Shown piece after piece: positions 1 to 64,000 of a DNA stretch of 64,000 nucleotides. Where the stretch lies: the NCBI RefSeq assembly GCF_004210375.1, contig NC_134829.1:26862034-26926033 (forward strand). The letters are read 5' to 3'. Numbering within the stretch: position 1 is the first letter of the stretch; each line of letters begins with the position of its first letter. This stretch comes from Tachypleus tridentatus (Eukaryota > Arthropoda > Merostomata > Xiphosura > Limulidae). A program made the position numbers and the translations under genes. The notes under the pieces are model-generated. The model worked only from the letters and a program-made list of their open reading frames with translations. It was not told the origin of the DNA and ran no database searches.

Positions 1-246
1 CCAAAGAATTGTAACGCCAAATCCCAGGTTTTGATAATCATGGTGAGAACAGCATAGATAGACCTTTGTGTAATCTTGCGCTCAACAATAAACAAACAAA
101 TTGAAGTGCTTTATGTATGCAGTTCAATGGCACGTATAGTCAAGGGTATGTTTTATCTTATTCTTTCTTATGAAGAATTGATTATTCACTCATTGTTCGT
201 TTTATGGCTTTCTTGCAATGCTTCACGAGGGCTATCTAAATTAAAG

Positions 247-509
247 ACCCGGCATGGCCAGGTAGTTCAGGCACTTGATTCATAATCCGAGGGTCGTGGG
301 TTTGAATCCCCGTCACACCAAACATCCTCGCCCTTTCAGCCGTGGGGGAGTTATAATGTGTCGGTCAATCCCACTATTCGTTGGTAAAAGAGTAGCCCAA
401 GAGTTGGTAGTGGGTGGTGATGTCTAGCTTACTAGTATTACACTATAAATTAGGTACGGCTAGCGCAGATAGCCCTTGTGTAGTTTTGCGCGAAATTTAA
501 AACAAATCA
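247..509 (+). repeat. SINE family 1 (tRNA-headed), copy 1
   Basis: Head CCCGGCATGGCCAGG, B-box-like GGGTTTGAATCCCC, then the family body (CCCTTTCAGCCGTGGGGG, CAATCCCACTATTCGTTGG, GAGTTGG.GGTGGGTGGTGAT) and tail (CAGATAGCCCTTGTGTAG then TTTTGCGCGAAATTT). Slightly diverged. Confidence 0.85.
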
Positions 510-531
510 ATTTAAGTTAGCCGTCCCTAAT

Positions 532-780
532 TACGATCCCGCATGGCCAGTGGTGGGGCGCTTGACTCGCAATCTGAGGATCGGGTGATAGAATCCCCGT
601 CACATCTAATATACTCGCTTTTTCAGCCGTGGAGGCGTTATAATAAGACGGTCAATCTCATTATTCATTGGTAAAAGAATTGGCGACGGGTGGTGATAAC
701 TAGATGTCTTTCCTCTAGTTTTACACTGCTAATTAAGCAGATGGCCTTCGTGTAGCTTTGCGCGAAATTAAAAAAACAAA
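532..780 (+). repeat. SINE family 1, copy 2
   Basis: Second copy in the same orientation only about 20 bp after the first. It has head CCCGCATGGCCAG, a damaged B box, the GTTATAATAAGACGGTCAAT body and a GCGCGAAATT tail with an A-rich end. There is a small internal deletion before the GGCG.CGGGTGGTGATAA block. Confidence 0.8.
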
Positions 781-1682
781 GAAACTAGGTCTTATCCCCT
801 TATAAGCGATCTTTTCTCTATCGGAAACGTATGATCTAATCTGTGTGATATCTTACAATCGCAGAGTAACGCCAGGAAACTTCGGTCGTTTTCATAAAAA
901 TTGATAGAATGTTGTCACCACTTCAAGAATTTTGTGCGGTTCCTTATTATTGTTAACGAACTTTTTTATTTTCTTGTTAATGTTAAACGTCACAGGTTTT
1001 GTCATTTTGCCTCAGTACCTTATAGATGTAATTTTGAAGCAATATAAATGATAAAAAATGTACATATCTGGTATTTAGTGATTCGAAATGTTAGATTTTT
1101 TTTAGATAAAGATTTTGCGCTTTTATGCACAGTAATAGTGCAGCGAGTTTTCCGTCGCAGGACATCTTATGGCAGTTAAAATACACGTTTGCTTTGACCC
1201 GAAACTACTAACAAATTATATATTATGAAAAGTGTTTGAACTTCATTGGTAGATTTTGTATAATATCTGATGCAAAAATTAAAAAAAAAATGTTTATAAT
1301 TAAGTAAGTAACGTACACAAGAAATGTTTTATACCATAATAACAGCTTTTAGAACGTTCTGTTTTCCTTCAGTATTTGAGTTCATTGTACTGAAGTATGG
1401 CGTAGTTGTCGGTAATTGAAGATAAAATATTTGTTTAAATAGACTTTATCTGTAGTTCAATGGCTCAAGAGTGTATTTTATTTTTTTATGAAGCATTGAT
1501 TATGCTCTCAGATATGATCTTATTCTCTATTGAAAATAAAGTTTAGTTGTGAATAGTGTAACTTATTGAACTGTGATGGTCTACTATGGAGACGACGAAT
1601 CTTTTTGTGACGGTGTGTCTGAGTGAGGTATACTCTTCTCAAAAATTCTGAATTATTTTAAAAGAAACAGCTTTAGGTTTGA

Positions 1683-1943
1683 TATTTCGCACAAAGCTAC
1701 ACGAGGGCTATCTGCGCTAGCCATCTCTAATTTAGCAGTGTAAGATTAGAGGGAAGGCAGCTAGTCATTCCCACCCACCGCCAACTCTTGGGTTACTCTT
1801 TTACTAACAAATAGTAGAATTGACCGTATCATTATAACGTCCCCACGGCTGAAAGGGCGAGCATATTTGGCGCGACTCGGGCGCGAACCCGCCACCCTCA
1901 GATTACGAAGCACACGCCTTAACGCGCTAGGCCATGCCAGGCC
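1683..1943 (-). repeat. SINE family 1, subfamily with CGCGCC-type head
   Basis: Minus-strand copy. The tail is at left (TTTCGCACAAAGCTACACGA) and the tRNA-like head at right. The head reads, on the minus strand, GGCATGGCCTAGCGCGTTAA and, in the B-box region, GGTTCGCGCCCGAGTCGCGC. This differs from the GTTCGAATCCCCGTCACACC head of the common subfamily. Confidence 0.85.
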
Positions 1944-2504
1944 CACAGCTTTAAGAGTTACATGTTATTAATAACTATAGTAATTCACAAGAAATAAAAT
2001 TAATGAATTAGTAACAATAATAATGGACTTTTTTTAAAAGGAAAAACAAAGAATCCTCTTGTTTATTTACGTTTATTTATTGTTTTACTATTAATAAAAA
2101 GCATTTAGTGAAATTATAAGCTTTGGTTCATATTATGTAACATAAAAAATAAAAAACAAAGAAAGGAAAATATGTATATTTTATTTTTAGTGAGACTTAT
2201 GCAACTGCACCAACGATGACAATATTTTATATCAGGCAGGCTTGTATTTGGTTGTTTTGAGAGCTATGCATGCAGTACTAGTTTTATCAGCAAGTCTATT
2301 CATATAATTACATTTTACAAAATTCATCACTGAAAATAATGACTCGCATAAATATGTTGATGAAAATACTGTTAATACTGACATTGTGACATTTTCAAGG
2401 CAGTCAAAAGTTTTACCAATATAATTTCAGAGTTTTAGAACTGTATTTTATACAAGTTTCTGTGTTATTCCAGTCACTATCCGACCTATTTCAATATTTT
2501 TCAA

Positions 2505-2780
2505 GACCCGGCATGGCCAGGTGGGTTAAAGCTTTCGACTCGTAACCTGAGAGTCGCGGGCTCGAATCCCCGCCGCACCAAACATGCTCGCCCTTTCAGC
2601 CGTGGGGACGTTATAATGATACGGTCAATTCCACTATTTGTTAGTAAAAGAGTAACCCAAGAGTTGGCGGTGGGTGGGAATGACTAGCTGCCTTCCCTCT
2701 AATCTTACACTGCTAAATTAGAGATGGCTAGCGCAGATAGCCCTCGTGTAGCTTTGCGCGAAATTAAAAAACAAACAAAA
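2505..2780 (+). repeat. SINE family 1, near-complete copy
   Basis: Well-preserved: ACCCGGCATGGCCAGGTGGG, B box GGCTCGAATCCCCGCCGCAC, full body, and tail GCAGATAGCCCTCGTGTAGC then TTTGCGCGAAATT with an A-rich end. It abuts the hAT remnant. Confidence 0.88.
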
Positions 2781-2789
2781 AATATTTTC

Positions 2790-4359
2790 CATTTCATCTC
2801 TTTAGTTGACAAGTGTTTGTCCCCAAATTGAGCTGCTTTGTAAATCAGTCAGTTACATCTCAAAATTATTCAGGTCAATCCATTGCAACATTTCCAAATT
2901 CACTTTGTCTAACGTTACACTATTTGCATACTTTATGAATTTTGTAGTTTCTTCAAATAACCTGAATTTATTAAATAGTAAAGAAAATTATTCAAAAGTT
3001 GAATTAACGATGCTTGGAAACTGCATTTGCACGCTCCGTATGTACATTTTTTCTTGAATTTCAAGACCTATCATGTGTATTTTTTTAATTTGTGAACTAT
3101 TTAAAAGTGTCATTGTAAATATTAAGTTTAAAATTTTTCCGTCTGATTTCAAAAGCTGTTATGTTACCAAACATAACATCAAAGGTTTTGCCAGAACCTT
3201 GCAATTTGGTGTTCAAACCATTTAAATATGAGGAGAAATTTGTAAAAAAACATCAATCTACAAATCCACATGACATCAGGTAATTCTTGACAAGAAATTT
3301 TTTTATTTGTAAAAAACAGACGAATTTCGTCCAAACACTCAACAAATCGTTTAAGGACAGAACCTCTACTTAGCCAACGAACATCGACGTATTTTAGTAG
3401 CCCTGTGTACAGCGAATTCGCTTCTCTTAATAACTTATGATATTGTCTTTTTTTTTCTCAAATTATGCGCAGAAATAAAATTAATTACCTTGATTACAAT
3501 TTTCATCACTTTTCCAAGTCTCTAAGTTCAGCTATTGTACACGAAGCCTTCTCGTGTATAATACAATGAAAGCCTATCAGTGGATATCCAATATATTTTG
3601 CAAACAGATTTACAACACATGCTTCTTTACTAATCATGGTCGATTGGATAATTCCTTTACTATTGCCTCACATAATTCAGCCCCTGTGGTATGTTCAGGT
3701 AACGTTACCATGTTAACCAGTTCTTCACAGATTTCATCAACCATACAAAATAAAGCAATAATGGCTAGCCTAGCTGATGATGTAACAGCAGTGCTCTCAT
3801 CAAGACAAATGGAAAGGAATTTACATTAACCAATATCTTTTGTTAGCTGTTCTGCTGTGTTTATTTCCATCTTTAATATTCTATCTTTTATTGTGTTTCT
3901 ACTCAGTGACAATTCCTCAATTCGCTGAATAATTTTCTTCTTTTTCTGGAAAACCTTCACAAAGGAAAGGATCACATTCTAATCATGATTATACTCCCCA
4001 TCACTATGGTGTTTCCGATGTTGGCAATAATCTTTGAAATCTCAAAACTAGCAGCAACTAAGTTGGAACTACCTGAAACAAATTTCATCAAACATTTGAC
4101 TGCACGTTGTTGTTGTTAACTTCTTGAGAAATCTGTTCTTTCTGTTCTTGCTCACTCTTATCATAAAGCTGTTTATGAACAGTTTCATAATGCTACTTTA
4201 CAGACTAAGTCCTGCACACCACTGATTCAGAACATAAGATACATAATACTTTATCACCTTTTTAATCATGTCAAATCTTTCAGTCCACGATTCTTGAATA
4301 TCTCTGCTGCTGCTCCTTCTATTCGAAAGTTTTTGTTTCTTTGCTGGTTGAACTGACAT
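2790..4359 (-). pseudogene. Degraded hAT-type transposase (BED-finger/GTF2IRD2-like)
   Basis: Reading leftward from ATG at 4359, the minus strand encodes MSVQPAKKQKLSNRRSSSRD, then ESWTERFDMIKK, where a BED-type zinc finger would start. After frameshifts comes CKFLSICLDESTAVTSSASL, the hAT core (S.CLDESTD..S.A.LAI), then a TGAELCEA.VKEL stretch. The left part (about 2800-3300) still reads as the C-terminal region (VTLDKVNLEMLQWIDLNNFE). Stops and frameshifts interrupt it at many points. A 91-codon open frame on the + strand (3554-3829) is the antisense of this core. The right SINE end at about 2785 abuts its left edge. Confidence 0.7.
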
Positions 4360-4374
4360 TCTGACAAGTTTAAA

Positions 4375-5748
4375 AGGGTAAGTACAATTTTAAAATATCT
4401 CATTAACTAACTTAAATATTATAATTTAACTTAATGTGATTGATAGAAAAATACGTCTATAATTAACTGATCAAAACTATACGCTTGCCACGCAGGGGCG
4501 TAGATCCTGGGGGGATGGGGGTATAATCCCCTCCTTCATTTTAGGTGGGGGGTATGGTGCATACAATCATCCTCCCCTACAGTTTGGTCTGTTGAATTGT
4601 TTTATTGCATCACAGGCCTACAAAGTATGTGTTTGTTCTTGTGATTCTCGTGTTTTCACCAATCGAATTACATAATTAGGCCTAGATGTAGGCTTTTTCA
4701 GTAGCAGAAATGTACATCTTTAATATAGGCGTGCTTCTAAGCTTTTCGATCTAAGCGATAGTTCGTAAGTATCATTCAGTAGGCCTAAATATACATGCAA
4801 GTCTTGCAAGCACTATCACAGAATCTACCTACATCTACATGTACGTAGTGTAAGATTAAGTAAAATTTTCATCACAACAGATTAAACAGAGCATGAAATT
4901 CGAAAATATTACTCCCAAGCGTAAATTCTTGTGATCTAGATCTGTCAGGCTATTTGTAGCTTGTAGCTGCATCAATCTTGTGTGTATATTGTGCGGTTTT
5001 CCTACGCCATTTGTTCTTATGCATGTCTAGCCGATTTTATTGTCGAACGCCTTACTCTTCTTAGCTGCCGAAGCCGCTGACCATAATGTACGTTTAGTAT
5101 ACAGTTAACGACAGGTTCGGGCCGCTCGGATCCAGACGCGCCCTACATCACCCCCCTCCGCTCCTTTTAGTCTGAGCCTCGATTTTACAACAGGGCTCAT
5201 TAGACCTGTGTTTGTGGCCCTCAATAATCCATGAAATTTCAGATTATCACCGCCCTCTAACAAAGTGCTGATGCTTTATGGTAAAAAAACAATATATTCT
5301 CTTATCATAGATAGTAAAAATATTGTATTGTCATGTATAATTAGAACACAAAAGGAGCGATTTCAATGGCCTGAAGCCTCTACTCGAATTGTATTGCTAG
5401 TTTTTGTTTAGGTGTTTTTATTTAATAGACGTGCTTATAGACATTATATCGCAACGTGTTTGTTTTTTGATGAGCTTTAACAGGAATATAATATATTTGT
5501 GATTGTTTAAGTATTTTTCGAGAAACATGCAATTACTTGTTTTGTAACTAGCACACATTATTGTCCCAGCGATGTCCAAGCGGTCAGTCGGCTCGGTAGT
5601 CACTGTAAGGTTCGCGCGTTCGACTTAAATACATTGTACAGATCAGTCCTACTTCCATTCTGTTCCATCTTCGTTCGTTGTACGGTAGAGTTTTTCAATA
5701 ATGACTGTATTTTAGCCTGTTGAGTCATCTGGGAAACAGATTCTAATT
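4375..5748. other. No gene seen
   Basis: AT-rich with a GC-rich patch near 4495-4560 (CAGGGGCGTAGATCCTGGGG, then G runs) of the kind often found at transposon ends, and another near 5100-5170. The two are not inverted repeats of each other. A tRNA-like smear at 5565-5635 (GCGATGTCCAAGCGGTCAGT, GGTTCGCGCGTTCGACTT) may be an old SINE head. Confidence 0.5.
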
Positions 5749-6480
5749 ATGACAAGCAAGGGTCTGAAACTTTCCGATATTAGACAGTTCTGCAAGCCAG
5801 TTACTGGTACTACAAGTGACAATGCAGATGCAGATAATCCAACAACCTGAAGCAAAGAAATAGAAACTTTCCATATAGAGGAAATACCATGTTCATCACA
5901 GAACGAGTCTAAAAATGCTTGTGCAATTATTGCACATCATGAACCACTAGATAGTTGTGAAACAAGTTTTTGCAGTAATGAAAAATATGACACTCTACAG
6001 ATACAGTGTGGAAAGCCATATCATCCAGACGCACAACTAATACCACGACAGAAAGCAAAATCTCAAAATGTCAACTTCCAAGGCAAGTGGTTTTATGAGT
6101 TCTCATGGCTGCACTTCGACAATCGGACTCAAAAAGTCATATGCTTTCATTGTGCCAAGGCGGAAAACAGAGGCCTTTTTACAGTGAAATTGGAGATGCC
6201 AGTTTAGTATATCTTCATATCCACCAATTTTTGCAACTGGAAAAATGGAAAACAGAAATTCAACGAACACCAATCCTCCTCTCAGCACAGATTCGCTATA
6301 TTTCCAGAAGGTTCACTTGATGTAACTCCAGTAACTGTCCAGCTACACGATGGAAAAAAGAATCAGCAGAAAGAATGCAAAAGAAGTTCCTGCAAGTTAC
6401 ATGTTCCTGCAACCGCAAAGCTGACACCAAGAGAGCGTGAGACATCTCCTGTGAACATTCCTCACTGTTTCCGGGTTGGG
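5749..6480 (+). pseudogene. 5' fragment of a second hAT-like transposase (TTF/ZMYM-type finger)
   Basis: From ATG 5749: MTSKGLKLSDIRQFCKPVTG, an in-frame TGA near 5848, then an acidic stretch and WFYEFSWLHFDNRTQKVICF with HC, followed by NFCNWKNGKQKFNEHQSSSQ with H. This is the spacing of the TTF-type zinc finger (W...W......CF.C......GF..W......H..S..H) at the start of ZMYM1-like hAT transposases. The catalytic domain is absent to the right. A stop (TAG) also interrupts near 6206. Confidence 0.6.
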
Positions 6481-6499
6481 AAAAAATCATTCGCTACTG

Positions 6500-7385
6500 C
6501 CTTTGGGAGTAACGATAATCATCATATAATATATATATATATTATTGGTTAGCTTTAGGGTTTAAAGAATCAAGAGGCGTCACTGTATGCAGAGTGCCAG
6601 CAAATTTTCTTTCGCGTGCCACCTTGGGCACACTTGCCATATATTCGCCATCACTAATCTTCTGCGTCTCAGCAGAACAATATGGCTGCGACCTGTCCTT
6701 CATCTCGATGAACACGGGTTTTTATAATAGATTTCAGTAATATTTAAATTATTCTACATTATGTTATCCACAGACTTTTACATCACTCAAGAACTTGAGG
6801 TACAAAATATCTGATCAAAAATGTTCCGATATCAGACAGTTGTGCTCAATTTGAATGGCAACGGACTGAAGAAAAAAAAGTATTCCGAGATTCACATTTA
6901 GTGCACACTAACGAGTAGGTCACCATTGGTATGAAACTAAGTAATTGATAAATATATTTAGAATGACTCTATATGTATTCAGGAGGTATTTCTGCCATGA
7001 TTCAAAATAAGTTTACTTATAATAAAAAACAACATAAACTACGTTAATAAACAGACCCTGCCAGCCTAGTGATTAACGTGCCCAGACTATAAACCTGAGA
7101 GTTTATGGTTTGTGTCATGATGACTATAACAAGTGCTGTATACATTGAGACGGTAGATTTGCTATAAGAGTGAGATTAAATTTTAATAATTAATTAGACC
7201 AGAGTAGCCCAAGGTTAGTGATGTTTATTTATTATATCAGCTCAGTAGAAGTAGCAGTGTGAAGATAGTTCTTGTGTAACCTTTTATAAAAGTCTGAACA
7301 AATAAGGGGTCAAAAGATTACGTGTCGTACCTTGTTGTCACTTTCGACCATAAGCTAGAATTTTAAAGAAAACGTATTTTATCAA
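6500..7385. other. No gene seen; possible old SINE
   Basis: An (AT)n run at 6525-6541 and, at about 7055-7300, weak SINE-like order (CCTGCCAGCCTAGTGATTAA, CCTGAGAGTTTATGG, ACCAGAGTAGCCCAAGGTTA). Confidence 0.4.
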
Positions 7386-7502
7386 AAGAATTCCTAGTAG
7401 TTCAGTGGTAAATCTAAATATTAATAACCCTAAAAACCAGGTTTCGATACTCGCGGTAAACACACAGATAGCCCTTTGTATAGGTTTGTGCTTAGCAACA
7501 AA
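7386..7502 (+). repeat. SINE family 2 copy
   Basis: CCTAGTAGTTCAGTGGTAAA, CCAGGTTTCGATACTCGCGG, then CACAGATAGCCCTTTGTATA and GGTTTGTGCTTAGCAACAAA. Related fragments: 1-105 (CCAGGTTTTGATAATCATGG ... CTTGCGCTCAACAATAAACA), 8668-8740 (GGTAGGTCAGCGGTAAATCT) and 33905-34005. Open frames on both strands across 7338-7647 are incidental. Confidence 0.65.
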
Positions 7503-7924
7503 CTTATCAGAACTGTTCACTTGTTCTGAAATTATACTTCGACAAACAGAGAATACTTACTTTTTTCTCTTGTTAAACTGGAAAAAAAACCTTAGAAGAA
7601 TTATTACATATATTTTCAAATCAGTTCACCATGCGCTTATGCGATAATAAACTTTGAACGAAAATTCTTATCAACAAGTAAGTTATCTATAATTAAGCTT
7701 TAACGAGGAATAAACGACGTTGAGACAGAAGTTTATAGAAACAGTTCTTGTCGATTTTGTTAAATCTTCAAACGTTACACGAGCGTACAGGACAAAATGT
7801 TTACATTCAAACTTCTTATTTTTATTTCAGTCACATTGAATAGCTTATAATTTTTCACTGAACGTGCAAGGTTACCCATAAGGCGACTGATAACCACCAC
7901 AAACAATAACTTAAATGAAACAGT

Positions 7925-8189
7925 TTGGTTTGGTTTGAATTTCGTGCAAAGTTACTAGAGGGCTATCTGCGCCAGCCGTCCCTAATTTAGTAGTTTAAGA
8001 CTAGAGGAAAGGCAGCTAGTCACCATTACCCACCCCTAACTCTTGGGCTACTCGTTTATCAATGAATAATGGGATTGAGCGTAACATTATAACGCTGAAA
8101 GGGCGAGTATGTTTGGTGTGACGGGGATTCGAGCCCGCGACCCTAAGATTACAAGTCGAGTGTCTTAACTATCTGGCTATGCCGGGCCT
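7925..8189 (-). repeat. SINE family 1, minus-strand copy
   Basis: Left end GGTTTGAATTTCGTGCAAAG (tail), right end with the head TGGCTATGCCGGGCCTG. The B box reads GACGGGGATTCGAGCCCGCG. A short deletion removes part of the CCGTGGGGGC block. Confidence 0.85.
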
Positions 8190-8811
8190 GAAAGAAATGG
8201 TACTATTCTTGGCGACATTAAACACGTTTATAAATTATTACTATGAACTTAAACCTCATTAGTTTTTTTACTTATTAGATTTAATAGATAATTTTACTTA
8301 CTGATCTAATAGATAAACTTTATACATGTTAAATATCAACAAAGTTTTATAAGAAATGTAATTGATATGAAAATTGTGCAGAAGAACCATTTCTGTAGAG
8401 GTGTTTCATCCAGTGGCATAGATACACTTAAGTAATTGTGCGAAGTAGGAGGGGAGCTGAAAGAGGACCAGAAAAACTTAAAATTACGTACATGGAGATT
8501 AAATGTAGGAGGCTCAATTACAAATTATACGGTGGCTATCTTTTATAATCACGCTACTTATTTTATATAAATTTATTTGAAAGAAAAAACTTCAAATTAT
8601 TAAAAAGTTTCGAAATTTATTAACATTATTAGCTATAAACCGCTATAAAAAAAGTATATTCTATCAAAACTCCTCTTGGTAGGTCAGCGGTAAATCTGAG
8701 TGCTATTAACGTTAAAAATCTGGTTTCAATTATTTCAAGCATTTCAAAATCTCTTGCTGGTCTTCCTAAGTGATTTTCATTACACTAACGGTTTTGAAGA
8801 ATATCTTGGAC

Positions 8812-8870
8812 TTGATATGGCCAGGTGGTTAGGGCGCTCGACTCCTAACCTGAGGGTCGCGGGTTCGAAC
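8812..8870 (+). repeat. SINE family 1, tRNA-like head only
   Basis: TATGGCCAGGTGGTTAGGGC followed by GCTCGACTCCTAACCTGAGG and GTCGCGGGTTCGAACATC. The body is missing. Part of an open frame at 8700-8945 is produced by this fragment and is not a gene. Confidence 0.7.
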
Positions 8871-9044
8871 ATCTACAAACGGCCCGACGAAGTTTCTATC
8901 AAATATTTTCGACAGCTTGCCAAAACTAAACATTTTAGAATGTAAAAAGTTCAAACGTTTCTTTAACTTACAATCAACTATCTAAATTAATATCATATAT
9001 ACGAACACAATATTCGTTTAAATCTGGTGATTCTATTAACATTT

Positions 9045-9199
9045 AAGAACACAGTATAATGATCCTACCATATTTAAAAACGTAGTATAATAATCTTACC
9101 ATATTTAAGAACGTAGTATAATGATCCTACTATGTTTAAGAACGTAATGTAATGATCCTACCATATTTAAAAACATAGTATAATAATCTTATTAATATT
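9045..9199. repeat. 31-bp tandem repeat, five units
   Basis: Units start at 9045, 9076, 9107, 9138 and 9169, an exact 31-bp period. Each is a variant of AAGAACGTAGTATAATGATC then CTACCATATTT. Divergence between neighbours is a few bases. Confidence 0.85.
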
Positions 9200-9204
9200 C
9201 AAGT

Positions 9205-9560
9205 GTAGAGAAAAATATATATGTAAAAAACAGCTGGTATGGATAGAGAAAACTCTATGTAGAGGAGCGAACAACGTTTCGACCTTCTTCTGTTATCATC
9301 AAGTTCACAAAGAAAGAAAGAGGTAACATCTAAGCACGCCCTCTACATTCCTACACTCAATTACACAACCGCCTTCAAACATGTGGTCAGCCATCGGTCA
9401 GTAACTTCTATAACGCACAAGTTTAATATGTTTACTTATAATCTGTCACTATTAGCATACTAAATTTTGTCAAGATTCGGATATTGTTGCAAAAAAACAT
9501 GATTGGACATGAGTTAGGAACTAACACAATATGATGACTACACTGGCTCTGCATGCTTAC
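9205..9560 (-). mobile_element. Terminal part of a probable Penelope-like element
   Basis: The minus strand from about 9320 to 9205 reads GAACTTGATGATAACAGAAG, AAGGTCGAAACGTTG, TTCGCTCCTCTACATAGAG, then a stretch containing CAGCTGTTTTTTACATATAT. A related sequence at 44183-44371 keeps the GACC-GAAGAA-GGTC hairpin. The [CT]TGANGA / hairpin / GAAA arrangement is the hammerhead core reported for Penelope-like retroelements (established knowledge). Sequence to about 9560 probably belongs to the same element. The assignment is inferred. Confidence 0.5.
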
Positions 9561-9844
9561 AATGACTTATAATACATATGTAGGTCAAAGGTGAAGTTCA
9601 TAACGGAAATCGTATTTTAAGCGATAAATTTAAAAGCTGTTATTATACGATTCCACAAAATATGGTACTCTTTGCAGAGTAAACGATGGGTTAAAGTTAG
9701 ATATTGTTTACTTTGGAGTGCTTTTGTTGTTCGGCATATTGTGTTTTCCTTTAAATACGTTCACTGATTCCAACCCGTTTTTAAATGTTAATCACGTGAC
9801 ATGTAACTAATTAGGTATAGAAGGCTATTATATATTTCTTTGTT

Positions 9845-10076
9845 TGCTGAATTTTGTGTAAAACTATTTAAGGAATATTTGCACTAGATGAAAAGTAGTT
9901 AGCCAATACCGCTAACTCTTAAGCTAAGGCTATTCTTTTGTCAACGAGAAGTGCAACTGACAACATTTTAATACCTTCAGTAAAAAAAATGCGAGCATGT
10001 TCGGTGAAGGGATTCGAGTTCGTGATTAACTGATTGAAAGTAGATCGCTCTAACTACGTGTCAATGCCAAGCCCCG
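9845..10076 (-). repeat. SINE family 1, old minus-strand copy
   Basis: Heavily diverged. ATTTTGTGTAAAACTATTTA (tail) at left, TAACTCTTAAGCTAAGGCTA mid-body, ATGCGAGCATGTTCGGTGAA and GGGATTCGAGTTCGTG (B box) at right, ending in CAATGCCAAGCCC. Confidence 0.65.
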
Positions 10077-10249
10077 AAACTCTCATCGAAGTACTTTCGA
10101 TTTGCGAATTACAAAATTTGATTTTGTATAAAAATATAACCATACGATTAATAACAATACATAATTTCTGTGAATAGTCCAGGCAGGAAGAAATATTACT
10201 TGATTAATTAATCATACAATTACGTGTTTCAACTTTTAAGTATTATTCG

Positions 10250-10586
10250 GCAGTTGCGAGAAGACAGTATGCTTGATAAGGCACCAGTCGGAGTGGTTTG
10301 AGTCACATGACTCCTGCGCATATTACAAATACTAATAAGCAACCAATAAAGAACCGAATACAGAAGAGTGAATGCAAAGTACATTTTGAGTAAATAACTT
10401 CCTGTCGCTTGACAGATTAAAAGGCATTGTTTTTGTAATAGAGGTCGCTCATTTATTAGTATTTATTTAACACGAAATTTTCATTTATATTTTGAAAGTG
10501 ATTAAATATGTGTATAGAAAAGAAAACATTGAAGTTGTACGTGAAATTTTGATTCATGGTTTTGAAATAATTCAGTAAGCTTAAAA
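10250..10586 (+). promoter_or_regulatory. Probable 5' flank / 5' UTR of the exchanger gene
   Basis: The unique sequence just upstream of the ATG contains CACATG (E-box-like) inside gagtcacatgactc, CTGCGCAT, and an AACCAATAAAG CCAAT-like box, all between about 10305 and 10355. There is no convincing TATA box. The transcription start cannot be placed, and upstream non-coding exons are possible. Confidence 0.3.
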
Positions 10587-10917
10587 ATGCAACTTTCTGC
10601 TATGGTGATTATTTTAGCCTGTTATATTTCGGATGTTAATAATGCATTTGCTACGTCTAAAGAAAAATACGAAAGCAATCTAGTAAAAACTTCTTCAGCG
10701 CACCTCGAGAAAGTTTCCCGAAGATCTAAAATTCCAACCGTCTTCTTAACCCCTTCAGAGGTAATTATTGGGCGTTTTAGAAAGAGCGAGCCTATAGAAC
10801 ATGCAAAGAAAGAACATAAGAGCCATCGTTATCACGTTGCCACAGTTGACTTTCACCATGTTTCCACCCCTTTTATTATAGGATTGTGGATCTTTGTTGC
10901 AGGTTTAGCAAAAATTG
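10587..10917 (+). CDS. SLC9A (Nhe2/NHE3-like): NHE exon 1: signal peptide, extracellular leader and first membrane segment
   Basis: Starts at ATG 10587 with a hydrophobic leader ([17 protein letters not shown]). Then comes a Lys/Glu-rich hydrophilic stretch and, at residues 85-111, [20 protein letters not shown] followed by AGLAKIG, the segment that opens the exchanger domain in NHE2/3/5. The donor is AAAATTG|GTGAGT at 10917/10918, phase 1. Translation could continue to 10978 without the splice, but the tail beyond the donor does not resemble the family, and joining to 25275 restores KIGFH in frame. No other in-frame ATG would keep the leader. Confidence 0.9.
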
Positions 10918-13251
10918 GTGAGTTGATGTGCTTTGTTTTAAAATATTTTCTTTACCGTTGTGCTGGCATTCTAAAGTAGCCTCGTAAACATGTTGAATAC
11001 AGTTTAACGTAGGCTTGGTTTTTACTACTTATCCTACTATATTGGTATTCACCTGCAAGTTGCGACAATAAAAAAATAAAAACTCTATTTCTTTTCTAGT
11101 GAAATAATTTTGTCTATCTCCTTTATCAGTTAATATTTCTAAACATGTTGAATAAATTTATATATTCACCCGCAAGTTAATGTTTTATAATAATTATTTC
11201 CATGTTCATAACTTTTTTAGTATTTTCACTTACATAAACCAAACTTTTTTTTATTTATTGTGTTGTAATGTACTCGTTCTACGAATTCATTCTTTCATTT
11301 AAATAAACATCCGAATATTTTCGTGAAACAGTTTTTCACGTACGGAATTCTACAAAATAGCTGAGATAAGATGATAAACGGAAACTGTATGGAGCTGACG
11401 AAATAATGAAATCGATAAAAAAATCCTATAACTGTTTGTAATTCACTATTCAAACTTCTAAATGTTCTTGTACTTGCTGTAAAAAATAATGCCGGGGCTG
11501 TGTTCGACTGAGCGTCCTGAGGGTAATACTGTGGAACAGAGTTTAATTGTCGATTGTTGGAAATTGCAAGAATTCTACAAATTAGACAAAAAAAATAGCG
11601 TTAAGAGTAAGAGGTTTGGTGACAATATTATTAACTATATTATTGGGTAGTGCGGTTCTGTATTAATTTCATTTTCAGTTCCATCCTCTGAATAATACAC
11701 TACCTAATTTTCCTTTCGTAATACACCACTTGTTTACCTGAAGTCTCAAGTGCAGGATATGCAGTGATAGAAGTATGGCGGGATGGAGTATACCTATGAA
11801 CGGTTATTCTCCAAAATACTTTCTTTTTTTGTTATCCATCTGGTAGAATTTTAATTTTTTTGTGTTCATGTGTTGTTGTTTTTTATTGATCTGTGTCAAT
11901 TATTTCTCTAATTATCAACCGAATACACGCAAACGTATGCTTATCGAGTAATTTACGTATCCTGTAATATGGACCACGTTTCACATGTTACGTAACCCTT
12001 CAGGAAACAAAGGATTTTATGTTCCTATTTGATTTCTCTCTATCAAAATGTTAGGCTAAGGGAGAAAAGAAAAGAAAACGACCATAATATGTGATTTATA
12101 AATGCAGAAAACGTCAAGAATAATAAACTTAAAGCACATTTAACGTCTTGTCATTCATACATGTAGGGCTTATAGAAAATCAATTCTGATAATTGAAAAC
12201 TGTTTTTTAGACATTACTAATTTACAGCAATGTTCTTCTCTCTCTGTAACATGTACCATTTATTATAAACATATCTTTTAGTTATGCTTCACCATATAAA
12301 TTATGCAAAATAATTAAAATGTACATAGTGAGTTTATGCCACAGTCTCCATGTTGATACGGTTAGGTAATTGTATCGGGTATCGAAGTCTTCCAAGACCT
12401 TAATCGTAATTCCGCTCTGAAACAATTCGTGATTTTGGTCTCTTATTTACAATTATTTTCCAGTTATTTTTATAGTTTTAACCAAAGGGTGAAATCCTGC
12501 CTGTATTCGCCGGTACTTAATACTGGAACTAATATTGTAATACTGTACTAGGACTTTTGAGCTGCTTTGTCTTTTTTTATGTTTACACTTTTTGCTTTTA
12601 CAAAAAACAGGTTCACTTCATCCAGTTGAGTACCTTTATTTATTATTTTTAAAATTTTACCCTCGGTTTCAACATTTTTATTAATCCAAGTCTACAGTGC
12701 CCTAGCTAATAATGTAAATTTTCTCTTAAATCCGAGAAACGTGGTGAAAATTAGTTTTGATTATAAGATACTTTAATAAATACCAGTTGCCTCTCCAAAG
12801 CAATGCAATTAAGTAGTTTAAAATTCCCCTCAGCGCCACAGTGCGAGCAGTTTCTCAATCAACTAATGCAAATAAAATAGTTTAGCAGGAGGAGGTTGAT
12901 TTAAGTTTCTCTAAAGGCGTTGATTCTGTGAAATGAGCTCGTGCTTTTGATTAATCAAATAAACACGCCCATTGAACTGCTCATTTGAAAGGTACAAGTA
13001 ATTCGTAGGATGGTAGGTAAAGCTCTTGTTAAACAGAAAATTAGGTTCAGTAATATAGATAAAACATTTACTAATGTTTACGACTGAAATAACTTGCTGT
13101 TCTAGGGTTAGCTAGCTAGGAAAGTTTTAGGAACTATATTCGTTGACGTAATTTAATACAAATGAAAGAAAATCGGAGCAGTATTTGGAAACTAAGCTTA
13201 AAAAGGAATAAGAAAACGAACAGTGGGAGGTGTATTATAGTAATAATAATA

Positions 13252-13306
<55 letters not shown>

Positions 13307-16300
13307 TAATAATAATAATAATAATAATTAAACTAGTGTACAATCCGAACTCTAAATTTACCATGGAAGAAATAGTGTTGATGAAAAATAAACGTAAAGT
13401 AATAAATTTGCAAGACAAATATTTACATACAATCCAGGACTCGAGGTCTACTGGTAACTTTACCATTATCACATACACTAAACCATGTTTTAAGGTCCAA
13501 AAATACACACATACTTATTTACAGCAAAGAAATCCAGAATGTAAATGGAAGTTACGGAGCAAAGCGTGGCAAAAATGTTTAAAAATTTATATTTTAATAG
13601 TTGGACGTATACACTACACATACAAAACAAATATACTCAAACAACCTATAGAAACAAACCCACTATGCACAGAAGTTACAGTGGGACCTGAACTTCTGAA
13701 CCTGAACTTTGGCATAACAAAAAAGTGCGACCATAAATGAAAATCCTCTAAACAAAAATAAACAGGTTATTCGCTAAAACCTTCAGCTCTGGTTGCTTCA
13801 AACCAAAAATAAAAAGTCGTGGTTAAAACTATTTTAGCAATTCGATAAATCTGTATAATTTTTCACAAGAGGGTTTGAAATTCAGAATGTATGTTGGACT
13901 ATCTGTTATCAGAAAGCTCTTAAAGTAAACTAACGTGTGAATATACGTTTCCAAGAACATTAACCCTTTTCACAGCCAGAAACAAGACAAATTCCGAGAT
14001 TATTACAATTATTTTAAATTGTGGAAGCTATAATAATGCAGATCTGTACTAAACTGAAACTCTCTAAAAATTGTTCGTTTTAAGCTATTGCTCAAAGAAA
14101 TTTCTCTCTAGACAAAATCGACGCGTTTGTAAATATTAATAGGAGGGAAGTATGAGTGCATATAGGTAAATGCACCATTTTGGCTTTGAAACGTTTCAAC
14201 AGATATTGTGTGCAGCTACTACACACCAAACGTACCTGAACATCAATCAGTATCAACTTCATTTTGAAAATCTGAAGTGATTAAAGGCATTTTTTTTGAG
14301 TGAATTAAAGCATGAAAATATTAGTGGTTTTTAGCCTGGAGATAATTAAATGAGGTTAATCTCGTTAAAATTATTTTACTGTAGTTTTTTTTTTCCTGTA
14401 TGTAGAGACTGAGATCTGTAGTAAGCAACTATTACATATCTTGTTTTTCAAAAGTAAAAAATTCTTAAATGCCTTAAAGGTCTAAATGTAGAGCGTCACA
14501 TCTGATTGAAATCGTCTAAAAACTTAATTAGGAGTGTTGCATTTTGTAGACTGACTAGCCAAGAATCATACCCTACTGTTTCTTGGGGTATTTTTAGTGT
14601 TAAGACCTGCACATCGCATACCCTGAATAAGCCTGAAGCCTTCTTGTTATGAAAGAAGGATTGTTAATACAATGTGCTAACCTAAACATAGCTGGAGAAT
14701 GTGCTCGTCAGAATAAACTGTAGCTTGGGAAGAACTAACCTTATACAATATCCTACAAACCATAATGACCATGCAGGCTTCCTTGCACCAATAAAGATGC
14801 ACTCCTGGCCAAAATCTTAAGGCCAATGAACATAAAGAAAAATATATGCATTTTGCGTTGTTAGACTCAAAAAGTGGTTGAGGTCTTAAGCGTTAATCGG
14901 TAAACACGTAACGAAATTTAGTCATTTGTGTTCGAGCATTAGCGTTGTCAACATCTCCCACTGACATCTCCTGTGTTACATTGGGTAAAAACATGGCAAA
15001 GGCTAAAATGTTGACAGAGTTTGAACGTGGCAGAACTGTGGCAGACATGGGAATACACACAGACTTTCTTACTAGTTGTTCAGTGCTTCTCCACTTGCAG
15101 AATATTTGGATCCTAACGACGATGCTTCCATTAAAGCTAGTATCGGCAATGATAACAAACCTTGTAAGTGGTGTGAAACCTGCTGGTGAATGGATAACAA
15201 GTGTAATGAAGAACCAGTGGCAAAAAGCTAAAAGATCTAAAATTCTTTACTTGTTCTGCAACCAGAAAAATGTAATCCTTATGGGTTGGTCAATGTAGTA
15301 TGAATGTACATAACTTGTATCTGTCGTTTGAACAGTTGGAGGCACAGGAGGGAGTGTGATAATGTTGATACAACCCACACGGATGTAGCAATCAATCGTT
15401 AATATGGGTAGTAGTCTTAAACTTCTTCAGATCGTGGATAATACACACTTTGAACATCAGTGACTATCCCACGCTAAAATCACCTACAGAAGTGATTGTA
15501 CTGGTCACGTTCCTGCAACGATATGGGGCAATGATGTAAATAAACATTGTACGTCTTGAACATCTCAGTAAAACTGTCAGCAAGACGTAATTATCCATTC
15601 CATAAAATATCTCTGTAGATTACTGGACATCTCCCTAAAACTGACCACAGTAATCATTACATTGTAATGGTGATTATTTCAAATGGCTAAAGCATATTTA
15701 CTATATTTATCGGATAGATCAAATGCCTACAATTCAAGCATTTATTAATGTATTTGCCAAACAGTTGATAGCTTGTTTCTGAGCATCAGAAAAATACATA
15801 CAGACTAAAGAGCAAACATTGACAATCCGCTGCTGGTGTGGTGAAACGTCTAACTTCAACTTATTGTCAGTCCAATGGTCTGGCTGAGTGGGTTATCTGA
15901 ACTTTGAAATATTTGCTTTAAGTTCTTTTGAACTCGTGTCGCACTAATGTGAATAATCATGTACCATGTGTAATAATGGTTTATTTACTCCAAAAGAGTA
16001 ACAGCTCACTGGCTGTTCTGCAAACATGCTCATGTCCGAATTTGAAATAAAATTCCCCATGGATCTCGCGTATGACTTTGATGGATCAAATGCAGAACTA
16101 CCAAAATGCCTACAATGATAACGAAGAATTGTGATCCACGTTAGCTGATGAGCACGTATTCGTACATTAATAGATTAAAGTAAAAGCATCTGAGACCAAA
16201 GAGCTTACAAGACTGAAAGGATACAGTCCTGCGTGAAAAGATTTGATGTGTTTCAGCTACAACTTAAATCTAACTGTACTAGCCCCTATGTTGTTATGTG

Positions 16301-19300
16301 GTATCTTAATCCATCGAAGTACAAAACCAAAAATCGTTTAGCCTGAAAAAGTGCAATGGACATGTTTAAGCTGAAACCACATTACCAACAAGCCTGGAGG
16401 CGGTTGAATCGGTGTAAGATGACGTAAGTGCCATGAAATACTACTCTAATTTGTCAGAAGAATAAATGGAAAGTGAGATTCAAGTTTCTGTGATTGAGAA
16501 GGAAGGGATTTTGGCTGAACTAAAACGGCCTAGTGTGTATTCCTGATAGCAATGGCAGCATTGCCCTCTTCCTCTGGTTAGGAGTGAGAGAAGAGCTTAC
16601 AAAGTCGGACATTATTTAACAGATTTATTAGCAAAAGAGAGTTGTAACCATTACTCTCTGAGCTGTGTATGTGTTTTATGTGCATATAAGTTCTTACATT
16701 GATATTCAAGAAGTTAAAATAGATTTCTCAGTATATTAACTGCTAAGAAGTTTTGATTGTTACTGAGCTGTTAAGTGGGATGTCTAAATATTTACACAAT
16801 ATTTTGCGTTATTCATCTAAATTTAGCATTGGAAAGAAACAGAGATAACATGTTGGCGGGTGGTTATCAGCCAACAATTGCACTTACGTTTACCAGTTGT
16901 TTTACTTTATTTGAACTTTTGAACTGAGACAAACATATTATTAACATGTTTGTAGATGGTACACCAAGAAGAATTTGTTTTGAATGTTACTTGAGAGGTA
17001 TTTATGGACTTGAGAAGCCCATGAAATAATTTAAATTTATAGATTATCTTAAACGTGTCCCATCAGTGGGGACAGGTAATTTTGTTTGTAAATATTTGTC
17101 TTTACTTAGTGTCATACTTGTTTTACAAGTCAATGTAGTCCAGTCACAGTAGTAAGGTTTAAACTATTTACTAGTAAGTGTAATTACAAATAAAATAACA
17201 AAGTACTGAGAACCCGGCACTCGACTCGTAATCTGAGGGTCGCGGGTTCGAATCCCCGTTACACTGAAACACGCTCGCCCTTTCAGCCGAGGGAACGTTA
17301 TAATGTGAGGTCAATCCCACTATTCGTTGGTAAGAGTAGCCCAAGAGTTGGCGGTGGGTAGTGAGGAGTAGCTGCCTTCCCTCTAGTTTTACACTGCTAA
17401 ATAAGGGACGGCTAGCTCACCACCCACCGCCAACTCTTGGGCTTCTCTTTTACCAACAAATAGTGGGATTGATCGTCACATTATAACGCCCCCACGGCTG
17501 AAAGGAGCGAGCATGTTTGGCGCGATGAGGATGCGAACCCGCCACCCTGAGATTACGAGTCGCACGCCTTAACACGCTTGGCTATGCCGGGCCAGTTCTC
17601 GAGCAGCTCTGTGCGAAATTCAAAACAAACAAAGTACTGAGTTAAGTGAATTTTAAACAAAAACCAATGCAGTTAGTACTAAATATAGAAACATTAATAT
17701 ATTAATACCGTTACTTGAATAGTTTTTAACTTTTTGAGATCAAAACGTTATATATACTATCTGTAATTATTTTTCTACTTTTGTATTGATCTACAAATAG
17801 TATGTATGAATATCTTCAATATTCATAAATGTTATGAATGAATTGCTTTCAAGTATGCGAAGCATAATGATCCTTTGCCATGAAACTTGGTAGTACTTGT
17901 ACTAATATTTAGCGAAACCATATATAACTACCTGTTTCAAATTATTTTGACGTGTTACACCATGATTAGTTATTAGTATGTTTTATATTTGTAATCACTA
18001 TTGAGGGATTCTTTGGCTTTTTTACATTAATATACTAGCATTAGTTAAGAGTATGTTTTAAAGTTTCTAATATTAAGGGTGTAAAGGACACGACGTTCTT
18101 CTTTAGAATTTAATTATTTTGCGTCACAGTCAAAATCGCGTATTTTAGCAATAAAGTCGTTAGAAAACTTGCGGTATTATAATACTTTGTCAAAGAAGAA
18201 TGGACATGGTTGCCCAGAAGTCTGTCATCCACAAACAAGGAACTGTAGGTGGAGAACGTACTGTTATAAAATGAACATATTTAATTTATAAGGAAATCTG
18301 TTTATCCTGTGAATACAATGGAGTAACAGAACAACAACAGGATTTGTTAAATAATTTTCCGTTATCCATAAAGTACATAGTGATCCATATTTAACATCTT
18401 GAGTACGCAAGTTTAAAGAAATCTTAAAATTGAAAGGATTGTTTATTCTTGCGTTCGAAGTACTCGTGACAATGAGGGAAATTTGCTGCTTGAGAGCGAC
18501 AGCTATATGAAAGAGGTTTCGAGTGCAGGACGAGTTCTTTCCTGGACAGTGCTGTGAAGGTACCTGATGAACTTACACCTGCATCATCAGGACGATTATT
18601 CAAATGTCTGGTGCACCCAGATAATTAGATCAAAAAGACTAAAAAACTAAAGACTGCTGAGGATCATTAAGGTGGAATAGTATCTGGAGAGTGTGAAACC
18701 ATGTGGAGAGGTTCTTAAAGGCTATAAGGCTGTCGTTAGCCAAAGTAACACAGCCCGAGTTTCACTAACAGACAATCTCTACCAGTCACAGCTGTTTTTC
18801 CAGGAGAATACAGTAGGCAAGCACGGATAAATATTGTAAATCAAGGTTATTGATCCTTTATGAGCCTTTGTGGTTAACCCGCAATAAAGACCACGGCTCA
18901 TGATAAAACCTGGGGGTCACTCAGGACTGTGAAGTGAATTGTATCTCATTTCCCTGGACCAGCTGCTGATTACTTGTTTAAGTGTCGGGGTCCTTAATAC
19001 GTCTATCAACATGTACCTGTGACATTGTTAACATATAAGCCAGGCATTGGCTAAGAACTCGCAGAGGAGAGACTTTTGCCTACCCCACAAGTTCCTATGA
19101 ATGAGGCAAAGTAGATTATGCTTCTAATGTTTAAAGGAGCACCGAAAGATCTCAACCAGTTTTGAAGCATTTCAGGCAGGTATTTAGTTGCCTGTTACAA
19201 TTGGACTTAGGAACAGGCAATCCAATACCTGATTCCAAATATTAGGTTGAGGAATAATTCGTGAGCGTTTTTAAATAATTTCATTCAAGCATTACATGCA

Positions 19301-22300
19301 AGACTATACAATACTTCAATGCATGAACACATTACACCCAAAACATTTATTATGATACTTTATTTCATGTAATACCTAGGTATATAGTATGCATTGTTTT
19401 AAACGAAATTGCAAGAAATTAAATGCGAAAAGCAGATGGTGTCGAAAATGCTCGATTTTGTCCACTTGACATTCCATTTAATGAGCTGAAAATGAAAGCA
19501 AAGATTAAAGACATCTGAAAATCAAACACACCATCTATTAGAACAAATATTTATCTACCAAATGACATAAAATATTTTGCGAAAGCGTTTCATTTATGAA
19601 TATATTTTTTTAACTTGAAAAAACGCTCACGAATTATTCCTCAACCCAATATGTATGGACCATTCCTAAACATCTTCAAGAGCTTAATAAGGAGCAACAG
19701 GAAGACTGAGATACAAACATAACTGAGTTAATCAGCAGTTTGATCCTTTGGAGAATTGGACAATTCACTAGACTGAGTTTACGACATTAAAGAGGTCCAG
19801 AACTGAGAATGTGGCTGCTTATGTAGACAATCTCCATAAATTGCACGGTGAGGCCTATCCTGCAATAATAACATCAGATTAAAAGGATATCTTAATGAAG
19901 ACGTTAATTGAGGAACGTCCTGACAAAGCCATAAGGGACTGCATTATTACAAGATATAGCTATAGCTTAACATATGCAATTTACATCACAACGCATAACG
20001 TAGTAATTTTGGACCAGTCATGGAGATTGTCGTAGACGCTACACTTTGATCACCCCATCTACTTGGATACCTATACCATATCTTGGGATAGCTGTTCACA
20101 AATTTTAAAGGTGTGATTCAACCATATTGGTTTACCATGAATGGGCAAGTTTATCCATGTCTGTACATTACATATGTGTAGACAGTTCAGGTGATACACC
20201 ATCTTAATGTTATCTTAGATGGGAGGAGCAGAGCATCTGCTTTGCTTATGAGCTGGTGGAACACTGCAGATGAACTGCATATACGTTGCCAAGCAGTAAA
20301 AATAATAAAACTATCAGTTTCAGCTGAGGATGAAGCAGATGGCAGTCAACAAACAATGCCTATTCTCTGGCATGCAGCAAAGTACGCAAAGTTAATAGCA
20401 TCTAGTCTGAACAGGTCCAGAACATCCAACAGCATTTGATGGATGTAATGTTCTGAAAAAGTAATGGAACCAAAACTGAACCTGGCTGGTTTAAGGGAGC
20501 ACAATGTAATCCTTTAAAGTTGCGCGGTCAGATTAACCTTAAAGGCTGAGTGGAGCTTTGTAGACACCTGTGGATGTTCAAGAGCAAGAGATCGAGTTCC
20601 TAGTTGGCAATAAACAGCTAGAATACTGGTATACCTTATATTAAGCCTTTCAAGTAAGACCACTACTCTGGTTGGTGGATGCTGACTTCATTCTGGTAAA
20701 TGGTAATAAAATAGACATGAGAGGAGAATTATATGTCTAAGCTCTCTCCAGAATATATAATTCACGGAGCAAAGATAGTCCTCTCTTATCCTGAATTTCG
20801 TACTGGCATCCTCAAGAAGGATATAATGTAGAAACTTTTTCGTCACTTATGTGCATTGGGTGAACTGATGTTGCATAGATTCACTCATTTGACGTTAATC
20901 AGATGGTGTCCAGGAATAGTGTATGTAGTGAATGAATTATTTGTTCCTCCATATTAACATGCGATGTTCTGTGGCTTACTGTGGATGACATATAGCGCAT
21001 TTGCCCTGTGTAGTTATAGAAGACTCGCATGGAATGAACTGTTTTCTGTTCCTAAATTAAGCATCATTAACTCGAATAGTTACATGTCAAGTGAGTGATG
21101 ATATTTTGGTGTTGTTTTTGTAATTATAAACAAATGGCTGTCTAACTGTATGCTGGAGTGGTTATAGGTAAAGTAAACAATGTGAAAGTAACTGATGCTA
21201 TTGGTAATGCTAGGGTTGCAGCCAACTCGTCTGAAGTGAATGGCTGATGATTGTTTAAATTTAGTGACGTGTTGGTTGAATATGCCAGTGTATAGGTGAA
21301 ATCAGATAACCAGTTGCGTCATACAGTGTTAACATAAGAATGCAGACAATACACATCAGATAAAAATAACCACTTTACTGACGTCTTTGTAGCACTACCG
21401 CAGATGTTTATGGATGGAGCTGTACAAGTTTTGGAGAGTGTTTGTTTGTCACCGGTAATTACTGTCAGAAGTAATGTATACCAGGGTTCTGTGTTGGTGT
21501 TAGCGATCATAGTTAAAGGAATTTCTTCGCTTATTATCGTTTATTTTTATATTTGCTTTTCAACTTGATAAAAAGTCTAAAATTTAGACAAGGGGAAAAG
21601 TGTGATATACATACGTTTTCACCATCTCTTATTAATACAGAAATTGAAAACAAAATTCGCATGGTTTCGATAATTCACGAGTTGTTCATTCTAGTTACCT
21701 TTGTTAATTTTAAATAGATTATGCCTACTTTACCAGTGGAAATGCTACTTCAACCTCGCACATTATGTAAGATATGCCTTTAGAGGCTAAGTAGATGATA
21801 TTTAGGAACTACGGCCATTTTTATGTTGTAAATGAATGACAAATCACATGGTGATGGTTGTCACATAAGTGAAAAAGCGATCTTATACATAAATGATTGT
21901 AAATATTCGAAACAACTTTTTATATCAAAGTGAGTAATGGTTTAAGTGTATTTGCGCAGAGACTGCGTTAGTCTATTCTCAGTAAGAAGGCAAAGATGGA
22001 CTAGATAAAAGTAAAATTGACCACTCTTCACTCTACATCTAATGGACACGCGTTGTAACATTTACTAGGCGTATGGGCACAGGGAAAGCCAAGGCATATT
22101 TTGGAGTAGCTTAGGCCTAGAAAAACCTCCTTTATCGCTGTTTGCGTGTGTTGTATTGTTTTAAAAATATTTTGTACAACGTAAAAGTTGATTGGTTTTG
22201 AAAGTTATTGATACGATCGTTATTCATGGAAAGTAACTGAATACAAATATAAGTAAAAAGTTTGAAGTTCTTTTATATTCTCTTTCGTTTGTTTTTTTTT

Positions 22301-25300
22301 AAGTTAAGAATATTTAGTAGTTGGAAGTAATTCCATCTGCTGTTATTACCTGACAAACTTTTCTCTTTTCGGAGTTGGTATGTAATAAGTTATGGCTAAC
22401 AGTGAACAATAACCCACTTGTAAAAATCGAGTGCAAGTGATTCGAATAATACATTTCATATTTTAACCGCCAGATTTTGTTTTCGTTCTTTAAATTCAAT
22501 AAACATGTTTAATTTGGCATCAGTGCTAGTTAGAATGATGACTTCAAATAATATGAAAAATGTCTGCTTCATTAAATCTTATCTGTTTTACAAGTTAATA
22601 ATAGGAACGTGTTTGTCTGTGGTTTTGTGAGTGTAAGAAAGAGTCTAGACACGCTTGTCAAAACGTTTCTTCGTTTTAAGGTCCCATTTTTAACTTGAAA
22701 TATGTTGAAGATTCTTGAGTGTAAGAATAAACAATGTTGTTGAAACTTTGAGAAACTCTCGTGATTCGTATAAAAGAGGCTAGCCGAGAGACAGAATAAT
22801 GTTATTAGTCAGCTATAGTTAGCTTCGGAAACTATAATTGTGATTAACGCTTATTGATATGAAAAATACAGAACATGACCAGAAACATGTATGTATTTCG
22901 AACATTACAACCCGTTCAACTTCAGTGAATTAACTTCGGACATAAGTATTTTTACGAAGACATTAGATATCGTTGCCAGCAAAAGTTTTACGAGTGCTTC
23001 CAGCTAACCAGCCGTCAAAAGAAGTGTACGAAGTGTATCGACAAATTAATTTCCTTGTCGTGGACCTGGATCGTAGATAAAATATTAAGTTCTAGACCAG
23101 ATATAAGACTCAGTATTGTTTGTAAGTTTGTAAAACTATTGTATGTAAGTGATTTTCTAATACCTATTAATAATAACCGCTATTATAAATTGCATTATTG
23201 TTTGTATATTTAAATATATTTATGGTTTAAAGAAAATTGTGTTTATCAATCTTGTTGGCAAATATTATAAATTTAATACATATTAACATGTAATTAACTT
23301 CTAGATTCAAATATCCGGTTAATTGAAATACCTAACATAATAAATCGGAAACTCGTCTAAAATATAACACGTAACAAGGACAACTGAAAGAAATAGAGGA
23401 GTACTTCATTTTACACATTGTAAAGAGTAAAGCCATGTTACAAGTTAATGTATCTGTTCTTAACTAGTTTCTTTAAAACGTATTGTAAAGCTTAGAAAAT
23501 GTTTTACAAAATTTGTTTAGATTTAGTAAGTAGATGGGAAGATGGAAATCAAAGATTAATGTCACCATGTCTACATGTATTCAATATATATATATATATA
23601 TATATTTTGATTTCTCCACATGGTAACAGTTCTACTAAGTTAAAGGGAATTATTTTAATGAATGAAAAGAGAAATTTAAAGCTTACTGAGAAAGATAATT
23701 ACCACAAACAAATCGACGGTTCATTTGAATAGGACGTTTCGGAAATAGCATTGGTCAACTTTATCAAAATCTTGTATAAATTGTAATTTTTTTTCATGTT
23801 AAAGTGCCTTTTTCGGTAATTAAAATGATATATTATGTCTGTGATGCTTCTATTTCTCATAGAATTAAGATTTCTGGCCAATAATCTATTGAAGTTACGG
23901 TTGTCCCGAATGTGTTTTTTTTCCTTCCAAAGTGTTTTATATAATCAAAATGTTGGAAGAGGAAACCCACAACAGACGTAGCGACTGAAACAGGCGTGTT
24001 AAGTAGATGTGTACGTGTGTATTTATAGCAAAGTCACATTAGGCTACCTGAGTTATCCACCGAGGGGAATCGAACACATTATTTTAGCTTTATAAATCCA
24101 TAGACTTACCGCTGTCCCACCGAGGGACGTTGTAAGCAGAATAATAATGATAAAAGTGAAAAGCATTTTAGTGCTATGTTACCACAGAACGAAATGTCTG
24201 CTATATTTGTAACTGAATCATTGCGGATCCTTAGTTTGTCTTAACATTTCAAGTAAGCCTAGTATAGCTTGATGGTTAATGCACTGGACTCGCAATCTCA
24301 GGGTCGCGAGTTTGAATTCCTTTTACGTACATACATGCCCCTACGACTGCGTGAGGGTGTTATAACGTGACAGTCATTTTATTTTTCATTGGTTCCAAGA
24401 GTTGGCGGTGAGTATTGTTGACTGACTACCCCTCCTCTAGTATAACACTTCGCAGGTAGTCTTCAAGTGTCTTTACACGAGATTCGAAACAAGCAAACAT
24501 TTTTAAGTATCGGTATATTTGTTGGAGGTCATTTAACGCTCAGGAAATCTTTCAATTGGTACTGGGAATCTCCTTTGCGAGTCGACTGTCGCAGAATGAC
24601 GAAACAGAGAAAGCACGATTAAACCATTAATATTACAAACTTAGGAATAACAATCGAGTAAAACTCCCATGAAACTCTAGTCGGGAGTTTCTCTTCTTAC
24701 TGGCTCAAGAATATGTTTCTTTTAAAAGTAGCTACTGCCTAAAATCTGTGACTTAATTCAAACGTCATGGTTTGTACTTTGTCGTGAACTGCAACACTAC
24801 ACAATGGGCTCCATCTAGTTATTCTAGTATCTTTAGCTCTCACTTTTCGCTGAGGTCACGTGGGGGGTCAAATATTCACAAATCGGTTTGTTAAGCCGTG
24901 GTTTACAGGAAAATGCTTGCATCGTAGGTGTTTCGAGATTACGAATTTCAACTTACAACCTTCAATGGAACAATTTATTGAGGTATTGCTTAAATTATTC
25001 AGCACTGTTAGCATAGTTCTTGTTGCTTGATTTAAACTGGTATTATTCAAAGAAATAATTTTTCGGTAAATGAAAACTTTTATGTCTACAGTAATTTTTA
25101 GTAGCAGTGATAATAAGAGATTATATAAAAAATTTAACTTATCGTTACCTCCTGTTAAATTTAGTTTCTGTCGTCTGGTTCTACTGACACTTTCAGGTTT
25201 ATTAAATATTCTATACAATTGATTTAATTGACCACGTATTCACCGTGTAGAGATTTGTTTCTCTTTCATTGCAGGTTTCCATGTTATTCCCAGGATTAGG

Positions 25301-28300
25301 GTTATCTGTCCAGAAAGTTGTGTATTAATTGTTGTTGGTGTGCTCATTGGTCTTCTACTGTTTTACACCGGTTTGGGGCGAGTGGAACCTCTGACACCAA
25401 AAGTGTTTTTCCTCTACTTGTTACCTCCCATCATCCTGGATGCTGGCTACTTCATGCCTAATCGCCTTTTCTTTGATAACGTGGTATCTATTTTGATGTA
25501 TGCTGTAGTTGGCACTGTTTGGAACACCTTGACTATTGGGTTCTCACTGTGGGCTGTTGGACTGACTGGTTTGTATGGAGTGAATATGCCGCTACTGGAT
25601 ACCCTGTTATTCAGCTCTATTGTGTCTGCTGTTGACCCCGTGGCTGTGCTAGCTGTTTTCGAAGAGATTCACGTGAATGAAGTATTGTATATTTTGGTGT
25701 TTGGAGAGTCTTTACTTAACGATGCTGTCACAGTGGTGAGTTGACCTTGGTTTGTTACCCTTCTTTTGTTTTAACTGATTTTCATTCCAGAAATTGACAA
25801 CTATAGCACGGAGCTATTCTCACATTCAGGTTTCTTAAACGACTGAGTTCCTCTGTTCAATGCAGCGTAAGACTTGTATGTTTATACATTTAAGGAATAG
25901 AACATTTTATTTATGTGAGCACGCATGTGAACAATTCTGGTTAGTTAGTTTCATTATACACAATTCGACCGTCTTCACTGGCCAAAATTAACACACGCTT
26001 ATTAATAAAGTTAAGCGATATTAGTGCACTTTTCAACATCTACTTTAAGATTAGGAACTGGTTAACAGCCAAAAGGTGGAACGTATGATAGAAATAATGA
26101 GATGTTTGAGGAAGAACGCAAACAGCCACGGGTGCTTAAACTCTGTTGTCTAAACGTTGTTTACAGATCGAAAATTTGAGTTTCTTCTCGGGTATCTGAT
26201 GAAAGATATCGTTAAAAACAAGAGCTGGTCTTATCGATAAGTCCTTTATAGCCAGACCATTCTTAGTGTAAATAATATAAAATAATTGATGGTTGCTGCA
26301 AGTAACGAAAATATATTATCGTTATATTAAGAAAGACCAAAGTAAAAAAATATAAAGGAGAAAAATAGCTACATTTTATGGGTGGTGATTTTCTTTAACT
26401 TTCTTTATCAAAGTGAGAGCATTTACAAAATTAGGAAATAATTTTATCACCAGCTATTACAATTTTGTGGCGCCGTCTAAAGGAAATAACATTTAAGATA
26501 TCTTTAGTAATCGTAAGTAACAATTTCAAATAGTTGCTAATCGGTTAAAAAGCTATAGATGCCAGTTATATAAAAAACATTATAATTGTTCCAATGTTTT
26601 TCTGATTTAATTACAATTTCATCGTTTAAACGTTAGGATGTTTTAAACTAGGGTAAACAAGCATTTATAAAACGTTAAAGTTAAGGTGAAAATAGTGTAC
26701 TTTACTGTTAGTGAAGAAAATTACCGAAATCGATTTGACATCAGATATTAAAACAAATACAAAACTTTTAAATAACGGCTAAGTCTGACGTTTTTTGAAA
26801 GTTAAGTGAAATTTCTATCAAGTTTCCACTTGCTTAAGCCCCCAGTGTTAGTGTACGATCAGAAATTGTAGTTGGGGGGGGGGGCAAGGCCTAAAAGTGC
26901 AAAAAAAACAAAACAACAACAAACAAAAAACGTTTGTATTAACTTTTTACCAGGTATTTTAGCCCTCTCAGTTTTGTCTTTAGATTAGTTTGGCTGAAGG
27001 TCGTGTAAACGAGGTTTATAACAGTTATTATATTACACCAAATTTAAATTCTTCTTTCAGATTTTTAGTTCGAAATAAATTAATATACCTCATCAAATAA
27101 ATCTGTTAATCACAACGAGTCTGTGCCTAGCACTGAGTTTTGTATTAAACTTTAAACTATAAGTATTGTAAAGTGCTGATTATTTTGTCAAATTATTACA
27201 GTTTTAGTAGTAAAACAAACAACAGTACCAAAGCTTAAGTATTTTTATTTGACAGTATTTAAAGCATAGTTCCAGATTTTTTGTGATGGCACAGCAATAG
27301 GCTTCGTAGTCCTACAGGGTGGCCTGTAAGTCCCTACCCATCCATATATCTTATGTATCCAGTGTATCTGTGTGCTGTCTCTCATTCTCGCTGCATAATA
27401 TTATGCGACGCCATGTTCTGTGAGACATTTTCCTCAACATAGCAGGGGTTATTGTTCCAAACGCCGCGGTAAAAAAAACAAATAATACATGCGTAATTGA
27501 ATATAACATAATAACATATGGATGGGTAGGGACTTATGGGCCACCCTGCACAATTGCCGATTCATCAATTTGTACAATGTGTTGTTAATTTCGAACATTC
27601 CATCGCTAAAACTGCTTCATATGCCTGACAGTTGTTTTTTAAATTACTACGTCTATGATATTTTAATAATATTGAACAGCGTGTAATCGCAGGTTTTCAA
27701 AGTATCTACTTTAAATTAGTTTTATCTATTGAACATTTTTCCCTTTTAAAATATGTCATAAAATCACGAGATTTTTTTTGTATAATTTATTATTTTATTC
27801 GTGTGAAGCCAGTTAAGAGAAAGTGACGGTAAGCAGATATTTAGACTTTTCTGTCTACTGATTTGAGTGATGTTACACAACTTATTTTTACTTACTTGCG
27901 TTTAATGACATGTGAATATTATATCAATTTGGATACATAAAATCAAATTTTAACTTTTTTTTTTCTTTCACAAAAGTAATTCATTTCTTTGTGTGGTAAT
28001 GGTAGTGATTTGATTGTATTAAGTGTAACTTATGGATAATTAAAAATCCATAACTAACTTCGGAAAGAAAAAGAACATAATGGCTTTGAACCTAACTATA
28101 ACTGGAGATTTGTTCGAGAGATGGTTATTTTAGTTTTCGTTATTTGTATTGTTGGATTCCGAAACCACGCATGATGCTTTGGAACTGATTTGTAAATCGG
28201 TTTTGTTGTGTATTTTTTAATGTTTAACATTGTTTGTTTTGGTTTTTTCTAGGTACTATATCACATGTTTGACGGATATACAGAAATTGGCCAGGACAAC

Positions 28301-31300
28301 ATTTTACTTGTTGATTATTTGGCTGGTGTGTTGTCCTTTTTCGTTGCCTCAATAGGGGGAGCCTTTTTCGGGGTTTTGTGGGGGATCCTAGCGGCTTTTC
28401 TGTCGCGGTTTACACATCACGTGCTGATCATTGAGCCTATATTTGTATTTCTATTTGGATACTTATCTTATCTGACTTGTGAGATGTTTCATTTGTCAGG
28501 AATTGTTGCGTAAGTGGTAATTTCTAATATTGTCGCGTGTCGGAGAAGAATAAATAATATTCTAGGAAAATTACTTTACCCTTGTGATAAAGTTAGGAAT
28601 ACAGTGTAAGGCATTATATACATTAACTTTACATTCAGGGTATATTTTAATATTCGCTATAGAATTTTTTTATTACTTGCAAAAGTGTCTTGGTAATAAG
28701 TTATCTTACTGTTGGTTTATAAGCGTATATTAATGAATTTGTGATTTTACATTGTTGTAATACGAACAGTGTGATGCAACATGTGGTCCCTGCCGGTAAC
28801 GAATAGTGTGAGAACGTTGAAAATATGAGAATTAAAAATTAGTACATGCTGTTATTTGAACGACGGTGTCCAAAAATTTCATTGTTTTATTTGATACAAT
28901 AATAACTAAATCCAAGAAAAGTATACCGGAGAAACAATAAGTTTAAAAAGTATTGTAAAAGGTATGTAATGGTGGTGTGTGTGTGTGTGTGTGTTTTCGA
29001 TTGTGTTATTACATTGTTAGTTTTCACTTATGTAATATCCTGTTTGAAAATAAACAAAAAATACAACGACGTGTTTGACTAAAACATGGAATTTCCGTTG
29101 TTTTGTGTAGTGATGACAACACTTATCAATACGTGACTGTTATTTATTACTTTAAATCCAACAAGGACATTAATCCAAATAATTCGAGAAAAAATTCGCG
29201 AACGTTCTTTAGTAGTATCATTTCATTCACCAGGTATTTCATCAAACTAAAATCGAAATTATTTTTCGAAAACGTCCACATTGTTATGTATATCTTTAAA
29301 TAGTTTGTTGTTGTTTTTCTGATGGCATATATAATCATTAAAGTAACACAATTTTCTTTTTGTTCAGCCTTACCTTTTGTGGCATGACCATGAAAAATTA
29401 CGTAGAGGAAAACATTTCCTACAAGTCGCACATCACTTTGAAATACACCATGAAGATGTTAGCCAGTATATCAGAATCTATTATTTTCATGTTCCTTGGG
29501 GTTTCAACGGTGAATGATGAACACGAGTGGAACACGTGGTTTGTTCTCACGACTATTGTATTTTGTTCAATATACCGCTCGATTGGTAAGTATTGTCGCG
29601 TGGGTTGCCTTGCATATTGCTGAATATACGTTTAATTATAAACAAATAACCAAAATAATTAGTTTAAAAAAGAGGAAACTCGCTGGCTCCATCGCTAAAC
29701 TCTATCAGTCATCTGTGACGAAAGTATTTAAGGTATACGACAGAAGACGTTGGGGAAGGGGAGCTTGCGAGAGTTTAATGATTCGCAAGGTTACTGTTCA
29801 CAAACACATGAAATTATTTCTGATCTGAAAATCAGTTTTTTTTTATTCATGAAGTTCTAACTAAATATTAACATTCATTAACTCAAGATGATCCAGTCTT
29901 TGTGAATGTTCTAAATAAAGAAGAAAAAAAACTAGAATATTTAAATTCTAGTTTATATATTAATATGGTAAACTTGTTAAACTTTATTTACTGTTTATCA
30001 CTCACTTTGTGGACAGCCAAACTAGTAGTTTATATTCTTCTAATTTTTAAAACTATTTGGTTAAACTGACATTTGTAGCTGCGGAGAAATCTCCTTTGTT
30101 TTTAGCAATATGAATTTTGCGTAAACTACCTTGACGTTTGTAATGTTTTTTAATAACTGATGTTGGTGTCTTTGTTTTTCTGATTTTAGGTGTGCTGATT
30201 CAGACTTGGATTTTGAACAACTTCCGGTTACACGAAGTTAATCGCGTGGAACAGTTTATTATGGCTTATGGAGGTCTTCGTGGTGCTGTTGCCTTTGCTC
30301 TAATTCTTGTTGTTTCAGAGAAGGTTATCACCACCAAGAAAATGATGGTTACAACAGTTATTACTGTCGTATATTTTACAGTTTGTCTCCAGGTAATGTA
30401 ATTTAGTCTGGGATATTTTTCTCATAAAATTGTCTTATGACTTCAGTAGGAATTCGGAGTATCGTTGATACGAAATCCCTAGTCAGGTGCCTCAAGTCTA
30501 GCACTCGATCAGTTGTCTATAAATATTGTTCGTATACCTACTTTACTCTTATAAGATGTATTCAAAAATAACGTAATGCATTCAGTCTAATACTTTTGTG
30601 TGGTTTGATTCCAGAAGGGAAGCTTAAGCATCGTTATACGTTGATTTTTACTGAGTTTTTCGTCTGTGATAGATTTACTATTATATATTTATTTTAATGC
30701 CGATGTTTGTTTCAGAAACTCTTAACTTGTATTATTAAATCTGTGTTGCGAAATTCCCACCTATTCATTAAACTCATAAAAGACTCTGAGTATAACAATG
30801 AACAAAATAGGTATGTGTGTATGTATGTAAACACTGGTGACTGTCATTATTGTTGCGAAATGAAATTTCCAGAACGTCGAGCTTCGTAATCTGAGGGTCG
30901 CGGGTTCGCGCCCGAGTCGCGCCAAAACATGCTCGCCCTCCCAGCCGTGGGGGCGTTATAATGTGACGGTCAATCCCACTTTTCGTTGATAAGAGTAGCC
31001 CAAGAGTTGGCGGTGGGTGGTGATGACTAGCTGCCTTCCCTCTAGTCTTACACTGCTAAATTAGGGACGGCTAGCACAGATAGCCCTTGAGTTGCTTTGT
31101 GCGAAATTCCAAAAAAACAAACAACAAACAAACAAACCAGAACATCGACTAAGGATTATAAACCAACTCTCCAAATGACAGTATGCAGTTCGCTACATTC
31201 AGTATGCGCCCTCTTCGCCCCCAGTGGCTCAGCGGTATGTCTGCGGACTTGCAAAGCTAAAAACCGGGTTTCTATACCCGTGGTGGGCAGAGCACGGATG

Positions 31301-34300
31301 GTCTATTGAGTAGCTTTGTGCTTAATTAAAAACAACAACAACATTCAGTATGTTATAAACCTCCAGAAGATATAACTGTGAAAAACGCTTATTAATCGGA
31401 AACTATTAATAGTTGACCTGGACTGTTTATAGATTTCGAGCATTACAAACAGTATAACTTCAGAGGATTACCATCGGACGTTAGTATTTCTACGAAAACA
31501 TTAGACAACTTCAGTGGTGAATAACTCGCGCGAAAAGTGAAGAGCTAACTGCCAATCGTTAAGTGAACTGTACCGATATCAACTCGACATTTTTATTCGC
31601 TTGTCATAAACCGTAGACAAAATATTCAGTTCCAGAACAGATAGAGGACTCAATATTGTTTGTGAGTTTGTAAAACGTTTCTATATGTTATTATTTGTAA
31701 TAACCATTATTATAAATTATGTGTATCAATCTTGTTGGCAAATATCATAAATATGATACATATTTACATTCAATTAATTTCTAAACCCAAATTACTATTT
31801 AACTCTGTTTTAGGCTATATGAAATCGTAATACGTAACACGTCAGTAATACAAATAAAAATGTACCTATTTCTTATTTGTTAAGGCTACTAACAGGTTAA
31901 TTATGCATTTTAAGGTAAAAGGAAAGCCGATAAAATTCCTAACTTTTTAAAATTATTTAAGACTTTGTATCGTTTGAAGCTTGTTGTGGCTTCGTGATTA
32001 GTCTTCTGAACTTTGAATTCACGGGACCAAGGTTCTCGTCCCATTGTTGCAATATTGTCCTTCGCATTTTTTGGTCGTGGGTACAGCTGATTAGTCAAAT
32101 CCAACTCTTTGGTCAGACCAGAGTAGCTAGAGAGTTGGCAGTGGGTGTTTTGACTAGATGTTTTCCCTTTAGTGTACAAGTTAAAAATTATGAACGGCTA
32201 TGCACGTAGGTAGACCTTGTGTAGTTTTGTGTGACTTTCCGAAATAAACTTGTTCTTTGAAATGAGCGTTGGCAACATTCGAGTGTAAACGTTTTTAAGT
32301 AGCGGAATACTATTATTATAGGTTGTTCTAATTTTTGAAATTCCCTAGGGATTAGAGAAAGAATGTATTTAAAATTGTTATAAGTCTAACATTAATGTCT
32401 TGTGACAAGTATAATTGTATGATTCTATTTTTTTCCAGGGCATAACCATCGGACCACTAGTGAGGCTCCTAAACGTTCCAAAAAGCATAAAAACCAAACC
32501 GTCCATGAACGAAAGATTACACACTAGAGTAAGAAATGAAATAAAATTTATTATTATATGAAAATTCATGTGGAACACTCGACCAGAAGAGTGACTGTTT
32601 TTTTGCGTTTTAAAATTTGTAGATGATAATAAAACACTATCATTGTTATTCCATTACACATATTTTACTGGGGTTGATTTTAGCCTAACAAACAAAATTC
32701 ATTAAGGATCCAGTTGGACGTAAGGTTTGGGTAATTATATCTATGATCTAGTAAAGAATTGATTTATGTGACTTATGCATCTTTCGAGATTGATTAAAAC
32801 CTTTTCTTATCATGAACATGAACTGTTCATTTTACTGATATATTATCTTGTTTTTCAGTTAATTGATCACATTATGGCCGGAATAGAAAACGTCATAGGT
32901 CAATCTTTAGGAAATTATCATCTACGTGACAAGTAAGCAAGTCGTCATCAATTAGTAAGAATAGCGAAAACTTAATTGATGGTATGTTGTTTGTTGTAAC
33001 TTGATAAATTTCCCACCCTTGTCGAAACGTTGTCAAATATTAATAAGGCAGTCACAGGTAAATATTTATCTTCGAAAGAAATACACTGAGTTAGTGAAAT
33101 TAATGTCAAAGTAAACAGTTTAATGACCAAAATTCATAACGTCGTTTCTTGTTCTTAATCGAAGTAGATTATCTTTTTTGACTCTATACCTCAAATTACC
33201 AAATTAATTTTAGAATTTTTAACTAATTGAAAATTACGCACGCACACGCTAAGAGCAAATTAAAATAGTAAACGGCACACGAAACATCCACTCATCTCTC
33301 GTTCATCTCGTAACTGAAGATGTATGGTAAAACGTGTTTTTCTTGTTAAAAACCAGAGACACATCAAACTTCCTCAGAGAAACCTTTTAACTACTTGAGA
33401 CGTAGTCCCGACATGGCCAGGTGGTTAAGGCACTCGACTTGTAATCCGAGAGTCGCGGGTTTGAATCTCCGTCACACCAAACATGCTCGCCCTTTCAGCC
33501 GTGGGAGCGTTATAACGTGACGGTCAATCCCACTATTCGTTGGTAAAAGAGTAGCCTAAGAGTTCGCGGTGGGTGGTGATGACTAGTTGCCTCCCCTCTA
33601 GTCTTACACTGCTAAATCGGGGGCGGTTAACGCAGATAGTCCTCGAGTAGTTTCGCGTGAAATTCAAACAAACCAAACTTGAGAGAATGGATGAGCTAAA
33701 ATCTGAGGTGAAGGGAATCTTGTGTTATCTTACTCTGTATGTTGTAATTGTAAATTAATGAGTAGCTGTTTTTACCACAGTATGTCAAAACTTGCTGTTA
33801 CATTTACGTATTGAATCAGAGCTATAACGTACAATTATGAATTAATGGATTTTACAGTTCTTATATATGTATATTTGTTAGAGTTTTTTAAATTATTGTA
33901 ATTTTGAAGGCTTATAACGCGAAAAATCTAGTTTTGACACTCGTTGTGGTCACAGCTTGAATAAAGAATTACGAGGTTTTATGCTTAACAAACAAAACAA
34001 CTGGATTTCCTAAGTAGATACCTCAGTAACATGTAACGTTCCTAAAACAGGTAAAATAATATCCTGCACTTGAGACTTCAGCTTGTCTTTTTCCTTTTGT
34101 GGCGTTTCTACATTAAAGAAAAGTGAAAATTATCTAAATAAAATACACAGTGTATCATTCTACACGTGCAGAGCCCTAATGGCATTCAATATTTATTTAC
34201 CGTAGTTATTATTTAGTTAAAAACAACGAAATGAGTAATGATTTATAGAAGTATATCACCCAATTTTCTGTACCCTCTGTAGAACACTGTATAATCCGGT

Positions 34301-37300
34301 GGACCAAGTTACTTACAACTATTTAATAGCTTTGCTTATTAACGAGAAAATCAAGTGGAAGTTGTATAATCTTGGCTCAGTTTTAAGCTGTTTCAGATAT
34401 ACTTATCACACTGTTGGGAAAAAAAAAACATTAATTGCAAAAAAGTTTGTATGTATGTCAAAGTTGCAGACGCCTCTACTTGTCTTGTGAGAATTGATCA
34501 ACAGTTTTTTCCACCAAGAAGGATCTCTGGAAATTGTTCATGTCGATAACGTAGTAGAACTCTAAAAGTATAAAAATTTCATTTTATAAAAAAAAACAAC
34601 AAGAAAAAAACACTTTGTAACAGCGTCAAACACGGTCCTGGTCATTCTCTCGCAGCACTGTTATATGCGCCATTCACTCGGCCGGTGAAGAACGTTGCAG
34701 TCACTGATCCTTCAACACGGATTTGTTAACTTTTTCATGTTCTTCAGAATTTCACTTTACTCTATCCTGACAGTACTAAAAATTCTTCGTAATGTTTTGA
34801 CGTTCTACTAGGAGCTTAATAATACACGTTTAAATTGTTTTAGTAACGTATTTTAGAATTGACTCACTATAAGCCCTCCGTACTTTTTGATACGGAAATG
34901 TAGTTTTATTCCTTGATAGAATTGGTTCGAGATTAGCATAGATCCTGAAGATGTACTCTTCGAAGTAATGAATTTGCTGCTTTAAATAATATTAAAAGAA
35001 AGTTTTTTTGTTTATAATGAATAATTACTGAAGGTGTTATAAAGTAACAATTTGTTAAAAACAAAGTATTTATTTATTTAAAACATTATTCGAAACGTGT
35101 CCCTTGTAAACATTTGTTTTCAACCTGTCAACTGATAAGTAATCATAATCAAATGTATTTAAGCCAATCCGCCATTGTTGCCGAGAATTGGTTAAAATTA
35201 GTTCAAATACTTAAGTTTACGTTCACCAGCTAAATTATTAGTTTAGGCAAACTGAGGCCTGTTGTTTTGTCGACCCCTCTTTAAGGCTTTGCCGCATAAT
35301 ACTCGTCACATGTTCTCCGTAGAAAATCCAGTTCTGTGTCACTTTTCTTGTTTGTTAAACATTTGAATTTTGTTTTTGCTTAATATTAAAAAAACAACAA
35401 CAACAACTCTAAGTCATTCTTTTGTGTTAATTAGGTTTAGGTATTACAACAACAGATTCATTCGGCCACATCTTCTACGTCACCATCCTGTCGGAGAACC
35501 AAAAATCTTTGAAACCTATTCTAAACTAAACCTGGCAGATGCAATGAACCTCGTGAGGCACAAATCCAGGTTAACAGACCTCAACGAGAATATATCGCTG
35601 CCAGCTTTGATTAGATGGTATACCCAGCAGAATATTGGAATGTAAGTCGAAAACTAGTTGTGAATGATGGTAAACAACTGAAATAAATTGAGAAGCATTT
35701 CGAATTGCAATAGTGATTATACAATGCACCAGAACTTCTTAAGGGAAATTCTTAAAATGTAAACAGTATCTCCATAACAGAAAAGCAATAGTGACGATGA
35801 AAATCAAGATTTAAAGGTTATATATAGTGAAAACCCAATGGAAACTAGTGAAGACAGTGTTAAAGGAAATAAATTATATATCCACACAATGAAAAGAGGG
35901 AGCTAAATGTAACTAATTTTGTATATATTTTCTCCCAGGTGTTGTAAAATATCTAAATATCCACAAATTCTACCTATAATATGCATTTTATTTTTATTAT
36001 TACTGTATTTTTAAAATGTATTGGGTACTCTCGCACAGGTATGGATTGAAGTTGCCAATACATTTGAGATGAATTGTTTTGTACAGTATAAAACCTTGGG
36101 TGAAAAGTTGGACTTGGCTTTTCGGTTAGCTGATGGAAAAATTTATATTCTCGGATAATACTTTCAAGTAACAATTCATAAAGATTGCTCATTATCATCG
36201 ATTTTTTTTTTCAAATAACTCCATAATTTTTCTAAATGCGTATGTTATGGGTACTTCTCTTTGAGGCATATGTATGTATTAGTTCTACAATGATATTTAC
36301 ATAGCCTATTATTTATAGCGTCAGCAACTGTAAGAATCACATGATCTACTGATTCCGCGTCAGCACTTATAACAGATTAGTTAACTTGATACCTATATGC
36401 TTGATATTGTAAATGTTCAGTAAAACAACAGTTTTGTTTCCCATACGCTTGGTAGTGTAACGGATTTGCTGGTGTACATTTATTTTAATATTTGCGTTTG
36501 TTTCAGATTGATGCACGAGACATATATTGTTGGATGTGTATTGTGCAAGTTCCACCTGTCCTGTAAATTAGTAGTACGTTCTCTAGAGTAAGAATCAACG
36601 TTATATGTTTAAGAAAACAGTAGCGTGTTTTCGAATATTGTTGAACTTTCGAGAATGTCGCTTTAAAATTTATAAATCGACACGCCGCGAGACAGTAGAA
36701 TATTGTTTAGTCGTTACAGTCAGTAAACTTAAGTTTCGGAAGCTGTATTTGCGATAAATGACTATTAATCAGAAAACTACAGATATTTGACGAGAAACAT
36801 GTGTAGATTTCAAACGTTATGAACCGTTAACTTTAGAGAATTACCTTCGGACGTTAGTATTTCTACAAGAACATTAGATATTGTCGTCAGTGAAAAAACT
36901 TAGTTGTACTTCAAATGAGTTAGCCGTCGAGAGAAGTGTACCTGTGTATCAACATAGAATTAATTCGCACTTCATGAACCTCGTTAAAAGATTCAGTTCC
37001 AGATCAGATAGTAGACTCGGTATTGTTTGCAAGAATGTAACTCTTGTATATAGATTATTTGTAGGGCCTGGCATGGCCTAGCGCGTTGAGGCGTGCGCTT
37101 CGTAATCTGAGGGTCGCGGGTTCGCGCCCGAGTCGCGCCAAAACATGCTCGCCCTCCCAGCCGTGGGGGCGTTATAATGTGACGGTTAATCCCACTATTC
37201 GTTGGTAAAAGAGTAGCCCAAGAGTTGGCGGTGGGTGGTGATGACTAGCTGCCTTCCCTCTAGTCTTACACTGCTAAATTAGGGACGGCTAGCACAGATA

Positions 37301-40300
37301 GCCCTCGAGTAGTTTTGTGCGAAATTCCAAAACAAACAAACAAACAAACAGATTATTTGTAATAACCATTGTTATAAATTGTATTCTTGTTTGTATATTT
37401 AAACTATTATTGTGTCAAGAAAGAAAACTGTATCAGTCTTGTTGGTAAACATGATACCTATTGTCATCCAATTAACTTCTAAGTTAAAATTTCTGGCTGT
37501 TTGAAATCATAATATGTAACGTCTGTAGCATAATAAATCAGACTTGTCCGAAATAAAATAAGTAACAGTCGGAATATATTGCGGACAATATTGGTCAGTA
37601 TATGTTCGCTAGTAGCGTCATTGTGTGCCATAGGTTACAGTTGTAAGTTGAAGACTTTTTTTTATCGCATGATTATAGAAATGTTTAACGAGGTTCACTG
37701 CCAAGAAAAAAATCATTAGGATATGAATCCTCTAACATTAGTTTACAATTATTGAGCTCGAATTGTCATCATTCGGACACCTCATAATTTACAACACACA
37801 CACACACACACACACACACCTTGTATTAGAACAAAGAAATTTTTCAACCTTTTTATTGTGAACTTTATTGGATTCATTAACTATAAATCGAGGTTACACT
37901 TTCACAAAGCTTAGCTAATTAGCTAAGTACAACATATTGTATATTTTAGGAATAGATAAAATAATATTAATATTCCACCTAAAACCATATGCTCTTCATC
38001 TTCAGACATTTAAATTTTAAACTTTTCTGAATTCATTTATTGCTATGCAGTTTTGGTGCTGGGGAAGTGGTTTTGCTCTGTGCTAGAACCTTCCTTCCTA
38101 AAATAATCTTTCAGTAATCATATTGATAACGTTTAATAAATTTTGTTTTTTCAATAATATTTATTTTGTTTTTCAATACTTCGCTCATTTATCATGCCTT
38201 ACAAAATTGATCTGGGATTCAAGAAGACCCATTATAATTCGTTGCACCAGAGCCATGGAACTTGTAACTATCTAAACATACGGTTGAGATTCATGTTTTA
38301 AAACATCTTGTATGTTAGTTTCTTAACATTATTTTCAAGAGGCTAGGCGTGGCCTAGTTCTAGCATGCATCGATAGGTAAACTCAAGGATCCATGGTTTT
38401 CATCTAGTTTCCACGTTACTGGGTTGCGAGTGCTCTATGTAATAGTAAAGGTTAAATTCTGCTATGTGATCATACAAGAATTGGCGGTAGCTGCTGTTTG
38501 ACAGCTGCTTTCTCTTTAGTAATTCAGTTCAAAACTGCTTGTGTATATATCGTATATATATATATCATATAGCTCTACATAGATATCCAAAAGAAACCAG
38601 TATTTTTTTGAAACATAAAATAACTTTAATTTTTTAACTTGCTAAGATCGACTCCCATTATCCAGTACTTGGCGTTTATCTAAATAAAGACCCCCCATCG
38701 GAATATGCCTGAATTACAAGGAGTGATTTCAAAATGTATCCTATAGGACCTCAAATGATTACTGGCTTTCTCATTCCTGCGATCACAGTTTTAAAATGCT
38801 GTTTAAATCTATAGGAAATGCTTTTCTCGTTTCTGTTTCCAAAGCATAAAACAGCTCTAAAAATCCCATTTTTCATTCCCCTCGAGGTATATTCCTGTAC
38901 TTGATAAGGGGACCTCCCAGAGAAGGTTCTGTAATTTCAGTTTACCCCTCTGAAATCTAAACATCCACCTACATGTGTGCCATATGAAGAGAAGGAGGGG
39001 ATATTGGTGGTTGAGGGTTCAACACGAACACACCACTTTGGCCTTGATTTTCTGTAGACCTATTTCTTGGGTGCCCTTACCCAGGATCTATCAGCTGGTC
39101 CTCTTGGGCTAGAGTCAACCAAGTACCAGTATTGGACATTCTCAACGGGTGTTGTGGACATTGCGGTATGCTGGTGTTTGAGTATAGTGCTCATTGGTGG
39201 AAACATCTAGATCACAGCATATCAAATTCCTCTTGAAATCGAAGGCCATTGGGGATATACTCATTGAGGTTGCCTCATGCTAATTTACATTCGACACGAG
39301 GAGTTATTGTTGACAGGAATTTGAAAAATGTCTCCTATTCAGAGATTCTAGCTGGTTTCTCCACCCAAGGAGTTTCTGCAGTGAGGTGTGTATCCACTCG
39401 CAAGTATTGGAATTATGCCACCTACCAGAGTTCTCATTTTGACACTTGCGTCACCACGTCCACCTGCCGCTGTCAAGGCAGATTATCCGAACTGTAAGAT
39501 ACAGCAATGTGTTAAAATATTATCTGATGTTTCTAATGTCAGCTATTTGTTCACCCCTTGGTGTGGATTCCTGTATGTGGTGAGGGGACCTCCCAGGGAA
39601 GGTTCTGTTCTTTCTGTTCACCTTTTCTGGGATCTAAACATCTACCCAAGTATTATTTGATAGATTGTTTAGGCAGAGAGTATTCATGATGAAACTTTGT
39701 ATAATAGACAACAACTGCCTGTTGTAGAGACACGAGTGTAGAGAATGACGTTTTTAAAGTCTTCCGCCTTTTGTCTTCAGGTCAATGTGTGTGTAGGTGT
39801 TGTCGGTCTTTTAAAGTGCCCTGGTGGATTGTGGAGAGCTTGTTATGATTGGTTGGATTATGACTGTTTCTGATTGGAGGGGAGATTTCGTGTAGATTCA
39901 ACCAATGGCAACCACAGGTTACTCACCTCTAATCAGAAATTTCTGTTTAGTGAAAGTTTAATAGTGTTAATATAGAATTATTCTTAGATTTTCCTTGTCC
40001 TTCAAAATTTGTCTAGTTTTTCTCCTAGTTTATTCTATGTCCAGTTAACGTGGCATGCTCTACAATGGCTGAATTTTGTGTTTTTATGATTCTTGTACTA
40101 TCTTTGTTCTTTTATTCTTGTCGCGAATTTTCCTCCTGTTTTTCCAATATGTTATACAGGAACACGGAATTTCATAGATGACGTTTTTGAGATTTTCTTT
40201 TCTAGGCTGCTGTTTGGTTTTTTTACCAGAATGGACCTTAAGGAATTGTAGGATTTCCACTGGACTTCTATGTTGAATTTCATGGCAATCTGTTTTGATT

Positions 40301-43300
40301 TTTCACTGAAATGTTATAGGTATGGTAGGTAAATGATGGTAGTGGTGGTGAGTTTCTGAGCTTTTCTTTCTATCGTGGTATTTTTCAGGAAGTTTTTGAT
40401 GAAGGAGGTTTAACCGTTCTGTTTAGAACTCTCTACGGTCTTTTGGCGTTCTGCTTTGATGGGTGTCTTATCACGAATGTTTTCTGCTCTCTTGCTTAGG
40501 CATTGAATTATGCCACATGTGGGTGGGTTTTCCATATGCAGTTCTGGTTATTTGTCTCGCTTGTTTGCTGATTAGTATGTCAAGAAACGATACTGTTTTG
40601 TTCATGTATTTCCATAGTAAAGTGGATTCTTTTGTCTATAGAAAGGAAATTTTCTAAGAAGGCTGGTAAGTTTCCATGACTGTGGGTCCGTTTTTGTCGT
40701 GCGTGGTAACTCGTGAAGGGGAGGAGAGGATCCTGCTGATCGAGGGGTTCATTCCTAACACACCACTTTGGCCTTGAATTCCTGTGGACGGGCGGCCTTG
40801 GGATGGTCCCGTTGGGTCAGTCAGCTGGTCCACTTGGGCTAGGATCAACCAAGCACCAGTGTTGGATGTTCTCTAAACAGCTGTTGTGAATATTGTATCT
40901 GATGCTGGTGTTTGTGTATGGTGCTCACGAAACCCTGGCATTGCTGCAGTGTCCTTGTTTGATATTCTAGTGCTTCTCCTCGTAGGGTTAGTGCGCGCTA
41001 AAACATTTTTTTTAAATTATGTATCCTCTAAATAAAGTCTACAGGTAAACGACCACGCCTTGAAGATTCTGAGCAGTAATCTTCAACCTCTGTAACACCT
41101 GTACCTCATTTTCTTATTACATTCTTTCTAAGACAAATCTTAAGAGCAAATGTATCCATTTCTTATGCAGAAGGGACTGGAGGGACTTGTTGGATCTCCA
41201 AAGTCAGTCAGAAAGCTTTGAGCTAGTGACACATTGATGGAAACATTCACATCTAAACATACTGAACTCCGTTTACATTCAAAAGCGATTGGGGATATAA
41301 CCATTGAGATTACACCCCATGCTACTTTGAATTCGTCACGAGGTGTCGTTGAGAGGGATTTGAATAACATCCCTGAGTTGAGATTTTCAGATTTTCTTCA
41401 CGCAGAGTTTCTGCAGAGAGGCTTGTCTCCACTCGCAAAGATGGAATTACAATGTCGACCAATATCCTTATTTTAACATGTACATCACTGCATCTACATG
41501 CCATCATCAAGGCAGGTTATCTTAACTGCAAGGTGCAATCATACATTCCAAACCCTCTTTGATTTTTCTAGTGTTAGCAGTTTGATCAATCAAAGACATC
41601 ATGTCGTGGTTCCTTGAGCTGTGATTCTTGTGATGGCAAGGACCACAATGCCTATTAGTGTAAAAACGGACCCTCATTGCATCAATTGTAATGGCTGTCA
41701 TTCATTCCAATTTCGTTCTTGTGGTTGGAAGAAAAAGAGGTGCAGTGTTTGAAGATTATTCAAAACATTACTTACCTTGAGGCTCGCAAGTTGCTGTCCA
41801 CCGCTTCATCTTGCACATATGCTGCAGCACTTCATTCCTCTACAGTGTGAGTCCAAAAGAATCGTTGTCAAATTAAGTGAAAAGTCTTTTGACATCCATG
41901 ATTAAAAAAGTTGATGAATCAACTTCAACACCCATCTCTGTCTCTAACATTTTTTCCCAGCAAACCCCACGATCCACTTCCTTTGGTTCTGGTTACGGGC
42001 ATTTCCTCGGGTACACCTTCTTCTCCCGCCCCAATATTCAAAACGATCATTTGTTCACGTCCTCAGTCGCTGGAATCCTTTTCTAACGACAAAGACCTGC
42101 CCAATTGTCATCAAGGTAGCACCCTCGAATAAAGAAGAAAGACATAGTCGAAAACAGACGGACTCTCTCCACCCAATTCGCCTACACAAATAAAAATGAT
42201 CACCTTGATGCATTGGAACTGTTGAGGTTTACGTTCTAATCTGGATGACATCAAAGCACTTATTGCTTCCTACCATCCTCTGTCTTTCCTTACAGAGAAC
42301 ATTTCTAAAACCTGCTGATATAGTTATCTTTCAGCAGTTTTCTTTGTACAGAAATGACAAGCTGTGTGATTGATGAATACATGGAGTGGCACTGTTGGTT
42401 AATCGGCGCGTGTCCACCCTGCCTTTGCCACTCGACACACCCTTGAAGGCCATAGCCATCCGTGTTTCCTTTGGTCGTACCACCACTGTTTCAGACCTAT
42501 GGTCAATCAGACCTTGATGCTCTTATTGAATAGTTACTGTCTCCCTTTTTAATTCTGGGAGACTTTAATGGACATAATTCCCTCTGGGGTGGTTATGATA
42601 ATTATGGAATGGGTCGCTATACGGAGCAAATGCTCTCTGATCACAACCTTTCTTTTCAGTATTGGTGTTTATACTTATTTTCATGTATTGCCTTTACTGC
42701 TATTGATTTCTCACTGTGCTCCCCTTCATTATTCTCCCACTTTTCATGGATTGACAATAACCCACGAGATAGTGATCATTCTCGTATAATTTTGAGAGAC
42801 TGGCCGTGGCCGATGTTACCCGACCCATGGTCACCGGTGGAAACTGGATCGAGTCATCTGGCCTTTTTTACTGCTCTTGCAGAACTTGATCCTGCTATCA
42901 GTAGACGATTGCCTGGCAGTGGTAAGTGACTATTATACAGGTAGCTGCTCAATGTATTCCTAAACCTCGACACGTTTTCTACGATATTTTCGTCTGGGGC
43001 AGAATCCTATCTGCCACATGGCACAGAAGGCTCAAAAATGGGGCCTGGGATACTTTTCGTAGGTATCCCACACTATCAAACTGCATTGCTTTCCAGCACA
43101 TGCTCGGTGGGTAAGACGTGAAAGCTAGAAGGAATCTTGGATTAAGTTCACAACCAGCATGTCTTCTATTATCAGTTTCAAAGCCATATCGGACAAGATT
43201 CGAAAGGTCAGTAGGAAATATAATTCTATTCCCCTCTCGATGACGAGGAAGTAGCTGATACCCGGAACATTGCCGATACTCTAGATGAAAGCTTTTGCGG

Positions 43301-46300
43301 GGTATCTAGCACTTCTGCTTCATCCTCCACCTTCTCAGCCATCAAGACTTGGGCAAAGCAATCATATCTTTCCCTTCGAGCTGATTGTCTCTGACAGTAA
43401 TCGCCCCTTTACTCTTGTGGAACTCAAACTGGCCTTTCATTGGTCTGGCATTACACTGGTTGGACCTGATGATGTCACACTGCAAGATGCTGCGCCATAT
43501 ATGTCCTGCTTTTCTTACTATTCTTCTGATTGTTTTTAACGTGCTCTAGCAAGAGAATGTTTTCCTGATGCCTGGCTTGAGGCTATTGTCCTACCTTTCT
43601 CTAAGCTTGGGAAGGATTCCAAGATCCTTTCAAACTACCGTACAATTGCTTTGATGAGCTGTCTCTGTAAGATATTGAGAGGATGGTTAACACTCGTCTC
43701 GTTTTGTTCCTCAAATTAAACAACCTCCTCTCATCAACCCAGTGTGAGTTCTGACAACAACTCAACCATGGACCATCTGATTCAACTTAACTTCAATCGG
43801 AAAAATCTTTCTCAAGTGACAATATTTTGTGTCTGTACTCTTTGACCTTCAGAAGGCTTATAATACTACATGGAGGTATGGCATTTTAAAAGACTTCACT
43901 CGTGGATTGGAGGCCAGTTACACACTTTGGTAGAGAATGTTATAAAGGACATGTAATTCGAAGTCTGTATGGGCCTGACTCTTTCATGTTCTTTTCTACA
44001 GGAACTTGGAGTTTCTCATAGCTGTGTCTCGAGTGTCACTTTTCAGTGTGAAAATTAATGCTATCACTGCACAACTTCCTCGCACCACTGCACATCTCGT
44101 GTCAGTCGTCGAGCATGAGGTTTATCGATCAGCAGCTTCAGACTGTCCTCAATCGTTTATTGGAGTGTACTACAGCAAACGGTGATGAACGAGAAAACCC
44201 ACTCGTAAAACCGTTTGCTGTAGTGAAAAATATATATGTAGAAACGGCTGGTTTGGATTGAGAAAGATTTTTATGTAAAGGAGCGACCGAAGAAGGTCAA
44301 ATCGTTGTTTGCTTTTCTGCATAAAACACTTTTCAATCCAAACCAGCCGTTTTTACATATTTTTTTACTAGAGCAAACGGTTTTACCTTTTTTTCTGTAA
44401 AACTGCTTCCATGCACTTTTGCTACCAACGGCAGAGTTCTTGGGGCTAATCTTTGACCTTCGTTCTACACATCAAGCAACTATGCGTTAAGTGCACAAGG
44501 GCACTGAACATCTTCCATTTCCTCTTTCTCTTGCAGAGTGGATTGACGTTCTGGACTAAATATCTATCGTGCCCTCTTTCTATCCAAGTTGAACTTTGGG
44601 TCTGTGATCCATGGTTCTGCCATTACCTCGAGCTTTGGCTTTGCACGGTGCTTTCTATACTTCTTTAGTCCAGAGTTGAACACAGTCTCATGAACCTCCT
44701 TTGCACCTCTGCCGTTTGCAACTGTCTTTACTATATGCTTCGAAACTTCGTTCCTTACTAAAGCATCCCATCTGTGGTTGTGTTTTCCTTACTTGGTGGG
44801 CCATGTTTTTTCAGAACAGACGATCTTCCATTGCTCCTTTTGGCCGACATATCTAGTCCCAGCTGGCTGTGTTGGGTCTATCCTTGGATGACATTGCTGT
44901 GACCTTTCTTGAAGCCTTCTGAAGAAGGCTGATAGTCCGATAGAAAGTATTGTTTTCTATTTGATATCCTTCTATTTCCATTTATATTGATGGTTTGAAA
45001 TCAGGTTACTTTGTAGGCTCTGCCATGATCTGTTGTAGTTTGGTGGTTGCACTCAGAATCCCCTCTGAAGTTCTTGTGTTCAGTGTCGAATTACATGCCA
45101 TGACACACTTTTCTAGCTGAAACCTTCTATTGTTCTTTTGCCGTCTTGTTTCCGTAAAGATCGGAAGGTGGAACTTGTCCTAACTAGACTACGCACTAAT
45201 CAGTTTTTAACACACCGTTTTCTTTTCTCTGGAACTGCTTCACCAGAGAGTGGCCTTTGTGACACTCAAGGCATAATGGTCTACATTTTAGAGTGCTGTC
45301 GTTACATGCTTTTACCATGGGCTTATCCCGAGTGCTGGACACTGTCCATCTTACTTGTGTATTTAAATATTTATGGGCCGTTCGCATTTATAATTTTGTC
45401 TTTTATTCGCAATTTAGTCATTGTTTTATCTTAATTTTAATTCGTTTTACAGCTTATAATGATTTTACTCTTATTTTTTACGAGTTTGGCACAGATAGCC
45501 AAATTGCTTTGCGCCAATAAATGTCAGACAGCTGACCTTTTTTGATTAAAAATATTTTTTCTTAAATAGGCACCTTGATGAATCTACTACCAGTTTGGGC
45601 ACTTTTTCGTATTCTAACGAATTAAACATATTGAACTTGGACATAGGTGAATTCGACTACTCTCCAAGTTATAAGGACATAACTGATGCGAAACTTCACC
45701 ATGTTCTGTGCGATTCGATATTCAAACCCGTCCAAAAGGTAAGGAAGAAAACGAAACCTTGTAGAATGTTCAATACGAACAAGTTGACGAAGTTAAAGGG
45801 CCCAGCGTGGCCAGGTGGGTTAAAGCGTTCGACTCGTAAACTGAGGGTCTCAGATTTGAATCCTCGTCGCACCAAACGTGCTTATCATTTTAGCCGTGGG
45901 GGCGTTATTAATGTGACGGTCAATCCCACTATTCGTTGGTAAAAGAGTAGCTCCAGAGTTGGCGGTGGGTAGTGATGACTAGCTGCCTTCCCTCTAGTTT
46001 TATACTGCTAATTTAAGGACGGCTATCCCAGATAGCCCTCGAGTAGCTTTTCATGAAATTCAAAAACGAACAAACAAACGAAGTTAAGGCGAAACACAGT
46101 GATAGGCAAGTTTCTGGTGCCTATTACAATAACAGCATTCCAGATTACAGTTGAAAGGCAGGATCTCTGTTAATTATGCGTTCGCTGCTGCCTCAGTTTA
46201 AAAATGTCATCCTTTCCTTTTCTGAAAGTCGTCTAACATCGACTGGTAATTGGTGCGTGTTGCAGATTTCGTTCTGGCTATCTTCCTAGAGGCACTTAAC

Positions 46301-49300
46301 GATTCGTAGTCTTTGTTATTGTTTGAGATGGTAGTATTTTAGATCCAAAGTTACTGGAAGCGTTAATCCTGCATGGACTACCTTGAAGTGATGTCCTTAT
46401 ATTGGTAATAAATATATATCAGATTACTTTAAATAGTACTTTAAAGACGACATAACATATTTAGTGTAATGGGTGACATTATTAAAGTTTGAAACTTGCA
46501 TCTACCAGTTAGCTAAAGTTAATCTACCTTTAACAGTAGGCAGGCTATTTTCAAAGGTCAGAAGTTAAATAATTTTCCATGGGTGTGAAAATCTTAACAT
46601 TTACAGTAAACTAGTAGATATTTGTCCAAGAAAAACTAATTTTGGTGCTTAGTTCATGTGTGTTTCTGTGTTGTATAATACTAGATATTTAATGATCCTA
46701 CTTGAATGGTTAAAATCTAGCGATCTTTGTTTCTTGGCTTCATATTAGGCATTCATTTTGCACGACATTATTCTAAGTAGACATATAAACAAAAGTAGGT
46801 AGCAGGAAAAAGTCTTGTCGACCTGTACAGATCGTACTTGGTCATTCTTATTGAAGAAGGTTTGTGTTTTTGAATTTCGCGCAAAGCTACACGAGGGCTA
46901 TCTGTGACAGCCGTCCCTAACTTAGCAGTGCAAGACTAGAAGGAAAGGCAGCTAGTCATCATCACCCACCGTTTTCCATGACTGTATTAATGAAGTTCTG
47001 ATTTCCTGAACTAATTTAAGGAAAGTCATACAGTGCTAACAATTACATTTATGCATTTGTGTTAATGTAAAAAAAAAAAAAAAATGGAACTAGGGATCTT
47101 GGGCCCTTGACCCTTAGTCCATTTTACTAATATGACCCTGTGATTGCTGTAAAGTGATTCTCACTTAGAAGAGTAACATTTAAATACGATTAGAGTATCC
47201 TAACATTTGGTGATAGGTGCTATTGACGAATTTCCTTCGCTCTAATTTATTAATTGAAAATTAGAGACAGCTGTTGTAGGAAACCTTTGTGTAGCTTTCC
47301 GCCGATCTTCAAACGCAACAGTAATTTTGACCATTTGTTTATGATAGAAAACACTGCAACGCCATTGGTTTCCTTTCCACACCTCTTGATACTCTGTGTT
47401 GTTGAATGCAGATTCTATATTATAACGGTTTAAAATGAACATATTAACTAATGTCATGTTGTTCTAGCGATGTATAAAAAGTAACATCTGTGGTTCAAAG
47501 ACAAAGAACGGCTGTTAAATGATTTTACGTAATACACCCCATTTCTTGACATGAAGTATAAATATATAACAGTAAAGTGATTTACGCCTAACCATGTTTT
47601 ATTAAACAGTTAACACAACAGTTACTAAAGCTGTAGGAAAGAGGTGATGTGTGAAACATAAGCTAATCAAAACGTCACGTTTCAAGTGGAAGAATTATTT
47701 TTTGTCTTTTCTCAGAGTGAAAGTAAACTTTTCAAGTTCCTCCTTGTTCTTGAATGGCTGGTAAAAGTCGCTTTTTTTTTTTTAGGAATGGGAAGGTATT
47801 TCTTAGTAGGTAACTGAGAGTACGTTTACAAATAAAAATGCGCTTTTAAAACAGAACGGAAGTACGGTGATTGAAAAATATTTAACTTCAATATATTGGA
47901 TAAGGTTAAAATTACCGACGGAGTCCATTCGACTGAATTCTTATTAACACTTCAAGATTCTTAGTACTTGCTTGTTGAATTTCGCGCAATAATACTTGAG
48001 GGTTATCTACGCTAGCTGTTCCAAATTTAAAAAAATTGTAGACAAGCTAGTCAACATCACCTATCTACTCTGAGGTTACAGTAATGGAATTACACTTCAT
48101 ATGATAACACCCCCACCGCTGAAAGGGACGAGCATGCTCAGTGGTGGGATTCAAACCTGCGACCTGCAATTTGCGAGTCGAGTGCCTTAACCATCATGCC
48201 ATGACATGCCCTTTTATCTGTGCACTAAACTTCCTGTTGGTACACGACTTGTTTGTTTTTGAATTTCGCGCAAAGCTACACGAGGACAGGCAGCTAGTCA
48301 TCACCACCCACCACTAACTCTTGGGCTACTCTTTTACCAACGAATAGTGGGGTTGAACGACCCTTATAATGTCTCTTATGGCTGAAATGGCGATCATGTT
48401 CAGTAGGAAGGGAATTCAAACCCGCGACCCTCGGATTACGAGTCAAGCGCCCTAACTACTTGGGCTATGCCAAGCCCAACTTTGTTCATTACAAGGTTTA
48501 TGTCCCCAGCTGGTACAGAGGTAAGTCTATGAATTTACAACGCTAAATCAGAGGTTCGATTCCTCCTGTTGACTCAGCCCGATGTGGCTTTGCTATCATA
48601 AAAGAAAGAAAGAATACAAGGTTTATTATAACATTTGAGAGCGAAACAAGTTATAAAAAAACAATAGAAAAGTCTTCGGTATGTGTGCAATAAAAAAAAG
48701 GAGTATTTTAATTCCACTGAGTACTGAAATCTTCTGTGTACTTTATACGGAAGATGAGTATTCTTACTTTTGTTTTTTCCTTTCAAATCTTTGTGCTGAT
48801 CGTTAATCACAGAGAGGACGTAAAATTACGTCAGTACGTTTGGTAGTGAAAGGTATAACGGAAATTCGATATCGTCACAGTTGTATTAACGAGTTAATAG
48901 TATATTACTTAAACTTTTCGATCAGAATTGTTTAAGAATTTGACATGACAAAGAGCCTTTTGGAGAAAGGGTTAACTTTTTTATGGACAGATCGTTGTCC
49001 ATTTCTGTTAATCTGTGATAGTAACTATTTTCTTGTAATAACTTTTAAAGATATTGACCAATTGAACAAGTTGTCAAATTTTGCTTATGCGTAAATGTAT
49101 TTTAAACATTTCAGATATGAATTTATTAAAATATTATGCTACATTAGTCTGTTTTACAGTAGCCAATGATAACAAAAATAACGAAGTTACAGTTAACTTA
49201 TCAAAAAATAAATCAGCTTTTACTTAGTAGTTGCTATTAAAAACTACTGATACAGTCTACTCCCGTTGACTTCATGATCGCTTGACCAACTCTGGGACCA

Positions 49301-52300
49301 AGAAGCGTAGTTTAACTGGGTCACTAGTTACTCTGGTTAATGAATAGGTTAATCCAAGAAAATAATATATGTTCGTAAAATAAATATGGTGCTAAAAAAA
49401 TTAGATCCCAAAACTTAATCCGCTTCAAATCGTAACAGCTGTTGTCAAATATTTTAATATAAACAGCGTCTAAAACATTACTGTTTGTCGTATTTCAGAG
49501 GGCTTGAAGACACCTGGTGTTGAGCGAAAAACTTTAAGTATTGGACATAATAACTATAATTAGGCTGACCTATGATTACACACACTTTTTTATTTTCACT
49601 CAAATTATTATTAAAAATTAAAAATACTTTGGCAATGAACTTATAATAAAACGGCCTTTAACATCCAGATGATGGCCTGGCACAGCCAGGTGGTTAAGGC
49701 ACTCGACTTGTATCTGATGGTTATGGATTCGAATCTGTCATGCCAAACATGCTCACCCTTTCAGCTGTGGAGGCGTTATAAAGTTTGGTCAATCCCACTA
49801 TCCGTTGGTAGGCCTGTCATGGCCAAGCGCATAAGGCGTGCGACTCGTAATCCGAGGGTCGCGGATTCGCGCCCGCGTCAATCCCACTATTCGTTGGTAA
49901 AAGAGTAGCCCAAGAGTTGGCGGTGGGTGGTGATGACTAGCTGCCTTCCCTCTAGTCTTACACTGCTAAATTAGGGACGGCGAGCACATATAGCCCTCGA
50001 GTAGCTTTGTGCGAAATTCCAAACACAAAACAAACAAACTATCCATTGGTAAAAAAAGTAGCCCAAGAGTTGGCGGTGGGTGGTGATGACTAGCTGCCTT
50101 CCCTCTAGTCTTACACTGCAAAACTAGGGACGGCTAGCACAGATAGCCCTCGTGTAGCTTTGCCCGAAATTCAAAACAAACAAACAATAAACAAGTATAT
50201 ACGTAACTTGTTTTCTTGCAAATATTTGCTAGTTAGCTGTTAACCATTTTTTGTCAAGCTACTCAATTTATTTGTTTTACAGTTTTTTACAATCTGTTTA
50301 CCACAAATTTTGTCAAGAAAACAAACTAAAAAACACAGAATAATCGATTTTCGTTTTTTGTGTTGAATGTTTTATTATTTTAAACGAATGTTGGCATACT
50401 TCAGTAACGTCTACATTTTAAAATATCTGTAATAGTTTATATTTCATACACCAGCATGCTTTGTGAGTTTTGGGTCCAAGAATATTATTCTCTGAAGTGA
50501 AAATACATTATGATAATTTTTGTTCTCATTTATTTTATTTTACTCTACAGATTCGGCACTACAGTTGTGATATGATCAACGAAGCTCCTGTGTACCTTCC
50601 TTTTCGTCATAAGTCTCGTATGAAAATTCGTCACATGATAACTAACAGAAACCGAAAGCTGAGAAAAGGACACCGTCAAAACCTAAAGAAAACAATCAAT
50701 GTCTGTAGCGGAACAAAACGAAAACTTATTATAAATGGTAAGCACAAAATAAATTACAAACAAAAAGTTAGTCGTTAAAAAATATATTTTATTTCATGCC
50801 AAATAAAAGTAAACACCAATCAATTATTTTCGGAACATACATTTAAATTACGTACTTAACAAAAGTTGATTTGGTCGAAATTGTGACGTTGGATTTGTAG
50901 AGAATTTCCCAAGTAGAATACGATAGAATGTATTTAGGCATATTTTGGGAGATGGTAGAATGTTTCTAAACGTGTTTAAGCTACCTATTCGTGTGTGTTG
51001 TAAACAACTTGGAAGATTTATTTTCCTTAACCATAGTTTCTCTAACAACTTGTGGTATGGTTTATTTACATAAATCTCGTGCTTCGATAAGAATTAGTTT
51101 TATAAATCCACCTTTGGTGATTTTCTCACTGCATTAACTCGTGTAAACGATTAAGGAAGTTTAGGATTGATTTAAATTTCCAATTTTAGTGAAATTAAAA
51201 TACCTTAAACTGTTCCAATGTAAAAAGACGTGGTCTTCATGTTTTATGTACTAAAAATCTTTCAAACAACTTTTATTCCTATTAGTGAAAAATAACTATC
51301 ATTCTTGTTAGTTAGAAGTAAAACATTTTTAATAAGAATATACCTTGTTAATTAGAGATAAGATAGTAAACCGTAAAACATCGCAGACGAAAGTCTTGAG
51401 CGCACGTGTTAACAATCGAACGTTTGATAGATTTGTACTGTTTACTGATATTTAAACTGTGGACGTAATATAACATGTCAAAAACTGTAGCGAGTTTCAG
51501 CAAAGTAAGGTTAAATTTAAAAAAAAATTGTAAATAGCAACCAAATATTTTTAAAGGTTTTTTTCGTTTTCATGGTGAAACTCTTGTGCGAGCCCGCATG
51601 ATCTGAAATTATACTAGTACAGGACCCTGTTGGTACAATATTCTGTAATAACCAATCAACCGTCTGTGTTACTTTCTTTAGATCCTAAGCAAAACAACGA
51701 AGCTATTTCGAGATTCGAACATTCGATGAGCATCTCAGAATATCTTGAGACAGAGGAATCGTTGAGACATCCAGGAATCAACGTTCGTGAGGAATCAACA
51801 CCAAATGGAGTCGCTTTCGTTGCACATCGTAATTCTGGAAATAACCCGGATGTATCGAGTAAGTTGACCAGAACTGCTACATTTTCTTGTCATCCTTTAT
51901 CCTGCGATTTCTCCAGAACTTTTATAGTATGAACAACTGTATTTTGTATATACTATACGGTGATGATACGTGTGCAAACTGATTAGATCACAAATTCCAC
52001 CTGATGCTCGGAACCTCATTGTATTCTAAAATTTGGAGAATTATTATTAATTTCCTCGTAGATTTAGATATTGTTTTTTTTATCTATTCAATACTAAGTG
52101 GAGGGGAAGCTTGCAGTTCATTGTACTAGTTTCAAGCGTTGGGAATGTATAGCGAATATTTCTTGTCCATCACAGTTTCCAAAACACTTATCGAACGTTG
52201 TGTTTGCTAATAGTTCCCCGACCCTTTAGTGTTCCTCATGTTACTTAGGTAAGTCTTCCCAACATTAGAGTAATATTTTTTCTGTTGGAATCTCTGGTGT

Positions 52301-53251
52301 TATAAGTGTAATATAATTTAGGGGATTTACATATTCGTTGTTTTACTAACTTTTCTAAAACTTGTTTGTTTTTTTTAAAAAATCACATTATTGGTGTTAT
52401 TCATAACATCATTGGCTCATAGGCCTACATTTTTTTAGAACGTGAGTGAAAACACAGATGAATACGGTATAATATGTCAGCCACACTACAGTTGTCAAGT
52501 TCAGTGCCAACGAGGCCTTACGCTCAATACCAAGGCTCATCAAACCGGTTGGGCTATGACAGACATGGTAGTGGTCTAGATGCTATTTGTATCATACCTT
52601 TTCATGAACAACGACTATTGTGTGTGTGAAGGGAAGATAAAGTAAATTGTAATGATGATTAATAGTTTGCCATATAAAACAGGATGTTAATTGTAATATT
52701 AGTTTTAGACTTCCATTGTTCTGGACATGTATACATTCTCTACCACGAGCTATGTAGACCAACGGGTCTTATTGTGTATTTCATATTAAATTCTAAATGT
52801 TGTTAATACTTTAGTTTGTCTTATAAATATCGCCATTATTTAAAGGGAGTTCGTTGTAATTCTTTGTTATTCTTTTCAGTACTGGTAACAATACTCATAG
52901 CCAGTATTATGTTCTAGTAATACTAACTACTACAATTATTTTATAGATTTGAGAATAAATTCTGCACCAGTTTCACCGTATTTGCCTCCTACATTAACTG
53001 AAACATTACCATGGAAACGTGAAGATGACAATGGTGACGAAAGATGCGTACGAAAACAACAGGAGTTTCCTTTATGGGTAGAAAATAAAGAATACAATGT
53101 TTATACTTCGTTGACCAGCAATTTTTTGACCAATTTAAGTTCGGATGATCATGTTAATCGATCAGACGTATTCGAGTTATTTGATCTCAATCGCCCAGTA
53201 GAAAGAGGTGAACACCAAGGAAACGAAGGTCTTAAAAATCGATATACTTAG
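10587..53251 (+). CDS. SLC9A (Nhe2/NHE3-like): Na+/H+ exchanger (SLC9A / NHE family), complete 12-exon coding region
   Basis: Electroneutral plasma-membrane exchanger that swaps extracellular Na+ for cytosolic H+ (family knowledge). Joined exons: 10587-10917, 25275-25735, 28253-28509, 29368-29585, 30190-30392, 32439-32528, 32859-32932, 35435-35641, 45570-45738, 50551-50737, 51682-51858, 52947-53251; total 2679 nt, 892 aa. Residues 1-25 look like a signal peptide or signal anchor. The amiloride-site segment [18 protein letters not shown] lies near 155-172, [13 protein letters not shown] near 229-241, the [13 protein letters not shown] segment near 253-265 with Asn259-Asp260 (equivalent to the NHE1 transport pair), and [11 protein letters not shown] near 450-460. 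Residues 510-545 match the CHP-binding stretch. The cytoplasmic tail (about 546-892) is basic in exon 10, and its end is rich in acidic and aromatic residues. All introns are GT..AG and phases agree. Length fits NHE3/NHE5. Subfamily is judged by eye only; family membership is very secure. Confidence 0.95.
10980..13239. other. Non-coding intron sequence, nothing recognised
   Basis: AT-rich, with no long open frame, no SINE blocks and no inverted repeats longer than about 15 bp noticed. Confidence 0.6.
13240..13329. repeat. (AAT)n microsatellite
   Basis: About 90 bp of AAT with two short AT interruptions. It creates poly-Asn and poly-Ile/Leu open frames on the two strands (13162-13740 + and 13134-13508 -), which are artefacts. 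Confidence 0.95.
14990..15060 (+). pseudogene. Possible Tc1-like transposase N-terminal scrap
   Basis: ATGGCAAAGGCTAAAATGTT onward reads [20 protein letters not shown], similar to the L(T/S)EFERGRI start of Tc1-family DNA-binding domains. The downstream frame does not resemble a transposase. Confidence 0.25.
15300..16500 (+). pseudogene. LTR-retrotransposon (Gypsy-type) integrase remnant
   Basis: Broken-frame translation shows integrase-core and C-terminal hallmarks: [24 protein letters not shown] (usually Q.NGLAER.NRTLK.ML) near 15870-15920, a P..LMFG.E...P.DL-like stretch near 16020-16080 ([19 protein letters not shown]), and a chromo-like QLKSN..SPYVGPW region near 16250-16310. Frameshifts and stops occur every few dozen codons. 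Clade is not resolvable by eye. Confidence 0.5.
17209..17635. repeat. Two facing SINE family 1 copies
   Basis: 17209-17413 is a + copy that starts inside the head (CCCGGCACTCGACTCGTAAT) and stops at GGGACGGCTAGC. It is joined directly to a minus-strand copy, 17414-17635, that begins inside its body (TCACCACCCACCGCCAACTC), carries the CGCG-type head, and resumes with a tail-like GCTCTGTGCGAAATTC at the right. The pair forms a large inverted repeat with almost no spacer. Confidence 0.8.
18550..21060 (+). pseudogene. Gypsy-type gag/protease remnant, interrupted by a MITE
   Basis: Readable gag-like stretch after the [24 protein letters not shown], then [20 protein letters not shown] (19810-19940), which has the SV..Y...L..LA..A.P.........L...F..GL...IRD.. 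layout of Gypsy capsid proteins. An 82-codon open frame, 20191-20439, continues it, and a possible protease stretch ([12 protein letters not shown]) lies near 20580. Heavily mutated. It is uncertain whether it belongs with the integrase remnant to its left. Confidence 0.4.
19242..19649. mobile_element. Mariner/Tc1-type MITE, 408 bp, TA target duplication
   Basis: Terminal inverted repeats TTAGGTTGAGGAATAATTCG + TGAGCGTTTTT at left and their complement AAAAACGCTCACGAATTATT + CCTCAACCCAA at right (one mismatch in about 30 bp). It is flanked by TA at 19240-19241 and 19650-19651. The interior is AT-rich and non-coding. Inserted in the gag remnant. Confidence 0.88.
22703..23376 (+). mobile_element. 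LTR-like repeat, copy A (solo LTR?)
   Basis: TGTTGAAG...CGTAACA, 674 bp, TGT..ACA ends. It carries TATAAAAG near 22770, conserved among copies, followed by a shared block (ACTTCAGTGAATTAACTTCG, GTATTTTTACGAAGACATTA), a GTATTGTTTGTAAGTTTGTA block and ATCAATCTTGTTGGCAAATA near the end. Siblings: about 30780-31840 (+), 36562-37567 (+), 62036-62783 (-). The promoter-plus-TG..CA layout suggests an LTR; no internal region is attached. Confidence 0.6.
24015..24130 (-). repeat. SINE family 3, minus-strand copy
   Basis: Left end TATAGCAAAGTCACATTAGG, B box GAGGGGAATCGAACACA, right end ACCGCTGTCCCACCGAGGGA; this is the reverse complement of the family 3 layout. Confidence 0.55.
24255..24500 (+). repeat. 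SINE family 1, diverged copy
   Basis: Head AGCCTAGTATAGCTTGATGG, then GGACTCGCAATCTCAGGGTC and GCGAGTTTGAATTCC. Body CCCCTACGACTGCGTGAGGG, GAGTTGGCGGTGAGTATTG; tail TCTTTACACGAGATTCGAAA. Confidence 0.75.
25275..25735 (+). CDS. SLC9A (Nhe2/NHE3-like): NHE exon 2: core transport segments
   Basis: Acceptor ctctttcattgcag|GT; donor ACAGTG|GTGAGT. Encodes residues 111-264, the most conserved part of the protein: the proline-rich amiloride-site helix ([15 protein letters not shown]), the PNRLFF loop, the [17 protein letters not shown] helix and the [12 protein letters not shown] helix. In NHE1 the Asp of the DPVA helix and the Asn-Asp pair carry ion transport, and all of these residues are intact here. 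The first ATG seen in the open frame (25340) is internal and is not a translation start. Confidence 0.96.
27315..27548. mobile_element. Second MITE, 234 bp, in NHE intron 2
   Basis: Inverted ends CAGGGTGGCCTGTAAGTCCC + TACCCATCCATAT and ATATGGATGGGTAGGGACTT + ATGGGCCACCCTG, differing at two positions. Left flank TA; right flank CA, probably a mutated TA. The CAGGGTG.CC..AAGTCCCT end is typical of mariner-type elements in arthropods (from memory). Confidence 0.85.
28253..28509 (+). CDS. SLC9A (Nhe2/NHE3-like): NHE exon 3
   Basis: Acceptor ttttttctag|GTACTA; donor GTTGC|GTAAGT, phase 2. Begins [13 protein letters not shown], continuing the NDAVTV helix exactly as VLYxxFxxF does in vertebrate NHEs. 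It then encodes two hydrophobic membrane segments rich in Gly and aromatic residues ([20 protein letters not shown] and the [19 protein letters not shown] region) and ends in the conserved FHLSGIVA. Confidence 0.95.
29368..29585 (+). CDS. SLC9A (Nhe2/NHE3-like): NHE exon 4
   Basis: Acceptor tttttgttcag|CC; donor CGATTG|GTAAGT, phase 1. After the split Ala codon it reads [17 protein letters not shown], then [19 protein letters not shown], matching the SITFCGI..KYV..NIS and [16 protein letters not shown] signatures of the family. It ends in IYRSIG. Longer open frames on both strands across 29103-29828 are overlap artefacts; only this part aligns with the family. Confidence 0.95.
30190..30392 (+). 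CDS. SLC9A (Nhe2/NHE3-like): NHE exon 5: [11 protein letters not shown] segment
   Basis: Acceptor ttctgattttag|GT; donor CTCCAG|GTAATG, phase 0. Encodes residues 423-490 including [19 protein letters not shown], the Arg-containing helix implicated in ion transport and pH sensing in NHE1, followed by the last membrane helix ([14 protein letters not shown]). Confidence 0.95.
30881..31136 (+). repeat. SINE family 1 (CGCG-head), 5'-truncated, with target duplication
   Basis: Starts inside the head (GCTTCGTAATCTGAGGGTCG) and ends in a C/A-rich tail. It is flanked by a 12-bp target duplication with one mismatch: CCAGAACGTCGA at 30869-30880 and CCAGAACATCGA at 31137-31148. It inserted into an LTR-like repeat. 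5' truncation with intact duplications fits target-primed reverse transcription. Confidence 0.85.
31207..31340 (+). repeat. SINE family 2 (second tRNA head) with target duplication
   Basis: Head CCCCCAGTGGCTCAGCGGTA, B box GGGTTTCTATACCC, then a short body ending in TGAGTAGCTTTGTGCTTAAT and an (AAC)n tail. It is flanked by a perfect 12-bp duplication, ACATTCAGTATG, at 31195-31206 and 31341-31352. It lacks the long body of family 1 but shares the TAGCTTTGTGC tail. Confidence 0.85.
31975..32245 (+). repeat. SINE family 1, old diverged copy
   Basis: Recognisable parts: TGTGGCTTCGTGATTAGTCT, GGTTCTCGTCCCATTG (B-box region), CAGAGTAGCTAGAGAGTTGG, CAGTGGGTGTTTTGACTAGA, and a tail CTTGTGTAGTTTTGTGTGAC. 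Open frames on both strands across it are incidental. Confidence 0.65.
32439..32528 (+). CDS. SLC9A (Nhe2/NHE3-like): NHE exon 6: end of membrane domain
   Basis: A 90-nt exon, phase 0 at both ends. Acceptor ttttttccag|GGC; donor ACTAGA|GTAAGA. Encodes [20 protein letters not shown] then [10 protein letters not shown], which matches the G.TI.PLV..L.V...... .LNE.LH pattern at the membrane-domain/tail boundary of NHEs. Confidence 0.93.
32859..32932 (+). CDS. SLC9A (Nhe2/NHE3-like): NHE exon 7: CHP-binding-like helix
   Basis: A 74-nt exon. Acceptor tttttcag|TTA; donor GACAA|GTAAGC, phase 2. Encodes [20 protein letters not shown] then HLRDK. In mammalian NHEs the equivalent amphipathic helix (..DHI...IEDI.G..G....RDK) binds calcineurin-homologous protein, so that role is inferred here. 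Confidence 0.93.
33404..33675 (+). repeat. SINE family 1, well-preserved copy in NHE intron 7
   Basis: Head CCCGACATGGCCAGGTGGTT, B box GGGTTTGAATCTCC, full body, and tail CCTCGAGTAGTTTCGCGTGA with a C/A-rich end. Confidence 0.88.
35435..35641 (+). CDS. SLC9A (Nhe2/NHE3-like): NHE exon 8: proximal cytoplasmic tail
   Basis: Acceptor ttgtgttaattag|GTT; donor GGAAT|GTAAGT, phase 2. Encodes [20 protein letters not shown], then [20 protein letters not shown]. The family pattern F......L...L.R......P.I...Y.KLNL.DA is clear. It is rich in basic residues, as expected for the lipid-interacting proximal tail of NHEs. Confidence 0.92.
36562..37567 (+). mobile_element. LTR-like repeat, copy C, hit by one SINE
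   Basis: Starts near TGTAAATTAG, ends AATAAAATAAGTAACA. Shared blocks include GAGAATTACCTTCGGACGTT, GGTATTGTTTGCAAG and TCAGTCTTGTTGGTAAACAT. Interrupted by the SINE at 37066-37345. Located in NHE intron 8. Confidence 0.6.
37066..37345 (+). repeat. SINE family 1 (CGCG-head), inserted in an LTR-like repeat
   Basis: Full-length: GGCCTGGCATGGCCTAGCGC head, GGGTTCGCGCCCGAGTCGCG, intact body and (AAAC)n tail. It splits the LTR-like copy C; GATTATTTGTA precedes it and is repeated after it (AGATTATTTGTAATAACC), giving a target duplication of about 11-12 bp. Confidence 0.88.
37794..37819. repeat. (CA)n microsatellite
   Basis: About 13 CA units in intron 8. Other short simple repeats: (AT)n at 6525-6541, (TA)n at 23585-23605, a G run at 26874-26884, (GT)n at 28975-28993. 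Confidence 0.9.
38337..38550 (+). repeat. SINE family 1, very old copy
   Basis: Weak matches: GGCTAGGCGTGGCCTAGTTC, ACAAGAATTGGCGGTAGCTG, GACAGCTGCTTTCTCTTTAG. Called by order of blocks rather than identity. Confidence 0.5.
38870..39540 (+). mobile_element. Jockey-type LINE, copy A: 5' region and start of gag only
   Basis: Leader block GGGGACCTCCCAGAGAAGGT, then CACACCACTTTGGCCTTGAT and CAGCTGGTCCTCTTGGGCTA, followed by gag scraps ([36 protein letters not shown]). It stops near 39540, where the leader of a second copy begins. An internal deletion joins the leader to gag near 39195. Confidence 0.65.
39648..40716 (-). mobile_element. Penelope-like element fragment (RT end and GIY-YIG-type endonuclease)
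   Basis: Minus strand from 40690 leftward: [38 protein letters not shown], the late-RT text of Penelope elements (..FTME.E.....FLDV...R......T.VYRKPTHT), then [10 protein letters not shown] near 40180 and [13 protein letters not shown] near 40080, matching the GIY-YIG region (VY.I.C..C...YIG.T...H.......AI.EH....H). Frameshifts present. It interrupts the leader of LINE copy B at CATCTACCCA. Confidence 0.65.
42568..42930 (+). pseudogene. Endonuclease segment of LINE copy B (shifted open frames)
   Basis: Two overlapping + frames of 73 and 106 codons are pieces of one ancestral endonuclease/linker. The 106-codon frame (42609-42929) continues from [12 protein letters not shown] with [20 protein letters not shown] and later [14 protein letters not shown]. 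Not a separate gene. Confidence 0.6.
44183..44371. mobile_element. Penelope-type terminal fragment inside LINE copy B
   Basis: 189-bp insertion flanked by a perfect 9-bp duplication, AGCAAACGG, at 44174-44182 and 44372-44380. It contains an inverted repeat (ATATGTAGAAACGGCTGGTT ... AACCAGCCGTTTTTACATAT) and GACCGAAGAAGGTC, the hairpin of the hammerhead-like core. The left end includes TGATGA followed by an ACGAG..CTCGT hairpin. Confidence 0.6.
45570..45738 (+). CDS. SLC9A (Nhe2/NHE3-like): NHE exon 9: mid tail
   Basis: Acceptor tttcttaaatag|GCA; donor CAAAAG|GTAAGG, phase 0. Contains [19 protein letters not shown], a tail motif I associate with NHE2/NHE3-type exchangers. An open frame runs on to 45942, but past the donor it enters a SINE, so the extension is spurious. 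Confidence 0.9.
45797..46080 (+). repeat. SINE family 1, copy in NHE intron 9
   Basis: GGGCCCAGCGTGGCCAGGTG head 58 bp after the exon 9 donor, full body (GGGGGCGTTATTAATGTGAC, GTAGTGATGACTAGCTGCCT) and tail CCCTCGAGTAGCTTTTCATG. Confidence 0.85.
46868..46975 (-). repeat. SINE family 1, tail half only
   Basis: Minus-strand fragment from GAATTTCGCGCAAAGCTACA to CATCATCACCCACCG; the head half is missing. Confidence 0.75.
47975..48478 (-). repeat. Two minus-strand SINE family 1 copies in tandem
   Basis: Copy one, 47975-48215: GAATTTCGCGCAATAATACT ... GGGATTCAAACCTGCGACCT ... CATGACATGCCC. Copy two, 48248-48478: GAATTTCGCGCAAAGCTACA, an internal deletion to GACAGGCAGCTAG, then AACCCGCGACCCTCGGATTA and CTATGCCAAGCCC. 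Both are in the same orientation, separated by about 30 bp. Confidence 0.8.
48500..48610 (+). repeat. SINE family 3 (third tRNA-like head)
   Basis: TCCCCAGCTGGTACAGAGGT, TACAACGCTAAATCAGAGGT then TCGATTCC (B box), ending TGTGGCTTTGCTATCATAAA. A sibling lies at 55065-55180 and a minus-strand one at 24015-24130. It may share ancestry with family 2, but the tail differs. Confidence 0.65.
49673..50190 (+). repeat. SINE inserted into a SINE
   Basis: The outer copy runs 49673-49811 (GGCCTGGCACAGCCAGGTGG to CCCACTATCCGTTGGTA) and resumes at 50038 (ACTATCCATTGGTAAAAAAA to the tail near 50185). Between them is a CGCG-headed SINE (GGCCTGTCATGGCCAAGCGC ...) with its own (AAAC) tail. The phrase CTATCCRTTGGTA flanks the inner copy on both sides as a target duplication of about 13 bp. 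The inner copy lacks part of the head/body junction. Confidence 0.88.
50551..50737 (+). CDS. SLC9A (Nhe2/NHE3-like): NHE exon 10: basic tail segment
   Basis: Acceptor tttactctacag|ATT; donor AAATG|GTAAGC, phase 1. Encodes a strongly basic stretch ([20 protein letters not shown] and following RKLRKGHRQ..). Low conservation is expected here; membership rests on phase continuity, clean splice sites and the flanking tail exons. Confidence 0.85.
51682..51858 (+). CDS. SLC9A (Nhe2/NHE3-like): NHE exon 11: variable acidic tail
   Basis: Acceptor ttactttctttag|ATC; donor ATCGA|GTAAGT, phase 1. Encodes an acidic, Ser/Asn-rich stretch ([18 protein letters not shown]). No domain seen. It is included because the frame links exon 10 to exon 12 with agreeing phases and canonical splice sites. 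Confidence 0.82.
52947..53251 (+). CDS. SLC9A (Nhe2/NHE3-like): NHE exon 12: C-terminus and stop
   Basis: Acceptor attattttatag|ATT; stop TAG at 53249-53251. Encodes [27 protein letters not shown], then [16 protein letters not shown]. The PWKRED and P.WVENKEY..Y stretches resemble C-terminal motifs of NHE2/NHE3-type proteins, supporting this as the true last exon. Confidence 0.88.
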
Positions 53252-55064
53252 TGACCCGGAAAATATAGGTTTAGACTGTAGCAGATGACAGAAACGTCCT
53301 AAATCGGCCTGTATCGTAGGGACTGGATAAGCCTCGTTTTGAATTATAATATAAACCTCAAATCTCTTCCAAACAAAAATATGCCAATTAACACTAAAGC
53401 AAAAGAAGGAAGTATACTAAAAAGGATAACAAATCGGTCAAATTCATGGAAATTTCTTATTAGTTGAAGTGGAAAATTACAAAATGTAGTTTTAACAAAT
53501 GTTTGATATATAATAAAATGCATTGTAACGGAGAGAAGGAAACTTATGAAACTAATGCCCGAGGCAAAATGTTATAAATTCACGTAATTTAATAAATCAG
53601 TGTTCCTCATTGAAGAGTATCTGTAATCGGAGTGTATCTTGAAGTGCATTTATACCGTTACATTTTTAAGATATGTTTTATGACATTCCAGCTTTCAGTC
53701 TTTAGTGTATTGACACTTTCGGTGTTCTTATGTAAAGACATAAAAAAATTCAGTTAAAGTAATTTGAATTATGTAACATGTATGTACATACCAGTAAACA
53801 TATGGATTAATTTTGCTCGAAACAATTATCCTAAAGTTCTAAACAGGTTTACGCAACACGAACAATTTATTGAAAAATACGTTTTTTAAAAAGCTTTGTT
53901 AGTGCATGTGCATTTTTACAAATAAAGTTAAAAGTGCAAATAATCGATTTAATGTATTTTAACGTCTAATTTCCAACTTCTGCTTAATACATTCTTTTGT
54001 GAAATGTTACAATATTTTGATTAAGTGTAAAATATTTGAGCAGTTTTAAAACTGACAAAAATATAATTTTGATTCATTGTTCCATATTGTGGGTATTCTT
54101 TTTATATAAATACTCGCGGTTAGTCAATCTGAAAATTATATCTAAGAATTCACTGTTCGTCGCAAAGAACCACAAAAGAATGTAAATAACTCGGACAAAA
54201 AATATAAACATAAATCGAAGTTCATATCTAGAATTATTTCAGTATTAGTCTTAAGTAAGTAAAACCTGAAAATTTGAAACTTGCGAATTATGATTGACAA
54301 TCATAAATGTGTAACTTTTTCCACCGCGAAGACCACAAGCTTATTGTTCTTATAATCGAAGTTTAATTACATGTAGAAACACAGTGCAATATTTGATGTA
54401 TTTAAGTCGGGAACGATTATCTTTAACACTGGTTCTCAAACATTATTGCAGAAAAAAAAATTATGCAGGGTTGTACACACTTCATAGAAGTGTTAAAACT
54501 TGCCCGCATGAATTATTTGAATTTCGTGTATTTCTGATTCACAATGGTGGAAGAAAAGGAACATTTTCTAATTCTCTCATAATATTAGTTACTGTAGTAA
54601 AATGAAGCAAATTGAAATTTAGATATTCGTATTGTGAAACGTTATAAATGTGTGATTAATTTTTAATTGAAAGTTAATACATCTGACATGTTTTATCCAC
54701 TGGAATGTTTTATTTGCTATTAGTTTACCAAACCTGGGTAAAAAAAAATTACATATATTTTTAACTATAATAAAGAACTATTTTCGAACTTTGTTTATAT
54801 GGTTTTCATTAAACTGTTGTGTAGACTGTACACAGGAAATTCCCATCTAGTTGTTTTCGTGTTGGGATAACGGACGAAAAGTCCAAGGTTAGAGCCTCCT
54901 ATAGAACTGTACCTTCAGTGTCAGGTGTTTTATAATTTGACGTTCAGTTCTTATTTTCGGTTTAGGGTAGCCATATGTAACTATATTTCTAAGAAAAGCA
55001 AAAATATTTTGGAATAAAGTTCTTTCAGAGATATTGGAGGGTTTATGATCTAACATTTCTTATA
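53252..55064. other. 3' UTR and intergenic DNA
   Basis: The exchanger 3' UTR, of unknown length, is followed by AT-rich sequence. The 73-codon frame at 54384-54605 shows no family features. Confidence 0.5.
53512..53926 (+). terminator. Candidate polyadenylation signals of the exchanger gene
   Basis: AATAAA occurs at 53512-53517, 53591-53596 and 53921-53926, which are 261, 340 and 670 nt past the stop codon. All lie in AT-rich sequence, where chance matches are common. Which one is used cannot be told from sequence alone. Confidence 0.4.
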
Positions 55065-55180
55065 GTTCCCGCTAGTACAGTGGTAAGTCTACGGATTTAC
55101 AACGCTAAAATCAGGGGGTTCGATTTCCTTCGGTGGACTTAGCTGATAGCTCGATTTGGCTTTGTTATGAGAAAAACGCA
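55065..55180 (+). repeat. SINE family 3 copy
   Basis: TTCCCGCTAGTACAGTGGTA, GATTTACAACGCTAAAATCA, GGGGTTCGATTTCC, ending GATTTGGCTTTGTTATGAGA. Same layout as 48500-48610. Confidence 0.65.
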
Positions 55181-55314
55181 AATACACAATTTGTCTTGTA
55201 TTATTTAAATGTACAAGAGAATCCACAGGTTGTAAAGTATTGAAGAAATTGTGTTTTATAATTCCTTAAAAAAAATTAAACATTTGTATGACTTACGTAA
55301 TTCTTTTAGTAAAA

Positions 55315-55540
55315 TTTGTTTTGAATTTAGTACAAAGCTACACGAAAACTATCTGCACTAACAGTCCATAATTCAGACTAGAGGGAAAGTAGCTAGTCAA
55401 CACCACCCACCGCCAACTCTAGGGCTATTCTTTTACCAACAAATAGCGAGATTGACTGTTACATTACATTACCCCCGCGGTTAAAAGAATGAGTGTTCGG
55501 CGATGGTAATTCGATCCCACAATCCGCAAGTCTGTAATAG
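55315..55540 (-). repeat. SINE family 1, diverged minus-strand copy
   Basis: GAATTTAGTACAAAGCTACA, GACTAGAGGGAAAGTAGCTA, ACCACCCACCGCCAACTCTA and a damaged head (GGTAATTCGATCCCACAATC). Confidence 0.75.
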
Positions 55541-56245
55541 AAATTCAGAGACAAATCATGATGTATTTATAAAATGTTCTATTAAAAATATTTTGGGAAA
55601 AATGGTCAATCTATATAGATTAAAGGTAAATTAGGTTCAACCTTGTTAAAATTACAGGAAAAATTGGGATGTTATGGAAGAAAAACATTTCGTTAAATCA
55701 TTTTCCATCACTAGCTAGTTGTACTACGTACACAAAGTTCAAATATAGCTCGACATTTTCTTCATTGTTTATTAAATATCTTGAAAATAGCACAATATTT
55801 CCAAAAATGTTCATTCTTTGGGGTGATACTAGAGAAATTGTTGATTTATTTGTAAAGTTCTTACATAACTAAGATACTGTAGTAGCGTCTTTCTTCTTGC
55901 TCTCCTTGTCTTGTTTGTAAATTAAAAATAAAAAGATTTTAACTTGTACATTTTACAAATGTATGTAAAAAAAAAAAAAAAACTATCCGTGTAATTGTTG
56001 TCTGATTCACTTCAAGCATAGTTGTTCCTAATTTTAAACGTGAGAGAATAGATTTAAAGGCAAATAAAATTTTTACTTGTTCCTGAGCAGAAAATGTTAT
56101 TTTCCAATTGCTTGTGCTTAAAGTAAATGAAAAAGAACTATTTTTCTCTTTAAACTTTGCTTTTTTGACGTGGGTAATGAAATTTTCAAATTCACCCATT
56201 TTTCCAGAACATTCCAGGTAGATTCAGTGCCGAGTAACTGATAGA

Positions 56246-56333
56246 GAATTTTTTCTAACTTGCAAGAACTTTCTAGAACGTTGTAGAACTTACGAGAATT
56301 TTCAAGAACCTTTCAGAATTTTCTAGAACTTCC
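56246..56333 (+). promoter_or_regulatory. Extended heat-shock-element array
   Basis: Every fifth base from 56246 to 56331 starts a triplet that alternates GAA and TTC (or a one-base variant): GAA at 56246, 56266, 56276, 56286, 56296, 56306, 56316, 56326; TTC or near-TTC between them, perfect at 56271, 56301 and 56321. That is about 18 consecutive 5-bp HSF subsites. AGAACTTTCTAGAACG (56265-56280) is a perfect nGAAnnTTCnnGAAn. HSF trimers bind such arrays (established knowledge). Confidence 0.8.
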
Positions 56334-56344
56334 CAAAGTAATAT

Positions 56345-56383
56345 ATATATATATACAAGGGATCAACACTCACCACTTCAGTT
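56345..56383 (+). promoter_or_regulatory. Core promoter: TATA box and initiator
   Basis: TATATATATATACAAGG follows the HSE array directly. About 30 bp downstream is TTCAGTTTAG (TCAGTT at 56378-56383), an arthropod-type initiator. The HSE, TATA and Inr spacing is that of hsp promoters. The (AT)n run could instead be a simple repeat, but the +30 initiator argues for function at least in the ancestor. Confidence 0.6.
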
Positions 56384-58420
56384 TAGTTCTAGTTGCCGAA
56401 GTAAACACACAGACCTATCTGATTTTATCAGAAATTGCATCAAGAAACTGCAGGCATTTTCCAGACGCATTCTGCTATGTATGTGGCCAATTCATTAAGA
56501 CAAAAGCGAAAAAGTACTCTGTGGCAGCATCTGCTAAAACGTGTGAAGCCTACAAGGCATATTTCGGCATGCCTGTCGGTGATCAAGACAAACCCTGGGC
56601 ACCTCATTTTACCTTCGAGCACTGCAAAGAAACTCTAGGAGGTAAGACGGACAACTTTTGCTTGCTTGAATAGAAAGATTTTATATACAAATTTTAGACC
56701 TTTTTAAAATGTATCTTTTAATTTCCAATAGTACAGAAAAAATCATATAACATATTTTGCATGAACCTCTTACACATCAATTGTGGATGAAATAAATTTA
56801 TTCTTCATAATAATAATTTTATTTTGCTCTTTTTGCAAGATGGTACAGAGGGAAAAAAAAAGAGTCGTGAAGTTCGCTATTCCAAGAATTTGGTGTGCAC
56901 CTACTGACCACTCAAGCAGTTGCTACTTCTGCATGGTGAACCCTTTGAAACGTCGGGCTCACAAGAATGCATTTGCTATCATGTATCCGGACCTTCCATC
57001 ATCCATCGCCCCAATTCCACACTGTCCTAAGCTCCCTATATCCACTCCTCCAGGAAGAAAGCAGCCATCCTCAAAAGAGAGCACCCAATCAGAAGATGAC
57101 GTAGACGTTGAAGATCCAGGTTGCAATTTCAGAGGTGCAGCTGGTGAAACAAACCCAATCTGCCCCAACAAAAAAAGGGACCTCAATGACTTGATCAGAG
57201 ATCTTGGTCTAACAAAGTCGAATGCCGAGCTTTTGACATCTAGGCTCAAAGAATGAGATTTGTTAGATGAAAGTGTGCAAGTCGCAAGTCAGAAGAAGCG
57301 TCACCGACCTTTTCCAAGTTTCTTCACTCGTAAAGATGGGGTTTGCTTCTGCCACAATGTATCCGGTCTGTGCGAGGCAATTGGAATTGCCTGTAATTCG
57401 AAAGAGTGGCGACTCTTAATTGATAGCTCATCTAGAAGCTTCAAACTGTGCTGCTCCATAACGAGAATAAATATCCGTCTCTTCCCCTGGCTCATTCGGT
57501 GCACCTCAAAGAGGAATACAACTACAAGCCTTAAAGTATGATGAATATGGCTGGGAGGTTATCGGAGACTTCAAAATTGTGGCATTCCTAATGGATCTCC
57601 AAGAAGGCTTTACCAAGTTTTCCTGTTATCTTTGCCTTTGGGACAACAGGGACATCACAACGCACTACAACAGGAAGCACTGGCCACAACGGACTGAGTT
57701 TTCTCTGGGGAGGCACAATGTCAAGTGTGAGCCACTAATGGACCTCCAGAAGGTGTTGTTCCCACCACTTCACATAAAACTGGGTCTTATGAAAGAATTT
57801 GTTACAGCTCTTGATAAGGAGTCTGCAGCCTTTCAAGTACCTTCGAGACTTTTTCCCTAAGCTGTCTGAGGCAAAGGTCAAAGCTGGTGTCTTCGTTGAA
57901 CCACAAATAAAGAAGATCCCGGAGTGCACAGAATTCCCCAAGAAGCTCAGTTGGAATGAAAAAAAAAAAGCTTGGGGCAGCTTTGTCGCAATAGTTTGGG
58001 GCTTCTTGTGCAATAACAAAGCCGAAAATTATGTGCAACTGGTTGAGGCTTTGGTGAAGTACTACGACAAAATGAGCTGCAGGATGTCCCTGAAAGTCCA
58101 TATTCTTGACGCTCATCTTGATAAAATCAAGGAGAACATGGAGGGCTGATGCGTAAAAGTGATTTGCATTGCAGTCGCAAATCTCGAAAAACTACTCGCT
58201 TCTAAACATTTTTGTATAACTTTAGTATAAGTACATGTAAATCTTGATTCATATGTTGTTTTACTCAGACCTTATGTAAATGAAAATATGCAAATTTGAC
58301 CGTTTTTACATAGAAAATAGGTTAATTTCTAAATTTCATTTTCCAGGTCACAAAAGCAAAGTTTGAAGGGAATAATGACCATTTTCTGTAATTTTACAAC
58401 ATAAGCAATTAAGAAATAAT
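56380..58420 (+). pseudogene. Decayed copy of a multi-copy arthropod gene family of unknown function
   Basis: Starts at 56434, where the expected ATG reads ATT (ATT GCA TCA AGA). Reads ASRNCRHFPDAFCYVCGQFI, with C-x2-C, and GDQDKPWAPHFTFEHC to 56641. Intron GTAAGA...GCAAG (56642-56839). Then FAIPRIWCAPTDHSSSCYFC, an acidic/Pro-rich linker, DLNDLIRDLGLTKSNAELL, TGA at 57254-57256 in place of a likely Trp, EWRLLIDSSSRSFK, YDEYGWEVIGDFKIVAFLMD, CYLCLWDNRDITTHYNRKHW, LHIKLGLMKEFVTALDKESA and RMSLKVHILDAHLDKIKENM. An internal deletion then skips to SDLHCSRKSRKTTRF and TAA near 58204. Frameshifts lie in the A-run near 56860 and near 57450 and 57835. I recall similar proteins in many arthropod genomes; the function is unknown to me. 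Several long frames on both strands here are its pieces or shadows. Confidence 0.75.
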
Positions 58421-59317
58421 CATATTATCCAGGAACAAAATTTGTGTTACATTGTGTAATCAATAACGCACACCACCAATTCTTGAGCCAAGCTTTACCA
58501 AAGACAAGTTAAATTGACCGTCAGTGGCGAGAATATTTCTTGATAGGATTCAATAGGATTCAGTAATGACATGGAATTGGTTGTTAATGTTCGAATAATA
58601 CGTAGCATAAGTGTAGTAACAACGTAACTTCGTAACATTGTGTCAGAACATAGTCAGAATGTAATTTTACAATATACAGTACTATTGATTAGCAATAACA
58701 TAAGAATATTAGATTGCATACGAAGAGCAAAAGAAAAGTGAAGATGGTTGGATGTAACAAAAAGTGGACAATGACTTTTTTAACAATGGCTGTACTAAAG
58801 TCGTAAGTAAGGAACTTTATTAAGATTATAAAATTGTTCTATGAGAGAAAAAGAATTAATTAGGTCCAGCAAATGTTCATTTCATTTTTATTGTTACAGA
58901 TAATTAGAATAATTTTTCAAACAATTAAAAATTTATAAATATTAATAAGCAGGTACCCAGATTAACTAGTTTGCTAAAGCTGTTGAATTACAAAAAATAT
59001 TTATATAACTTAATAACATAACTCAAAATTGTTTGTTTTATTTTTAAGTAGTATAAAATAAACACGATCTACCACAGGATTTTACCTCTTTCAGTGGAGT
59101 CACCCAGGATTTAATAATGTCTCCACATATAAATAATAAAAAAATTAAAATTTCATTGCTCATAAATATATATAACATGTGCTAGTGACAGTACGGTAAG
59201 TGTTTGTGTACCACTTACATATTGGTTTTGTTTGTTTTAGTATAACTTCTATTTGTGTACCTGTGTGCTTTACCTTGTGATTTTGGTAAATTTCAAAATT
59301 TCTTGTATATATATTCT
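58421..59317. other. Intergenic, nothing recognised
   Basis: AT-rich. A weak SINE-body echo lies near 58470-58530 (CACACCACCAATTCTTGAGC, AGTTAAATTGACCGTCAG). Confidence 0.5.
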
Positions 59318-59546
59318 TATTATAACCATAAAATACTCAAGCCATAAACCAAAACACATTAACATGAATGTTTTTAAAAATACGCTGCACATTTTTATTA
59401 AAAAAGGGATCCTAGGATACAAGTTACAACGTGGGATTATTGTACACTAGGATCCCTTTTTTCTTAAAAAAATGTGCAACGTATTTTAAAATATTTCATG
59501 TTAATGTGTTTCGCTTTATGGCTTGAATATTTTAGGGTTATAATAC
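59318..59546. repeat. 229-bp imperfect palindrome
   Basis: Arms of about 100 bp around a 25-30-bp loop. The inner arm AAAAAAGGGATCCTAGGATA (left) faces CACTAGGATCCCTTTTTT (right); the outer arm TATTATAACCATAAAATACT faces AATATTTTAGGGTTATAATA. The arms differ by scattered substitutions and small indels. It resembles a foldback element, but no target duplication is obvious. Confidence 0.85.
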
Positions 59547-59697
59547 AATTAATCAGAGGTTGGGATTCAAGGTTTGTAACGCAATCCTTCCTCATGATTT
59601 TGTTTATTCATTTTTCTTCATTTAGATATGAATTATTTAATTTCACTATATATATATATTCTTATATATATACCTACATCGCATTGTTGTTATTGGC

Positions 59698-59913
59698 TCA
59701 TGTTGCCAACTTATTGTCATAACGGATAATGCCTGTGGTAATAGCATCCAAATCCATTGGGGATTTCCCATCTATCTTTAATTTTCCATGACGTCTTAGT
59801 AGACTGACATTGGTATTTGGATTTTGTCTCATTGATGAGATATCACCAACGCATTCGGATACTTTATAACAGGCGTTATCAATTATGATAATATGTTGAA
59901 AACCTGGACCCAT
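59698..59913 (-). CDS. Unassigned 71-codon ORF
   Basis: MGPGFQHIIIIDNACYKVSE ... VSLLRRHGKLKIDGKSPMDL with a rather protein-like composition, lying between a palindrome with TA repeats and a Tc1 tail. It could be a fragment of a transposon protein or an exon of a minus-strand gene. I recognise no family. A GTAAG motif is present on the opposite strand near 59918 but would not act on this strand. Confidence 0.3.
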   Translation of the reverse strand: MGPGFQHIIIIDNACYKVSECVGDISSMRQNPNTNVSLLRRHGKLKIDGKSPMDLDAITTGIIRYDNKLAT

Positions 59914-60522
59914 AGTGGTAAGGAGATATTTAATTCATTATTGCTTTATACTGCTGATTTAATTGCCTATTAACAATAAATGTAATCTATAGTTTGTAAG
60001 CTATTTATATATAGATATTGTGAAACAATGCCAAAAGTCAACTTCCTAATCTGAGGCCAAATCGGGTGTAAAAAATCTACACTCCTACGTACAATTGCAC
60101 AGTATGATGTCATATGTGAACAGTGTAAAGATCAGTTACTTGATGCTGAAATGATAACGAAAACTACACTCGAAAATAACAAAACTAACGCGAAATAAAT
60201 AATCAATATACAAAGTTAATTTAGGTGAATCGATATGGTTAATCTGTTCCTAATATTTTTTAATTTGAATTTATAATGTCTTTAAAATGCTTGGAACTAC
60301 ATGTAAGCTGCTTAAAAAGAAATATTGCATTAATCTGACTTCTAACTCAACCAGTTTAAACATTATTTAACATTTAAAGTATTCATTTTTTTCACTTTGT
60401 TTTTCATTTTTTGTGTGAATAGAAGACTTTTCTCTTTGAGCTTAGCGTGGTCTATTGTGATTTGCGTGTTGATCTATGCCTGCACGTGGTTACCAAAACA
60501 ATCTCGCTCCGCTCTTTAGGGG

Positions 60523-60995
60523 GTAAAATTCAATGACCCCAAGCATCCATCCAACCTACGTAGAAATTACTTGACTAAGAATAAAGCTGCTGGAGTCATT
60601 CAAAAGATGCAATAGCCTCCACAGAACTCCGATCTCAACCCAATTGAGCAGATCTGGGATTTGAAAGATCAAAACGTGACAAATTAAAAGTTGCTTCTAA
60701 AAACATTTTTGGGAGTATATTAGAAACATTTGGAGCAAAATCCCAAAAAACACTTTGATTTAAACTGTTTCAACAATGCCCGAAAAACTGACTGTCTGCG
60801 GTTATTAAAGCGAAAGGGGAACACACGCACAACATTAACTGTTTGTTGAATTCAAGCACTTCCACTGAGTTTTTCTTGTATTAAATATGAAAATTAATGA
60901 AATGTTGATGTTTCATCTGTGATTTACCTTCCATTGTTCTTTGAAATAGCCTGAAATCTAACTTTAGACTTTGTCCTAACATTTTTGCACAGTAC
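60523..60995 (+). mobile_element. 3' end of a Tc1-like transposon
   Basis: Broken frame reads HPSNLRRNYLTKNKAAGVIQ, then PPQNSDLNPIEQIWDLKDQ near 60625-60675, the W/Q-SPDLNPIE.LWD catalytic-end signature of Tc1 transposases (third acidic residue region). The right terminal repeat CCTAACATTTTTGCACAGTA ends near 60994. No left end is found in the window, so it is 5'-truncated. Confidence 0.75.
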
Positions 60996-62035
60996 CGTGA
61001 ATCGTCGTTTAACATCCAGTATGATGGATTTATCAAGCATAGATATTAAGATATTTTAGACTGTTAGTTATTATTTTATTCTAATTTTGTTGTGCATTCT
61101 CCCAAAATTGTCTTAATTTACTTAGTTTCTACTTATGTGTATATTAATTTAAACTCATCAATGCCTAAATTTGTAACTGGATGAGCATCGAAACTTAGAG
61201 CTGGGCATTTCATAACTTGTACATTGTAAAGTGCAAAGTATTATGACTATAGTTATTTTATAACATAGAAAGTGAACATACCTTTATTTAAATGTATTCA
61301 AACATACTTGGTTACTCAGAGTTAGGTGTGTTAAAGTTGGTGTGTCTCCTTAAATAAAACACATTATACAATGTAAAATAATTCAAGTTACTTTTCTGGT
61401 TCAAAATCGAAAGTGTAAGACTAACAAAAGCTACAATGAGGACTTTAATAACAAACGAGGCTTTCGCCAGTTCATCTTATATCTCTTGTAAATTAAATAG
61501 CTAAAAACAATCTTAAGTTACGTTAGAAAAGTTACCAGGAAGCACAGTTTAAATTATTGTGAAATCCAAATTCTACCTTAGAGTTCATCAAAAACAGATT
61601 TACTTACCTAACGATTTTGATGACATGCAGAGCAAATGATCAACTAAGATATTTCCATAGATAATATAAATTAAATATTATTGCAAATTAAAAAAATTGA
61701 CTGGGTTTAAGTGAATAAATAAATATACCGAGTACAATGTGTAAAACAAAATGAAAACATTGTTTATTTATCACTAAGACAAAAAACGAGATGTGTGCAC
61801 TTGCTTTCTGAACAGTGAACAATCATCTTTATCCGAACTTGTGAATTTATTAAATGTTATTTTTTACTCTCAAGAGAATTTCCCGTCAACCAACTCACTT
61901 GAGATTCAGTGTAGTGATGCTTAAATCTAACGATTATTACTTAATTATAAGTGCAGAGTTTACTCACTGCGACTAGCGTTAGCCACATGATCGATTATTC
62001 ACATTTAACTTAAGAGATACCATAACTTTAATGTA
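60996..62035. other. Intergenic, nothing recognised
   Basis: AT-rich, without long frames or repeat signatures. Confidence 0.5.
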
Positions 62036-62783
62036 TGCTACGTATTATACTTATTTCAGACGAGACTGCATTGCATTGTTACATATTACAATTTGAAACT
62101 GAGTGAAAATGAGTCAAACTGTAATTTAATTTCAAAAGTTAATTAAATATTAATACGTATAAAGTGTGTGGTATTTGTGAAGAAGATTGATACATACAGT
62201 CTCCTTTCTTAATACTAATACATTTTAATATACAAACAATAATATAATTTATAATAATGGTTTCTAGAAATAATTAGTTATATACAAAAGTTTTACAAAC
62301 GTACAAACATTATTGATTCTTCTATTTAACACAGAACTTCCTTGATATCCTATCGAAGGTTCACGATGACTGAATTAATTTTGAGTTTGTATTGGTACAA
62401 TTCACTTAACCGGAATCTAACTAGTTCTTCGGTGATTATGCGCGAGTTTTTCACAGCTGTGGTTGTATAATATAATGTCTTCGTAAAAATACTAACGTTC
62501 GATGTTAATCAGCTGAAGTTAAACGGTTTGTAATGTACGAAACCTATAAACGTTCCCGGTTAAATATTTGAAGTTTTCGATTAGCAAGTATTAATCAAAA
62601 TTATAGTTTTGAAAGTTTATAGCAGCCCAGCTGTAACAAACAAATAAATATACTGGCGTTTGGTGCTTTTCGTTAGTTACTTTTATAAGATTAAGGGATT
62701 CTAGAAATTTCAACTTGCAAAAATATACTGGCATTAACATACACATATACATCACTGATTCTTACACTCGAGGATTTTCTACA
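62036..62783 (-). mobile_element. LTR-like repeat, copy D (minus strand)
   Basis: On the minus strand it starts TGTAGAAAATCCTCGAGTGT + AAGAATC at 62783, has TATAAAAG near 62690, AACATCGAACGTTAGTATTT + TTACGAAGACATTA near 62490, and ends ATAATACGTAGCA at 62036; 748 bp. It is uninterrupted, so it is the cleanest template for defining the family. Confidence 0.6.
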
Positions 62784-63790
62784 ACTTTAGTAAATAGGGG
62801 TGAATTTCACAATATGGATTTAACATTATAAGTGACATGCATTTCTGAATATATAATTAACTGAAACAAACATCGATATTGAAATAGATATATTATAGTA
62901 AATCCGTCACAGATATCACCTGATTTATTATTAAAGGGCACTACAATCGACACTTTTGCCCAGAGTGCAACATCAAAGTAACACTTCCATGGGCGGAATA
63001 GGTCAAATCTCCAAACAGTTACAAAATAACGAAGGCTTTTAAAAAAATGAAGTTAAGGAGTTTCTGGATCACGTGCTTTGAGAAAAATGTAAATACTTGT
63101 AATAGGCGAATAAAACAATAAAGTAGATAGCGCATAGTATGCCTGCATATCAGATTAGTGCATTGTCCACCTAATCCAGTATATTTAATTTCAACTGTTG
63201 AAAACACTGTAATTGCCTCAAGGGGCGGTATGATATGACTTTAATTTTACCAAACTGAGTGTAGTTTGAAGGCAGTTGCTTGTCTTGAAGACAACCAGCT
63301 TAAGTGAAAAGAAATGCGAGATTACAATCCGTGAATTTTTTGTATTCAGTCATATATCTATGTATATTTACGTATACTTTTAAACACTAATTTCTTTGTT
63401 ATGAAGGTTTCTCTTTCAGTTTTATCAAGACTTCTTAGACCTACGTGTTTTTAGCACATCATGAATGGATTTGAGTAATTATATTTGTATATATTTGTTA
63501 GTTTTAAGCATTAATATTTGTGTTTTATGTATACTTGTACATCATTTCGTAATTTATTCCTCATCCGTTGATGAAATATAATTCCTTAGTGATTATACTA
63601 TAAAATACTTGTTTTTAAAAATGCTCAAAGAATAAGAGCAAAATGAACGTGTATGGGAAATATTTTAATAATTTCGTTTAATTTACCATAGTTTTGCTAT
63701 TCTTGTTACTTTTACAAAATCATCTTGTCAATAGCTCAAATTAAAGTTTACGTATCTAACATTAACAGCTAAGCCTGTAAACAATAAAAT
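62784..63790. other. Intergenic, possible upstream region of the exon at 63791
   Basis: No clear TATA/initiator pair was found. A 62-codon minus frame (63019-63207) has no recognisable features. Confidence 0.4.
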
Positions 63791-63890
63791 GGATGGAGAT
63801 TCTCGTGTAGTCAAGAAAACTGTTAAGCATCTTTTAAATGCAGGAACTTCTGCTCTTGCATTTTCTCCAGTTATTTCAAGGTTATATTTG
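63791..63890 (+). CDS. Possible first coding exon of an unidentified gene, continuing past the window
   Basis: ATG at 63791, in ATAAAATGGATGG, opens MDGDSRVVKKTVKHLLNAGT then SALAFSPVISRLYL. A strong donor, TATTT|GTAAGTAT, lies at 63890/63891. No obvious repeat overlaps it. The remaining 110 bp of the window contains no second exon. The short helical N-terminus is faintly like RNase P Rpp21/Rpr2-type starts, but that is a guess. Confidence 0.35.
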
Positions 63891-64000
63891 TAAGTATAAC
63901 TTTTTAAAACGCGCTTTATACATCATTATACTTGTTATGTTTTACAAGTATTTGCAAGTTGCACTTAATATGAAACTGAGTTTGAAACAAATAACAAAAG

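Follow-up and report, generated by a model that had tools for sequence, protein, structure and literature searches.

A run of 18 alternating heat-shock-element (HSE) units lies ahead of a broken transposase gene in the 64,000-nucleotide stretch of Tachypleus tridentatus DNA that we analyzed (the window). Judged by its anatomy, this array is probably the HSF-dependent enhancer and promoter of a Chapaev3-like transposase, which it would render heat-inducible. The same arrangement is found in an unrelated piggyBac transposon, and heat may therefore wake both elements.

The HSE array and its host element

The array consists of GAAnn and TTCnn units that alternate at 5-bp spacing in exact register (Table 1); 11 of the 18 are perfect, the other seven carry one mismatch each, and 47 of 54 core bases match. 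The runner-up site in the window matched at 30/54 core bases, and the maxima among 60 simulated 64-kb windows (first-order Markov model) were 32/54 core bases and six perfect units. A sequence-only reading of this DNA had described about 18 consecutive units in register, which these figures bear out; its term "phase-perfect" is right for the register, but not for the seven mismatched units of the window copy. Measured against a threshold of at least three alternating nGAAn units near a core promoter, the array offers 18 (11 perfect), followed downstream by a TATA run and by TCAGTT, which we take to be an initiator. In the 18 aligned copies with both motifs measurable, the last TATATA starts 27-33 bp upstream of the initiator A, and in 13 of these the distance is 29 bp, in agreement with the earlier description of a TATA box followed by TCAGTT at about 30 bp. 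Further upstream, a distal HSE, TTCnnGAAnnTTC, is present in the corresponding part of 24/32 aligned copies. TRF assigned the array a 10-bp period (7.5 copies, 73% matches); elsewhere in the window, at 9041-9188, it reported tandem copies of a 31-bp unit (4.8 copies, 83% matches).

Table 1. Coordinates of the array, its host element, and related features (window positions unless a locus or contig is named)
Feature	Position	Strand	Remarks
Chapaev3-like TIR transposon, window copy	56070..58456	+	homology to other copies begins at ~56070
Left inverted repeat	56077..56202	+	77% identical to the reverse complement of 58314-58438
Distal 3-unit perfect HSE, TTCnnGAAnnTTC	56202..56214	+	upstream of the main array, in a different phase
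Main HSE array, 18 units, 11 perfect	56246..56335	+	unit scan and simulation
TATA run (TA run)	56342..56355	+	TATATA intact in 28/32 aligned copies
TCAGTT initiator-like motif	56378..56383	+	expected start A 56380; exact TCAGTT in 23/32 aligned copies
Transposase exon 1, start codon lost (ATTG)	56434..56641	+	limits by eye
Transposase exon 2, with stops and frameshifts	56840..58200	+	approximate limits by eye
Right inverted repeat	58314..58438	-	no HSE run in it
Family B (piggyBac) copies	L083:1522-3753; L084; L077-L082		L084 on the reverse strand; HSE array, TATA, and ATG before the transposase
hsp70 gene cluster	G000:C8:132821672-133793067		L104 and L105 within the set

The main array lies immediately internal to the left inverted repeat of a transposon whose left tip is eroded in the window copy and not recognizable before 56070, and whose right target duplication would be the TAA at 58457-58459. 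Where the window copy reads ATTG, 19/32 copies have GAGATGGCATC. Within exon 2, the C(2)C, LH, and H(4)H motifs lie at 57624, 57768, and 58099, respectively, and the broken frames contain CYLC, LH, and HILDAH in that order; the short H(4)H pattern also fits HYNRKH, and this motif test is weak taken alone. Better copies have CAC/GTG-type ends (CACTATGTAAC...GTTACATAGTG), and the TIRs are present in the window copy. Target duplications could be resolved in 10 of the 12 copies with both ends located: seven are identical 3-bp duplications, comprising six TWA (TTA or TAA) and one TTG, with two of the seven sharing flanks, and three are not identical. The adjacent outer base is A for left sides or T for right sides in 17/20 cases. 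When five frames of the window copy were scanned against Pfam, no family passed the cut-off and a single match fell below it (E 0.12); the identification therefore rests on the ends, the target duplications, and the motifs. By these three features, together with the lost start, the stops, and the frameshifts, we class the gene as a dead, Chapaev3-like transposase, where the earlier reading had a gene of unknown function; the window copy as a whole is a relic, dead but with its promoter retained. That reading's notion of a self-multiplying family fits a transposon with TIRs and target duplications.

Repeated flanks at five copies (L010, L014, L019, L022, and L024) had raised the suspicion of long target duplications, which we rejected, as these copies appear to have inserted into tandem repeats and to have duplicated 3 bp. 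The location of these five inside tandem repeats may reflect a preference for TWA-rich minisatellites or chance. A search for relatives of the element in viral contigs found none.

Recurrence and variation of the array among copies

DNA searches covered the genome from which the window comes (2.17 Gb, 205 contigs). A 301-base array-bearing query yielded 40 scored matches, including the window itself, among 2817 candidates, and the other 39 were 85-90% identical across nearly the whole query; a coding-region query and a right-end query gave 3700 and 2699 candidates, respectively, all three totals being first-look candidates and not copy counts. Because the first 40 matches came from a query that contained the array, copies were also sampled by the coding and right-end parts, and the 20 loci chosen by the array-bearing query (L009-L028) were excluded from the question of array presence. 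The coding-selected sample comprised the 5' side of the first 20 among the 39 non-self matches listed, and the right-end sample comprised 10 among 39 non-self places at 94-95% identity, from a listing that also contained one further short match.

Among the coding-selected copies, 17/20 (a count that includes the near-duplicate pairs L053/L056 and L057/L058) hold at least seven perfect units, and the other three hold four, three, and none. The collection of copies and alignment of their 5' flanks, which had been proposed as a check, thus place the array at the same position in those 17, as the sequence-only reading had anticipated. Some deletions truncate or remove the array in the copies examined, and internal deletions bring it nearer to the coding region; a nearer fetch for 18/20 coding-selected copies recovered arrays. 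The right-end-selected copies differ: 8/10 show no run, and the other two have arrays with 4 and 11 perfect units. All eight array-less copies are missing the stretch from ~56174 to ~58139, and seven of them are ~455-470 bp long by their matches. Hence, many copies carry no HSF sites to new loci, and the suggestion that the family does so would apply to the coding copies, in which the array recurs, but not to most of these right-end-selected ones. Moreover, none of 15 right ends examined has an HSE run. Since coding copies carry the array, whereas right ends and multiplied short copies do not, it is an old, one-sided part of the coding element. Separately, two clusters of near-identical array-bearing copies, L093-L096 (G000:C2:55651540-55736520) and L089-L091 (C2:8667450-8741200), are perhaps segmental duplications.

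The same counts bear on a rival role for the array, namely as a subterminal repeat that binds transposase and is required in cis for transposition and not for transcription. In En/Spm elements, transposase-binding repeats occupy the subterminal regions of both ends, and the CMC group contains CACTA elements, which likewise have repeats near their ends; our array, likewise, is repeated and lies near an element end. It is, however, found at one end only, with all 15 right ends lacking the run, and is absent from 8/10 right-end copies, seven of which are of the short ~455-470-bp kind; the motif and layout also recur in the unrelated piggyBac family. One-sidedness and loss from multiplied copies argue against a transposase-binding repeat, a role that we regard as highly improbable, and the eight array-less copies and the 15 right ends together indicate that the element can probably move without the array in cis.

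Array lengths, in 32 non-duplicate copies (omitting the near-duplicates L022, L027, L025, L058, and L056, as well as L063, whose array is mostly deleted), range from 80 to 120 bp and are a multiple of 10 in 28 copies and one base short of this in four. The omitted L056 has an array of 160 bp, and the longest array fetched, in L086, has 26 units, 19 of them perfect; some copies contain 40- and 80-bp duplications. Length changes of 10 bp are consistent with slippage or with unequal exchange among units, and an origin by slippage, as had been suggested, is plausible. An array built from the majority bases has 14/18 perfect units (9/9 GAA and 5/9 TTC). Cores diverged from the majority at 0.052 and spacers at 0.075 (one-sided p 0.064 in the 32 copies, a weak contrast), compared with 0.050 and 0.041 for the two flanks, so that cores are no more conserved than flanks. 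Stratified by base, the core-spacer p was 0.034 (A/T, 0.028 vs 0.058; G/C, 0.105 vs 0.127), and a frame shifted by 4 gave 0.049 vs 0.079, a contrast equal to or larger than that of the true frame. These figures make no convincing case for selection on the cores; decayed copies would show little of it.

The period, the length steps, the duplications, and the unremarkable conservation of the cores are also what one would find if the array were a 10-bp minisatellite born inside the element, whose match to HSEs is incidental and without function. We consider this quite unlikely: its unit is an exact alternating HSE at promoter distance from a TATA box, and a second family places its array identically. 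Minisatellite nature and an HSF promoter are, moreover, compatible with each other.

Long HSE runs elsewhere in the genome

A genome-wide scan for six consecutive perfect units found 218 places, vs 0 for the reversed pattern, and a scan for seven units found 97 in forward and 86 in reverse orientation (control, 0). A motif of a second family, B, GAATATTCTnGAAGCTTCnAGAATATTC, accompanies 113/218 of the six-unit places. Among the 50 of these 218 places listed, 23 have the family B motif, and the six of these that were fetched are all family B; of the 27 without it, 23 fall in 19 fetched regions and four outside. Eighteen of the 19 regions (near-duplicates L089-L091 and L093-L096 included) belong to the Chapaev3-like family, 17 by both sides of the array and one by the left side only, and one region belongs to neither family. 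The classified six-unit runs thus lie nearly all within two unrelated DNA transposons. The six-unit perfect HSE that matches neither transposon, at L087:292-319, is set in a stretch with more GAA/TTC words. As a separate observation, TTAGG arrays gave 117 forward and 132 reverse matches in the genome (reversed control, 0), a result that points to an arthropod without proving it.

Family B is a piggyBac transposon: L083:2543-3679 encodes a piggyBac transposase (DDE_Tnp_1_7, PF13843, E 1.8e-59), and TTAA is present at both ends of L084 and at the left end of L083, the right end of which is truncated. Under strict scanning, the L083 run has 11 units, eight of them perfect, and by eye it extends to ~16 units with one 1-bp slip; downstream of it lie CCTATATATATAGG and then an ATG. 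This family is young, as the six fetched copies are 96-98% identical to one another over several hundred bases. Very short matches aside, the two families are alike only at the array, and an independent origin of the array in each is likelier than an exchange.

We also compared the array with host heat-shock promoters. In the hsp70 gene cluster, all four promoters fetched have a proximal five-unit run (four perfect) just upstream of ATATAAATA, as well as a weaker run of six units, three of them perfect. Three other hsp70-type upstream stretches, whose promoters may lie beyond an intron, gave no run in two cases and three perfect units of four in the third. Several copies in the cluster match hsp70 in two frames that overlap (positions 1-187 and 184-598), and L105 is one base shorter than L104 soon after the ATG; these are either true frameshifts or assembly errors. 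The genome encodes an HSF DNA-binding domain as one complete match without stops (C1); the four partial matches (G000:C5:40845897, C13:19094986, C13:208316812, and C11:6636561), three of them with stops, are possible pseudogenes.

Proposed function and relation to known systems

Several observations favor an HSF promoter: (i) a unit number far above simulation, with TATA and TCAGTT at promoter spacing; (ii) an unrelated piggyBac family that orders HSE array, TATA, and ATG alike; (iii) hsp70 promoters of the same genome that set a five-unit HSE just before TATA, in a genome with an HSF domain; and (iv) the restriction of the array to one side, its recurrence in 17/20 coding copies, its 10-bp lengths, and the 218 vs 0 runs. 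Weighing against it are cores no better kept than flanks, the weak core-spacer contrast, the multiplication of 8/10 right-end-selected copies without the array, and the cut arrays of 3/20 coding copies. Under the HSF-promoter reading, heat or other proteotoxic stress would lead HSF trimers to fill the array cooperatively, the bound HSF would promote transcription, which would start at TATA/TCAGTT, 45 bp downstream of the array, and transposase output would thereby become part of the host heat-shock response, presumably to the benefit of the element. The array gains and loses mostly whole 10-bp steps with its register kept, and longer arrays would hold more HSF.

HSF might instead use the array in unstressed germ cells or during development, and not in heat shock. 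HSF acts in animal gametogenesis, and expression in the germline is the most profitable to a transposon. In C. elegans, according to one report, HSF-1 is bound at Helitrons near a gene, mostly in the germline (PMC12062965). Our evidence does not separate such use from heat induction, and both may hold; as a replacement for heat induction we judge it rather unlikely, if less so than the other alternatives considered above.

For the HSF-promoter reading, the layout of the promoters is enough to predict heat activation of the transposases in two unrelated families, of which the piggyBac one is young. That stress can activate transposition has long been proposed, but few animal cases are well understood, and a convergence of selfish DNA on HSF becomes directly testable here. 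Array-bearing copies mark loci that may have gained new HSF sites, and they form a natural series of HSE lengths, from 80 to 160 bp, for studies of HSF cooperativity. We tentatively raise a wider proposal, as a possibility with somewhat more against it than for it: two unrelated cut-and-paste superfamilies would have independently evolved long pre-transposase HSE arrays well beyond those of hsp70, would hold most of the strongest HSF sites, and would fire together under heat, forming a spreading regulon that competes with and rewires that of the host.

Helitrons are rolling-circle elements without TIRs, and DIRS-1 is a tyrosine-recombinase retrotransposon. In Caenorhabditis, Helitrons are reported to have many HSEs before the transposase gene (14 in one promoter region), to be heat-induced, and to hold a large share of the genome's HSEs (PMC6927752). 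The present element resembles them as a DNA transposon with many HSEs ahead of its transposase gene, but differs in that two TIR superfamilies are involved, the array is a single contiguous one in register, and the heat response is a prediction. ONSEN is reported to have four nGAAn motifs that arose by duplication of a proto-site, and related Brassicaceae COPIA elements have clusters of ~3-6 such motifs (PMC5059998); putative HSF sites likewise occupy the element promoter here, but these are LTR retrotransposons, whereas ours is a DNA transposon with 18 units, and up to 26 in L086. DIRS-1 of Dictyostelium, as cited in PMC2685390, has a heat-shock promoter in its terminal repeats; it shares with our element a repetitive nature and a heat-shock-type promoter at an end, but our array lies inside the left TIR only. 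Smaller numbers appear in reports on Cryptococcus LTR elements, with one or two putative HSEs (PMC12810828), and on mPing, to which six HSEs were added by design (PMC11254759).

Chapaev3 elements are characterized, in the available part of their description, by CAC/GTG ends, a TWA duplication between A and T, and the C(2)C, LH, and H(4)H motifs, with the members Garfield, Merrow, and Conan being ~2.3 kb long and silkworm Garfield having 2,289 bp and two exons (PMC4079192). Our element has in common with these three its ends, TWA duplication, ~2.3-kb length, and three motifs; it departs from them in its long HSE array, that part of the description mentioning no heat-shock promoter. Among the open-access papers listed by our literature searches, none describes, by title or abstract opening, HSE arrays in Chapaev3 or piggyBac elements. 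Heat-responsive transposons are already known from DIRS-1, ONSEN, and Helitrons; what is unusual here is the same layout in two superfamilies, with arrays that exceed the hsp70 sites examined several-fold in length.
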